The notes beneath the pieces were generated by a model that was not told the origin of the DNA, ran no database searches, and saw nothing but the letters and a program-made list of their open reading frames with translations. The position numbers were made by a program, and so were the translations under genes. 64,000 bases of DNA from Plasmodiophora brassicae (lineage: Eukaryota; Endomyxa; Phytomyxea; Plasmodiophorida; Plasmodiophoridae): positions 248,001 to 312,000 of the forward strand of contig JASFAU010000003.1 in NCBI GenBank assembly GCA_039704465.1, written 5' to 3'. Of this stretch, positions 1-64,000 are shown in pieces (positions within the stretch are counted from its first letter, which is position 1; each line of letters opens with the position of its first letter).

Positions 1-1
1 C

Positions 2-283
2 ATTGGCGGCGAGGTCGGCCTGATGTATTGCGTTGAGGACGGCGATGACGGCCGATACACGACGTTGATGCTCGGGTTCAAGTCGGCCACGGATTCGACG
101 ATTTACGAGATCCGCAGCGAGTGGATCGACGAGTATTTGAGCATTGACTCCGATCGTCACGAGTTGCATGCCGTTCTGGACAATCTCCAGCAAAACCTGG
201 TCCCGTTACCCGACAACGCATCCATCACCTGGGCCAATGACCACCGTCGACGATGCGCTCAGCGTTACTTGCATCGTCCCTAG
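2..283 (+). CDS. 3' end of an unrecognised protein-coding gene (5' partial)
   Basis: An open frame runs from the left window edge to a TAG stop at 281-283. The visible 93 residues are acidic (several Asp-Gly and Asp-Asp pairs) with evenly mixed hydrophobic positions and look like real coding sequence, but I recognise no family. The methionine at 23 is probably internal because the frame is open upstream of it to the edge. It converges on the minus-strand SANT/histone-fold gene with only about 40 bases between the stops. Confidence 0.55.
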   Translation: MGGEVGLMYCVEDGDDGRYTTLMLGFKSATDSTIYEIRSEWIDEYLSIDSDRHELHAVLDNLQQNLVPLPDNASITWANDHRRRCAQRYLHRP

Positions 284-326
284 TTTGACACATCTCGTCA
301 TCACAACAATGCAATACAGATGCTCG

Positions 327-1058
327 TTAGAACACCGTTCGACGACGACGACGACGACGGCGCTTTGCAGGCGGTTCGGGGGCGCTCTCATCATCGGACA
401 TGAGGTTCCAGTCGGTTGTAAAGTTGAGATCCCGGAGCACCCTGACGACGTCGGCGTAGTCGACGACAGGTTTGTCGCGCAGCGACGCGTACGCGACGAT
501 GTTCCGCACGACGTGTGTGATCCAGGCACGAAGGGTCGCATAAACAGGCGCCCGCAGGGTAACGCGCGCATCGCCCGGCAATCGAATCAGGCGGGCGTAG
601 GACTCGGGAAGATCAGCTGCGGCAGCAGGGACAGCAACAATGTCGCTTGCGTCGGAATCCGATTCGATGACAATCTCGTCGTCGTCGTCGTCGTCGACGA
701 CTTCTTCGTCCATCTCCTCATCGTCGCTGGACAACCCGAACGGGATCGCAGCAGGTCGATCGCGTTCCACAAGTCGGAAATCTTCATCCGCGTCGTCGTC
801 CTCGCCCGTGCCGTTGGCGACGGCGCCCATGGCCGCGATATAATTCGCAACCTGCACGACGTTCTTCGTCGGCACGCCGCGCGCGATACCGCCGACATCG
901 TGCCGGCCGAACCGACGCAACCCGGCGTGGACCTGGTGCTTCTCCGTCGTGGTCAGCTCGGGCACCCGGTACCGCCTCCGGTGCGCGTCCTGGGCGGTGA
1001 CGGGCCGGAACATGAACGGGTCGCCGTCGTCGCTGTCGCCCGGCCCAACATCGGACAT
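327..1058 (-). CDS. SANT/Myb-like plus histone-fold protein (nuclear, transcription or chromatin)
   Basis: A single exon of 243 residues from the ATG at 1056-1058. After a short N-terminus a SANT/Myb-like helix set appears at about residues 33-78 (LTTTEKHQVHAGLRRFGRHD and following), then a strongly acidic Asp/Glu stretch (about 80-140), then a region that reads like a histone H4-type fold at about 170-215 (motif VRNIVAYASLRDKPVVDYAD), and a basic poly-Arg tail that should act as a nuclear localisation signal. SANT plus histone fold in one small protein is reminiscent of Rrn5, a subunit of the yeast RNA polymerase I upstream activating factor, but this is architecture only and not proven orthology. 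An earlier methionine codon exists at 1122-1124; I prefer the inner start because the residues between look non-conserved. Confidence 0.6.
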   Translation of the reverse strand: MSDVGPGDSDDGDPFMFRPVTAQDAHRRRYRVPELTTTEKHQVHAGLRRFGRHDVGGIARGVPTKNVVQVANYIAAMGAVANGTGEDDDADEDFRLVERDRPAAIPFGLSSDDEEMDEEVVDDDDDDEIVIESDSDASDIVAVPAAAADLPESYARLIRLPGDARVTLRAPVYATLRAWITHVVRNIVAYASLRDKPVVDYADVVRVLRDLNFTTDWNLMSDDESAPEPPAKRRRRRRRRTVF

Positions 1059-1279
1059 GCGCACCAAAATGGAAATGCGGCCCGGCGCCAACGCCAACGG
1101 CGCACACGTCGCAGCATGTAACACCCCCCGGCGTTACAACGGCACGGCACGCGGCATGCAGCTGCCACAGGCGCCCCTCCTTGCAGAGCGAACGATACGG
1201 CAGGTGGGTGCAGCGGGTGATTGGTGGTGGGCGGTGAGGGGGCGATACCACGCCAACGACACTGAAATGCGGACCCGGT

Positions 1280-2566
1280 TTACTTGCTGAGTTGGCGGAT
1301 GCTGCGGATGATGTCGGACAGGGCGATGACGCCGACGGGGACGTGGCGGTCGCAGACGTACACGCGATGGGAGCGGGTGGCGACCAGCTTGCCGATCGCG
1401 TTCTCGAGCGTGGCATCGGGGGAGACGGCGAAAACTGGGGATGTATCCTGTGATGGGCCATGTTCGATAGCGATAGCACAAACAGTCGTCAGGGCGGCTT
1501 ACCTTCACCGAAACAGACGACCGCAACAGTTCCGACTTGTATTCGCCAGCGCTACGATGCAGATCGGTGAACATGTTCGTGTGGAACAGGTGCTGATTGG
1601 GGATATCAGAGAAGCACATAGGAAATCGTGACGCACGGGACCACCTTAAAATCAGTCAGAGAGAGAACCATGACGATAGCCTTGTCCTCATCGATGAGGG
1701 CAATGCTAGTAACCGTCTTCTCGTGCATGATCTTCAACGCGGTGAGAAGCGGCTCGTCGACGTTCATCTGGACGACCTCCGACTGCCGGGGCGAGAGCGC
1801 CGATACCGGCTTGTGCATGAAGTCTGCGAGTTCGGCTCGCTGTGCGCCACAGAATCAGCCACTCGCACGACGACGATAACGAGGAATGAAATGACCTTCT
1901 GCCACAGCGCCTTTATGATGTCCGACTGCGAAACAACGCCACAAAAGTCCCCGTTCTCAGAAGTGACCGGCAGACGGTGGATGTCTTCAGAAAATCGGTC
2001 GACAAGCTCAGACAGTGGCGTCGTGTCTCGCACGGGAGAGAATTTGTTCTTGCGCGACAGTCCTACACAAACGACGCATGAGAATGCGACGACGGGCGTT
2101 TGTTCACGAAGGACGCACGGGTGACCATTCCGGCAGTAATTTCCTGGACGCTATGGTCCTGCAGATATACTTCCAGAGAATTATCAGGTTCAAGGGTTGT
2201 TCTCTCGGCCACGACCTGAAAGTGGATGACGCTCACATCAATATATCTGCACCTCGTATTTGAATCGTACATTGCAGCGCCTACTGACCTTCAAGACAAG
2301 GCTGATGACATCGGAATAGTCAAAGAACCCCTCGAACGAATGGTTGGTCTTATTGTATACGGGCGCGCTCGTGATTGAGTGTTTCGCAAGGACCTAACCG
2401 CACGGGTCAGCCGCAGACCCGGGGCGCAGCACGCGCGAACCATGCACCGCCCCACCTGACTGGCCTCCTTGATCGTCAACCCCGAATCAATGATGATCGG
2501 CTTCTGATGCTGGGCGGCGACCTGCCCGGCCGTCACACCGCTCAGCACGGACACCGCCGACGACAT
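1280..2566 (-). CDS. four-CBS-domain protein (AMPK-gamma/SNF4-like or Sds23-like)
   Basis: Seven exons join in phase. Introns I could place are 2394-2455, 2216-2288 and 2049-2125, a 56-base intron after the ALWQK segment (near 1840-1895), one before the HLFHTNMF exon and one ending just before DTSPVFAV. The spliced product (about 330 residues) carries four CBS motifs in two Bateman pairs: each has the SAPVYN- or RLPVTSE-type strand followed by the G-x-x-S-x-x-D/I helix, e.g. FCGVVSQSDIIKALW and VPVGVIALSDIIRSI. CBS pairs bind adenine nucleotides; four in one chain is the layout of AMPK gamma/SNF4 and of Sds23 or plant CBSX5/6 proteins. There is no kinase-binding extension that would decide between them. 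The ATG is at 2564-2566 and the TAA at 1280-1282. Confidence 0.8.
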
Positions 2567-2814
2567 GTCGCCCCGTCAAGCAAACGAATCCGTGTCTGGA
2601 CACGGAGTATACCACCTACTCCTCCTGCCCCTGGTGCGGTCCCACCTTCGGACATCCCCCGCCGCGATCGCAAAACAACAACCAACCCTGATCAAGGCAC
2701 GCGTCGAACTCGAACGACGGCGGCCGCAGAACCGAAAAACGAGACCGGGGAACGCCGTCTTTGTTCTGTCGCCTGTCGACGATGGTGGACAGCCAACTGT
2801 TCTGCTGCAGTGCG

Positions 2815-4130
2815 TTATCCGGAGCACGCGGCGGCGGCTCCGTCGTGATGCGACCGGTCGACTGCGTTCGGAGTAGCCCGCAGCAGCATCGTGACGATGC
2901 GGTCGTATCCCTTGATCGCAGCCCACTGGCGCGGCGTCCTCTGCAGATTGTCGCACGCGCTGACGTCGATGTCAGTGGCGTTCAGTAGCAGTTCGACTAG
3001 GTCGGCCCGCCCGTTGATCGACGCCCTGTGCAATGGCGTCTTTTCGTCCCTGGTGCGAGAATTGACGTCGATCCTAGCGGAGGTCAGAAGCAACGCGACG
3101 ATATCTCTACGTCCACCCTTCACAGCCATGTACAGCGGGGTCCTCCTGTCGGCGTCGCAGGTGTTAACGTTGATCCCGGGGGCCTTCAACAGCACCTCGA
3201 CGATACGTTCCTGCCCGGAGGTAACGGCCCACAGGAGAGGCGTTCCTCGACGCGGTTCGCGAGCATTGACGTTGATGTCAGGGACCTTCAAAAGCAGCTC
3301 AACGACACCAACGCTGCAAGCAGCGACGGCCATGTGCAACGGCGTCATCTTGATCCTATCGGGCAGGTTGACGGCGATGCCGGGGACATAGATAACCAGC
3401 AGCTCGACAACGAGTTCCTCTGCGTGAATCGCCGCCCACTGCAGCACCGTGTGCATCAACCAGGCATCCCAGACGGCGTAACTGATCAGGGAGACAGCGG
3501 CCTTCATGTTCGTCGCGTTGCCGTCTCGAACGATGATATCGTGGATCTGGGCGGCGAGCGCCTGCTTTTCCTCTGTGTCCGCGGCGTGGGCCAGTTGGGC
3601 GATGCCTGCTACGAACCGAAATACATTCTCGGGAAGCGCGCCCTGCATCGCAGGGATATCGCGACGAACAGACGTCGTGGACGCGATCGCTATCGTTAAA
3701 AACCGCATGTCGAGGTAGTTGGCGGCTATTAGCAACTGGCAACGCGACTCAGGCTTTAGCGCGTCCGGCCTGTCTCTGGCCCACTGGGCAGCCAGTCTGA
3801 ACTGTCGCTGCAGCATCAGGGAACGGAGATGGCCTTTCGGAGGACATGACAATGTACCTGATGTACCCCGACCGCGTCAACGAACTCGACGATCCGTGCA
3901 AGCTCGGTATCGGCGACGCCAGGCAACGGAACGACCAGGTCGGCGCATGCGTCGGGGTCATCGATGAGATGCCGCAACATTCCGGAATGGGCGATTGCGG
4001 ACCAGGTATCGACAGCATGGTTGGCACCGTCGCTGGAACGAAGCGTCACCGCCTGACAGGCTACAGCGACCACTACGAGGGATCGCAGCACGCCGAGTGT
4101 GGGACCAATGCGTGCGCATCCCCGAGGCAT
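2815..4130 (-). CDS. SKP1-like POZ domain fused to ankyrin repeats
   Basis: Two exons joined by a 50-base GT-AG intron (3808-3857), in phase 0. The first exon encodes a SKP1-type POZ fold beginning VTLRSSDGANHAVD and ending at a PLPGV-type strand plus helix; the second exon continues directly with the SKP1 C-terminal helices (the CQLLIAANYLDMRFL segment matches the SKP1 consensus LILAANYLDI). About 100 residues later come roughly six ankyrin repeats (TPLHMAVAACSVGVVELLL, TPLLWAVTSGQERIVEVLL and so on) to the stop at 2815. SKP1 links cullin-1 to F-box proteins in SCF ubiquitin ligases. SKP1 family members normally end after the F-box-binding helices, so the ankyrin tail is unusual. The true N-terminus is uncertain: the ATG at 4128-4130 gives about 30 extra hydrophobic residues, and an upstream intron is possible. 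Confidence 0.75.
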
Positions 4131-4617
4131 TAAACGCCAAACAAGCGACGAACGGCGGGAACGGGTCCAGCGGGTCCGTCCCGTCGCGCAACTGAAAGGG
4201 GGGCCTGCGCCGCCTGCCGCCTCATGCACGCACAGGACCTGACAATGTCAGTCAACGCTGTTAGCGGAATCGTATTCGGAGGGCGGTTTCCGAAGTCTGG
4301 CAAGAAGAGCCAGTGCGTGCTGGCTCTCATTGGGAACCAGCCTGCATCCGTCGGTGGTGACGATTTCGACAGGGCATACAGAGCTTCTTCTTTGCCGATC
4401 GTGCGACGCCTCTGTAGGCGACGTGGGCATAGTAGGCGATGGAGGAGAACGCCTCGCACCTGTCTCACGTTTGTGTGTACGACCCGGGTCGCTATCATCG
4501 CAAACGTCAACGTCTCTCGCCTTCGACTGCTGCCTTCTCCCTGTGGACTGTCCAAAGTGTTCGCTCAAACCCTGGTTCTGTGGGAACAGGTCGCACCCGG
4601 CTTGTATTGCAATACAG
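4131..4617. other. intergenic interval, no supported gene
   Basis: About 490 bases between the start of the SKP1-ankyrin gene and the 3' end of the His-rich gene, both on the minus strand. Open frames exist on both strands but are Arg/Ser-rich or shadow-like and match nothing I know. It should contain the promoter of the SKP1-ankyrin gene and the terminator of the His-rich gene; I see no clear TATA or poly(A) signal. Confidence 0.4.
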
Positions 4618-5423
4618 TTAGAAGTCATCGTGGAGGTGAGTTTCGAGGTCGCCGTGTCCGTTGTGGTGTTGACGGCCGTTGGGGTTGTGCGCGTGGTGGT
4701 GCCCGTGCTTCCAGGCGTGCGGGTGACGCCCACCGTCGCCGGCCTCCTCGTACTCCTGCTGGTGCAGCATGTTGAACCCGTTCACATCGCCCTGGGGGTG
4801 CGGGCCCTGGAACGGCAGGTTCATCTCATGGGCGTCGTGAAGGCCATGCGCTTGTCCACCGTAGTACTCGTGGCCGAGGTCGTGACCGGGGTAACCGTGC
4901 TCAACGCCCTCAGGGTACGGGTACCCATGCTCATACCCGTGAGGATGCCCGTGCTCGAACGCACCGTGGTACGGTTCCTCAACGACATCCTCATCGTGGA
5001 CGTGGCCGGGGAGGCCTCGGTCGTAGAGGTCAAACTCGGCACGGTTGTCGTAGACACCATGGCCGACTCGAGCGTCGTGGTAGGCTTCGGGGCCGATAGG
5101 AACTTCGCCGTGCGGGCCCAGGTCGTACTCGTACCAAGACGGGTAGTGCGGCGAACCGCCGTTCCTGTCCATGTCGCGTTCGTGGTTGATGTCCTCATCG
5201 TCCATGTGGTCCAGCGAGTGTCCTTTCTGGAAGTAGCCGTCATGGTGAGCGTGGGCCTGTCAAGGTCATGTAAGCGCATAGAGACAAGGTATTTGGCAAC
5301 GGCGTGACTTACGAAATCTTCCAGTTCGTCGTTGACGTTGTGCATTTCCATCAGCTCGAACGCCGACGCGAGCCGGCCGACGACCAGGAACAGGGCAGCG
5401 ATCGCGACGCGATTGGCCGTCAT
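4618..5423 (-). CDS. secreted histidine-rich protein
   Basis: Exon 1 (5313-5423) starts at the ATG at 5421-5423 and encodes a clear signal peptide (MTANRVAIAALFLVVGRLASA, cleavage likely after ASA-FE). A 56-base intron (5257-5312, donor GTAAGT) follows; exon 2 runs in phase to the TAA at 4618-4620. The mature part (about 230 residues) is extraordinarily rich in His, Gly, Asp, Glu and Tyr, with repeating EHGYP/EHGHPHGYEHGYP-like segments and a C-terminal block of HGHHHAHN type. No enzyme motif is visible. His/Asp-rich secreted proteins often bind metal ions, but that role is inference. The plus-strand open frame over the same interval is a low-complexity shadow. Confidence 0.7.
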
Positions 5424-6091
5424 GGTGATGATATAATAACGCTCAGATTTCGAGGGGTGGGGCCTTACGACTGCTGATAAAATTTCAGAATGACAACCTC
5501 CTGGCCAACGTAGCTTCAAGATATCACGGCCCACCCGCGATTGCCATCGCGACTGTTCGCCCTGTTGACTCACCTAGATGACGCCATCCTCATGTCATCG
5601 TCGCGTGACGACCATAATCACGTTGAGTCACGTGGGCGGAATGGCCGGGCTGACTGACACCTTCGCAATGTTAAAAAGGGAAGTGGACCGCTGGGGCCGA
5701 GAGAGTAGTCGGAATCAAGTTCGAAAGGGCTGCCGGGCGCCGTTTCGCTTGCGCATTGATCTTAGAGTTGAAATCACACCTGTTGGGCTGTTTCATCCGA
5801 TCGTCAGTGCCCCGTCCGTTGGGACTCGGGGGTTTAGCCACGACGCTCGGTGCATTTCTGGTTCCCAACTGCATCGTCGGTGACGATTACCCCTCGCGGG
5901 TGCACGGTGTCTCCGACCTTCCCAGGCGATGAAGAGTGAACGTTTGACACGCAACGTGTCCGTTTGTGACTGCGCCTATGCGCAAGCTTCTCAACCGCAG
6001 CGATCCAATTATCACTGCGGGCTGCTTGCGCACTTATACCCCGCCACTACTGGGCCTGCTTCTACCTATGGGACCCCATCGGGAAGGCGAT
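5424..6091. other. intergenic interval, no supported gene
   Basis: About 670 bases between the start of the His-rich gene and the 3' end of GPN3. A plus-strand open frame of 101 codons at 5578-5883 and smaller frames are present, but none has recognisable composition or motif and I do not call them. The promoter of the His-rich gene must lie here. Confidence 0.4.
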
Positions 6092-7160
6092 TCATTCGTG
6101 TATTGCAGGTAGTCGGTCTGTATCGTCCTCGGTACGGTCCGCGATGGTCTTGTCAACCGGTTCGAGGTCTTCCCCGTACTGGATAGCGTGGTCGATGCTG
6201 GACAGGATGTACGTGATCGAATCGTCATCGTTCGGGTCAAGCGGCACGAACGAAACCATCGAGTATTCGTCGATCAGTTCACCGATTGACTGGTTCAGAC
6301 GCAGAAGCTTTCCTGACATCGTCGCGTTTAAAGACGACATGATGACAGGCAAGTCCGAATCCAGGAACGTGTCTAGGGATTTCTTGTCCTTCAGAAGATC
6401 GCACTTGGACAAAACGTTGACATGGGGAAGTTCTGACCGGCCCAAACGTTAGCAGATAAGAACACGTCAAACATGGCGAATATGCTCAACGGACCGAGCT
6501 GGACCATCGTCGATAGGCAGGAGAGCATGCCGGCAATGAATTTGGAAGAATCGGACACGAAGATTGAGTCGAGAAGGAAGACACCACATGTTCGGTATCC
6601 CATTCGTTCCAGAGTTTGGACGAACGAACGCATGACATTGATGTGCGTGTAAATTTCGATCTGGCCTGGACAGTCGAAGATCAGGTAGTCATCAGCGTAA
6701 TCGCCCAGCTGGTCAGTAAGCCTTTAACAACAGCAGGAGTATTAGCTAGATATCAACCAGCTATATGCAGACTAATTACCATTCAATGTTTTCAATCAGA
6801 TACTCCATGCAGAAAATCAAGGCGCCGTTTGGGCCCAAGCCCAGCTCTTCCATGACGTCTGTCACCGATATGAGGTCGCGGATATCTACATATACATCGT
6901 TCAACAACATCATCGCAGACTCGTATTGCTACAAGCAAACACACCGATGGAAACAGGATACTGGAACGATTCCGCTGCTGGATCCAGGTTCACAACATGC
7001 ACCGTGCGCCCGACGTTCTCACAATGCCTATTGATCAGGTGGCAGAACGTTGACTGAGCAGAGACACCGATCGTAAGTACAGCACGACTATGACCACTTC
7101 GGCGTAGGATACCTTCCCGCTGCCAGCTGGCCCAACAACAAGCTGAGCGTGCTTCCCCAT
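6092..7160 (-). CDS. GPN3: GPN-loop GTPase 3 (RNA polymerase II assembly/nuclear import)
   Basis: Start ATG at 7158-7160. Five exons assemble: exon 1 gives the P-loop MGKHAQLVVGPAGSGK; exon 2 VHVVNLDPAAESFQYPV (G2/Switch I region); exon 3 LISVTDVMEELGLGPNGALI, which contains the diagnostic Gly-Pro-Asn loop; exon 4 the DCPGQIEIYTH switch II and the RTCGVFLLDS helix; exon 5, after an intron ending just before the LPHVNVLSKCDLL segment (G4 SKCD), the C-terminal SMVSFVPLDPNDDDS and AIQYGEDLE signature. All of these are GPN3-type rather than GPN1/2 (short C-terminus, stop at 6092). GPN proteins are dimeric GTPases needed for nuclear entry and assembly of RNA polymerase II. The gene appears complete. 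Confidence 0.9.
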
Positions 7161-7442
7161 GGCGGCTAGCCAACACTGCCACGCCAGCAAATTTCCGCGA
7201 TGTGCCCACGCACTTTTTCGACTAGAGCTGCAGTTAGGCGGCCTTGACTGAACGCGGCACAGCAGCAAACGACGACGTCTGCCAGTGCTTTCGTAACAAA
7301 AGAACCTTCAGCGAAATACGCAATATGATTTCTGAGAAGGGTTCATCCAGTAGACAGCAAACGTGCAAATCGCTGCAGATGTTTAGGAAGATTAGAACAG
7401 TCGTGAATAGGAGGTCGCGACCATAGGACGAATCGGGCAACC

Positions 7443-8269
7443 TTATTTCGCAGAAGATTCGTCGTTTGGGGCGATTTGCTGGAATAGTAAGAGACGCTTG
7501 TAGACGGTGCCCAGGTCGGTGAGGGTAGACGTCGTTGAGCTGTATAGTTCATCGCGATCGGACAAGCCGGTGACCTGCTTGGAAAGAGAGAGGATCTCGC
7601 GCGGGACGCCGCTTAACAACCCAACCTTGGCAACGTGTTTCCAGGCGCGCGCCGCAGTTGACGATGTCACCTTCAGTGCTTCCAGGCCGTTCCCTTTCGC
7701 CGTCTTCGTTAAAGATACACTGGCCAGTATCGTTGACGTCGCCAGGCCGACAATGTCCACAGGCAATTTCTCGCTCGTCTTCGCCACTGCATGAGCGTAG
7801 CCTGTGAACCGATCTTGAATACGGCTGAACAGCGCTTGGTTGACATCGCTCTAAAGGCATACAGTCAGAGCTGATGGGGCAGATAAAGCTGAGGCAAGCG
7901 TACAAGCTTGGCTTCGTTGGTGAGTTGGTCGCCTTCATTCGGCAGCAAACGGTCCACAGCATTGGCAGCGCAGGCGACTACTTTCGACTGAACATTGTTG
8001 ATAGTGTCTTTGACCACGACAACGGTTTCGCCCTGACGAACAGCCTTGACGCTACCCTCCAGCGCGTTGAACGACTCTCCCAGAACGGAATCGACGCGGC
8101 CGACAACGGCATTGATAGGCGGAGCGATCGTCCCAGCAACGGCATGCACCGTGGACGGCGACCCGCCGACCCACTGCAGGAACTCATCCGCCTTCGCCGA
8201 CCCATAGCTAACACCATCAGCAAGCAGGCGCTGGTCGCGCAGCTTCCCCGCGAGATCGGCCAATGTCAT
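7443..8269 (-). CDS. perilipin-like lipid-droplet protein
   Basis: The main exon starts at the ATG at 8267-8269; an upstream non-coding or short coding exon is possible because an AG acceptor precedes it. A GT donor after the TNEAKL segment (near 7905) joins in phase to the exon beginning SDVNQALFSRIQDRF after an AG near 7827, running to the stop at 7443. The roughly 250-residue product has the perilipin pattern: an N-terminal amphipathic helical region, a central VVGRVDSVLGESFNALEGSV stretch recalling the PAT 11-mer helices, then AVDRLLPNEGD, resembling the perilipin VDYFLP motif, and a C-terminal helix bundle. Perilipins coat lipid droplets. Similarity is by pattern, without a search. It lies next to acyl-CoA oxidase, which would suit fatty-acid metabolism, though no operon logic applies. 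Confidence 0.5.
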
Positions 8270-8433
8270 TACTGTTGCACTGGAGACCGGTCCCGCCGCG
8301 AAGAATAACGAACTGACCTGGCACGACAGAAATCTCAACTCGGGGCTCTCGGCGTAACACCGTACGGACTCCGGGGACCGCCTCGTCGAACGACAGCTGT
8401 CGCCCCCAGGCCCGAACGCACTTGCACGTATTT

Positions 8434-9908
8434 TTATAGACGTGAGGACAGGGTAGCGACGCCGAACGACTGTAGGATGACGGACATGTGCGCGTCGGCG
8501 AGGCCGTAGACCTCGCGCCAGGCGGCATCCCAGGCGGCGGCCTTATCGGTGTTGCCGGATGCCTTCATGGATTGCTGGAGTTTCTTGAGGGCGGCGGATT
8601 CCGAAGCGTTCCTGGGCCCGGATCGAACGATGTCCCTGGCCATTTTTTGCATGAGAATGCGACTGTCGCCCTCGGCGAACTTGCAGCACTGCAGGAAGTC
8701 TAAGGACGGGTTTCAGACTCGATAAACCGGTATGCGATATCATATTGCGGCATCAAACCCATCTGTTCAAATCCCGTGCCAGCCATGAGCGCGTATGATC
8801 CAACCTCTTGCTTCAGGGCGAAGCAGAGCGCAATCGACGTTTCGACAGCCTTGACTTTGGCAACAGCAATAGCTTGCTGTAACCCCAGAGGCGGAATACG
8901 GTCGCTGCGAAGGCAATCGGCTAGTTGTTTCTCGACCTGCGAAACGAACGAGAACAGTTGCCCGAGCTGGCGATTGCCGTCTTGGAAAATCGCGTTGATC
9001 TGCGGCACCTCGTTCAGACTGGGACGGCGTCCATTCGGTGCCCAGCACGGCTTCTGGTCGGCGAATGCATGGCAATTCGCGAACAGCGACTTGGTGAATT
9101 CCAGCGCTGCATAGGCCACTGCGACACGACCAGTGAATAGTCGCTGCCCGATCATCTCCATCGTCCGATGCTGGCCATTGGGCTGCACGACGCTCCCATC
9201 GGCGCGAACCTCCAGGTACCGCGATAGCAGCGCCGAGCGTGGTACGCGAACCTTCGTGAAGGTCAGGCGCGCATTGTCGAGATCGTTGCCGACCGTTTTC
9301 CGTCCCATGTCGACGGCTTGGATACCGGGCAGCAAGGTGCCCGCGTCATCTCGGAACTGAACCAGGAAGGCTTGCGGGCCGAACTTCTTGCCGTTGACGG
9401 TCAACGAAGCGACGACGACGCCTTCGTCGGCGACAAGGCCCTGGGATATCCAGTTCTTGGCCGCCCCTGGATTCGGCGTGTTGATGACGAATTCGTTCGA
9501 CGCGGCATCGAAGGTGGCAGTCGTCTCAACGACGAGGCCGCTGTTGACGCCGGCTAGGAGCTCGGTGAGGCCGAAACAGCCAAGGCGCGCGCGCTGCTTG
9601 TTCCGGGCTAGCAGGGCGGCGATCTGCTCGCGCGTGCCCAGCGCGACAACGGTGCCAGCAAACAGGTTATAGTGCACCGTGAACCGGATAAAGAACCCAG
9701 GACCGAGGCGAGTCGCCTGCCTGGCAATCAGGCGGTGCGCCTCGAAGAACCGGTGCGGGCGCTCGACGATGTCCGTCAGACCGAGGAGCCCGGTGCGGAT
9801 AACGGCACGCAGGCGGTCGGCCGCCTGCCTGTACGTCATGCCATCACCCACATCGGCGATCGCCGCTGTGAACGCCTCCCGCCAGGCATCACTGTCGTCA
9901 CTCGCCAT
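8434..9908 (-). CDS. peroxisomal acyl-CoA oxidase with C-terminal PTS1
   Basis: Two exons. Exon 1 begins at the ATG at 9906-9908 (MASDDSDAWREAF; the pseudogene copy starts at the equivalent ATG). It contains the acyl-CoA oxidase FAD-binding signatures FGLTELLAGVNSG and the strand EFVINTPNPGAAKNWI, then VDMGRKTVGNDLDNARL and RVPRSALLSRYLEV. A 58-base intron (donor after FEQM, AG just before the DFLQCCKFAEGD exon, around 8703-8760) removes an in-frame TAG and restores the frame; exon 2 has the FAEGDSRILMQKMARD core and ends ATLSSRL, where SRL is a peroxisomal targeting signal type 1. The enzyme oxidises acyl-CoA to trans-2-enoyl-CoA with H2O2 release, the first step of peroxisomal beta-oxidation. 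Total about 470 residues, shorter than metazoan ACOX (about 660). Confidence 0.88.
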
Positions 9909-10164
9909 TCCCTTCGTCACAACTTCGGACTGGCCTCCAGTCTCCAAAAACCTACGCCGAATTTCGTGGACGGACGATTGATCATTCGTCGAATGGAAAC
10001 GTAAGACGTCGGGCTCGCGCCTTTTCAAAATAGACGTGGGTTGCACCGGCAGCACTCCTATTCAATAGTACGGCGCCTGGGTAATGTGTAATCACGTATA
10101 TAACTGTTGTGGAATGCCGCATCGAACTGAGGGAAGCGCGAGGTACGGGCAACGACACCGAACG

Positions 10165-11494
10165 GCCTTGTCCGTCTTGCCGGACGCCTTCAGGGCAGAG
10201 AGCGGCGGCTTCCGACAATGTCCCGGACCATTTTCTGCATCAGAATGCGACTGTCGCCTTCGACGAACTTGCAGCATTGCAGGAAGTCTGACATCCGGGA
10301 TCAGCCTCAATAACGCATTGACGATCTTTCGTGCCCAAGTTTTCGAATCCTTTCCCAGCCATGAGCGCATACGATCCAACGTCCTGCTTCAGGGCGAAAC
10401 AGAGCGAGATCGATGTTTCGACCACTTTGACCTTAGCGACGGCAATCGCCTGCTGTAGGTCCACCGCCGATATACGATCGTTACGAAGGCGGTCGGCGAG
10501 GCGGTTCTCGATCTGCCTCATGAACGATGTGAGTTGCGCGAGCTGGCGATCGGCGTCGTGGAAGATCGCCCTGATCTGCGGCACCTGGTTCAGGTTAGGG
10601 CGACGGCCGCCGGGCGCCCAGCACGGCTTCCTGTCAACGAACGAGTGCGCGTTCGCGAACATCGACTTCATCGACTTGGCGAATTCCAGCGTCGAGTAGG
10701 CCACAGCGATACGCCCGGTGAACAGTCGCTGCCCGGTCATCTCCATCGCCCTGTACTGGCCATTCGGTTGCACGACGCCTGCATCGGGCTGACATCCAGG
10801 TAACGCGGCAACAGCGCTGAGCGTGGCACGCACACCTTGGTGAAGATCAGGCGCGCGTTGTCGAGGTCGTTGCCGACCGTCTTCCGTCCCATGTCGATGG
10901 TTTGGATCCCGGGCAGCAAGGAGCCAGCGTCATCGCGGAACGTGACCAGGAAGACTTGTGGACCATAAGTCTTCCCTTTAACGGTCAGGGTGGCGATCAC
11001 GACTCCTTCGTCGGCGACGAGGCCTTGCGAGATCCAGTTCCTGGCCGCGCGTGGATTCGGCGTGTTGATGATGAACTGACCCGTTGCCCGGTCGAACTCA
11101 GCGGCCGTCTGGACGATGAGCCCGGTGTTGATGCCGGCTAAGAGCTCAGTCAGGCCGAAGCACCCGAGGCGTGGGCGTCCCGCTTCCTGGTGACCATCTG
11201 TGCGATCTGCTCGCGTGTGCCCAGGGCGATGACGGTGCCAGCGAACAGGTTGTAGTGCACAGTGAACCGATTGACGAGCCCAGGGCCGAGGCGCATCGAT
11301 TCCCGGGCGGTCAGACGATGCGCTTCGTAGAAGCGGTGCGGGCGCTCGACGATGTCCGTCTGGGTGAGTAACCCGGTGCAGACGATGCTACGTAGGCGCT
11401 CGGCGGCTTGCTGATACGACATTCTATCACCGACGTCGGCGACCGCCGCCGTGAACGCCTTCCGCCACGCCTCGTCGTCATCGGTAATCGCCAT
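10165..11494 (-). pseudogene. frameshifted tandem copy of the acyl-CoA oxidase gene
   Basis: Starts like its neighbour with MAITDDDEAWRKAFTAA at the ATG at 11492-11494. Comparison with the intact copy shows at least four lesions: a frame break near 11165-11180 after MVTRK, so that the LTELLAG region continues in another frame; a 1-base deletion near 10790 between the RYLDV strand and VVQPNGQ; loss of the intron donor (GT replaced by GC after FENL near 10330); and a deletion of several tens of bases after KMVRDIVG near 10205, after which only a KASGKTDKA remnant remains. The C-terminal PTS1 end is gone. Between the lesions the protein identity to the intact copy is high, so the duplication is fairly recent. 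It could be transcribed but cannot encode a full oxidase. Confidence 0.85.
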
Positions 11495-11746
11495 GCGTTT
11501 CTCGGGTATGAGAATGTAAACGCACGACGGCTCTGGCACTGGCAGTCGAATGGCGCCAGGCCTGTGACCAACAACGCTGGCCTGTTCCGTTTCCTGGTGC
11601 TGCATCTACAGTCTGGACCGTTCGTGAGTGCAGGCGCACATCAGTCTGCGCGCAGCCCTTTGCCTTCGCTGGTATAGGGCCCTTGCCAGCCGCGTCATGT
11701 GGGGGCACGCTGCACGTCACTGGGCGCAAAAAAGTTCGGGCACGTC

Positions 11747-14700
11747 ATGGCGACCGAGGCGTCTGCTCCGCTTGATAAGGTATCCGGCGTAGTTGCCCTG
11801 CCGTTTTCCCAGCGCGTCCGCGGGTGACATTCGGATTTGGTCGGTTTCGCACAGGACCTCGAAGCCGTGTTCGTTGGAATCGTGCCCGAGAGCCCGTCCG
11901 TCGACATCGCGAAGGTCGATGCCGGGTTGGAGTCGAACCAGCAGATCCTGGTCGTCCACGCGACATCGTTTAAGGGCGTGCAGGCGCGCGCCCCGGACCA
12001 GCCGGGGCCGTCCGACCCGTTCCTCAAAGCCGTGCAGGATCGTATCGCCAAGGAACTTGGTGCTAGGCGCACCGCCATCAATGCCTTGTACCAAGACCGT
12101 CGGGGAGACGTCGCTGACCTGCCCCGTCTCCCGATCTTTGTTATCCTACGTGGCGTCCTCGAATCTCCCGATGACGTCTTGTCGTTAGCATCTCGAGGTG
12201 CGCCGCTGTTAACCCTCCTCGGCGTCAATAACGAAGGCGATCCCGACGCCGACGACCGTGCCTCATTGCGGATCGCATCGAAGACACCGGATCTGTCCAC
12301 CACTACGTTACCGATTACGTCGCTGTCTGGTGATACCGTCTTCCCCATCATCCTCGCCGACCATCGCAACCTGCTCCGGTATCGTGCCTGGCGTCAGGAC
12401 GTCCCTATACTGCCAATGCCAAGAGCCTCGTCGGTTCCTCTCGTTGAATACGACGCTGTGCTGAAGCCTATCCCGCATACGATGCAGACCGTCGACGTTC
12501 TCCTCGTTGCCATGTTCCAGCAGGTGGAGAAGATGGTCGCTGGCGAAAAGGCGGCCGAAGACGCTCGTAATCCACCGGTATCTGTCCCGAATGACGTTGA
12601 CCCAGCAATCGTGACGCACCTCGAGGCGACGTGGACCGCTCTGCACCCGAAGAACAATATCGCGAATGTCGTATCGACATCGATGAAAACGCCGACTCTG
12701 ATCGCCGCCGTTGACCGGGATTCGCTGATCGGAGCGCGACACGTGGTCCTGGGCGGGAAGACAGTTAGTGATTCGGGTATGCTGACGACGGCCAGACGTC
12801 TTCGCGACCGCGTCCTGAATGTGCTGTCGGTTCCTATAACAATGCCACAGGTGATCAGTCTGTTGGTTCATCAGCGGTGTGTTACTGACGCTCCCTATAA
12901 GGCGCAGCGTGGTACTCAGCGGACACAACAATTGTCATGCACGACACTGCCTCCTGATCGTTTCTACCATGCGCTAAGGTTGTATACCGCCTTGCGAGGA
13001 AATTCGTTCTTAACGATGACTGCAGGTGCGAAGCATTCAATAAGATGATGTCAACGTTCAGCGCAACGGCTAGCGCCCGCGACTGGCACTTTGGTGATCG
13101 ATCGTTTCGTGAAGCGTTAACGCCAAATGAGATGCAGGCAACGTTAACGAAGGCACTTATGGGAACACCTGTCCCTGTCGAATGCCGTACTGAATCCGGT
13201 ACACATTATTGTCTTCGTAGCCGGAACCAATAATAACCTCAACTGCTTGTAGATGTCGCTGAAGATGCGTTACTGGTTCTCATCCATACGCATACGCCAC
13301 ATCTGCGAACGCTGTCTGAATCGTGGGACCGCGTCCTATGTGGCGAGCTGTCGTACCGCGCATGGTTATCCTCGCCGACGTCTATTCGAGATTCACGTCA
13401 ACCGTCGTTACTCGAAGGGTGCAACTCTGTCGTGCAATCCGTGAAGGAATGCCACATGTTCTTCACTGCAGATAGAGGTCCTTCCTTAACATTCCATTCC
13501 ATCTTGCGTGCTAACGCTTCCACAGGAATCTTGTCGTCGCTTCGTGTGAACGATGACGTTCTGCTGTGGTTGTCGCTGGGAACGGACACGTTTGCCACGT
13601 TCCGGTCCGTTCGCCATCCAACGAATCGTTTCCAGATGACGATGAAATTTCCGGACGACAGCCAGCTGGTCGTGGACAAATCCGGTGTCAGCAGTGTCGC
13701 CTGGGACGGCAACCAGCTGTCAGTCGCTTGGAACGGCGTCGTCACCTGTCGCCAGAGCCCCACTAGCGACTTCTATCGCGTGATCCATACGGATGGACAC
13801 GTCGTGCTGAAACATGCAGACGGAACCGTTGACGTGTACGGTACCGATGGGCGCCTAACACGATACAGTCGCAATTCAACCTGGACGAGCACGGCTCCAG
13901 ATGGATCCTTTCTGTCCTCCGTTGACAAAGACGCTGAAAACGTTGCGGTCGTGTCTCAGACGGACCCAGAATCGTCAGCAGTTATCACGACGCGGGCTGA
14001 TGGCGTGATGACGATCGATTATGTAAGTGGCAACCGGGTGATCGTGTTCCCCGACAGCACCCGGTTCGTGTTCGAGAAGGGTATCACGCGCATCGAGACG
14101 CCATTCGCGGGCAACGTTATTATCAAACAAGGCGAGCGTGGTCCAGGTAAGGCAATCGATCAGCATTTCAGCGTTTTGTTAAGCAACTCCTTGCCAGTTG
14201 CTGTTGAGGTCATCGCCGAGCAGCAGGCGAGTGTGTCACTGGACCTGTCGGCCGGTACCATGTCCTGCTCGAACCCGATTGACAACATACGTATCGTGGC
14301 GACATCGTCCAAGACGATCATCTGCCCCGGCGGGGAGTTCACCTTGCCAGAGCAATGGCGCACACAGGTTACCTCTATCGTCGGGTAGCCCGGTTCATCC
14401 GAAGGACTCAAGATTGTACAACAGGATCGGATCGCACGGTGCTACACCTATGACGGCGGTCGTTTGAGCACGCTGGACGCTGACGACAACTACTTCATGT
14501 TGAGCCACGACGGGACATTCTCCAGGAAGCTACGCATGGAATCAAATAACGTTATTCCTGGGTCAGAAGAGAAAGACCCGATTCCCGTTCAGTACTATGC
14601 AGGACCCGAGGTACGCACACCATTTCTAGCTCGTACGCCGAGACTTAATATTTGCCACAGGATCCCATCGAACCACGAGCGTTCTTGTTACGTGCGAAAG

Positions 14701-16673
14701 GTTCCGGTACGGAATACCTAAGACAAACCGATGTCGTTCGCCTACAGAGCGACGCCGCCCGAACCCAAGACGTTGTGGTCCTGGAACCTCAGGTTCAGCT
14801 TGATCATCTGTGGGCGCATTGCGGAGCTAATCGCTGGTCAGATCATTGTACGGCCTGGCGAGGGCAACGTCGCACCGAAAACGTTCATTACCCATCAACC
14901 GGTCACCAGACGCCGAAAGTTTACGATGGCAATGGAGATCCCGAACATTATTCGCGGAGGTACGGCTGAGGACTAACGCAGGTCGTATTCTCACAAACGA
15001 TTCAACAGGAGCCGGGTGTTCCACCGTTCTTGAATCCAATGACGACCACGTACCATCTCCATATATTATCGCACGTGCCTTGGTCAAACACGCGCCTCTG
15101 TCCAACGATGAAATGAGGTTCTCCTGTCGTTGCTTTGCACAAGACACATTCTGAATCAAATGACAGTCGGGCGCTCAGCGACCTGCAGGCCTGGCGCGAC
15201 AAACGCACTCGTGACGAGGCCAACGACGAGCTCTACGCCACCGTTGTGGAGGACCGATCTGCTTATGAAGTCGAGGAACAACGCCAACTCCAGCGTGCCA
15301 TTCTCGATCGACGTGCAGCTGCGAACGAACCGTCATCGCATTCCCAGGTCTACATGTTTCGTTGCGGAACCCACAGTCTTAACAGTAGCAACAGAACGAG
15401 TCGACTGTGCAGAAGGATGTTCCAGCGGAAGGGCGAAGAGGTGGTAGACCGCGCTCCGTTCACCGCGATGTGGACGACGAAGGTACACTGAACGTCGGAT
15501 ACTTCAACGATCCGGCGGTATCCAGGGCGTTCGACACGCAGAAAGCCGTTCAGCGATTGACGGCACGCTCGGGCCGTGGTGGCGAACGACGCATGACTGA
15601 TACCAGCATCAGCACCACAGAGCAAATCACCGTCCTTCAGGCCCTCGACGAGTTCGCTTTGCTCCTCTCCCGCGTCCTAGAGCCGTCCAATGATACCTCC
15701 ACCGAGAACCTTCACCTCATCGATTTGAGCAAGTATGGGGACAGATTCCAGTTTCTCGCAGTGAGTTGCTAATGGTAAACATAGGGCACCCTACTCAGGT
15801 CTGCTGGCGTCCTGTGCTCGACTAGAGGCGAATGCTGGTCGTATCCTCGAGGCACTTGGGTTGCAAGCCATCCCGGAGACGCAGACGTTCGGGATCGAGC
15901 ACGACCTGGGTGCGTTCAAGGATGCCTTGGACGCGCTGACCGCCGAATCGTATCGCCTGCAGCGCCTTTGCATGAACGTTGGCAGCGAGCAGGCGCCACC
16001 TGCCATCGAGCCAGGACGCGTGGATACGGCAGCAGCCGTCAAGCTCGTTGAGCTGTCGCCATCCGTATCGCCATCACCACAGCCTGCAAAGCAAACAACG
16101 ATGATCGCACGATCTCCCAGCCCGGAATCGTTCGCTCAGCGGGAGGCGAGCGCCCGGCGACGCCTGCGGACGTCAGCGACGATCAAAGCGGCCGCGTACC
16201 ATGGCGAGATCAGTCGGTCCCTAGTCGGGAACCCGTCTACACTCGTGGCGTATGCCCTCATGCGCATCGAACCTGCCGAAGCGTTCTTCGGGGCAGTCGC
16301 CGTCGGCAATACCTATCGTCTGGCGTTACGCGTCACGAACGTGGGCCTGGAGGCGGGTCGATTCGCGATTGACAACGTTGCCGATGACGCTTGTATTCGG
16401 GTGGTACGTACGCCAGGGCCACTAGCACCCGGCATGTCGTCCCGTGTAGAGGTCGAACTATACGCGTCCTCGAAAGGGTCATTCGCGTCGTCGATCACGT
16501 TCCGGACCGAGCTCGAGAACGTTCCGGTTCCCGTGTCGGCCTCTGTCGTCAACGAAGGCGACGTCGTGCAACTGGCACGACATGTTCGCCTGCATTGCCG
16601 GGGACGCCGCCAGGACGTCATCAAGCGCCACCAGGCCCCCAAGAAACAACAACCGGAACGCGTCTCTTTGTAA
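11747..16673 (+). CDS. SPAG17: SPAG17/PF6 central-pair apparatus protein
   Basis: Multi-exon gene. Exon 1 is 11747-11779 (MATEASAPLDK), then introns 11780-11854, 12979-13025, 13217-13252, one near 14364-14447, 14611-14660, 14793-14841 and 14960-15008, and others near 15090-15140, 15345-15410 and 15735-15785; most junctions restore frame. A SPAG17-like N-terminal half is followed by beta-rich repeats built on D-G-x-V-x-x-x-x-x-D-G (14 kb region; HADGTVDVYGTDGRLTRYS), the TEYLRQTDVVRL segment, an RALSDLQAWRDKR helix, and at the C-terminus an MSP/ASH domain (FGAVAVGNTYRLALRVTNVG then PGPLAPGMSSRVEVELYA), which aligns with the SPAG17 end. SPAG17/PF6 is part of the C1a projection of the flagellar central pair and is needed for motility. 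Length about 1,400 residues, shorter than the human protein (about 2,200). Confidence 0.85.
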
Positions 16674-16980
16674 ACGCGTTCGCTGTTTCCCATTGTCATG
16701 CGCTGTCTGTGAACATCGCGTCGCCATCGATACTGTGTCCGGTTGGTTTCGCGATATCGAAGTTTCGTCACTGCCGCACTGCCCAGAGCGCGCAAAAACG
16801 ACCGTCGTTCTCTGCCGACTTTCCCCAACCTGGGGCTGACTTTTGAGGGGGCGGGTCTGTAACACCAAAATGGCTGGGCAACGCCAGTGGGTCTGGGTGA
16901 CCCCACAGCCGGCCGGGGTCACAGTCATAAGTGGGTGTGGGAGCCAGGGTTGAGTTGGGGGCGGGGACGCGCATCTGTGG
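16674..16980. other. intergenic interval between SPAG17 and the F-BAR gene
   Basis: About 300 bases between two plus-strand genes. The second half is G-rich (runs such as gaggggcggg and gttgggggcgggga near 16845-16970) and is the likely promoter of the downstream gene. No gene is called here. Confidence 0.4.
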
Positions 16981-19900
16981 ATGCTATTCGACCTGCCGGC
17001 GCCGCCAACGCCTCGACACTCGTCGAACCTGACTGGGCTGAAGCAGTTGATATTCGAGACGATGGTGGCGACGCCCGGCAAACTGGAAGAGATGCAGCAG
17101 CAGCAGCGAGCGGCCCAGTGGCCTCGTTATCCAGATTCCCCGGTCAGCAAGGTCGAGACGATCGGTGAGATGCTGTCGGATGCAGCGTCCGACGTGCCAT
17201 CGCAGCATGACTGGTTGGAGGACACGATCGTGCACCGGTCGGACCGGAATGAGATCGACGAACAGCTCGACAACGAGATTGACGCAATGGATATGACCAA
17301 CGGCGAAGAAACCAGTGGACCCGTTAACGACGCCCATTCGAAGAAAGGTTCTAGGCAGCGCTTCCCGTGACGATTCTTTACGACAGTTGACCCTTGGACA
17401 TAGAACCGATCCAGTGCCAGAACGCGCCCGAGAAAGACCAACAGGATTTGCAGCCAGGTGCGGCATCGATACTGCCTGCGTTCCACCCGTTGGCGTCGAA
17501 ATCTGGTAGCGAACGGACGTCCTTGAAACCGGAGCCTTCAAGCCTAGAGCCGTTCGGCCCAGCGCCCCTGGATCGGAAGCTGAGCAATCGCTCAGAGGCG
17601 ACTGCCACTGAACAGTTCCAGGGTCTGCGACGCGACCCTATCGTTGGCGTCGTCAACGACCTATCCGGCAAGGTTAACAGATTCGGATCCATGCTGTCTG
17701 ACCTGAAGGCTAAGTCGGACGCTTTGGACGACCTGGCGCAGAATGTGAGCTTGGGAAGAAACCATTACTCTCGTCGCTCGGCTGCTTACGTTGATGTCCA
17801 GGGTGCTGATTTTGCTTGCGCATTCCAAGCCATGCTGGAGACGACCTCATCGCAGTACGCAAATGCAGCGAGTGCATGTTCCTTCTCCTCGCCGACGCCC
17901 GGGAACACTGTCCTGTTTACTGCTCAGCAAATGTGGGGTCTGCTGCAGCTTCGTACGGCGTCGGACATGGACAACTGGGGCTCTCTGTTAGCCAACTTTC
18001 GCCAAGAATGCGTCGTGCCTCTGAGGTACACACTCGTGTTTAGTCAGTCGGGTTGCCCCATCTCTGAGTCTGGCCGTTTGGCGTTTGTTAGTGTTGACAT
18101 CCCACAAATCACGAAAGCGATTCACGCGCTGTTCTCCGAAGCACTTGAGCTCATGGCATCCATTCGGCAGTCCGAAGATACAGTGATTGCTTGTATTGGC
18201 AAGAACCGGGACGCGAAGGAGGCCAGAAAATCCATTTTCTCTCGGTTCGCAATGTATAAGAGCAGAATCAGAAGGCGGTCGATATCTTCAGGTCCGAACC
18301 GATTCTCTACCTGGGGGTAGCCACTGACTTCAGGACAGTGTCGGAAGTCTCCGCTCTTGCCGAGTTCGAGAACGAAATCATAGAGAATGAGATCGAGCGC
18401 GTCACGAGAAGCGAGCAGTATCGCAAGCTGGTCGAAACGTTTGTGAGTCGCCACGTCCCCATTCTGTCTCAGTGCCGGCAGTTGAACCAGAAACGGTACT
18501 TCTGCATCGCAGATTATGACCTTGTCTGATATGGCTCGACAGGCTAATTATCCTTCACGACACTCTTCGTTCTTTCGTCAAGCTGAAGCATTCTTGGATT
18601 GGAGAAACGCTTAGCGACCCTTCGTACCTTCAAAATGCTCTTTCCGACAACCTCTGGCTAGAGAAGGACTTGGGCGTTTTCGAAACGATTGCTCCTCCAA
18701 TCGGAGAACAAAGCAGCGAAGGTGCCAGCTGTTCGGATGATTCAGTCAGTGAACATGGCAGCTTGCCATCCAGGATATCTAGCGTCGGAGAACCCGCGTC
18801 ACGCAAGACCTCGCTTAATGAGGACGACGAAATTCGTGGCATTGTCAGGAACTTCTTCCTGTGCAATGATCGTCCACGATCATACGTTGTTGATATGTAC
18901 AGCAGGATCTGGTTTGCGTCAGTGCAGCAGCTTATCATGGAACAGGTGGGGCACGGACGGTTTCCGCCGGTCATGGGATTTGCTACAGAAGTACAAGGTC
19001 ATGCTTTCTCAACTGTGCTCTGCAATCGAGGTGATTACGTGTTCAAGCGTTCGCCTGAACATATGCGCTGATACTTGTCCAGGGCATGGCACTTGCCATG
19101 GAGATGAGTTCGAAACAGATGCGCAAAGCTGTATCATCCCATGAAGCCTCGGCCTCCAAGTTCTTCAACAGTGAGGCGATCCAGTCGTCATGGCTGGCCC
19201 TGCTAGATTCCTTCAATGCCGAGGCGCAGCAGAACAAAGAAACGGCGAAAATTCTTCGAAAAGGGATATCGATGTTCCAGTTCATTCAGTACGTGACAAA
19301 ACGCAGTCCAATGTCACCCGGCTGATTAGATACTACTGTATCCTAGGTCTGAAGGTAGACAGCTGCGTAGCCAGTTTTCTCGGACCAAGAATGGCCTGGA
19401 TAAGCAGATCACCGAACTAACTGAAGACGTCTCCCGTATGGTGGTGCAGAAATCCCAAGCCCAATCGGCGTTGGCGTCAGCTCGTGCACAGCTGGACTCA
19501 TGTATTGACTTCAAGGACTGTCCAGATCAAAGGCAGTTCAAAACAAGGGTAAGCACGAGGACGTCCGCTGGCAGCGTCATTTACGCTTCTGTCAGATCAA
19601 TGCGTTTGTTAAAGCGCAAACCGCGCTCTTCGATATTCAATCGAAATGCTCCGCTGCACAAAGGAATCTGGAAAGCTTGCAGCGCAGGAGCGATTCTGTT
19701 GTCATGGTCTTCCTACAGACAGCTGAGGTAGGTGGTGCGACTGTGAGCGGCTGTGTGATGACGGATTCTTGTAGGACTGCACTTTGAGGCACTATGAAGA
19801 CACGAAGAGGATCATATTCGGGTTCTTCCGACAGCTGCAGAGCCTGTCTAACGCATCCCGCACATCCATGCAGACTCTGGAACGCATGGTGCAGTCGATT

Positions 19901-21481
19901 GACACAGAAACTGATCTTCGCGAATTTATCCACTCTGTACCCACTTTCCCATGTTCAGTCAGGGCTCCTTGCGCTGACGTAAATTTCCAGATTCATCACA
20001 ATCGTCAAGGACAGGAATCGTCAGAATCCGCAGCGGACGTTGACTTCAGAGAGCAGATTGATGTTTCTTCGTTTGATGCAGTCCGATCGAAGAGTTCGAA
20101 AGGGGTATCTGCATTGCGGTTCCTGATCAGCATTTTCCAGGTACGCCAACCCATTGTGTAGCCTAAATGTTGCTGACACGTACAAAAGGAAGCGAGCACT
20201 ATCGATGACTCGTTTGTTCGCATTCTTCGCAAGTACCCATTCGACATCAGCGCAGGAATTGACCAGTCCAACCGTTACTCATCCCTGACAAACTGCCTTG
20301 TTGGTTTTCAGAAGACGGTATGGTACCACTACGTATTCGCTGATGCCCCCTGACACTGCTTAACCAGATGGAGTGCATCCAAAGTTCCATCGATGAGCGC
20401 AGCTCGCGCATGAAGGAGATCGCAAAGTCACTAAGGCGCCAGGTTACAATGGTATTCTGTCGTGAATGATGCATATGCTTGATACATTACATTCAGAAAA
20501 GCATTATCAAGTCTAACATACTTGATATCGTCAAGCAGGTGACACTATGCGCTCGCTAAATCACAGCAATGAGCTGATGGACGTTTCAGAATCAAACAGC
20601 TGTTCAGAAGGCTGTCTCAGTGGAGACGGCGTATAACAACGTCTCTACGTCATACAAGAAGGCGGTCGAGCATTTGGAAAAGCTAACACTCAAGCACGAA
20701 AAGTCGTTGGAACGGGAACGATCTTTGCCAGCGCCAGAAGGTATGTTCACCAAGTACCGCTGATGCGCCTGTTGACATGCCCTACAGAACGCCGCCAATC
20801 ATTCATTGCAACAATGATCCATGGCAGGCTCCCCCAAAAGAACGCTCGTGCAAGGATGGATTCTGCAATTGAGATTGCGAACCGGACGCAGCGAGCGCTT
20901 GATCACGCGAGCAACGCCTGGAAGGAGGCGATCTCAACACACGGAGCGACTGTGAAATGCCATTTGCAGACTCTTCAGAGCATTAATACTACTCGCATTA
21001 ATGCTGTGAAATGGGCCTTCACGACCCACTGCGAGCACCAAACGTCCGCCGGTTCTTCATTTCGCACCGGTTGGCCGATTCTTACATTGGCGGCAGGTTC
21101 TATGGGCAGCAGCTGAGCGACAATCTGGCAGCCCTTGGCGGCTCCATCGACCGTGTTAACGCCCAGGCTGACCTCAACGCCTTCATCAGGGCCAACGGCT
21201 CCACATCGTCACAGCCTCCCGACTCTGTTATGATCGCTACCTTGGATCGGGACCCAAGCGACAAGAACGACAGTGCCATTGCGACCTGGGTAGCCATGTT
21301 AACAGTTCAGTCCTTCGCAGGTGCTGATTATCGCGTACAGGAGGAACAGTCGTATTGCGAAACAGTTTGCGACACAGTAAGGGACGGGGACCTGAATTCC
21401 TACAGGGAGTCCACCATTGGCGACGCCGCGTTTCACGTTGACGCGGAAATATCCGTCGATTCGAGCTCCAATGGGGACTAA
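16981..21481 (+). CDS. protein with three consecutive F-BAR-like domains
   Basis: About 16 exons with 40-85 base introns join in phase into one frame of roughly 1,270 residues from the ATG at 16981 to the TAA ending at 21481. After a Gln/Ser-rich N-terminus, three helical modules each follow the F-BAR plan: (1) about 17.65-18.64 kb, ending with the YRKLVETFVSRHVPILSQC helix and RLIILHDTLRSFVKL; (2) about 18.88-19.95 kb, starting with SVQQLIMEQKYKVMLSQLCS, a SSWLALLDSFNAEAQQNKE helix and ending SIDTETDLREFI, the classical end of the fold; (3) about 20.0-21.2 kb, from SSFDAVRSKSSKGVSALRFL to NTTRINAVKWAF and NAQADLNAFI. A Ser-rich linker separates modules 1 and 2. F-BAR dimers bend membranes and recruit actin regulators. 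No SH3 or RhoGAP domain is seen. The exon 2/3 junction near 18.18-18.26 kb is the least certain. Confidence 0.65.
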
Positions 21482-21583
21482 ACAGCGTCACGTTCCACTT
21501 CGAGGTACACGATGCAGTCAATCTGTACATCAACGAAGTATGTAAACAAGAACGTTAAGTATATAAGTCGACTTCCGCTGTCG

Positions 21584-24500
21584 TCATCTTCGCGGCGAGA
21601 GTACATCCGGCACGCGGAAAACTTCTTGTGAGTCCTCATCAAAGATTTGCGATTTCGTCCCCAGCGGCACCCTTTCGCAGCATTCAAGGACCCACTGGCG
21701 TGTAATCACGTGCAGTGATTCCCTCTGATGCCTGGAGGTCGTCGAAAGCATCGTGTTCATTGCTTTCAGGACGCTACAATTAAGCTGCTTAGTGATCGTA
21801 CGAGAGTTGCCCGAACCCACAACGCATACGAGGGGTTTGTGAGATCGTTGCAGCTGCAGACGAGGATGTGGGATGTGTCAGAAGTGACAGAGTCGGCAAC
21901 GGTAGCAGAGTACACACGCAGAAGGGCGATAATTGAGCGGACCTTCCAACTGCAGTGACTTGTCAATGCCACAGCGCTATATAATCGGATTCTGTTATGC
22001 CCAACCAAGGCGATCCATGAACGTCCGGTTTCGAACACTGATTGACAGACACGACAGAAAGGTCCCGGAACATGGTCATTGGAGTGAAAAGTAACTCATA
22101 CAGACAATCGCCGACAACCGACCGCAGCCGCCTGCGTCCAACGTTGATGTTTAGCACACACCGAAAACGACAGCAGGCGTCGCGCGTGGACGTACTTGAG
22201 GCCCATGGGGTGCCGAACGTCTCTGGGATGGAGTTCCCGGATTGTTTCGTAAATCTAGTTGACTGGTGAGAAAGAACTGTAAGCCCTCGATGTCCAACTC
22301 CGAGGAACCTGCTTGCATTCGCCGGCATCAGGAACGTGTCCCCAGACAACACCTGTCTCGACATCCATAAGCGACGACAGCTTCTCTCGCGTGGTCTGGC
22401 TCAGATGGTAGTAGTATCTGGTAATCATTAGAGTTCACGAGTGGACGGTTCCGAATAGGGGCAACCTTGGAAGCAGAAACTGCAACTGGTTCGCAGCAAT
22501 ACTGTCAAGGACCCATTGAAACGTGACGACATCCACGTCGAGCTGCGGTTCTTCGCATGTCATCTAGTATGGGGTTAAAGACCCATCCACTGCAAGAGTC
22601 CCCAATGCCGCCCAACCTGTCGTATCAAGTTGGCAACCTGTACGGTCTTGTCGCCAGCGACGACGTAGGTGACCCGGCTGGCTGAATCCTGCGTCAGATT
22701 CATTTGGATATTGCCTGACCGAATTCGTCAGAGAAGTTCAGATACGTGAAGCGCATTAGGTGCATACCTCCGTTAGCTTTCAACAACTTCAACATGTCTT
22801 GCGTGGTCATCTCAGAAGTGCAACTTCGGACATGGAACGTTAGGCCAGCAAACCTAGCCGGAGATGTAAGAAGAACATTAACTGGCTGGTCAGAACGACG
22901 ACCAACAGCGACGATTTGGCTTCTATAACGTTGAGCTGACTCGACGGCAGAGAAGATATTACTTGTATCGGTTCAGGATGGGACTAAACATCGGATACGC
23001 TGAGCGAAAAGGAGAGAACGGTTCACCTTATTTCACATTCTACCCTCTTTGCCTTCTTGCGAACGCCATGACCGTCCTCGCCTACATGAAGGCGCACACT
23101 ATGGAACAAACGTCCGCCCTGAGGACCTGACACCATCTACGTACACGGGCGTCAAAGATATACTTCAGAAAGCATCACGTCGAATCTCCGACCTGGCGAA
23201 GGTCTGCAATTGTGTGCACGTCGAACCAGTTTTTGTCAAGACGTAATCGAACGATGGTCGGGAACCGCACAGTGTAACCACAGGAGAACCGGTTCGAAGG
23301 TCGAAGTTCAAATCCCTACAGTGCTGTCAATCGCTGAAGAGACAATGCCCGAGGCGCCACTGTGAACCTTGATTTCGACTACGATTGACTTCTTCGGGTC
23401 GATGACAACTTCGGGATTCTCAAACCGACTAGGCAAAGGTTGCTAACGCGAAGGAGTTAGAATGCCGCTCCCAAACGCAATACAATGCCAACCTCAAGCC
23501 AACTGGGAACCGAATCGCGATTAAACGTCTCCAGGTGAGGTTCAATGTGTTCCATGATTAACGCCAGATCGTCTTGCGAGTATCCCGACCCTACCTGTGC
23601 ATGAAATAAAACGATGGACAGGGACAAAGACAACCGGCTCCGATAACCTTGGTCAACGTGTAAAACGTCTTCGGATGCCCGTCTGCATCCAGATTCCGTT
23701 CGTTGGCAATAGCAAACAGAAACGACGCTAAACCGCCACCGTGACGCTTGCCATGCCATGCGCCTGTAGCGATGATGATGATTACCGTCACATCAGCGGA
23801 ACCAACACACATGACAGTACCGACTAACACGGCATCCATTGTATCGCAGAGAGAATCACCCTGCAACATCGTTCACTGGAACAGCAAACAAATACTAAGA
23901 AACCACTTACGAGAATGTAGTCCGCCTTGACCTTCATCCAGTACCGTTTGTCCCTTAGGTTCGTCTCATACGTGGTAGACAGGTTCTTCAAAACGAGCCC
24001 CTCGTTGCTGAACTATCGTCAACCCACGATTCATAATGTCGGATCCAGCAAACTCACTTTTGCTCAACAGCCAGGTCGAGTGCCGCCATGATATCGTCTG
24101 GCTTCTGCACTTCTCGATTCCACGATACCTCCAGGCGATGGGGCCTGCGAAACATCAAACGAGTTACGACGCGATGTTGTCGCTGGGAACTGATGCTATA
24201 CACCGGATTTGGAATCACGTCCGACAGAATTGCCCGGCGCTTTCTTAACGGCTGCGTTGATCAGAGACACGAAACACCGGCAGGTATTACTCAGTAACTC
24301 ACCAAGCTATTAAGAGGCTTGTCGTCAAGCAATATGATGTCGAACGCCACGTAGCAAAGGGTAGCATTCGGGATGGAGCCCGAAGCAACTGGACGATTGC
24401 TGCCAAAAGGCATGTAGCCGTTTCGGTCGTTGTCCCATGCCAACAGCTCACCATCGATGATGCACGATCTCGCTACGATGCGATCTCTGAAATAGGGAAG

Positions 24501-25613
24501 CATTGACCTCAAGTAGTCGGGATATTTCACAGACAGCTCGAGTTGATTCCTGCATGATATGCCGGTCAGCAAACGCAAACAGACGCCCGCACGAGACCGC
24601 TACCGAGAAAACATGCGAAATTCGGCACCGTTCTTATAGACCAGGCATCGTTCGCCGTCAAACTTAAGTTCAACAGACCAGTCCCCAGGAGGAGAGTCTT
24701 GAACTACCCCAACGATATCGGCCCATTCCACTCGAGCGGCGAGCATGGGACGAACGGCGAACGATAGCGAAATCTCTGTGGATCCGCTACCGGTCCCGGA
24801 AATTTCCGGATGAATGGCATTACTGCACACTATGCATCGAATGTCACGGCGACGAACCATCCATACACGCTGAGCGCTGCATACCCGTCTTTAGGTCGCT
24901 GGTGATATTGTACCATTCTACAGCGTCCTTGTGGAACACGCGTAGTATAGTGTTCTCCCCAATACCTAGTTTCATGTCCTTCAAGACGACTCGCATCAGC
25001 CACTAGGGGGCGTTCTGTTATAGCGTGCTCCGAGCAACCCCACTCCATCTGACCTTGTGCTCGATAGCGCTCGGCACCTCGACCTGCATGCTGTACCACA
25101 GCTTCTCACGTTCGGCGCGATTCTCCGAATGCGCCAACGCATCCAGCAGCCCATTAGTGTCACCAACGGTCCGCTTCGATGGTGTCGTCAGGCCTTCTTC
25201 GCGAAGCAGTTGCCCAAGAACGCTCGTAAAGTTACCAATCGTCTGCAACAAAATCAGTGACGATCTGCTCAGCATGCCTTTAGGCGGCCGAAAGGCGGGG
25301 CTACCTCCTTCTTATGGACGACCTTGGCGTTGGAGAAATGGATCAGACGTCTAGCCTTGCTGTCGGGCCACACATTTGTCTTGATGTAAAGCTCGGCGAT
25401 CTTCTTGATGTTGATGCCATACGTGCGGTCCTTGTCGAACTTGGGGACGACCAGGCGCATGACCGGGTAGCAGTCGGCCGTGCCCATGGCCGGGTGCGCC
25501 CCGAACCATTCCTCGAACGCGTGCTGCTTGTCGAGCGACCCCTGTGCCCTCTCCACCCGCTCGAACAGGCCACACAGGTCGGCCCATGCGATCTGCTCCA
25601 CCGGCGTCGTCAT
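21584..25613 (-). CDS. LIG4: DNA ligase IV (non-homologous end joining)
   Basis: Many short exons on the minus strand from the ATG at 25611-25613 to a TGA at 21584-21586. The N-terminal domain (ADLCGLFERVERAQG, then PVMRLVVPKFDKDRTYGI) is LIG4-type. Next come LREEGLTTPSKRTVGD, the adenylation motif I ELKFDGERC (lysine nucleophile), motif III CIIDGELLAWDND, motif IIIa CYVAFDIILLDDKPL, a TFYTLTKVIGAGC segment (about 23.65 kb), and VRFPTIVRLRLDKNWFDV at 23.2 kb in the OB-fold end. The last 1.5 kb holds two BRCT-like regions, the final one ending ITRQWVLECCERVPLGTKSQ. Tandem BRCTs bind XRCC4, and the enzyme seals double-strand breaks with ATP. I did not fix every exon between 21.6 and 23.2 kb. 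The gene converges on the F-BAR gene with about 100 bases between. Confidence 0.88.
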
Positions 25614-25950
25614 TCCGAAATGAATTTCATTCAGCGGTCGACGAACTGCCGCGACGCGTCGTTTTGCGCCGTGTCGCCCTGCCTGTTTTTGCTGTACAAT
25701 ACAAGTTTGCAGTAAACCTCAACGGCAACGAGCTACAGAAAGGGTTCCTCTCAACGGGCTATAAATAATTTCGTTCTGTGGTGCTGTTTCGGATTCTGAG
25801 TGCCGTCCTGGCATCGGGCAGCGCGTGCATTCGCCCCCGTTTGCCTGTCGTACATCGCCGCTAAGCGTGTTCGTCCTTGTCCCCGCGCCCGGCAATGGAC
25901 CTCACGTAGCGGGTCTCAAGGCGTTCAGGATTGTTTATGGGGTGGACCGT
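25614..25950. other. intergenic interval, LIG4 promoter and duplication edge
   Basis: About 340 bases upstream of LIG4 and downstream of membrane-protein copy A. The sequence from about 25678 onward (cctgcctgtttttgctgt and the cctcaacggcaacgag block) reappears near 27341, marking the left edge of the tandem duplication. No gene is called. Confidence 0.5.
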
Positions 25951-26918
25951 TTACTGAGGACTGGGCGCGACTCTACGATTGACGAGAACCTGTTGACTGG
26001 GTGTACTCTTGCGCTCGACATATTGCCCAAAGAAGTTCCTGAACTCAGCAGGCATCCATTTGGTGGAGCACAGGAACAGTACCAGCACGTTGACGAGCAT
26101 GTCGATTAGGCCGCACAGCTCCCCCAGGATGGCCCACGAGGTCAGCCAATCCACAACGGCGACGTTGACGACCAGATAGATGGTGAAAGTCGTAACCGTG
26201 CAGCCCAGCGCTACAATGGACGACACCGCGTTCTTGATGGCCATCCTGTAGAGCGTTTCAGGCGAATAACCAGTATTGTTGGTCATTGGCTGTAATTCAC
26301 GACGTCGTCTGGACACTTCGACGACCGCCCAATGGAACCTCGATACCAGGATTCCGCTGACAACGATTGAAGCCGTGTCAAATAGAGCGAATACTGATGT
26401 GGGTCCTGATAAAATGCACACAGCACCCGGGAAGACCATCGTCCCATGTATGACGGGCATAATGCCGAACGCCACAGGGATGATACCGATGATGCCGAGT
26501 TGCATCACCTTGACGAACAGTGATTCGGAAGCGTCCGGCTGGACACATTTCAGTCGTTCAAGCAGGAATTGGAGCACGAACGTAAACTCCCATGCATCTA
26601 CCAGCAGAACGTATCAGACACGATGTCGTTGGCCGTGCAACTGGAGTTCCTACAGAAAAATGATGTAGCCTTGCCGTTCAGTTCACACCATAGCGGGTTC
26701 ATATCGGGCGTCCATGGTACCGAGTACTCTAGGAGAATGCTCGTGGAGGAGATTGTGGCAAACAGCGATGCCGCGAACTGGCACCTGAGCACGCCGTTGG
26801 CCTTGCGTAGGCCCGTTCTCCAGACAGTGACAGAAACGCAGGCAAGCAGGGCGAATTGTACCGACACCAGTGCCGCGGACACAGCTGATGCGACTTGAAC
26901 GACGAACTCGGATTCCAT
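25951..26918 (-). CDS. seven-helix membrane protein, copy A
   Basis: Exon 1 is 26654-26918, starting MESEFVVQVASAV; a 56-base intron (26598-26653) joins in phase to exon 2, 26597-25951. The spliced product of about 305 residues has about seven hydrophobic helices: SAALVSVQFALLACVSVTVW, LRCQFAASLFATISS, the helix spanning the splice (FFYAWEFTFVLQFLL), VMQLGIIGIIPVAFGIMPVI, SVFALFDTASIVVSGILV, IVALGCTVTTFTIYLVVNVA and LCGLIDMLVNVLVLFLCS, followed by a basic tail. The topology suits a GPCR-like receptor or transporter, but I recognise no diagnostic receptor motif. The paralogue in copy B is nearly identical, including the intron position. Confidence 0.7.
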
Positions 26919-27654
26919 TTACGTGGTCATCATTTAGCTACGACGAGTACGGTCGGTACCGCGTGGAAGGAGATCTAATCCGATGGTCGACAAGCCACAA
27001 TAGGAGGTCTACCCTGTGAGGTCTCCACAGCTGTTCCACCTTTCGTCGGTCACAACGGGTTGCTCGGCGACTAGCTGATCGTTATGATAGCTCAACTGGA
27101 TTATAATGCCATGACACTAATTGGACATGGAGGTTGTTGGTCGGGTAGCCTACGTTGTTTCTGTTGCGGGCGAGGAGGTGCGTATCGTCCTGCTCAACAG
27201 TTTGAACGTCTGGGAAACGCCAGGCCACGGTCGTGCTGAAATGTCAATGCGGGACGGCAATGTCCATCATAAGCTCCTCGATTAGCGTTCTCCCTGCCAA
27301 TTCGGTTGAGGAGGGCCGTCATCGCCCCGGTTCTACCCTGCCTGTTTTTGCTGTTGCTTGCAGTAAACCTCAACGGCAACGAGCGACAGAAAGGGTTCCT
27401 CTGAACGGGCTAGAAATTATTTCGTTCTTTGGCGCTATTTCGGATTGTTCCTCCACGAGGCCACCGCGTTGTTCTGAACGCCGTCATGGCTTCCGCCAGT
27501 ATTGCGAGTGCATTCGGCCCTTTTGCCTGTAGTACATCGTCGTTAGGCGTGTTCGTCCTTGTCTCCGCCTGCGGCAGTAGATCTCACGTGACGATAGGGT
27601 CACCTGGAGCGAGCGGGTCTCAAAGTGTTCAATATTGTCTATGGAGAGGACCTT
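26919..27654. other. spacer between the two membrane-protein copies
   Basis: About 740 bases of 5' flank of copy A and the 3' flank and left edge of copy B. It should hold the copy A promoter. I see only short frames that are not conserved between the two duplicated units, so no gene is called. Confidence 0.5.
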
Positions 27655-28622
27655 TTAATGAAGACTGGGCGCGACTCTACGATTGGCCTGAACCTGTTGA
27701 CTGGGTGTACCCTTGCGCTGGACATATTGCCCAAAGAAGTTCCTGAACTCAGCAGGCATCCATTTGATGGAACACATGAACAGTACCAGCACGTTGACGA
27801 GCATGTCGATTAGGCCGCACAGCTCCGCCACGATGGCCCATGAGGTCAGCCGATCCACAACGGCGACGTTGACGACCAGATAGATGGTGAACGTCGTAAC
27901 CGTGCAACTCATCGCTACAATGGACGACACCGCGTTCCTGGTAGCCATCCTGTAGAGCGATTCGGGCGAATAACCGGTATTGTTGGTCACTGGCTGTAAT
28001 TCACGACGTCGTCTGGACACTTCGACGACCGCCCAATGGAACCTCGATATCAGGATTCCGCTGACAACGATTGAAGCCGTGTCAAATAGAGCAAATACTG
28101 ACGTGGGCGCTGACGCAATGCACACGGCACCAGGGAAGACCATCGTCCCACGTATGACGGGCATAATGCCGAATGCCACAGGGATGATACCGATAATGCC
28201 GAGTTGCAACACCTTGACGACCAGTGATTGGGCAGCGTCCGGCTGGACACACTTCAGTCGTTCAAGCAGGAATTGGAGCACGAACGTGAACTCCCATGCA
28301 TCTGCAAGCAGAACGTATCAGACACGATGTCGTTGGCCGTGCCACTGGAGTTCGTACAGAAAAATGGTGTGGCCCTGCTGTTCAGTTCACACCATAGCGG
28401 GTTCATATCGGGCGTCCAAGGTACCGAGTACTGTAGGAGAATGCTCGTAGAGGAGATTGTGGCAAACAGCGACGCCCCGAACTGGCACCTGAGCACGCCG
28501 GTGGCCTTGCGCAGGCCCGTTCTCCAGACTGTGACAGAAACGCAAACAAGCAGGGCGAATTGTACCGACACCAGTGGTGCGGACACAGCTGAGGCGATTT
28601 GAGCGACGAACTCGAATTCCAT
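27655..28622 (-). CDS. seven-helix membrane protein, copy B
   Basis: Paralogue of the gene in the first duplicated unit. Exon 1 is 28358-28622 (MEFEFVAQIASAV), a 56-base intron (28302-28357; donor GTACGA, acceptor TTGCAG) sits at the identical codon, and exon 2 runs 28301-27655. Differences from copy A are mostly conservative (for example SAPLVSVQ against SAALVSVQ, QSLVVKVLQ against ESLFVKVMQ), and all hydrophobic helices are kept open, so both copies look functional. The function is unknown. Confidence 0.7.
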
Positions 28623-29794
28623 TACGTGGTTATCCGTTAGGTATGACGAGTACGGTCGTTACAGCGCGGAAGGCGATCTAATCCGATGATCGACAAGCCA
28701 CCATAGAAGGTCTCACTCGTGAAATTTCCACAGCTGTCCCGCTATTCTCCCTCCGATATTACAAAATTCAAAGAAGTCTGGACATAGCCTTTCGTCGGTC
28801 ATAACACGTTGCTCGGAGACGAGCTGATCGTTATGATAGTTCAATTGGATTATGCTGCCATGGCACTGCTTGAACATGGAGGTTGTTGGTCGGGTAGTCT
28901 CCGTCATGTCTGTAGCAGCGGTGGTGGTGCGTCTCGCCCTGTTCAACAGTTTGGACGTCTGGGAAGCGCCAGGCCATGTTCGTGCTGAAATGTCATTTGC
29001 GGTGCGGCACTGTTCAGCGTAAGCTCATCGGTTAGCGTTCTCCTACAGTACTCGGTACCAATGCCCTGGTCCGAGAAGAACCCATGGTGGTGTGCTAAAC
29101 GTTAGGCCCAACGTCATTCTTCTGTCGAACAGGATGACAGATCAAACACTTTCATGTGCAAGCTTGCACCGGTCACTCAGTTTCTCCCATAGCAGGATAT
29201 AAATGCACCAGCTCGGAAGCGGCCGGACCACTGGGTATGTATGACGGCAGTAATTACAGCATCATCGGTATCGTTCCGGTTTCGTTCAGCATGACGCCTG
29301 TCATAGGATGATGGTGTTCCCATTGGGCGTCTTGCAGCGCTTTAGTGCCGCTGCCCTATTTGTTGGAGGCGCGTTCGTGAACAGTGGGATTTACCCAAAT
29401 TCCACTGGGCTGTTCATTGACGTACCTGAACAAAGACGCGAGGTAGGTCAACAGTACTGTTCCCGGCAAGGTTACGCCCAGCATCATTCACTACAATCCC
29501 TTCTTCACATTCCCCAACCGTATGCGCGACAAGCGAACGCTCCCGAGAGGCAGGGCTGCGCAACGGTCTGCCAATTCGGTTTCAGGGACGTCGCTGCGCG
29601 CCATGCATCGGCAGGTGCCGAGTGTGGGTGGCCGCCATCGCCACGGTTCTATTTTTAAACCGACTGGCGTCGTCGTCGGTCGGTCCCAAGAAAAGGAATG
29701 CTAAAAATTCCCTGTCGTCGCCCGCCCGGGTCATTTCGAGCCGTCGCGGCTGTCGATTGGAGACGAGGCTGCCGGATCGGCTGACGGCAGCGAA
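28623..29794. other. long intergenic region, no supported gene
   Basis: About 1.17 kb between divergent genes: the duplicated membrane protein B on the minus strand and the CYFIP gene on the plus strand. The left 420 bases are the 5' flank belonging to duplication unit B. A plus-strand frame at 29308-29658 (116 codons, hydrophobic start) and a minus-strand frame at 28713-28946 are open but are not conserved in the sister unit or recognisable, so I leave them uncalled. Confidence 0.45.
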
Positions 29795-32700
29795 ATGGCG
29801 TCCATGGCGCCCGCCGACGACCACGTCCTGCTGGAGAAGGTCCGCGCGCTGGATGACATCCCGGTCTTCGCGTCGGGAGCCAACATCGAGACCGCGTCCA
29901 TATCGATTGCGGTCGATCCCATCGGTATGCGTTGACCATGCGGATGTCTCGTATTGGTCCGAACTGACCAGGTCGTGTTAGTGCCGCCGTCGAAGACGTA
30001 CCTCGATATCCGAGCATATGAAACGCCGTTCACAGAGGTCACCCTCCTTGTCGGCTTGCCTTCGCGTGCGTTCTGACAGGACGTCCCACGCAGGAGGTCG
30101 AGAACCTAACAGCGCTGTATGAGGTTTTCGAGGAGAGCAACCGGTTCATTTCAATGATCTACTCCTACCGGTTCGGCCTTACTGTCTAACCGTTTGGCAT
30201 GCTCTGCTGACCGTGCTCGGAATTTAACAGGAGTTGCTCAAAAGCGCTGCCGATGATGAAGAATGAAGTAGATGACGAAGCACGCAAAGACATCCATCAT
30301 CGGTATGGCAGGACGTCCACTGGAGTCAGCGCGGCAGCAAGTCTGACGTTTCGCTCTAGAACGTTCGCGGTTCTGCGTCCCGAAATTGCCAAACTGCACG
30401 AATTTTCGGCCTTTCACGAGAGGGCGATCGCTGTCTTCATTCGCACCTACAGGCAAATGGTACGGAGCGGCACCTGTTCTTGCCGCGGCTGGCCGCTGAT
30501 TTGGGACAGGTGCAACCCGCGTCCAAGAACGAGGTGTGCAGCGACGAGCACATCCGCATGCTTCAGAAAGTGATCGACAGGCTAGCGATACTGGATTCCC
30601 TGAAGGACATGAAGGCCTGTTTCCAGAATGATTTCGCGCGATATAAGGTAAATACGTGTACCCCTTCGCTATGTCGACACCCTCTGACGTTTGTTTCTGC
30701 AGCGGTCGTTCTCCAATATCAGGGCGGAAATCCCAGATTCTGATTCCATTGCCGATGACATTCACAATCTGCAAATGTTCTTGGGCAACCCGCAGCATCC
30801 CAATGACCTCATCATCACTCACCTGAGAACGGAGATTCAAAAGATCTCTGGCTATCAGGAGGTCCTTATTCTGATCGCCGACGATGCGCTCGCTGCGCTG
30901 AACAGGAAGATGTATATGCTAGCGGACGAGAAGCATATGCTGTTACGTGTGCTGATCAATACCGTGTTTCTGTTTGACGGCGAAACGAAAAATACGGCAA
31001 ACGCTTTCAAGGCTAAACGCTTCCAGATAGAAGCGATCAGACAGGTCTTCCGCGGATATCAATACCTTCCCCTGTTTGGTGATATGGTACTCTTGTTTCG
31101 CTCTGTCCGATTCCCCGCGTTCGTCTGAGGCGTATCGTGTAGCACCTCAACATCAAGTTCGTGTTGCGGCGATGCTGCAATTACGATGAAGCGAAAATGG
31201 AAAGCCAGTGGATCGGCGGTGATATGGGACACTTCCTGCTCATCAACCAAAGGCAGTCGATTCAGGCTGAGTACAATTTATTCACCAACACGTTCCTGCA
31301 GGTAACGATCGCTGTCATTTTATTTGGGTTCCGTGCCTAACGCTTGTTCGGACCAGGTTCTGAACTCAGTCAAAGCCCGGGCGCAAGGTCACGATGACTC
31401 GCCAATGGACCGGGCGACAGGGCGTGAAGTCTTCGACCGCGTTGTTGACGGGTTTCGATTAATGTCGAAATGGCATGCTGCGATCAAAGAGCAATCCGCG
31501 TTCAAACGGGCAAATCCAGTTGATCCTAAGACAATTCCGGTGCTGGCGTTCTTCATGAACGTGCTGTTATATTTACTGATGTCTTCGATTTCTTGGTCTC
31601 AGGGCCTCGGAGGTGTCGAAGGGAACGGGTTCAACTTCGAATGCGTTGACAGATACAACTATTCCAAGGCGGAGCTGACGGTCCTTAGCGATGTTCTTAG
31701 CATGCTCAAAGGTGTCGCTGCTTCGCATAGGTTGTTGCTGTGAGCTCACCTTTTTCAGGGGTCGGTCTCATGCTTCGCGATTCCGAGACATACGTCGGGC
31801 CTGTAATCAGGCGCGCAATGCATGATGAATTGCAGGAATACCTCCAGACAACGCTATCTAGGCCTCTTCGCAAAGCCTACAAACGAGGTTAACGGGAAGC
31901 GCCCTGGTCGTTGCTTGTGTTCTCTGAATGCGCCCCCAGGACGTGACGAAGTGCGCCAAGCTATGTGCCTTATGCGGTCTATTGGTGCCGATTGGGCTCC
32001 AGACGCCACACAATCCCTCGATTACAAGACCCGCTCGAAGAACATGAAGAACGCATCTCACGATTTTCCCAAGCGCTGCGTTCAGCCCTCGACTACCCAA
32101 CTCTTCCTCATCAGGTGGGATTGTCCTATTCACGCCCCCATATAATCTAAACTGTTGCTAGGCGTCTATCTCTTCAGGTTTTCTCTGAAAAGTCGAAAGG
32201 GATGCAGGGGGGCATGTTCACCGAGAAAGACATCCAGAAAGACCAGCTCCCAGACTTTGAGCGCTTCTATGAAAGGACGTTCTTCTACCCATACGTCCTG
32301 GACTTCAAAGCAACGCTTGATGCTTGTACCGATATGAGCGACTTGTGGTTTAGGGAGTTCTATCTGGAGATCACGAAGGTCTGATGGGATTTCGTCAGTG
32401 TATGCGCGCTGAACTCATGGAATTGTGTCCTGAAACAGTGCGTCCAATTTCCGATCTCCATGTCGCTTCCGTTCTTGCTGGCCGAGCACGTTATTTCTGT
32501 GCCTGCCATATCCGACAACCTGTTCTTCTGCGTGGACATTTACAATGATGCTGCTTCTCGGGCACTCACTCAAATGAAACAGCAGTTCCTGTTTCGCGAA
32601 ATAGAAGCTGAGCTGAATCTTGCATTCAACACTCTTGTCAGTCGTTTATTCCGATGTGTGGCAATGCAGTAACTAATAACGACGCAGGTTTACACTCTCG

Positions 32701-35700
32701 CGATGAATGTGTTCACATGTTTCAAAGGCATTGCGTCTGCGATCCTTCTTGACCATGACCAAAAACAGGTGCTTGAACAACGAACGAGGTGCTGGCGTAA
32801 ATATGACCCAACCGCTTCGGGGTACTTCACCGCAACGTTTGCTTTTGCGTCTCAAATCTAATCATCTTAAGGTATATCGCGCTTCTTGAACAACGCGACG
32901 TCCGTCTTCTTGGTCGTTCAGTTGATCTACGGCGGCTGCTAGCACAGCACATCAATGGCTATTTCAGGTTGTTGGCAATGTTGCAAAGTTGAATCTACTT
33001 TCCATCATCTTACACACGTAACACGTCGTAGGCAGAACGTGGATATGGCCATTGCGCGTTTTGAAAGCAGCGATTTGACGTCCATTGTCGAGCTCAAGTC
33101 TATACTCGAGCAGACGGAACTGGCGCATCGGCTGCTTGCGGAGCACCTGACACTGGACCCGTACGAGACGATATTCAGTGAGGTCAACGAGAACACACGA
33201 TTTGCGCCTTTCCGTGGCCGCATCGTTGTTCACGTGTTTTCCGAACTTGTCGCTGATGTCTTTCCAAACTTCTGTTTCGATACGCCGATGCAATTGTTCA
33301 ACCGCGGCCCTGTGTCTTTCGTTGAACCGCCTCCTCGTGATTCGATGCCGCCGTTTATGTCGCAGTTCTGGTATACGGCCCGATTCAACAAAGCGTTCAC
33401 CGATGCTCTCAAAGTGTCGCGCGAGTACTTTGGCAATGAGCACATTCAGGCCGTTCTCAATTTGATTGATGTGGAGGACCTTACGACGCTTTTCGACCAG
33501 TTGTGCTCTTCAATGGAGGATAAGGTCCGAATGGCCACTGAATGAATGGGATGGCGGTTGACTTGTTCCCCAGGTGAACTACGTCTTTGCATCGTACGCG
33601 AAGGTGTTGATGGATTCGATGGATCCTATCAAACTTCCATCGCTCAAGTATGGTGTCATCGGCGGGTACGGTTACTTTGACCTGAAGCTCAAGCCTCTGG
33701 CCGCGTACGATAACCTACGGTCCCAACTGTTTCAGATCTTGAGGGAAATTGTATGTTCCGCTGTGCACTATGGCAGTTGCATGCACGTTAACCAACCGGA
33801 TCGTAGGGCAATTCTCTGGCTTTCATTCACCAGTTGTCTCTCGCCCTGTGTGAAAGCAACCTCTGGGATTTCAACATCGCTTCCCAGTTCATGGGAATCT
33901 CTGCTGATGCCAATGGTAAGCTCGTCCAGGTAGCGGAAGCATCGGTACTCCCCATCTTCGACAAACTGTCACGCGACATGTCCCTGCCAGCGAATTTAAG
34001 AACATGCGCGCAGCAGGTCAGCTCAGTGCATATGTAAGATGTATCCCTGTTTGATACTTGCCACAGACATGTGCACTGCTGGGGGGATTCAGCTCCAGAG
34101 TGGAGACTCCCCTGCTGACAGTCTGCCTTGACCGGCTGTACGCCAGCATTCAAAAATCGAATGCCCTGGGGGAGTGGCTCGGTAAGCCTGCTACCAATGG
34201 AGTTCTGGATCTGGAGACGCCTCGAGACTTGTGCCGGCTCTGGTCGGCCATGCAGTTCATATTCCTCACGCCAACACCTGAGCAGATTGAGGGCACGAAG
34301 CTGTCGGACAAGCAAACATTTGGTGATGGGTTTTCATGGGCTGGTGTCACCCTTCTTCATATCTGCGGATTCCGTTCGCGATTCGAAGCGCTAGACTTCG
34401 TCTACTACATTCTTCGCATGCAGATGATCGCTCCGACGAACTTGTTCGTCGACGTCAAGAAGACCAAGAAATCCAAGCTGACGCCTGAACAAGAGGTTCG
34501 TTCGTTACGCCCGACAGCTACCGTTTGGTTTTGGTCTAACCATCTTGAATCAGTTATTCCCGTTTGTGAAACGGATACTTGAGGAAGGCTCTAGCATCAA
34601 GCTTCTCAACAGCTACATCTTCTCGATCTGCGAAGCCCATATCGAGAGCCCTAATCAGCGCCCTGTTGTGATGCTCCGCCCGGATCAAGACGTGTCTGTA
34701 AACGCCAGTGATACTGCTTGTAAGCCATACGGGACGGTCTTGCATATCATCTCATTCTAAATGTGTGTATCCAGCTCGCAGGGTCAGTAGCAATGTGACG
34801 GTTGCACCTCCTGGTGCTATGCCACCTCAAAAGCAGTCGATCGCTGCCTCCCAGATCGGCTCCATGCCGTCAGGGTTCGTTGCACCCCCTGCTCCACCTG
34901 CTCCTATTCCTCCGCCTGTCGCTCCGCAACCAGCATTGCGTCAACCAGTACGGCCACCTCCACCGAACGCTCAATCCACGGCACCGCCTCCACCACCGCC
35001 ACCGCCCCAGGTCGTCGCTGGGCCTCCTTCATTACCGACTGCTGTGCCACCGCCGCCGCCTCCTCCTCCGCTTCCATCATCTGTTGATTTGTCGGCAGGT
35101 AGTAACGCCCCACCAGGTGGTCCCCCACCTCCGGCTCCATTAGCTGGTAGAATGCCCCCTCCATCAAGGCCTCCCATCGCTGGTCGTCACCCGCCTCCGC
35201 CTCCCCCTCCTGTTACTGGAGCGCCACCGCCGCCTTCACCGACTCAGGTGCGAAACCCTCCACCTCCGATAACTCGAGGTGTTCCTCCTCCTCCTCCACC
35301 TGCAACTGGACTGCCGCGACCACCAGTGATTGGCTCAGGGCTTCCGCCACCACCCCCTCCCCTTGCTCGTTCTGGTCCTGCTCCGCCACCCCCACCAATG
35401 GTCAGTGCCGTTCCACCTCCTCCACCGCCACCATTGGCGGGAGGGATGCCACCGCCACCTCCTCCGTTGGGTGGAGTTGCTCGGCATCCTCCTCCGCCTC
35501 CCTTAGCGTCAGCACCGCCACCACCTCCTCCACCTTTGGGCGGCGGTGCGCCTCCGCCTCCGCCTCCTCCGCCTGCTTTGGGCGGGGCGCCTCCGCCCCC
35601 GCCTCCTCCGCCGGCTTTGGGCGGAGCGCCTCCGCCTCCGCCACCACCATCGAACGCGTCTGCTCCACCGCCCTTGTCGAATGCATCAGGTTCGTCGACG

Positions 35701-35905
35701 TGTTTGTAATTGTCACGCGGCACCTGAGTCCCTCTTTGCAGGTGACGACGCTCGGTCAGAGTTGATGGCTGCCATCCGTGCAGGAAAGAAGCTGTCGAAG
35801 ACGTCCGTGCCTGCAAGCGAGGCAGTGTCTGCACCCAAGCCGCCTCCTGCTCGAAAGCCCATGAGCATGATGGAGGAGCTCGCGATGAGACAGCGCAAGA
35901 AATAA
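29795..35905 (+). CDS. CYFIP/Sra-1 (SCAR/WAVE complex) fused to a polyproline-WH2 tail
   Basis: Start MASMAPADDHVLL at 29795. Short exons follow the CYFIP/Sra-1/PIR121 order: HIRMLQKVIDRLAILDSLKD; SEKHMLL-type helix; LFGDM; a YNYSKAELTVLSDVLSMLKG segment; LWFREFYLEITK; FPISMSLPFLLAEHV; IARFESSDLTSIVELKSIL and RIVVHVFSEL; then LCRLWSAMQFIF and FGDGFSWAGVTLLHI. The last CYFIP exon ends in RPVVMLRPDQDVSVNASDTA. A GT-AG intron (34720-34774, phase 1) joins it in frame to about 300 residues of polyproline (profilin/SH3/EVH1-type runs). A second intron (35690-35741, phase 1) leads to DDARSELMAAIRAGKKLSKT, a WH2 actin-binding motif, then MMEELAMRQRKK and the stop. CYFIP is the Rac1-binding subunit that holds the SCAR VCA tail. 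No acidic Arp2/3-binding end is visible. That the tail is one gene rests on these two junctions. Confidence 0.8.
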
Positions 35906-36162
35906 GTGTACCGCCGTTCTCCGTTGCAGTGTATCATTACAATTTGATTGTCCAGGTTTTCTGTGCTTCAGTCCACCTTGTAATGTGAAGCGCGCCGCGC
36001 CCTTGTTCGCGAGCAGACGAGCAGTATGCTTGCGATGCTGCATGGCATACCGTTACAGGAGACAGTCGGTGTCGCAGCATAGCAATAGTCGTGCGAAGGT
36101 GCAAAGCCCTGGCCAAGGTGCTGTTATCAACGCGCCGGCGAGTGCCGTCAGATCGTCATATA

Positions 36163-36789
36163 ATGCTGTCTGTACGCATCGCAATGACCATGGTCGTCTT
36201 CGACGCATGCGCAACCGCCAACGCCGACAACCCTGATGACGGCCTGCTGTTCAACATGGGTCGCGACAATGTGGGGGCTGGCGGGATGCGAGAGCTGAAA
36301 TACGGCCCACCGAAGTGGTTCCCGTTCAACCCTAGCTGGCTGTACTTGATCCTTCCCATCGTTATGGCGTCGATGTTCCTGCGAATGCAGTGGGACTTGT
36401 GGCGCTACCGAAAACCGACCGTCAACAACACGCCGCAGCCGGCTCGATCGACGCCAAGGCAGGAGCAGACCAGGATTACCGACCAGGAGCGCATGCAAGT
36501 CGACGTTTATACTGATCCCGAGCTGCGCGAGATCGCCCACCTTCTTGGCAGGGAGCTGACGATCGAGGAATGGGGACGGGTCCCGTTGTCGCGGATGAGC
36601 GAACGACAGCTACAGGCGCTGGGCTTCATGCCAGGTTGCCCGTTCCTGAACGCGCCACAGTATCGCGGCAAGTCTGTCGACGAAGTGGCGCGTCTGGTCG
36701 GATACAGCCCTGCCTTCATCGCCGCTCACAAAGGGCACTCCAGTCGATTCCCGCAGGCTCATCGATGCGAGGTCGTCCAGGAGTCGTAG
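36163..36789 (+). CDS. small membrane protein of unknown function
   Basis: Intronless frame starting at the ATG at 36163 (an upstream in-frame ATG lies at 36091). The start region (MLSVRIAMTMVVFDACATANA) looks like a signal peptide, followed by a short lumenal segment, one transmembrane helix (SWLYLILPIVMASMFLRMQW) and a basic, soluble C-terminal domain of about 130 residues with LREIAHLLGRELTIEEWGRV. No family is recognised. It is single-spanning and probably type I. Confidence 0.6.
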   Translation: MLSVRIAMTMVVFDACATANADNPDDGLLFNMGRDNVGAGGMRELKYGPPKWFPFNPSWLYLILPIVMASMFLRMQWDLWRYRKPTVNNTPQPARSTPRQEQTRITDQERMQVDVYTDPELREIAHLLGRELTIEEWGRVPLSRMSERQLQALGFMPGCPFLNAPQYRGKSVDEVARLVGYSPAFIAAHKGHSSRFPQAHRCEVVQES

Positions 36790-36887
36790 ATGGAAACCGA
36801 CCACTCACACGTCAATACACAGCAAGTCGCCCACGCTTCCATGAAGATATCGACGATCGCCAGTGGATCCCGCACGAAATCTCGCAC

Positions 36888-37586
36888 ATGTCGTCAGCGT
36901 GTCGTGAGACCCCTAAGCGCGTCCACCGAGTCAAACCGTCATGGGGCGGTGAATCAGCCTCGTCGGCATCGTCGACCAGCTGCGAGCCGTTGCCGCTGTC
37001 GATCGACCCGAACCTTCCGGCACGGCCCTTGATGAAACTGGTACGAACAGCGAGCACGTTCTACGGGTCCCAGTTCGCGTTCCGAACGCGTCTGCCCCCG
37101 CCGAAACAGCTGGCCGACAATCTGCCAACCATGTACCCGTCGTTATCGGCCAAGGACCAAGCATTCGTCCTGGAGATGACGGCGGCGATCGAGAAGGAGT
37201 CGCGAATGATCAACGCGATGCTGGACGAGATTACCGGGTTGCGACAGTGCGACCGCGACATTGACGGCGTCATCATCTACATCCTGCTGATGCGCCTCGA
37301 CGCGTTCGGCATCGGAAACGTCCGGTCACTGTGCACAGCGATGCCGACAAAGATGGCGACCGTGTTGCGGTTCCTCGCGCGTGATACGTCGCGAGGAGGC
37401 CCGCTGTTCGCCAGCCTCATCAAGCACCACGACATCCGCACGATTGAGCGGCGCATCCTCGGCCCCCTGGAGCGGTTACGGCCCGCGATCGTTGCCGAGA
37501 TGCAACGGGTCGACGCGAGGTTGGCCGCGAGGCGGGCGGCAGCATCGCAGGCACAAGGCGAAGCCATCGAATTCGGAGCGGCATAA
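36888..37586 (+). CDS. unrecognised helical protein
   Basis: The frame is open from well upstream, overlapping the previous gene, but the first sensible ATG is at 36888 (MSSACRETPKRVHR). The product of about 232 residues is Arg/Leu-rich and predicted mainly helical, with DIDGVIIYILLMRLDAFGIG and a C-terminal helix LRPAIVAEMQRVDARLAARR. No catalytic motif or known domain is visible. The preceding stop and this start are about 100 bases apart, so it is likely a separate gene from the membrane protein. Confidence 0.5.
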   Translation: MSSACRETPKRVHRVKPSWGGESASSASSTSCEPLPLSIDPNLPARPLMKLVRTASTFYGSQFAFRTRLPPPKQLADNLPTMYPSLSAKDQAFVLEMTAAIEKESRMINAMLDEITGLRQCDRDIDGVIIYILLMRLDAFGIGNVRSLCTAMPTKMATVLRFLARDTSRGGPLFASLIKHHDIRTIERRILGPLERLRPAIVAEMQRVDARLAARRAAASQAQGEAIEFGAA

Positions 37587-37654
37587 ACAGCGACCTGTGG
37601 CATCAAGCGAAACGCACGATCAGCGAACGGAAGCCGCTGGCACTGACCGTCGAT

Positions 37655-38151
37655 TTATTTCTCCCGCCACAGCTCCTTGACGGACTCGGTGACGCCAGGG
37701 CCAGACACGGTCAATTTCAGGAGGCCCAACGACGTCAGGCCGCAGGCGGCATACCAGATCGCCTTGGAGATGCCCTGGACCGGGCGTGGCACATAGTCCT
37801 CGATGATGCACTTGACGGCCAGCGCCGAATGCGCCGGCATCACCAGCGACAACGCGAAATCGACAGGGAGGTTCAGGGCCGATGGGCTCAGTACGACCGC
37901 GGCAGGCGTCAGCACCGCCATCGCCACGCTGGACGCGTGCAGGAGCCGCGCCGAATGCCATGACGCTAGGCGCAGCGTCAGGACCAGCTCCGCATCGGGC
38001 CAGGGCCCGCCGCCCCCCGCTACGTACCTTTCTCGATCGGCGCAGCCGGCTGCGACACGCGCGCCGCCGCCTGCGTCGTCGCCAGGCAGCGCTGCCACCC
38101 GGACGACGCCGCCCCCGACGCCAGGCGACGACCGGCCCCCATCATCGCCAT
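37655..38151 (-). CDS. SDHD: succinate dehydrogenase cytochrome b small subunit (CybS)
   Basis: Exon 1 (38028-38151) begins MAMMGAGRRLASGAASS, an Arg/Ser/Ala-rich presequence typical of mitochondrial import; a 62-base intron (37966-38027) joins in phase to the exon encoding WHSARLLHASSVAMAVLTPA. The SDHD landmarks are present: three transmembrane helices, the haem-ligand region MPAHSALAVKCIIEDYVPRP (His and the DY pair), and the C-terminal helix ending GVTESVKELWREK. With SDHC it anchors complex II in the inner membrane and shapes the ubiquinone site. The gene is complete. Confidence 0.85.
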
Positions 38152-38421
38152 CCCGACCCGATTACAAAATGACCTCGCGGCGCCTCACCCTCCTCAATTC
38201 GGTTCAGGTGAGAATCGCCCCCTTCCCCCTTTCGGCATTTCCCCCAAAAAACGGGCGACGCGTGACCGGAAATCGGACTCGTCGCCGGGCGCTTTCTTGC
38301 AAGTTGCAACGCCGTTTGCTGTCCTCGTTTTCATGAAAACGAGTTATTAGCGGGTGAGAACACGTTGGTAAAATAACAATGAGCTGTAATCGAAAGGGAA
38401 CGGGATTCACGGAGGACGCGG
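38152..38421. other. short intergenic interval
   Basis: About 270 bases between the SDHD start and the 3' end of the Rieske oxygenase, both minus-strand. It includes the motif aacgccgtttgctgtcc and an A/T-rich patch (gaaaacgagttattagcgg) near 38335; no gene is seen. It should carry the SDHD promoter. Confidence 0.4.
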
Positions 38422-40218
38422 TCACCACTCGAACTGGCCGCACGCTTCCGCCGATTTGCGGGCGCTGCCGGCGGAAAAGAACTGCTGCTCCCAGGGGCGA
38501 ACCTTCGTCAGCGGGCCATCGCCCTGCACGACCCACGGTTTCGTCTCCCAGGCCTTGTTCTCCCAGATGATGTCGTCTTCCGAGAAGGCACTGCGCCACG
38601 CGTGGCCAAAATCAGATACGATGCGACAGATGCGGCGGGTGGTTGACTGACTAGTAGAATATGCTGGCAATCGCGGCGCCAACGAAGTACGGGAGGCGAG
38701 GATCGCGGAACCAGACGTCCTCCACGAGCTGGTAGAACGGGGCCTCCGGCCGTGCCGTCTTCAGGAGAGCAACTCGGCCCAGCGGTGTCCAGAACGTGAA
38801 GTACAGGACGGATGCGCCACAGAAGTGAACGTGCGCAATGGAACTCGTTACTGGCAGGTGAATCCCGCACAGGACGAGATAGGCTTCATCGGTCATGAAC
38901 ATCTCCTGTGGTTTGGAAGGATCGGGACTACGAGTCCAGGTGATCTTGTGCGTGATGGAGAACAAGCTCCTCAGCAGCGGGAAATTTGGAGAATGGTGCA
39001 GCGTCTGGAAGTGGGCGTAGTCGACGGAATTCTCCGCTATTTCGAAGACGTGCATCTTCATATCGCGACGAACGCGCCCGCCGTAAACGAACCGCCCGTC
39101 GGCAATTTCGGGAATCAGTGGAGGGTAGTACGTGCTTGGTTCGTCGTCCGCATGGTACCAGATCATGATGACCATGTGGTACTCAATCGCCTCATATTTC
39201 TGTGATCAGGCAGGACGGTCAGAGGGAATACAACAACCGGGAGCCGAGTAACCGGCGCACCTTCAGGGACGCCTTCTCAGGCGCCTTCCGCTCCGAGTAT
39301 GGCACACCAGTGCACTTGCCGGAGCGGTCAAATGTCCACAGGTGGAACGGGCACTCCACACAGTTGCCTTTGACGCGTCCGCCGACAGCGACATTGGCGC
39401 CCATGTGAGGACAGTAGGCGCCGACAACGCCGGCGTGGCCGTCTTCCCCGCGAAACACGGCCAGGTCTAGGCCAAGGCACTTGACGTAGATAACCTGCCC
39501 GACATCCACTTCTTCGCTGAGAGCAACCTTGTACCACCCGTTCGGAAACGCTGGTGGGAACCCGCTTTGCATTCGCCTGGCGCTACCAGCGACCGACATC
39601 GCAATGTCGACCTTCCGTTTGGCCTCATCGACGCGAGCACGATACGAAACGATGGCCTTGTACGAGACGTACAGCACCGAAATGACCTGGCACCCAATCC
39701 CTCAGAGAGCGTTGGCGAGAAACGATTATGCAGATCCGACCGCAACAGCGACCGCGATGTGCACCTGGTACACGAGGACGCGGCGCAGCAGAGTCAGGGC
39801 ATAGCGCGACGCCGTTCCGACAATGTTGAAGTTGACCAGGCCGCACAGGAACAGCACCAGGAACGTGTTCACTGGACCACCGTCATCCGAGATCGGCTTC
39901 ACGCCCAGCCTGGTGGGCAGGTCCTCCGTCGACGGGCAATTGTAGACGTGGTGGTCTTTCACCAACGGTTGCGTTCTCGAGTCCACCAGTGGCATCGGCG
40001 GCGGCGTAAACGTGGACGACTGATCCCCATCGGCGGAGGCTTTCTCGGCACGCTTCGCGTTCTCGCGACGGTTACGGAAGAATTCGATGACGAACCTAAC
40101 GCGTCGTCGTCAGAGAGATGACCGAGGGAGGACCGCGAGAATCCTACCAGAGGCAGCAGGCAGCGGATAGGGACGCGAGTATGAACTGAAGCCGTCCAGG
40201 CTCGCACTCAGTGGCCAT
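38422..40218 (-). CDS. Rieske [2Fe-2S] oxygenase, cholesterol 7-desaturase (DAF-36/Neverland)-like
   Basis: Five or so exons. Exon 1 starts at the ATG at 40216-40218 (MATECEPGRLQFI) and splices after CCL(W) to FVIEFFRNRRENA; further exons give a membrane segment FLVLFLCGLVNFN and RRVLVYQ, then NGWYKVALSEEV. The Rieske cluster is YCPHMGANVAVGG with ECPFHLW (C-x-H, C-x2-H), and the non-haem iron site is ENSVDYAHFQTLHH (Asp-x2-His-x4-His). The C-terminal exon ends DDIIWENKAW and EQQFFSAGSA, matching the family end. Such enzymes dehydrogenate sterols at C7 (DAF-36/Neverland, in steroid hormone synthesis). The junction near 38640-38680 (after the AAIASIFY segment) is unresolved. The N-terminal anchor suits the ER membrane. 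Confidence 0.85.
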
Positions 40219-40931
40219 CGACGACGACAGCGACGAGAACACCGCGATGATTCTGTTTCGACGACGCGCGGCACGTTGACGCTTCCGGTAGATCTCCTCG
40301 CGCCACTGGACGCAGACGGCGCCAGCGCCGACGGCATCGGCCCCCTCGAAGAAGATGCGACGGCAGGCGGGGCCGTCGATGCTCAAGGCGACCACGAGCA
40401 GCGACATGGCGACCGACAGCGGCGTCCATGCCGAGTCGCGGCGTCCGAGTTGCCCGTGCAGGCGAAGATCGGTCGCCCACCCGTCAGCAAACATCGTTTT
40501 TCGACAATGAAACCCGACTGCTTGGAATTGGCCCTGTCCGGGTCTGACAACTGCGCCAGAAAAGGGGGTCCCCGATCCCACGGAGAAGCGTGACGGGGGC
40601 GCGTCGCACGACGGTCGCTGCCCGGGGTCCCGGAATTAGGAAAAACGTCCCCCGTGAAACTAAATCGGGACCCGGTACGCACTGTGCACCTGAAATGACC
40701 GCGGCCGAGTCGCACCTCGCAACCCGGAGGGTGCCATGGACTGAAACTAAATCGGGACCCGGGCACTGTGTACCTACCTGAAATGACCGCGGCCGAGTAC
40801 GACCCAGCGGAGGGGCCATGGCCTCCGGCAGGGAATCCGTCCCTTGTACAGTGGTGTTTGCGATTGCGACGTTCAGTCGGAACAACGGCGTATACTCGAG
40901 CATTGACAGCGTTGGCTTGTGGAAATGGGTT
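40219..40931. other. intergenic region with a direct repeat
   Basis: About 710 bases between the start of the Rieske gene and the 3' end of the DinB-like gene, both minus-strand. Frames here are shadow-like. The conspicuous content is the 85-base direct repeat at 40655-40826 described separately. It should include the Rieske gene promoter. Confidence 0.5.
40655..40826. repeat. imperfect tandem direct repeat, two units of about 85 bp
   Basis: Copy 1 is about 40655-40740 and copy 2 about 40742-40826. Both carry the blocks gaaactaaatcgggacccgg and gaaatgaccgcggccgagt in the same order and orientation, with a looser ggagggt/gccatgg segment at the end. The first block is identical in the two copies; the others differ by small indels. 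No inverted ends are seen, so this is not a mobile element. Confidence 0.8.
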
Positions 40932-41486
40932 TTACTGGAGGTAGTAGATGAAATCGAGGGACGGCGGCGGCAGGCCGAACTGTGTGCAGGCGGCCGTGAT
41001 CTGCCCGCGATGATGGGTGCCATGGTTGACAACGTGCATGAGTACGGCGCCCATGTGCGGCTTGGTGACCATCGCGCCTCGGCGCTTATACGTGAACGGA
41101 CCGCCCAAGTTGACATCGTCAGGAAGCCCTTCGACGAATTCCAGGATGGCCGACGTCGATATTCTGATTGCATCCGCTACACCGTCCCGGCTTGGGATGT
41201 TGTCCTCCCAGTAGATGCGCTCGTCGTCGGGTTTGGCGTACAGGACGGTGTCCGGGCGATCCCAGTACGACAGGATGCGTTCGTCCTGGTCGACGCCCTT
41301 GAACCGCGACAGCCACAGCTGATCGGCCAGGACGAGATGGTTCAGCGTCCCGTGGATCGACCGGAAGCACAGGCTCGCATGCCCATGGTACTTGTCGTCC
41401 GGCAGCGCCTGCAACGCAGCCAGCAACCGATCGGTCGCCCAGACGTTGTACCGCGCGTAGCGCCGAATCGCATCCAGCAAGCTCAT
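40932..41486 (-). CDS. DinB/YfiT-family metalloprotein
   Basis: Intronless, 184 residues from the ATG at 41484-41486 (MSLLDAIRRYARYN). It shows the DinB four-helix-bundle signatures: HGTLNHLVLADQLWLSRF (first metal His) and VNHGTHHRGQITAAC near the C-terminus (His-x3-His-type pair followed by R-G-Q). In bacteria, DinB/YfiT proteins use a metal (Ni or Zn) bound by three His and act as thiol-dependent S-transferases. The prokaryote-like, intronless form among intron-rich neighbours suggests possible horizontal transfer. The metal ligands appear intact. No targeting signal is seen. Confidence 0.8.
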   Translation of the reverse strand: MSLLDAIRRYARYNVWATDRLLAALQALPDDKYHGHASLCFRSIHGTLNHLVLADQLWLSRFKGVDQDERILSYWDRPDTVLYAKPDDERIYWEDNIPSRDGVADAIRISTSAILEFVEGLPDDVNLGGPFTYKRRGAMVTKPHMGAVLMHVVNHGTHHRGQITAACTQFGLPPPSLDFIYYLQ

Positions 41487-41538
41487 GGACAACGACCCAA
41501 TGGCGGCGACACGGGCGGGACCTCCTCTCCTCCCCCGA

Positions 41539-42383
41539 TTACGTTATCGTTCGGTCGAACGGTAACCATTTCCGACAACGAGGTTTGCCGCAATGGCACG
41601 CCCGGCCCTGATCGGTGACGTCGCCGTAGGAGAATTCCAGCTCTTCGCCCGGTTCGATGTCCCGGGCGGCGAAGAACCCGACCCGTGCAGGGGACAGCCA
41701 GTCGACCCGGAACGTCCTGACTGCCAGATTCGGTTCACAGCTGTGATTGAAGAACCTGCGGGCGATACAGTTAGATGACGTTGGGACGTGCATAACGTCC
41801 GGTCGCTGCAGAGAAACCTGGACACGTTCCCGCATTCGCTCGCGTCGATATGCGTCGACAGACGTGCATCTGAGCACCGTCCTGAGGACAGGGACGCGAC
41901 GAACGACGACGGGACGAATTCGACGACGTTCAGCAGATAGTTTGGCTCGCGATGCAGGTCGTGGAGCCTGGCGGCGTCCTCCGCTGAGCAGTACCGCCCC
42001 AGGTACTCGACAATGAACGCCCCTGCTGGGATGCGCCCAACGGATTCGACGGCCCAGCCACTGATCCTGTGGTTGTACACGACGCGAACCGGGAACCGCA
42101 GGCCGTTCTGCCCTACACGAGTCGGGCAGTCGGGCCCGCACCCACACAGCGAATTGCATTCGAACAACGGTAGCCGAACGTCGTTGCGCGTCGTCACGCC
42201 TTTGGCGCTGGCGCAATAGCACTCGCTGTTCGTCATGCAATCCAGGCGCGATTCGCACGCGCACCCATCCAGCTGGACCGTGCCGACGGCGTCTGGCAGC
42301 CGAATGTACCGGAACGGCGGCGGCGGGCGATCGTCGCACGGGACCGGCATCGATTCCACGCCGCCGGATAGGTCGCGCGGCAT
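41539..42383 (-). CDS. SET-domain histone methyltransferase (SUV39/H3K9 class)
   Basis: Two exons joined by a 62-base intron (41756-41817), phase matching so that ECGNVSRFFNHSC is restored. From the ATG at 42381-42383 the product (about 260 residues) has a Cys-rich pre-SET zinc cluster (CACESRLDCMTNSEC, then ECNSLCGCGPDC), the SET core (SRFFNHSCEPNLAVR and AARDIEPGEELEFSYGD) and a post-SET CHCGKPRC motif. The pre-SET plus NHSC-type core is the SUV39/SETDB clade, which methylates histone H3 lysine 9 for heterochromatin. A compact protein with no chromodomain is seen. It is divergent to the Sel1 gene, with about 120 bases shared upstream. Confidence 0.85.
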
Positions 42384-42502
42384 TGTCGGACCCCTCGAAA
42401 TAGGTAGTGACGAGTGCCGATGGCGACGTCGAAGCGCAACGCGCAACCACCTAATAGCGCCAGCGATCTCTGTTGTCATTGGTGGAAGCTTCAGTGCTTC
42501 GC

Positions 42503-43258
42503 ATGTGGCAGGCGAATAGAGCTAATCGCGTTCGCCGACGAGCAAAGCAAGGCCTGCCCATGGGGTATGTAAATGGTTCATGGAAAGACGTGTTAAGGAC
42601 ATGCGTCGAAAGCGCCTGCCGATTGTCCCTGGGCGCTGTCTGCAGCCCCGCTGCAGCGTACGGAGCGAATGTTCGTTCGCCCAGTGGGCCGAACTGCGCG
42701 CTGACTGCGGTCACTGCGCAGCAGACTGCGTCAACCGCCATCGCGGCAATGGTCGCCCTCGTCTGTGCCGTCTTGGCACTGGCGGTGGTCACCATTGACG
42801 AGGCTGACGGTTCTGTGCAGCTACCAGACTTCGATGATGTTGGCGTGCTGCTCCAGAACGTGGACGTCCACGCCTCCAACGCCGTGGCAGTGCTTTCTGA
42901 GATCGCCGCACACCGTCAGATGCTGGTTCGCGAGTTCGACGCTGAATTCCAGGATCTCGTCAACGCGTTCGAAATCGAACGCAATTTGAATGCGGGCGAA
43001 GCCATCGGAGAGATGCTCCTGTTCGGGATTGGGACCGATTGTGACCCGGCTCTCGCAGCTGCGGTGTTCAGGCGCGTGTCGCAGACGGCGTTCCAGATTT
43101 CTATATGGGGCGCCTTGGCGTCATTTTACCTCGCCATCATGCACACGAACGGGCTTGGCGTTGAACGCAACACCCAGTTCGCTCTACAGAACCTCCAGGA
43201 TGCTATCGAGGAGTTCGTCAAGGTTCAGACGTCCTGGCATAACCAATATGTCAACTGA
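42503..43258 (+). CDS. Sel1-repeat-like membrane protein
   Basis: Intronless frame from the ATG at 42503, 251 residues, stop at 43256-43258. There is one transmembrane stretch (TAIAAMVALVCAVLALAVV) after a Cys-containing amphipathic N-terminus, and a C-terminal half with the Sel1-like signature ISIWGALASFYLAIMHTNGL followed by GVERNTQFALQNLQDAI. Sel1 repeats mediate protein binding, often in ER-membrane quality-control complexes. Only one to two repeats are visible, so family assignment is tentative. An earlier TTG-start frame exists but has no ATG. Confidence 0.55.
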   Translation: MWQANRANRVRRRAKQGLPMGYVNGSWKDVLRTCVESACRLSLGAVCSPAAAYGANVRSPSGPNCALTAVTAQQTASTAIAAMVALVCAVLALAVVTIDEADGSVQLPDFDDVGVLLQNVDVHASNAVAVLSEIAAHRQMLVREFDAEFQDLVNAFEIERNLNAGEAIGEMLLFGIGTDCDPALAAAVFRRVSQTAFQISIWGALASFYLAIMHTNGLGVERNTQFALQNLQDAIEEFVKVQTSWHNQYVN

Positions 43259-43270
43259 ATCCTCGTTTGT

Positions 43271-43894
43271 TCATCGTCTATGAAGTTTGATTGCCCTGGT
43301 CTTCAGAAATTCAAGGTTGTCTTGCCTGTCGACGGACGCCTTCTGCTGTCTGCCCCTCGTTTCGGTATCGTACCAGATCCCAGGCAGCCGTTTCTCGGCG
43401 CCATACGCCTGCATAGCCTGTAACTTTTGCATCTCCTGGAGGACGTCTTCATCGATTGTCTCGCTGCAGTACTTGTAGATGTGGGTGCCCGTGTACAATT
43501 TCGGGTTGGTCAGTTTCGTCCAGATCGGTGACGACGTCGTCTGCGGGTCGTTTGGCCTAGCGGAGGGTGCCGTCTCCGCGTCCGACTTCACTCCATATCG
43601 TGACGAGCGATCTGCTCTCGGCAAGCGTAGGAAATTTCGCACGACCTGCGCTATATCCCAGATGGGCCCACCCAGGTACGGGTCGTGCATCGTCCCGAGG
43701 CCTTTGATGATGCTGTCGCGACCTTTCAGCCCTTTCCCTTTCCCGTTCCTGTCGAATCGGTGCCGATGCATGCCCGTGAACCGCCGATGGTCCATCAGAT
43801 GGCCCAGCGCGTCGTCAGAACCCTTGCCAGTCATGATTGCGAACGGGCTGATCAGGCCATGCAAGTGGCACGCGCCCCCTGCTGCCTTTCCCAT
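43271..43894 (-). CDS. p25-alpha (TPPP-like) tubulin-polymerisation family protein
   Basis: Intronless, 207 residues from the ATG at 43892-43894. Two regions recall the p25-alpha consensus (T-x-x-x-x-Y/F-T-G-x-H-x-x-R-F-D-x-x-G-K-G-x-G-x-x-G-R): RRFTGMHRHRFDRNGKGKGL with GRDS directly after it, and the second, degenerate NPKLYTGTHIYKYCSETID. TPPP/p25 proteins bundle microtubules, and p25-alpha proteins are common in flagellated protists. It is convergent with the Sel1 gene (12 bases between stops) and divergent to the RING gene. Confidence 0.75.
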   Translation of the reverse strand: MGKAAGGACHLHGLISPFAIMTGKGSDDALGHLMDHRRFTGMHRHRFDRNGKGKGLKGRDSIIKGLGTMHDPYLGGPIWDIAQVVRNFLRLPRADRSSRYGVKSDAETAPSARPNDPQTTSSPIWTKLTNPKLYTGTHIYKYCSETIDEDVLQEMQKLQAMQAYGAEKRLPGIWYDTETRGRQQKASVDRQDNLEFLKTRAIKLHRR

Positions 43895-44070
43895 TGAATG
43901 GATATTCGAACCGTGCTCAGGGTACCCGTCGTCGCGTCCACTTGTTACAGCGTCCGCCTAAAAATAGCAGGCGGAGTGGCCGTCGCGGTGCACCACCGGG
44001 CGGTACTCTACTACCTAGCCACACCTCATCAGGTTCGCGAGACCGTTGCCAATCGCCTGCACCGCCGGTC

Positions 44071-44478
44071 ATGCCTTGGGTCGAGATCGCTACCCAGTGC
44101 TGTGTGCTCTTATGCGACATGATGTTGGTATGTTTCTGCTGGCGGCTGAGCGTTATGGCCAACGCTGACCAGGACGAGCGGGAGCCGACGAGAGCAACCG
44201 ACGACGAGGAGGCAGGGCGAGCAGGCAATCCCACGACAACAACGGAGATCCTGCTGGCGCAGCTGCCGCCAACGGTGTACGTTCACCAGGAAGGCAGCGC
44301 TGCTGCCAGCACTCCCTGCCCGATCTGCCTGGCCGACTACAAAGACCAGGACGCCGTCCGCCGGCTGCCGTGCCTCCACGTCTTCCATGCAACATGCCTC
44401 GAGTCCTGGGTCGACGCTCGCCGGGCCGTCGTCTGCCCCGTTTGCCGAACTTCCTTTGACAATAATAACGACTCTTGA
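44071..44478 (+). CDS. RING-H2 E3 ligase with one membrane helix
   Basis: The longer frame opens at 43894, but the ATG at 44071 (MPWVEIATQCCVLLCDMML) gives a natural start: a transmembrane helix, then a cytosolic acidic linker and a C-terminal RING-H2 finger (CPICLADYKDQDAVRRLPC then HVFHATCLESW and CPVC). All eight zinc ligands (C3H2C3) are visible, as is the Trp that contacts E2. 135 residues. Membrane-anchored RING-H2 proteins ubiquitinate local membrane substrates. It is a complete, intronless gene. Confidence 0.8.
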   Translation: MPWVEIATQCCVLLCDMMLVCFCWRLSVMANADQDEREPTRATDDEEAGRAGNPTTTTEILLAQLPPTVYVHQEGSAAASTPCPICLADYKDQDAVRRLPCLHVFHATCLESWVDARRAVVCPVCRTSFDNNNDS

Positions 44479-44744
44479 TGAACCGTCTGAACATCGCATC
44501 ATTGCCCTGGCAGGAGCCGTCGCCCAGCCTAGTTTGGGCGATGATGTGCACCGTCATCTGACGGGCAGCAACACTTGCCGTCTGCTGTGCAGAGAGATAG
44601 AGAGAGGACGGCGGTGTAATCATCATCCCCGGTTCCGATGTCGGGACGGCCTTCGTCGCTCCTGGATACATCGGCGGCCGCAATACGAATCCAGGTAGGC
44701 CCAGCCCGTCGTCGTTGAGTGGACGCAGCCGGGCGGTCCGACCA

Positions 44745-47700
44745 TGGGCGTTAGCGATGCTTCAGGGCGTGGTCAGCACGAACGACGGCGGCGCTGCTGG
44801 CGCAGCTGGAAGCTGAGGAGGAACGGCAGAAGGAATGGCTGCTGGACGCCCAGCAGCGCCTAGATGACGCGGCGTCGTCCAATGACAAACTTCTCGAGAC
44901 CGCCAGACAGTTCGCTAGACACATGACGGAACCTACACTGGCCAGCGGCGCCGACCGCCTTCCAGGAGCCGCTCCCGATAGTGCAGCGAAGAAACGGGCG
45001 GCGTCGACGATACAGGTTGGAACCTCGACAGTGCATAACGCTGTACGAGGTGGTGACGTTATGCGCCAGCGATGGTACCGGCGATGCACGCAGCGCGCGA
45101 TCTCGACGCTCATCGAGGAGATGAAGACGATCGAGCAAGTCGATCAGCAACGGCTGTCGACTGCGATCCAGCAGATGGACAGGAGCGCTGTCGATAAACA
45201 GCAGCAGGAGGAGGGCCTCGTACAGATCGCACCCGCTGAACAGGTACGCTGCCTTCCTGATGCTCGGTCGACGCCGCGTTCTTATTCGGAAGCATCAGAA
45301 CACGATTGAAGAGGCCGACGTGGCCCGGGTCGTTGACGCGGGCGAAGAGCACAGCGTCCCTGACGAGGAGCCAGACGCGCCGGGGACATTGCAGGTAGGT
45401 GACCCGTCCAGGAAGGGCAGCGTCCTGTGATCGAATGACTCGACCCGTCAGGGTGAGCTCCTGGCTGAAGAGGAAACGCAACCAGCTATTTGCGTTCAAC
45501 GTACGTCCCGTCAGGAACCGCTTGAGGGCGCCGTCCAGGCGGTACGTTTCTTCCGATTGCGACGCGCGCGTCTCAACGCTGTGCCTGCCTGATCAGGAGC
45601 TGGAGCAGCAGGAGAGCGCTCTACTAGAGAGAGCCACGGGAACCCTGGGGAACGTCGAGGCAGCCAAACGCGACGGCGACCAGTTGATGCTTGCTCAGCG
45701 TCGTCGTGAGAGCGTCGGCGCTGCTGAGGGGTCGTTAGTTCACGTGGCAAGGTCGCACCAGGTCCCCCGTTGCACGAGAACACCCGTCTAAGGTCACGTG
45801 CGTATAACAGGTCGACGAATCGTCCACCGGACACCGACCTCGCTCTGGAGCACGTGTACGACGAGAGCGACGTATCGTGCCCACCCTGCTCAGGGCGTCT
45901 AACCCGGCAGACAGGTACGGGTACAACGGTGCCGACGCCATGGGCAACAACGTGTGCTACGCGGACGACGCCGAATCGATCCTGTACACGATCGCGTCGG
46001 TCGCCGCCCTGCAATGCCGAGCGACGAGACGCCAGACGATCTTCCAGGGCCACACCGACGAAGTCTCCTGGTACGTGGGAGGCGCAGCGCCTCGAACCGG
46101 CAACGATCCTGACCTGCCGTCTCAGTCTGGCTGTCTCTCCTGATGGGGATCTCGTGGCGACCGGTCAGTTCGACACCACCGCCGCCGAATCCCAACAGGT
46201 CTGCATATGAAACGCGTCTCGCCAGGCCTCGGTTCTGAAACCGTCTCGATGCTCAGGCGCTGGTCATCGTGTGGGACCTGCGGACGGGTCGACCGATGAT
46301 GGAGTTCGCACAGCATGCGGTCGGCGTGTGCGCCCTGGCATTCCTGTCTGGATCGGTACGCCCGCGATTCGCAACGGGCAGATGTTACTAGTGCCGACAC
46401 GCCCGTAGGATCGCCTCGTGTCTGTGGGCCTGGAAGATCCCCAGGTGATTGCCGTCTGGGACTGCGGTCGATCACCGCGCCTTCTTGGTACGAACCGCAT
46501 CGTGTCGCTCTCGTGTGTGCAACGGTACCCATTGCCCACCAGGAACAACGGTCCAGGGGCACAAACAGAACATCGACGCCGTTCATGCCGTAGTGACACA
46601 CCCGGTGCACAACGACGAGTTCGCTACCTGCGGCCGGGAATGTGTCAAGTTCTGGCGGTACACCGGCGAGGGGCAGGTGGCCGAGCACGCGTCCCATTCG
46701 CGTAACGAGAGCGCTGTTCCTGATCGTTGTCCATGGGCAGCACCCGGTGCATTGTGTGTGGTCGGCTGCGTCGCCGCTGGGCACCACGTTCCGCTGTGCG
46801 ACCTTCCGGGCCGGTGACCACCTGGTGGCGGGGCTGTCCACCGGCGACCTCGTGTCCATCGAAGCGGGCTGCCAGCACGCCATTCTGCCTGGTCATGGGG
46901 TCTGCATTAGCATTTGCGTTGCAATGCCCCCATTCACGAATGGTCTCAGGCGGAGGTGGCCGTCCTTCGAAGGCTGCCCAACCGTGGCGCCCTGTCGATG
47001 TGCAGCCGGTTCCAGGTCCTGTTCTGGAACAGCAGGCTCCGGGTGACCCATTCGTTCGATCTGCGATTCGGTGGTCCCATCGTTCATCCAGCGCCCTTGT
47101 CCGCTCTGCACTGATTCGCCACACACACTCGCACAGGCGAACCTGGGATCGGCGTTCCCCGTGCGGCCGACTGGAACGAGCGTCGTCGTCGGCTCCTGCT
47201 CGGTAACGCACCCGGCGCGTTGCGCCCCGCGCCGCCCGCTCATTCGACCCCCGGCAGGCACGTCATGCAATCGCATCTGGGAGTTCGACCTGTCGGAGAA
47301 CGTTCGCGTGTGTCGTACAGCGAGCACCATCGTTGAGGTACGGGTGCATCGCCCGGGGGGGTGGCGCGCCCGTTTCGCTGATGTGGTTGGTCCGCCAGGG
47401 CCATCCTGGCGAACTGACCGCCATGGCGGCGCATCCGTTCCTGCCGTTCGTGGCCAGCGCCGATGACACGCGCGCCGTTCGCGTGCTGGACACCGAGGAG
47501 CGCATGCACGTCCGGACGCTACGTCCGTTCGACAGCAACGTGTCGTGCATGGCGTTCACGCCGTCGGGCAACCAGCTGGCGTTCGCGTTGTGCAGCGGTC
47601 GTGTAGGGGCGACGCACCGGTGCACCTGGAGACGGGTCTGAACGGCGACCTGCCGCAGGTGGTGCTGATGGAGTTCCCGGCGCTGAGGAGCGTGACGGCG

Positions 47701-49106
47701 GAGGCGCGCCTGGACGACAACGACGTCGGGACCGTGCTGCGGGTGTCGGCCAAGCGCAACGTCCTGTTCGTCGCAGGCGGTTGCAGCATCCACCTGCTGG
47801 ACCTGGATACCCTGCGGCGGCTCCGCGTGATTCGCGTCCCGTTCCCGGTGGCCACGATCGACGTCTCCAACGCTGGGGACCACGTTGCCGTGTCCGGCCA
47901 CGAGTGGTCCCCGCCTCTGATTTGTAATCCGAAACGGGACGATAACGGGCGTGTTCTGACGCGTCTGCCAGACCAGATCGGGGAGGACCACGATCGGATC
48001 CGCGATGACATCACCGGCCTTGATGTAGGCTGGACGCACAGGACATGCTTCGACGGCGGTGTCCTCAGCGGTGCGTCGTTCGCGTCCCAAACGAAATTGA
48101 TCTGTAATGACACAACCACCCCCCAGGATGCCGTCGACACGACAATGACCTGAGCCGTCTGGCGGTGTCCACCAGCGGGTCCGTTGTGGCGGTGGCCGAC
48201 CACCTGGGCCTATTGCACCTGTAAGCCGGGTCGGACGCAGATGGCGATGGGATCGTGATGGTGCGTGCCAGGTATCGTTTCCCTTGCCAATCCGAGAGCG
48301 CTTGCGCCCACGTGCAGCGCGGGCACGCCTCGCCGCTGGTCGGGCTCTGGTTCACCAAGGACGATGCGCAGGTGATCGCGGGCGGCCGCCGCGATTACAT
48401 GATCTCGCAATGGCGCCACCGGACGATCGTCGCAGAGCAGGCGCCACCGGAACGACCCCCCGCTGTTGTTGTGGACGATACGCCGGTGGACGAGGAACCA
48501 TCGCCCACAGACCCGCCTGCTTCGGATAGTATCAGCCCCGGGTTCATCGTCATCATGAACGCCCCACCTGAACGGGTGGCACCACCCGCGCCGCTAGTGA
48601 ACGCCGTCGCAGGCGTTGATCGCAGGAGGCTCTACAGCGAGTTGCAGGCGGTCAAGGCGAGGACGCATGTGGTGGAGGTGCGGTGCGGGCGGCAACGCGC
48701 CCAGGTGCAGAGGTACACGTCGCAGCTCCAGAACCTGAAGCGACTGGCCGCCGAGTTCGACAAGAAGACGACGACGACGACGACGTCGCGGGTCCTGCTG
48801 AACGGGGCGACGGATCGCGCCCTGCGATCGGTCCCCATCCGACCCAGGACGGTGGACGTTGCGCGCGTTCGACGACGGGACGAGAACGCCAGGTCGAATT
48901 GCAGGCGCCTGCAGGCTGAGCTGGACGACCTCGACAAGGAGCTCGACGAGGTACAGCAGCAACTTGTCGTGTGCGACGCCATCGTTGAGGCGCGGGCGCG
49001 ACGGTACCGCGCGTCGCGTGCCGTTGTGGCCGTTGAACGTCAACTCAAGCAGGCGAAGAAGGGCAGGTCGATCCCCGCACCCGGACCGACAGATCGCCTC
49101 AGTTGA
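44745..49106 (+). CDS. coiled-coil and EML-type WD40 microtubule-associated protein
   Basis: Multi-exon. The N-terminal part (44.8-45.8 kb) is a coiled coil rich in Gln/Glu/Arg (LLAQLEAEEERQKEWLL; EEMKTIEQVDQQRL). From 45.84 kb, exons give LEHVYGYNGADAMGNNVCY and IFQGHTDEVSC plus LAVSPDGDLVATGQ, which is EML-like, then the IVWDLRTGRPMMEFA blade, the TCGRECVKFWRY blade, GHPGELTAMAAHPFLPFVAS and ADDTRAVRVLDTEE, and a final SQWRHRT blade near 48.4 kb. A second coiled coil (SELQAVKART-type, 48.6-49.05 kb) precedes the stop at 49106. EML proteins bind microtubules through their WD40 tandem propellers. The exact first exon is unresolved; 44745 is a candidate ATG. Confidence 0.65.
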
Positions 49107-49252
49107 TATACCTAAAACGACGATATCCACTGTCCTATTCCTCGACAGCATTGACACGCAGGCCACAGCGGGATTCGCGCTTCACGAACAACCAATTCAG
49201 TGTAATAGGGGCGGTATACGAGGGGAGCAATGATAACGTGGACCAATGCGGA

Positions 49253-50193
49253 TTACCAGATCGACGTCCAGACTTTGGACAGGATGCTTTGCGTCTTGTT
49301 CTGCGATTCGAGCTTCTCGCGCTCCAGTTTCCGTTGTCTAGCGAGCCGCGTGGCCAGGCTGCTCTCCTCGAACGAATTGGCGAAGATGCTGAGCGCGTCC
49401 GGCCTCGCTTTGAACGAGTTGTGCTCCAGGTACTGCGGCGCGCTGGCGCCAACGCACGACGCAGTCGCATTGGAGTGCTTCTCGAGTATTTCGGCGGCGT
49501 CGACATCGATTCTTCGCAGGGCGTCGATAAGCGAATACGCGAGCGCCTTCTTGACCGAATACGCGCTGACAACATGGCGCCGGCTCAGGGTGACGCTGAC
49601 AACGCCCGCAACGGACAGCAACGCGTTCTTGACAGCGGCTTCGTCGGCGGGTGGCGCTTGGAGCTGGAGCTTGACCAGCTCCAGGCTCTTCTTCTTGAAC
49701 GACTGCACCCGGTTCTCGTCATTCTTCGTCAGGTTGACCAGCGCGGCGCTCGCGAAATGCGCCTACGCATCGGGATAAGCCTGCGTTGTTCGCTCGTCTG
49801 TCCGGAACGACATGTACCAGATTCTGATTCGGGTGCGTGCACAGCTCTGTCAGGTGGCTGATGAGCGCCGACATCCCCAGGAGGAGCTTCCGATTGCTGG
49901 GATGCGACGACAGGAACAATATTGCCTGAGCGGCAATCAGCATGATGCGCAGGTCATTGCCCGGTGCCAGGAACCCGATCAGGCCACCGATACAGCCCGG
50001 TTCCCTCGCGATATACATCTGGTTGTCAGGCTCGGCAGCGAGCTGCCTCAACTGATATCGCGCCCCCATCAACACCAAACACCGACGCGGCGAACGACCG
50101 CAGAAATCTCACCTTCAGCGCAATCGCCTCAGGGCACAGCGCCGTGGCGCCCACGCCCTGCTGCTGCGACGAGTACGACGTCGTGGCGACCAT
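49253..50193 (-). CDS. ARMC1: ARMC1-like mitochondrial armadillo protein
   Basis: Three exons. Exon 1 starts at the ATG at 50191-50193 (MVATTSYSSQQQG); a 61-base intron (50052-50112) joins to LRQLAAEPDNQMYIAREPGC; a second intron near 49750-49810 joins THPNQNL to AHFASAALVNLTKNDENRV. The N-terminal half is armadillo-like helices (GGLIGFLAPGNDLRIMLIAA); the C-terminal half has a ferredoxin-like domain (VVSVTLSRRHVVSAYSVKKA) and ends SKVWTSIW, like the ARMC1 end (aromatic C-terminus). ARMC1 is reported at the mitochondrial outer membrane and affects mitochondrial distribution. It is convergent with the EML gene. Confidence 0.75.
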
Positions 50194-50567
50194 GGACGGG
50201 GCACTAGAACAACCAACCCGCACCCGGCACTTTGCAGGTCGGCGCGCGCACGCGTCTCGCCCCCGCCCCGTCCGTGCCAGCCGGCGCCAACGTCAACGAA
50301 AACCAACAACTTCGAGCACTGGCCGTACAGTCGCGATGGCACAGTCACGGAGACAACCACAACCGCAACAACAAACAACCCGTCTGGACGGGACGGGGTC
50401 GCCCGCGCCCCGTGCCACGTTACGCGCGCCCGCGTGGGGCGCAGCCCGCTCCCCAGTCGACCGATGAAGTTGGCGGTGCGTGTTGTTTTGGCTGGCAACG
50501 CCCGGGGTCGCACAGTGTGACTGCAATCGGCACGGCGAGCTGCCGCAGGTCGACGGGGTGACTGGGG
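50194..50567. other. divergent intergenic interval
   Basis: About 370 bases between the ARMC1 start (minus) and the N-myristoylated protein start (plus), a probable shared promoter region. It is GC-rich with AACAAC-type repeats (gaaaaccaacaacttcg, cacaaccgcaacaacaaac). No gene is called. Confidence 0.45.
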
Positions 50568-52689
50568 ATGGGGTGCGCGTCGTCGAAGGCGTCGCCTGAG
50601 CCCGATAGCGCCAGGGCTCCGGCTGCGCCCGGGGCTCAGCTGGCATCGGCGTCGCCTGTTGACCACCCGCGGGAGGCATCAGTGCCGCCTGGCGACCCGA
50701 AGCCTGCACCGGTGCCGTCCGTTGAAGCGACGCCGGTGGCTCCTGTCCGTGTGCAGTCGGTCGCTCCGGCGGAACCGCAACCAGCGCCGGCTGAGGAAAT
50801 CGGTGCGGCGCAGCATGGCCACGAACCCGTATCGCTCCCAGGGCAACCGTCCGCAACCATGCCCCGCGAGGAGGTATTACCGTCTGCTACCCGGTTGCCC
50901 TCCGGGAATCCAGGCCCCTCTCTTGAGTCCCTGCGAATAAGTGACCCGAACAAGGCACTTGGTCGAGTGGCGCGCTATCTATTCAAAGGGTGTCCCGACG
51001 GCATTGTCGCCTGCGTCCCCGGTGACAGTAGCGCGCAGATCGAGCTGGTGTCCAACGGTCGCACGATCGCAACCGACCTTGCTGCGTTACGGTTCATGTG
51101 CCGCAAGTATCGCTGCGACCTTCGCCCAGATGACGCTGTTGTTGACAATGCCCTCTGCCGGATACACTATCACATCGATCGCGCCATTGATGATATTATT
51201 CGGGAGGGGTTTGACGACCCCGCCCACTCTGCCTCGTTCTACGCCTCAGTTTGTCGCCTTTCGACCAAATCCATTCGTGAGGAATTGGCCACACTCGACA
51301 AGGAAATCGGCGAAGCGTTCGTTTGCGGGCCGACAGTCTCCTTGGCCGATTTTGTGGCGGCTGCGTCCATCGATCGACTGGTCGTCCTCACAGGCATCCT
51401 ACCTTCACTGTTGGCTTCATGCGAATCGATAAGTAGCTGGCGGGAACGCGTTCCAATGGAGCGTTCCATTGAACCGTCACCGGTCCTTATTCTTTCAACG
51501 GACTGGGGCTCTCGAGTGATCCGGTCGTGGAGAGAATACTGTTCGGTGTCCCTTCCCACAGTATTCACTGATAGCGCTTCCTCGTTGGATGTAGACCTGC
51601 ACATGCCATCCTCCAATGGTCCCCTGCTTTGCTTGAGAAACAACGACGTCGTCACGGCACAGGTCAGAGAACCTGCGGCCGTCCTGCGATACCTGGCCGC
51701 ACGCAAGCTCGAGGGGAGTAACGCAATGCCTGATGCTCGGCGGCTCGCTGAAGACGACGAAGTTATCACCGCGGTCGTCTGTCGATTGATTCCATTGCTT
51801 GAGGTTGCAATGGAGCCGGGTCCATGGCCGGCTCGTTTCGTCCAGAGAGCAACCAGTGAGCTTCGAGAGCTCATCACCTGGTTCAACACGAATCGTATTG
51901 GGCAAACTCCTTCCGCTGGCCTTCTGTACTTGGATACGGCACTTGCTTCCATACCGACCGCAGAGGTGACACTCCACAGTAGAGTATCGCGTCGTCTTCG
52001 CCACCAAGTGGCATTTGAGATCCCATTGTTGTACCCGGCGGTTCGTGTCTGGCGATGCACGTCATGTGGCAACCGTTCCTGCATCAACAGTGATGCGTGC
52101 GCCATTCTCACCTTCTGTCACTACTTCAACATATCGGTGAACGTCGTCATCGAGTTGACAAAGTCGCCGTCGGGTTCTCTAGTTGAACTAACTCTCGATG
52201 ACGTTCGGATTACGGAAGCGTAAGTGGGGGCGTTGAAATCCTGATTTCAGTTCGTTTGACATTGCGAATGACGATAGGCCCGCCATCATGCGATACTTGT
52301 CTCGAGCCGATGAGCAACAGAACGATCCCGGTCTGACGTCCAACTCGTTCCATTGCGGCAAGGTCAGGCAAGATGACGCGTTGACCTGGTCGTCCCAGCG
52401 CTTAGCACCGACGATATTCGATTGGCGTCACGGTCGTCAGTTTGTGTCCATCTTTGAGACCTGCATCGACGAGCTCGGCGAGCCACCTACACACCCAGCA
52501 ACCTCAGCGCTGACCATGGACGCTGTGTATTCCGCATCGATGTGCTGGGTACTTGCTGCCGACAAGACGTTTACTGACGTTCCAGCATCCGCACGGCAAC
52601 GCGTCTTACAATGGGGCCGTCTCCTTCCCATACGCTACGCTCATGGCATCGCCGTGACGTCCACAGAAATGAAATCGGGAGGAGTATGA
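50568..52689 (+). CDS. N-myristoylation-signal protein with possible GST-like domains
   Basis: Starts MGCASSKASPEPDSA, with Gly2 and Cys3 predicting N-myristoylation plus palmitoylation and hence membrane attachment. A Pro/Ala-rich linker of about 110 residues follows, then about 430 mostly folded residues. A short intron (about 52222-52250) after VRITEA joins in phase to the final exon (SFDIANDDRP to the stop at 52687-52689). Two regions loosely recall the GST C-terminal helical domain (VSLADFVAAASIDRLVVL; LLEVAMEPGPWPARF), but the catalytic residues and thioredoxin part are not convincing. A CTSCGNRSCINSDAC stretch may be a zinc or disulfide site. Function unknown. Confidence 0.55.
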
Positions 52690-52891
52690 ACAGGCGCCCG
52701 CAGAGACGTCCTACAAGTCTACATCGACGTCGCGGTTCTAAATGTTGAACGATCGGCGGGGTCCAGCACGAAACAGACCAGATCCTACGTTGCCATCCCG
52801 CGAAACTGGAAACGCACACACGGCAGGCCATGACGAATGGGGCCGTTCCCAACCTGTAGGCTACGTGCGAGGCGAGGTGTCGATTCCTCCG

Positions 52892-55800
52892 ATGCGGTGC
52901 CCAGTCTGCACAGAGGCTGCTGCGTGCAGCTCATTTGGTTATCGGTCATTTTTGGGGCGCGGTGGCGTGTTGCGCCGGTGCATGCAGGCAGGGGGTCCGC
53001 CGCGGTCGGCCCCGCCGCCGCCGCCGCCGCCGCATGCGGGAGCGAAGCGCCCCGGTCCGGCGGGCGCGCCGCTCGGCATGGCTGATACCAAACGGCCGCA
53101 TTTCGGGCAGGATACCATCGTCGCACCGACCCCCGACAACCCGTTCCCGCATTCGCAGATTGGCAGGCGGATCCAGATGCTAGGCCAGCAGCAGCAGCAG
53201 CAGCAAGGTCCTATGCACCCGCAGATTCATCAACAACAACGTTTTCGAACTGGGCCAGGACCACCTCCGCACGTCGTCCCTCCACATCCCCATATGCAGC
53301 CTCATCCGATGGCCCAGCATCATTCCCGAGCGGTCCAACCGCCGCAGGTGTCGTTCGAATCCCGCAGTCACCCGGCAACCTATCCTCCTGGGTCCGCCTT
53401 TGACACACATTCCGTTCCCGAACGGCGATCACCGCCACCACCACCACCACACCAACAGCAGCACCAGCAGCAACAATCATACGCGCCTCATAAGCAAACG
53501 GCAAACTGTCCGCCTAGGCCCCTTCCCGTTCCACAAGTGGGTCCGCAGCATCGGCCCCACCCGCCTGTACAGAAGGCAATGTCGTATCCTGTTCCTGGGC
53601 GACAGCACCTCTCGGCTGCACCCCCGGTTCAAGTACGCCAAGCCCATGTCGCGTCCCAACCGGTTCGCAATGATGTCGTACCGCATCATCGTCAGCCTGG
53701 GAACGCAATGCCGCCCCCAACAGTTATCAAGGCGGAACCCGGCGCTCCCCCTGGTCCCACGTTTGACCAGTCTTCCGTTGGCCAACAAAATTTGCAGAGG
53801 AGCAATTCAGGACCTGGTCCTGGCTATCCTGATCCTCGACGTGACACAATGCATCAACAAGTTGCGGCGTCCAGTTGCCAACAGCCTGGAGGCCCATATA
53901 CGGCGAATGGACATGGGCATCCTCCCCGCGATGTCTCGTCGTCGTGTACGCTTATGTCGACTTCGGGTGCAACTGTGCCAGCGACGAATGTAGCGAGTCA
54001 TCCCAATCCTGATGCTGAAATTCAACGCTTGTTAAGCTCGTTGCGATCTTGCAGTCACGATCGTTCGCAACTGAGATTGAAACAGCGGGCACTTCAGAAC
54101 CAGCTCACTGAAAAGGTACCCACCACCAAATGCACCCTTTAACGACGTGATCCGTGATGCGTCCAGATAGAATGGTGCTATTACAATGTTGCGATCGAAA
54201 CTTCAAGCCACAGAGCTAAGGGTGGGCCGTACTGGATTCGTCGGGTCTGCTTACGTATTACTGACATGGGTCCATAGCTTAACAAGTTTAGAGGCGAGAT
54301 GTCGGCCAAAATCAGCAGTGAGCAAGAGGCGCAAAGGGCCCAACACTCCCGGATGAAATCACAGATCGATGGCCTCATTGCAGAGCGAGAAACATACGTA
54401 CGTGTTCCCTAAACGTTTAAATGCCCTACCTGAGCGCCTACCGTCAGGAGCGAGAGTTAGAAGAGCTCTCCAACAAGGTCGAAAGCCTGTCTAAGGTCAG
54501 GTCTGACAGTTGCTGGAGTTACCGCTTGTGGATGTTGACTGTATTTGCAGACGCTTGCGGATGAACGCCAAAGGGCAGTGTCGTTGAAGCGCGAGCTGGC
54601 TGCCGTTCGAGAGTCGACGAAGCACTCACCCTCCCATTCGTATGGTAGTTCGCTGCATTCGGCATTTCGTCTGCTCAACAATCTGTCGCGTATAGGCAGA
54701 ACAAGATTGTCTCTGAGGACCACACTCAGCTCAATCGAACGGTTGCCGTCAAGATGTCTGATGACAACACGATGCATCGCAAACCTTCTGAAGGCGGTGC
54801 CCGACGTAGAAAACGTGCCACCAGCCATGCGATTGTTAGAAGCGATCCCGATTTCACGTATGCAACTGGTACTTTACTGGCGGCGGCAATACTCAACTCG
54901 CTATTGGACTCAGGTCTGCGCTCGAAGACTGTCTGTTCGATTTGCTGCGCTCTCCTGGTTGGTCAAGTGTTGCAGAGGATGGCGATGAGAACGCCTTGAA
55001 TATGATGCTGAGTGGGGGTCTTCCTCCATTCTGTGCCCTCCCCATCCTGAGGCGCATTATGACGATACGCTCACCGGTGTACGTCTAGTCAGCCCCGCTT
55101 TCCCGCTTATTAATGACGTTTGTTCAGCTTGGTACCCTCTCTGAGACTTCTCCGGGCACTGGTGTCGAACAATTCGGATTGTTGTCAGTCTGTCCTTGGT
55201 TCGTCGTCGGGAGGCGGAAACGACACCCGATGTCAGCGTTTGCCTTTGGAAGGCTGTGGTGGACTGAAGCCGAACCCATTCCTTGTCAGTAAGACGTCGT
55301 TTATTGTCGTCCAGTCTGCGACACCGTCGACAGACCTACCCGGGTCAGATGACGCGAATGGCACATCACGCAAGGATCAGCCGTCTACGTACAACGTGGT
55401 TGACTGTCCTGAGCTCCTGACCTCCCTTTTCAACATCATTGCTTCTGAAGAGGCGATTGACATCCCAGTGGTGGTGGCAGCTCTTCGTATCCTCCTGGAA
55501 CTGTTCAGCAAGGCCGACGTTAGGCGAATGCGCAGGTAAGGGAGGCACTGTCGTTCGGCTCTCCTTAACTGATCAGTACGGCAGGTTTCGACCTTTGGTT
55601 GAGGGCAACACGTTGGCAAACCTGCTGCACCCTCATTTGTCTCCAGTGTGTCGCACTGTAAGAGCGCTGTCTTCGTGACTTGCGAATTCGCTGACGGATG
55701 TATTAGTTGGCATTAAGAGTGTTGGCAGCAGTCTGCCAGACAGAAGCGAATCTCGTTGTACTCGACTCCCGGCACAACCAGAAGTCGATTCTTCAGTACG

Positions 55801-56428
55801 TCTATGTTTGTCTGGCACGTTTGCCAGACTGTCCATCGCAGGAGGTACGTCTCACATGCTGGCATGTCATTCCCCTTCGTTAACGCTCCGCTTGTCAGCT
55901 GTACGAACTTCGGACAGCAGCAGTCGACACGATGTCATTCATCGCTGCGAAATACGGCATCGATGGCATTTCCAAACTGCTAGGGGTATACCCTAGCGGT
56001 ACGGGTACTGCAGAGAGCGAGTTCAAAATCCTGCCTCGCCTCGCTCTCATGTTGACCGATGAACTCGACCGGCCCGGCGATGTTTCCCAGAGGTGTCTTG
56101 CACGGGTGCTGCCCTTCGTTCGACCGTGTACTAACTAGTGGATTAGGCTTCCGCTCATCTACAAGGGACTGGCGCTAATCGAGACATTGCTGCCGCACGT
56201 TAACGTGTTCCAAGCAACCAGCGGGCACCGCCTCGTGTTCCTGAGCGTGCTGACACGGCTCATGCATATGGAGGACAGGATTGCGCAGCGTGCTGCCGTC
56301 GTACGCGCTGAGTTGGTTGGAACCGGATGCCTCGACCTTCTCCAGGAGGATACTGCACCGGACGGTTTCAGTCAAGACGTCATATGATTGTTCGCGTCCG
56401 CCATTGCACTGTATACCCAGGCAGCTCC
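52892..56428 (+). CDS. coiled-coil and helical-repeat protein, weak ATRIP resemblance
   Basis: The first exon (52892-54117 region) is Pro/Gln/His-rich, with QQQQQQQ near 53190 and several poly-Pro/His runs; short exons then form a coiled coil (EIQRLLSSLRSCSHDRSQLR; SSEQEAQRAQHSRMKSQIDG; ELEELSNKVESLSK). After 54.9 kb come helical HEAT/ARM-like exons (LPPFCALPILRRIMTIRS; AALRILLELFSKADV; LALRVLAAVCQTEANLVVL; FLSVLTRLMHMEDRI). A low-complexity N-terminus, coiled coil and helical C-terminal half resemble ATRIP, the ATR kinase partner, but no ATRIP-specific motif could be confirmed. The end near 56428 and several junctions are provisional; an alternative frame continues into the MPC2 gene. Confidence 0.4.
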
Positions 56429-56593
56429 TCTCAGTACGGTACACTAATATTCTGTACGAGAAACCGGCCGTCCAACTCGCAATCGACCGATACCTGCTTC
56501 GCTTCCAGAACTCAAAGACGTGCACTGTATCCATACGGGAGAATGATGACACTGCTGAACGAACGCGGTGGGATGCGTGGGTCTCTGCACCAG

Positions 56594-57172
56594 CTACGCC
56601 TTGTGCCGGTACACTCTGTACAGCTGGTAAATGCCAGTGAGGCCGACAAAGACGTACACCTGCCAGAGATCCATGTTCGCATCAATGTTTCGCCCGACGT
56701 GAGCAACAGAGACGCACGCTCAATAGGTTATAATTGACAGGGATAATTTGGGTTGCGTATCGTGACCAGATCACTCCAGTCACTGCGAGGGCTACCATTG
56801 CACTTGCTTAGGTGACAGGACGCTTCTGGCGTGTGCGGACGTTGCATCGCTCACCACCAGTCTGGGGCACCGATACGGTCTCTATCGGGCGCTGTAGGTC
56901 GGCGATCCCGGCAGCAACCAGCCCCCACTACACGAAACTCAGGCGACCGGATCGACGGCACGAACCCTCCACGCCGAACCTTCCATGCCGGGGCCCAAAA
57001 GTGGATCGTCTGCGGACACGCCCCGTGATCAGCAACGATCGCGCCCGACCGCAACCGGACCACGCGCTCAACCCACAAACAGTCCAGCTGGGTGCGCGCA
57101 GAAATCCCTGATCGGCTTCGGCAGGCTGCTCGACGCGACACGCGCCTGCAGGCGCGCCACAGCGCCGGCCAT
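56594..57172 (-). CDS. MPC2: mitochondrial pyruvate carrier 2
   Basis: Five small exons on the minus strand, obvious only when translated piecewise. The ATG at 57170-57172 gives MAGAVARLQARVASSS; LPKPIRDFCAHPAG follows, then a phase-0 intron to TIHFWAPAWK (the family FWAP motif), then WGLVAAGIADLQRPIETVSV, then AMVALAVTGVIWSRYATQII with PVNYNLLS, and last VYVFVGLTGIYQLYRVYRHK before the TAG at 56594-56596. All three MPC helices and the G-x-I-W-S-R-Y signature are present. MPC1/MPC2 heterodimers import pyruvate across the inner mitochondrial membrane. Single-frame translations of this stretch look like noise. Confidence 0.85.
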
Positions 57173-57556
57173 CGCGCCAGTCGCGATCTCCCCGGCCCAC
57201 CAATCAATAATCAGTCGCCACGCCACGCCAGCCGCAAAAAAAGTACACAGAAAACGCGTCGCAACTTGGCACAACAGCGCGGCCCAAGTCCGCACAGTCC
57301 GCGTGTCGTTTTGCGCATGCGCGCCCGCACCCGCGACGCTCCGGCGCCTGCTTCATTCGCCGCCGGGGCTTGCAGCTGCGCGCATAGCGCTGCGGATCCG
57401 GGGCGGTCGAGCCGTAGCGATTTACGATACACGCGCGCGTTGGGGCTTCCGCGGGCGGCGGACGCCTCTCTGACCAGAGCTCCTGTGTCGTGCAATGCAT
57501 GTCACAGAAGGACCACACGTCGTCGCCGCTGCTGCTCGCTGCCGTGGTCGTTCGCG
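57173..57556. other. divergent intergenic interval, likely bidirectional promoter
   Basis: About 380 bases between the divergent MPC2 (minus) and multi-spanning membrane-protein (plus) genes. It is GC-rich with CpG-dense blocks (gcgcatgcgcgcccgcacccgcgacg near 57312). Both directions contain only shadow frames. Confidence 0.45.
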
Positions 57557-58355
57557 ATGAAAACGGCGGAGATGACGGCGAAGCGGGCCGATGTGGACGC
57601 GCTGGGTGCCAGCCTGCTACCGGCGGTCCAGAACGTCGGCGTCTGCCTGAGCGGCGCCGTACTCGGCGCCTGCGTCTCGTTCATCGCCAACTGCACGCTC
57701 GTTGAGATCAGCCTGAACCCCTTCTTCGGATTCGTAGGTGCCCAATGCTTGCGTTCGGCACGCCGATCCTAACCGTCGCTGTCAGTACTTCGGCATGCTG
57801 TTCCTGTTCATCGGCGGCGTCGTCTTCTGGCGCGTTAAGACATTGTCGCATGCGCGATCGGTCCTCCTGCTCGCGTTTTCGTCGCTGGTGATCCTGTCCG
57901 GTCTGATCTGCTTCGTGCTGGACACGCCGATCGTTCAGCGGTTCGGATGGCTGTCCAAGGTGCCGCTCTTCTGCATCCTGGGCGTCTCCGTCGTCTTCGC
58001 GTTGCTGTTCGCCATCCTGGACCTGATCAACTTCTTCGTGTCGACGTGCCAGACGGAGACGTCGCCCGGCCTGATAGAGAACACCGCCCAGGTCAACCTG
58101 ATCCTGGCGACGTCCGTCATCATGGGCGTCGTCTTCGGGTTCGTTTTCGGAATGCTCGACGTCGAGGACGCCCACCTGGCCAACCTCCGCCTGGCGTTCA
58201 TGCGCGACCAGAGCATCTGTTACCCGATCGGGGCTGTCCTCGGCGGCGTCGCCGCCCTGATCAACCAGCGCCTGGCCGCGCAGGACGTCAAGTACGCGTT
58301 CAGCGCGTTGAACACCGAGGAGACATTCGACAACGATTTCGATGAAGACCTGTAG
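57557..58355 (+). CDS. multi-spanning (about six-helix) membrane protein of unknown function
   Basis: Exon 1 begins MKTAEMTAKRADVDALG at 57557; a 52-base intron (57734-57785, donor GTAGGT) joins in phase after LNPFFGF to YFGMLFLFIGGVVFWR. The 248-residue product has six hydrophobic helices: VQNVGVCLSGAVLGACVSFI, MLFLFIGGVVFWR, LLLAFSSLVILSGLICFVLD, CILGVSVVFALLFAILDLIN, LILATSVIMGVVFGFVFGML and IGAVLGGVAALIN. The C-terminus is acidic and ends DNDFDEDL. No transporter signature is recognised. Confidence 0.65.
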
Positions 58356-58438
58356 CCGCCCTCTGCCACTCGTCTACATAAACGCCCCGCAACTGGCATG
58401 GAAGAAACCCTCCCCTGAGCAACCTGTTCCGATCGGGT

Positions 58439-58953
58439 TTATCCTATTGGCTTCTTGCGCATCCGGGCGCGTTCCTTGAGTTGTTGCCATTGCAGGGCGT
58501 ACTTCTCGACGAGCTTCGTCTGCTCGTCGCACGCGGCGGTCAGTGCCGCGTTCTTCTCCACTTCCTCGTTGAGCCGGGCCTGCAGGCGCTCGGCACGCTG
58601 CTGGGCGTCGGCGACCGCCGCGCGTAGGCGCTCGTTCTCGGCGCGAACGGACGACGCTTCGCTTTCGCTGACACGCGCGTTGCCGATCTGCACACATCGA
58701 ACAAGTCAACGACGTCAGCGGACGACGTGCGGAAGCGGGCGGCGGGCACCAACCCGATCCTGGATCCTCCCTTGGAACTGTCGGATGCGGTTCGCGCACG
58801 TGACGAACTTGCTCTGCGGGTCGGCTCCCGCTGATGTCGCCTCTGGTGCAGGCGCACCGAAGAAGTCCTCATGGATTGCGACCGCGCCGACGTTCCTGCA
58901 ACAGCGGACTCGTTCAGCACCGACGTAACGCGTTCGTTGTCGGCCTCGCCCAC
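58439..58953 (-). CDS. coiled-coil protein, possibly IFT20-like
   Basis: The last exon encodes a long coiled coil (ASSVRAENERLRAAVADAQQ to the stop at 58439). Splicing from about 58765 (donor after IQDR) to 58695 restores a frame with FVTCANRIRQFQGRIQDRIG, which loosely matches the F-x-x-x-I-x-x-F pattern of intraflagellar transport protein 20, as does the total length of about 130-150 residues. A further upstream exon junction near 58905 is likely and the N-terminus is unresolved. IFT20 is a small coiled-coil subunit of the IFT-B complex. Assignment rests on pattern and on the flagellar context only. Confidence 0.4.
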
Positions 58954-59011
58954 CCGTGGTCGTCGCCTTTCGCTTGGGGAGACGCCGGGCGCATCGCCGG
59001 TCCAGGTGCGC

Positions 59012-59567
59012 CTAGTATCTGGCCAGACGCTTTCTCAGACAAACCTGACTATAGTCACGGCCACGAAGCGGACGCTGCACCGCCGCAAGATCGGCGACCA
59101 GGTCTGCCGCCAGGCGATCGATGGATTCCAGGAAATCGGCAAGCGGCACCATCGTGCTCGGGGGCTCGGGGGGTTGCACCACCTGGCAGCACCGTGAGGG
59201 GCCCCGATCCCCAAATCGAACGAATACCTTGCCACCGACCTGAGGCTCCGCGATGATCAGCCCGCGATCAAGGTACTGCCTGATCAGCAGCGCGCTCCTC
59301 TCGTGCGACCTCAACAGCAACTGCAGAATCTCTTTCGACTGCCCAGCGCGCGCATCCCGATGAGTAACGCTGTCGGCGCGCAGACAGACGTTCGCGCACC
59401 CGCACCTTGGGGTGTCGCGCCGACAGCAGCGCCTCCCTGAACTGCGCCTGCGCCCTCGTGTGCTTGTCGAGCGCCTGCGCGAAGTGCCCGCGCCGCTCCG
59501 CCTCGCGCGCCTGCGCCGAATAGCGCGACCCGACCTGCAGCGGTGTCGGCCGATCCGCGTCGTCCAT
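59012..59567 (-). CDS. MIT-domain-like protein (NRBF2-type N-terminus)
   Basis: The ATG at 59565-59567 starts MDDADRPTPLQVGSRYS, followed by a helical hairpin with the MIT pattern (AREAERRGHFAQALDKHTRA and QAQFREALLSARH), and a second part beginning about 59370 (ILQLLLRSHERSALLIRQYL) that ends PLADFLESIDRLAADL and the stop at 59012. Frame changes between the two parts, so an intron near 59370-59410 (ending AG before cgttactcat) is required; its donor is ambiguous. NRBF2 supports autophagy PI3-kinase complexes. This assignment is weak; another MIT protein is possible. Confidence 0.4.
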
Positions 59568-59901
59568 CCGTCACCACCGCCGCCCCATGCGCGAACGTGT
59601 CCACTTTGTGCGGCGCGGCCCGCGCGACAGTGCAGCTCCGGGCAAACAACTGCAGCGCCGGCGCGACTCTGCCAGTCAGGCCCAGCTGCAGCTTCTCCGT
59701 GGCTGATGACAGCGGGTTGTGAAACGGTTCGTATTCTTAGTACCGTGCGGGTTCGCATGGGGCGAGATTCGCCGGGCGCGGGCGCCTGGGCACGCACCGT
59801 CGTGCGCAGACAGATTCGTACGGTTGCGCGCGCCTACCTGTCGAATCTGGTTCGATCGAGTTTGCAAGTGAAGGCCGTAGTCGACGACGACGCACGCGTT
59901 C
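59568..59901. other. divergent intergenic interval
   Basis: About 330 bases between the divergent MIT-like (minus) and nucleotidyltransferase (plus) genes. It contains an A/T-richer spot (cgtattcttagtaccgtg near 59730) and no supported gene; a shared promoter is likely. Confidence 0.4.
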
Positions 59902-62328
59902 ATGCGACGCGGCAGCGTCCATGGCCTGATCGTCGATCCAACATGGGCGCCGCCGACGCCCGCGTTGGACTACGGGTTGTCGCCCGAGGTCAAGCAGTCG
60001 ACCATGTCGTCGCTCTGGTCGGCAACGTCGCACATCCCGTTCGACGTCTGGGTGGCGGCCAGTATCACGCCAGGTACACCGTCGTTGTCGAAACGCGTCG
60101 ACCGGTTCGCTGGCACCCGAAGCTCGGTCCCGCGTCCAGCGACGGGCCCAGCGCCGCCAGCCTCGAAAACGGACCCAATGCTTACGGAAGCCCTGTCAAC
60201 GCCTTCGCTTAAGGCCGCCGTCGACGAGCTTCTCGCCGCCCTGCGCCCGACGCAGCTGGCGCTCGACCACCGCGAGAAGGTCATCACGTTCGTCCAGCTC
60301 GTCCTGTCTGCAACCCTTGGCGTCAAGGTCGTTCCCCACGGGTACACCTTGTGGATTCACGTCGTCACCGTTTGCCTGCTGGCTGACGAGCGTACAGGTC
60401 GTTCGCGTTACGAACATTCCTGCCCGACAGCGACATCAACCTGTCGGCGTTCTTCACGCGGAATCATGACAAGAGCTGGTTCCAGCGTGTGATCCGCGCG
60501 TTATCGTCGGACACGACCGACAGCGTCGATCCGTTCGTTCGCGGGCCCCAGCACCGCCTCCACCAAATGGCGCACCCGACGGTCGGCGTGAACGCCGCCT
60601 CGTTCAGGACGGCGCCGGACGGCACACGCTCGATCAGGATCACGGTCAACGGCATCCCGATCGAGATCGGGTGCAACCAGGGGCATTCCGTTGCCATGAC
60701 GGCGTTCTTCGAGGACGCCGACCGGCGTATCGGTCGGAACCACCTCCTGAAGCGCACGTTGCTGCTCGCGAAACTCTGGCTGGATAATGACGCCCGCGTC
60801 GGGCACGTGCTGCCGTCGGCCGCCATCAGCGTTGCCGTCCTGCGGGTGTTCGCCGCCGCTGACGGCAAGGATATCGACACGCCGCTGCATGGCATGATCA
60901 GGGCGCTGGACGCGCTGCACGACACCGACTGGGACCACGACGTGTTCACGATCCTGGGGCCGCTGCCGCTGCAGCACCCTCAGAACCTGTACGGTCTGCT
61001 GGTGCACGCCGGGTGCGGGCTGACGTGGCAGAACAGGCACGTCGAGATGCTGTCGCTGGCGTACGGGTCGCGGTCGCCGATCGACGCCGCGTTCCTGGCG
61101 AAGCACTCGGAGGATTTCAGGGTGCCGCCCGACCTGAAGAAGGACGACGACGGGAACCTGTTGTGGATGCGGCCGGCGGCGATGAACGTCATGGACCCGC
61201 TCGACACGAGCGCGAACATCACCGCCCGAGTGTCTCGCGCCGACCGCGACGACATCCGGCATGCGATCGGGAACTCCCTGTCGCTGCTGAAACGCGAACT
61301 GAGGCACTGGGCGGTGCTGGGCGCCACCGGCGTCCAGCCGGACGCGAGCGATTTCGTCCGGGCGACGTTCCATCGCAGCGTCAGCCGGTACCAGACGCTG
61401 CTGGCCATGTACGCCCGCCTGTCCAACAAGGAGTCGCTGTCGGCGTCCACGCCCGACGACTCCGTGCTGCAAGCGAACGTCAGTGAACATTCGTCTGCGG
61501 GGCTGCACCGCGCGGTTCTGGACTGACGCGGTCGTTGGGTGATGGTAGCTGCCGTTCCTGCAGGACCAGGTGAAGCACGCCGGCAAGTTCGAGATGCCGA
61601 AGATCGGCGAGGCCGACCTGATCCGCCTGATGGAGTCGATCCTGCAGCGGAACGGCGGGACGGTGACGGTCGGCAAGATGGGGTCGCTGATGCACGAGGC
61701 GACCAACAACCACTCGCTGCCCGCCATGATCAAGGCGCGGTTCGGCGGCCTGAAGAAGCTCCTGAAGCGGCACGATCACATCTTCCAGATCGCGAGCGAC
61801 CACCCGCACAACCCGCACGTCTCGCTACGCCCGTCGGCGCAGCCGTCGAGAAGGACGTCGCTCGAGTCGGAGGTCTCCACGACGACGTCGACCGTGTCGC
61901 ACACGCTCGTCGCGTACTCTCCCAGCGGCCACCACGCGTACCCCTCGTTATCCCCAATGGCGTCCCCTGACAAATCGCCATCACCGTCGTCGCCGACGTC
62001 CAAGGGGTCCTTCACGCTCAGCGGCGACCGGAAGACGTCTTCCGCCGACCTGTCGCCGATATGGGACAAGGACGACAAGGGCGCCGAGCAGCAGTGGTCG
62101 GTCGAATCCGAGAAAGGCCGGGCGATACCCAGCGAGTTCATCTGCCCGTTGACGGGGAAGATCTTCGTCGACCCGGTGACCGTCGGCGAGCGAACCTACG
62201 AACGGAGCGCGATCACCGCGAAGCTGGCGGCGCACGGCACCCTGTTCAGAGCCCTGCGCCCGGAGACGCTCGTCGCCAACGACAAGGTCAAGACGTCGAT
62301 CCGGCAGTTCCTCGAGAGCAGTAGCTAG
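59902..62328 (+). CDS. non-canonical nucleotidyltransferase joined to a LOTUS-like domain and a U-box
   Basis: Exon 1 (59902-60341) ends VVPHG; the intron at 60342-60397 joins in phase to SFALRTFLPDSDINLSAFF, the Pol-beta-type motif with the catalytic Asp pair (DSD). The PAP-like core continues (GRNHLLKRTLLLAKLWLDND; LPLQHPQNLYGLLVHAGCGL). The third catalytic position reads Glu (PIEIGCNQ) where the family usually has Asp. A donor at 61479 (AAC then GTCAGT) and acceptor at 61563 skip the stop at 61524-61526 and continue in phase to DQVKHAGKFEMPKIGEADLI, a winged-helix segment (NNHSLPAMIKARFGGLKKLL, LOTUS-like), then a Ser-rich linker and a U-box (IPSEFICPLTGKIFVDPV). If that intron is not used, these are two genes, the first ending at 61526. 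The first ATG is uncertain. Confidence 0.65.
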
Positions 62329-62565
62329 CATTTTCAGGTTGGCGTTCAGCGACCCGTCGCTGACGCTAGTACCACATGACATACATCAACGTGATGGCGT
62401 GTGCGTCCCCCTTCGGCGTCGTGTGGCATTGTGCAGGGCCGTCGTTCCCTAACTGCCTGGCCCCGTGCAATTCTGGGGTACCCTGGGCCACGATATGACG
62501 TGTGGGGAGATGAGAACGCGTGGCAGGGGCACGCGCACACACCCTCACACACCAAATCGAATAGC

Positions 62566-63247
62566 ATGGCATCGGGGCCTGTGACGCACGACGACCGTGT
62601 GGCGTTTCGCCGCGGTCTGTCGCCGTACGCGATCCTGTCCAGCATCGACCTGCACCTGTACACGCATTTCAGGACGCCTCGCGAGCTGTTCCTGACGATG
62701 GACGCGGGTCGCGTCGGCGTCGTCACGCACGACGCCGTCGTCGACGGGTTCGAGCGCCTGGGTGTTCACCCGGAGATCCTGCGTTCCACACAGCTGAAGC
62801 GCCTGCTGGCCCAGTTTCCCAGTCATAAACCAGGGCACCTCGACAGCGACGAATTCGCCAAGTTCCTGGCGCAGTACCTCGGGACACCCGCCCCCGAACC
62901 GTCCGTCGCCGCCCGACGCCGCTCATTCGACGTTGCACAGGAGTCCGCCATCGTTGCCATTCGGTAGGCCCTTCGCCGAGTAAACGGGTTCGCGCTCTGA
63001 AACGCGTTCCTGCAGGTTCGATCTGTTGGGACGAGCGAATTCCTGGGCGGAGGCGTTCCTGCTGGTGGACGACCAGCGCCTCGGCAGGCTGTCGTTCGAC
63101 CAGTTCACCGACCGGCTCGTGCAGCTGGGCATCTCGCCCAAGCTGGCCAAATCGGTGGCCCTGCAGGACGCGCTGGCCCGCCTGACACCGAAGGTCGCCG
63201 GCCACATCGAGTACAAGGACTTCACACAGCTGCTCGCCAGCTACTAG
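62566..63247 (+). CDS. EF-hand-like protein
   Basis: The ATG at 62566 starts MASGPVTHDDRVAFRRGLSP; exon 1 covers about 62566-62940, and a second exon starts just after an AG near 63016 (FDLLGRANSWAEAF) and runs to the stop at 63247. The product has paired helix-loop-helix units (ELFLTMDAGRVGVVTHDAVV; KPGHLDSDEFAKFLAQYL; LLVDDQRLGRLSFDQFTDRL; HIEYKDFTQLLA). Only some loops keep the D-x-D/N-x-G calcium-binding pattern (DDQRLGRLSF, PGHLDSDEF), so binding may be partly lost. The donor of exon 1 is not firmly placed. Confidence 0.55.
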
Positions 63248-63285
63248 ACGACCGTCAGATAACCCGTTCGGGGGCAGTTAATACA

Positions 63286-63732
63286 TTACGATGACCGCGT
63301 CGCCGGGTGCAGGGCGTCATCGTCCCTGGATCGTTTCGAAGGTCCCGCTGGGTACAGAGACTGGATGACCTTCTCGAGCTCGCTCGCGTCCAGGACACAC
63401 CGGCCGTACTGGCGCACCCAGTTGCCATCGAACATCGCCCAGGCGACTTTCGAGCGCCATCCGGATTCGCTGACGAAGCACGGCTCTGGCAACGGCATCA
63501 GGCGCATCTGGGCGGATAGACGGAAGTCAACGTTGTCGACGCCGAACAGGTCGTCGTCGTCAGGGTCGTCTGGGCACCCGAACCATTCCAAGCTGGGCGG
63601 AATCGCCGTTGCCGCCGACGCCAGGTCGACATCGTAGAAGAAGTACAGGCCAATCGAGGATTCCCTCCGCGAATTCCGCATCAGGTCGATGGCTTGTACC
63701 AATCTGGTCGGCGTGGCGAACCTCAACTGCAC
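63286..63732 (-). CDS. unrecognised protein, probable terminal exon
   Basis: An open frame of 148 codons to the stop at 63286, opening with a GTG rather than an ATG, so an upstream exon (AG near 63735) is likely. The sequence has SSIGLYFFYDVDLASAATAI and an acidic DDPDDDDLFGVDNVDF loop, then a well-mixed hydrophobic region (VAWAMFDGNWVRQYGRCVLD). No family is recognised. Confidence 0.45.
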   Translation of the reverse strand: MQLRFATPTRLVQAIDLMRNSRRESSIGLYFFYDVDLASAATAIPPSLEWFGCPDDPDDDDLFGVDNVDFRLSAQMRLMPLPEPCFVSESGWRSKVAWAMFDGNWVRQYGRCVLDASELEKVIQSLYPAGPSKRSRDDDALHPATRSS

Positions 63733-63866
63733 CGAGCCAGCCGGATCCTGACGGCACAGCTCAACCTGGACAAGGCCGACGCATCAGCGATATGGTACGT
63801 GAACGATTAGGGAAAGACGGACACACACGCACCCACCTGGGCGATTCGCGTTCGTAGCGACCATTT

Positions 63867-64000
63867 ATGGCGGCCGAGAAAGTTCCTATCAAACATGAAG
63901 CTGTCGACGACGACGAGGGCAAATGGGTTTCTGGATACAAGGTGGACTTTGACGACGGTGTTCGAGAGAGGGTGGGTTGGGGATTTGCGTTTCATGAAAC
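63867..64000 (+). CDS. 5' end of an unrecognised gene (3' partial)
   Basis: An ATG at 63867 (MAAEKVPIKHEAVDDDEGKW, then VSGYKVDFDDGVRERVGWG) opens a frame that remains open to the right edge. Composition is coding-like (acidic N-terminus) and the frame is uninterrupted for at least 44 codons. A GT near 63975 could start an intron. No family is recognised. Confidence 0.4.
   Translation, partial: MAAEKVPIKHEAVDDDEGKWVSGYKVDFDDGVRERVGWGFAFHE

What the first reader, a model, noticed from the sequence alone, without database searches (positions are those of the whole stretch)
29795..35905. CYFIP/Sra-1 apparently fused to a polyproline-WH2 tail
The CYFIP reading frame ends in the expected terminal segment and then, through one clean GT-AG intron (34720-34774), continues in phase into about 300 residues of polyproline; a second phase-matched intron (35690-35741) adds a WH2 motif (SELMAAIRAGKKLSKT). 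In known SCAR/WAVE complexes, CYFIP/Sra-1 is a separate subunit that holds down the WH2-containing tail of SCAR. A single chain with the inhibitor-type subunit and an actin-binding tail would be a novel wiring of actin regulation. No Arp2/3-binding acidic end is visible, so the tail might deliver actin or profilin-actin rather than activate Arp2/3.
Basis: partly seen in the sequence, partly recalled or inferred. Interest (0 to 1): 0.92.

Follow-up and report, generated by a model that had tools for sequence, protein, structure and literature searches.

The report
WAVE-complex subunit with actin-binding tail
In this single-celled eukaryote's genome, the gene for CYFIP, a scaffold protein of an actin-controlling machine, appears to run on into a long proline-rich tail ending in a small actin-binding motif, so the scaffold itself could feed actin to growing filaments; the proline tail turns out to be common in protist relatives, the actin-binding end was seen only here.

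Summary
A 23-exon GT-AG gene model at 29795-35905 gives 1625 residues: full-length CYFIP (1-1266), about 300 residues of FH1-like polyproline, then a WH2 motif and a basic end. Splice signals at the CYFIP/tail join are average for this gene and not decisive; those before the WH2 exon score above the gene's 20 CYFIP introns. Stronger support is comparative: 29 of 118 CYFIP relatives have a proline-rich tail, including the query's sister in the tree, named as a transcript assembly. So the polyproline tail is ordinary for protist CYFIPs; the WH2 is not (0 of 50 scanned relatives). The genome also keeps two separate SCAR/WAVE-like genes with WH2-C-A ends, Nap1, an HSPC300 candidate, WASP, profilin and ARPC2, so the tail adds to the WAVE complex and does not replace SCAR. 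Best reading: an extra, probably ungated arm that collects profilin-actin and actin for nearby filament ends. No RNA from this organism was available. New variant of a known kind, less radical than first proposed.

The parts
29795..34719 (+). Exons 1-21: CYFIP/Sra-1 body, residues 1-1266 (20 GT-AG introns of 47-83 bp inside)
   Evidence: Gene model; Pfam FragX_IP and CYRIA-B_Rac1-bd; human CYFIP1 3p8c_A E 7.6e-88 and 2.5e-103 for the two halves
34720..34774 (+). Intron 21 that joins CYFIP to the tail (55 bp, GTAAGC...TATCCAG, phase 1)
   Evidence: score about equal to the gene's median intron, best of 8 in-frame joins considered, reached by 4.9% of window GT-AG pairs
34775..35689 (+). Exon 22: linker and polyproline, 305 residues, 46% Pro, 13 runs of 5-8 prolines, FH1-like repeats such as GGAPPPPPPPPALGG
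   Evidence: 39-bp tandem array at 35515-35648
35690..35741 (+). Intron 22 (52 bp, phase 1), splice score above the 20 CYFIP introns; if retained, the frame stops at 35709 and leaves a polyproline-only tail
   Evidence: ORF 34702-35709
35742..35905 (+). Exon 23: WH2 motif (RSELMAAIRAGKKLSKT; Pfam match at 35741-35818), short linker, methionine-rich basic end MSMMEELAMRQRKK, stop 35903-35905

Best explanation
The gene encodes the only CYFIP found in this genome. It assembles with Nap1, SCAR, HSPC300 and presumably an unrecognised Abi into a WAVE complex whose CYFIP carries its own flexible actin-feeding arm. The polyproline recruits profilin-actin, the terminal WH2 binds an actin monomer (or caps and tethers barbed ends when empty), and together they raise the local supply of actin to filaments made by Arp2/3 at the membrane. 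The arm has no acidic Arp2/3-binding end, so it elongates and tethers rather than nucleates. By analogy with human WRC, where the Sra1 C-terminus lies near the distal (D) Rac1 site, away from the VCA-sequestering site, the arm is probably exposed even in the inhibited complex, so its activity is gated by recruitment of the complex and not by VCA release. Shown: reading frame, domains, tail composition, presence of most partner genes, proline tails in relatives. Inferred: splicing, assembly, actin and profilin binding, lack of gating.
For: In-frame gene model with 22 GT-AG introns. CYFIP body and WH2 by Pfam. Human Sra1 A-site R190 and small residue C179 correspond to R192 and A181; D-site Y967 and G971 are kept (read by hand; roles of these sites from passages of PMC9481577). 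Sister in the tree, P0006, named as a Trinity transcript ORF, has CYFIP and a 114-residue, 46% proline tail in one frame; 29 of 118 relatives have such tails. Partners in the genome: Nap1, two SCAR-like genes, an HSPC300 candidate, ARPC2, profilin. One CYFIP locus found. Mechanism precedent: proline-rich plus WH2 constructs added to PWCA enhance network growth and act as polymerases (PMC5753033, abstract and passages). The Sra1 C-terminus lies near the D site, and a protein tethered there left the complex autoinhibited and locally unperturbed (PMC9481577, passages). Pir121-eGFP knock-in in Dictyostelium (PMC8700165, passages; that the tag is C-terminal is inferred from the use of the 3' UTR).
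Against: No transcript from this organism. The splice signal at the CYFIP/tail join is only average (4.9% of pairs as good). WH2 is under the Pfam cut-off when the whole protein is scored. No relative shows the WH2, so the WH2 is a single observation. Of the 14 clade mates in the tree, 7 do not pass the proline-tail test. Abi was not found (which rang in no control genome either, so uninformative). Several D-site contacts differ: R961 is K, R964 is S, E974 is G, F975 is Y, H978 is L; at the A side human E434 (a site recalled from memory) is N (by hand).
Confidence: 0.66

Rival explanations
1. Two adjacent genes: CYFIP ends at the TAA at 34758-34760 (reading on into intron 21), and a separate small polyproline-WH2 protein starts at the first ATG of that frame, 34819.
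For: The tail frame has an ATG at 34819 and would give an ordinary small WH2 protein; the join's splice score is not exceptional.
Against: Only 58 bp lie between that stop and that ATG for a 3' end, promoter and leader; the frame is open and proline-bearing upstream of the ATG (APPGA); proline tails directly on CYFIP in 29 of 118 relatives, transcript-derived records among them.
Confidence: 0.09
2. The proline tail belongs to CYFIP, but the WH2 exon is used only in some transcripts: retention of intron 22 ends the protein at 35709 as a polyproline-only CYFIP like its relatives, and splicing switches the actin-binding end on.
For: An in-frame stop lies inside intron 22 and relatives end in polyproline.
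Against: Intron 22 has the best splice score of those measured in the gene, which argues for constitutive splicing.
Confidence: 0.12
3. The tail is regulatory, not a polymerase: the CYFIP WH2 competes in cis with SCAR's WH2 for the V-binding surface of CYFIP, or the polyproline mainly binds SH3, WW or EVH1 proteins to position the complex.
For: CYFIP with the WAVE meander sequesters the WH2 of WAVE in known complexes (passages of PMC9481577 and PMC5614565); proline tracts bind SH3 proteins in general (recalled). The WH2 has the same I-x-x-G-x-x-L spacing as the first WH2 of each SCAR-like gene.
Against: In human WRC the Sra1 C-terminus lies near the D site, at the far end from the VCA site, although a 300-residue tether could reach; the tracts are FH1-like, the kind that binds profilin (recalled).
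Confidence: 0.11
4. Assembly or gene-model artefact in a GC-rich repeat region.
For: A 39-bp tandem array at 35515-35648 could be mis-sized.
Against: Repeat size errors would change tail length, not create the phase-matched join or the WH2; exon 22 is one open frame.
Confidence: 0.02

Closest known systems
CYFIP1/Sra-1 of the human WAVE regulatory complex (PDB 3p8c chain A)
   Same: Body aligned over human residues 12-631 and 591-1188, A-site arginine and D-site tyrosine/glycine kept
   Different: The human chain has 1253 residues and no polyproline or WH2 tail (recalled)
Proline-tailed protist CYFIPs, e.g. social-amoeba proteins P0012, P0018, P0020, P0030, P0039 (PirA/PIR121 by recalled name) and clade mates P0005-P0008
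   Same: Proline-rich extension after the CYFIP body
   Different: No WH2 in the 50 relatives scanned
SCAR/WAVE and WASP proteins (two SCAR-like genes and one WASP in this same genome)
   Same: Polyproline followed by WH2 near the C-terminus
   Different: They have an SHD-like N-terminus (SCAR) or WH1 and a CRIB-like stretch scoring just under the Pfam cut-off (WASP), and a C-A Arp2/3-binding end; the CYFIP tail lacks these
Ena/VASP polymerases
   Same: Proline-rich part plus WH2-like monomer binder that elongates filaments (PMC5753033, passages)
   Different: No EVH1 and no VASP_tetra match in this protein; in the genome the only WH1 match is in WASP and VASP_tetra gave none (six-frame searches that introns can defeat)

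Membership tests
CYFIP/Sra-1 (PF05994, PF07159) | Full-length FragX_IP domain | tested here: met
   698.4 bits, profile 5-885 of 886
CYFIP/Sra-1 (PF05994, PF07159) | N-terminal Rac1-binding domain with A-site arginine (human R190) | tested here: met
   CYRIA-B_Rac1-bd 37.3 bits; R192 aligns to R190 (read by hand; residue checked)
CYFIP/Sra-1 (PF05994, PF07159) | D-site residues Y967 and G971 | tested here: met
   Both identical in the alignment; neighbouring contacts R961, R964, E974, F975, H978 are not identical
WAVE regulatory complex | Partner genes Nap1, SCAR, Abi, HSPC300 in the same genome | tested here: inconclusive
   Nap1 and two SCAR-like genes found; HSPC300 candidate from a weak hit, E 0.012, supported by reading its flanks; Abi_HHR none, search without a positive control
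WASP-family nucleation-promoting factor | Polyproline plus WH2 | tested here: met
   (WH2 over cut-off only when the tail is scanned alone)
WASP-family nucleation-promoting factor | Acidic C-terminal end with tryptophan (A region) | tested here: not met
   Sequence ends MMEELAMRQRKK; last 14 residues have 4 K/R and 2 D/E, no W
WASP-family nucleation-promoting factor | N-terminal WH1 or WASH WAHD domain | tested here: not met
   No such Pfam match in the protein; the SCAR homology domain has no Pfam model that I know of (recalled) and the N-terminus here is CYFIP
Ena/VASP | EVH1 domain and VASP tetramerisation coil | tested here: not met
   Neither matched in the protein
WH2 motif | Score over the Pfam gathering cut-off | tested here: inconclusive
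   25.5 bits for the last 67 residues alone and 26.1 in the genome search, 19.9 bits in the whole protein; cut-off 23.1
WH2 motif | Actin binding | not testable with these tools
   needs protein

The most novel reading that the evidence does not exclude
In this lineage the inhibitory scaffold of the WAVE complex has become a second actin-handling subunit: CYFIP carries a built-in, constitutively exposed profilin-actin/WH2 arm at the Rac D-site end, so one complex holds two separately controlled outputs, a gated nucleation arm (SCAR VCA) and an ungated elongation and tethering arm (CYFIP), standing in for Ena/VASP proteins, which I did not find in this genome.
Probability: 0.4. Interest if true: 0.72.

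Novelty: new variant of a known kind. Interest (0 to 1): 0.52.

Why it matters
It would be a natural case in which the subunit that locks SCAR also delivers actin, which makes it possible to ask what elongation from the WAVE complex does apart from nucleation. The survey also shows that proline-rich tails on CYFIP are frequent among protist records (29 of 118 relatives), so human CYFIP, without such a tail, is not the only model for the subunit. No CYFIP with a WH2 appeared in the titles or abstract starts listed by my searches, nor in the passages read from PMC3298513 and PMC12050087; these cover only open-licence PMC papers and I did not read the listed papers through.

Tried and rejected
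SCAR replaced by the fusion: rejected, two SCAR-like genes with WH2-C-A ends exist. Proline tail as a unique fusion: rejected. The first two protein searches returned only 2 relatives each, probably because their words came from the variable first 500 residues; the third, on residues 600-840, gave 117. P0002 looked at first like a second fusion because of its short polyproline end; it has no WH2 and lies in another clade of the tree. A shared RR-x-S stretch near the junction in this protein and P0005/P0007 was seen by eye and not counted as evidence. Tail end as a C-region without A: MMEELAMRQRKK has some resemblance to a C helix by eye, not tested. Origin of the WH2: the closest WH2 pieces among the six compared are those of the coiled-coil protein L010 (score 74; 300 shuffles mean 28.5, max 54) and SCAR2 (63; shuffle max 60); too short to prove a duplication. 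Species: size and contig number (25.34 Mb, 21) resemble the Plasmodiophora brassicae e3 assembly (25.1 Mb, 20 plus 1 contigs; PMC6823432, passages), but four exact tandem copies of its TTTTAGGG telomere repeat were not found (the tool warns that it skips simple repeats), so I leave the species open. The tree puts this CYFIP in one clade with a protein labelled Cercozoa (P0008). A search for the GEZN transcriptome's source gave no paper. No structure prediction was run. One genome search and one paper search were left unused.

Full report
What is in the sequence. Exons chosen by hand from the three forward frames, with GT-AG borders and guided by recalled CYFIP sequence, give a 23-exon gene at 29795-35905 with 22 introns of 47-83 bp and a 1625-residue product. 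Pfam finds FragX_IP (698.4 bits, residues 352-1239, profile 5-885 of 886), the CYRIA/B Rac1-binding domain (37.3 bits, 58-290) and WH2 (19.9 bits in the whole protein, 25.5 bits in the last 67 residues alone, cut-off 23.1). The two overlapping halves match human CYFIP1 of the WAVE complex structures with E 7.6e-88 and 2.5e-103. The CYFIP exons end at residue 1266; then come 305 residues of exon 22, 46% proline with 13 runs of five or more prolines, and the WH2 exon.

Is the join real? A splice-site matrix from the 20 introns inside CYFIP, scored leave-one-out, gives those introns a median of 9.53 and a minimum of 2.45. The join intron scores 9.45 and is the best of the 8 in-frame joins considered (donors 34600-34755), but 4.9% of 16,491 GT-AG pairs of about 45-83 bp on both strands of the window reach it. 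The WH2 intron scores 15.82, above the 20, reached by 0.04% of pairs. The splice signals are thus compatible for the first and strong for the second. The better argument is comparative. A protein search on residues 600-840 gave 117 relatives; with P0001 there were 118. In an alignment with the query, 109 of 118 reach the C-terminal region, and 29 of 118 have at least 80 residues beyond it with at least 20% proline and a PPP run. In a quick maximum-likelihood tree of 47 of the 119 rows, picked by hand (LG+G4, SH-aLRT only), the query lies in a clade of 15 (SH-aLRT 100) with P0006 as sister (99); 7 of its 14 clade mates pass the tail test and 7 do not (P0003, P0015, P0031, P0074, P0090, P0096, P0104). 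P0006 is named as a Trinity transcript ORF, P0008 as an MMETSP record labelled taxid 136419, which is Cercozoa.

What is special. A WH2 profile made from the genome's own other WH2 motifs finds the query (i-Evalue 3.4e-5) and none of the 118 relatives at a meaningful score (next best i-Evalue 13). Pfam WH2 matched 0 of 50 relatives at E up to 1; the 50 include the 46 relatives whose tail is 60 residues or longer. Some relatives may end early because a last exon was missed, so this is a statement about the records, not the organisms. Other unusual domains do occur on CYFIPs: a WW domain in P0027 and leucine-rich repeats in one member of the first set, where P0026 shows a long extra C-terminus.

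The rest of the machinery. Six-frame searches of the genome, which take each exon apart, found one CYFIP locus, Nap1 on C18, ARPC2 on C3, profilin on C14, one WH1 match, in a WASP with two WH2 motifs and an acidic end, and 11 WH2 matches at E up to 10, 8 of them over the cut-off. Two loci, L011 and L013, read on the minus strand, begin MPIDERVV..., have a conserved basic block, polyproline, two WH2 motifs (the second in each under the cut-off), a C-like helix and an acidic DDW end. The N-terminal part of one matches WAVE1 of 3p8c with E 3.1e-4 (next unrelated hit 0.17), and its C-terminal part matches N-WASP chains weakly (E 0.004 and 0.072). Not found: Abi_HHR and WASH_WAHD (neither rang in any control genome, so this is no proof of absence) and VASP_tetra (its only control matches were in bacteria and archaea). 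SCAR is therefore a separate subunit and the CYFIP tail adds to it.

How it most likely works. In reconstituted systems, surface-bound proline-rich plus WH2 segments act as distributive polymerases: the proline part recruits profilin-actin, actin passes to the WH2, and adding PW constructs to PWCA enhances network growth; unoccupied WH2 domains tether barbed ends (PMC5753033, abstract and passages). The CYFIP tail has these two parts and no Arp2/3-binding end. In human WRC the Sra1 C-terminus is close to the D site, and a protein tethered there left the complex autoinhibited and locally unperturbed (PMC9481577, passages), while the D site is at the end of Sra1 distant from the VCA (PMC5614565, passages). 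I infer that the tail hangs free near the D site and is controlled by where the complex is recruited. The A-site arginine and the D-site tyrosine and glycine are kept, while several other D-site contacts are not, so Rac control is plausible. Actin binding, profilin binding and assembly were not tested.

Against this reading: no RNA from the organism, a borderline WH2 score in the full protein, an ordinary splice score at the join, one single instance of the WH2, half of the clade mates without a proline tail by my test, and an unfound Abi. A two-gene arrangement would need a 3' end, promoter and leader in the 58 bp between the stop at 34758-34760 and the ATG at 34819, and would have to ignore the proline tails of relatives; I give it 0.09. 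A retained intron 22 would give a WH2-less, polyproline-ended CYFIP like the relatives, which makes alternative splicing a possible switch.

Novelty. Not a new class: CYFIP and polyproline-WH2 arms are known, and proline tails on CYFIP are frequent in this survey. The combination with WH2 was not seen in the records examined or in the listings (titles and abstract starts), nor in passages of PMC3298513 and PMC12050087. The species is left open: genome size and contig count resemble Plasmodiophora brassicae e3 (PMC6823432, passages), but its telomere repeat was not found in four exact tandem copies, by a search that may skip simple repeats.

Noticed in passing
own genome C1:323259-326321, minus strand (L012): A RhoGEF (89.4 bits) plus PH domain protein ends in a WH2 motif (19.9 bits in the protein, under the cut-off; 24.1 in the genome search) and an acidic tail with tryptophan (...NEDDSEIESSAWE), as if a Rho GEF carried its own Arp2/3-activating end.
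   Followed up: partly
own genome C9:943283-946348 (L010, 754-1716 +): Coiled-coil-like part, polyproline and a WH2 close to that of the CYFIP tail (SDLMAAIRAGAKL), also followed by a methionine-rich basic stretch.
   Followed up: partly
own genome C10:441825-444899, minus strand (L009): Very proline-rich protein with two WH2-like stretches of unusual spacing (RADLLKQIASFKKNNLAK, RADLLASIRNFKPKALKS); Pfam reports one WH2 stretch.
   Followed up: no
own genome C3:1815790-1818861 and C9:873471-876533, minus strands (L011, L013): Two SCAR-like genes that share the stretch DDAYSEIKALLDRRQFLAPVD before their acidic ends while the proline regions differ.
   Followed up: partly
window 25951-26918 and 27655-28622, minus strand: Two similar ORF sets about 1.7 kb apart (MQLGIIGIIPV.../MPVIRGTMVF... 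and MESEFVVQ.../MEFEFVAQ...), upstream of the CYFIP gene, a likely tandem duplication; no Pfam match for the one of these stretches scanned, 27658-28317.
   Followed up: no
window 35515-35648: 39-bp tandem array (3.3 copies) inside the polyproline exon, a likely place for length variation between strains.
   Followed up: no
P0027 and P0026: CYFIP relatives with other extra parts: a WW domain (P0027) and a long leucine-rich C-terminus (P0026, Cavenderia fasciculata).
   Followed up: no
window gene, residue 110: The residue aligned to human Sra1 Y108 is histidine; Y108H is described as a disease hotspot change near the Rac1 A site (one search read by hand; PMC9481577 passage).
   Followed up: no
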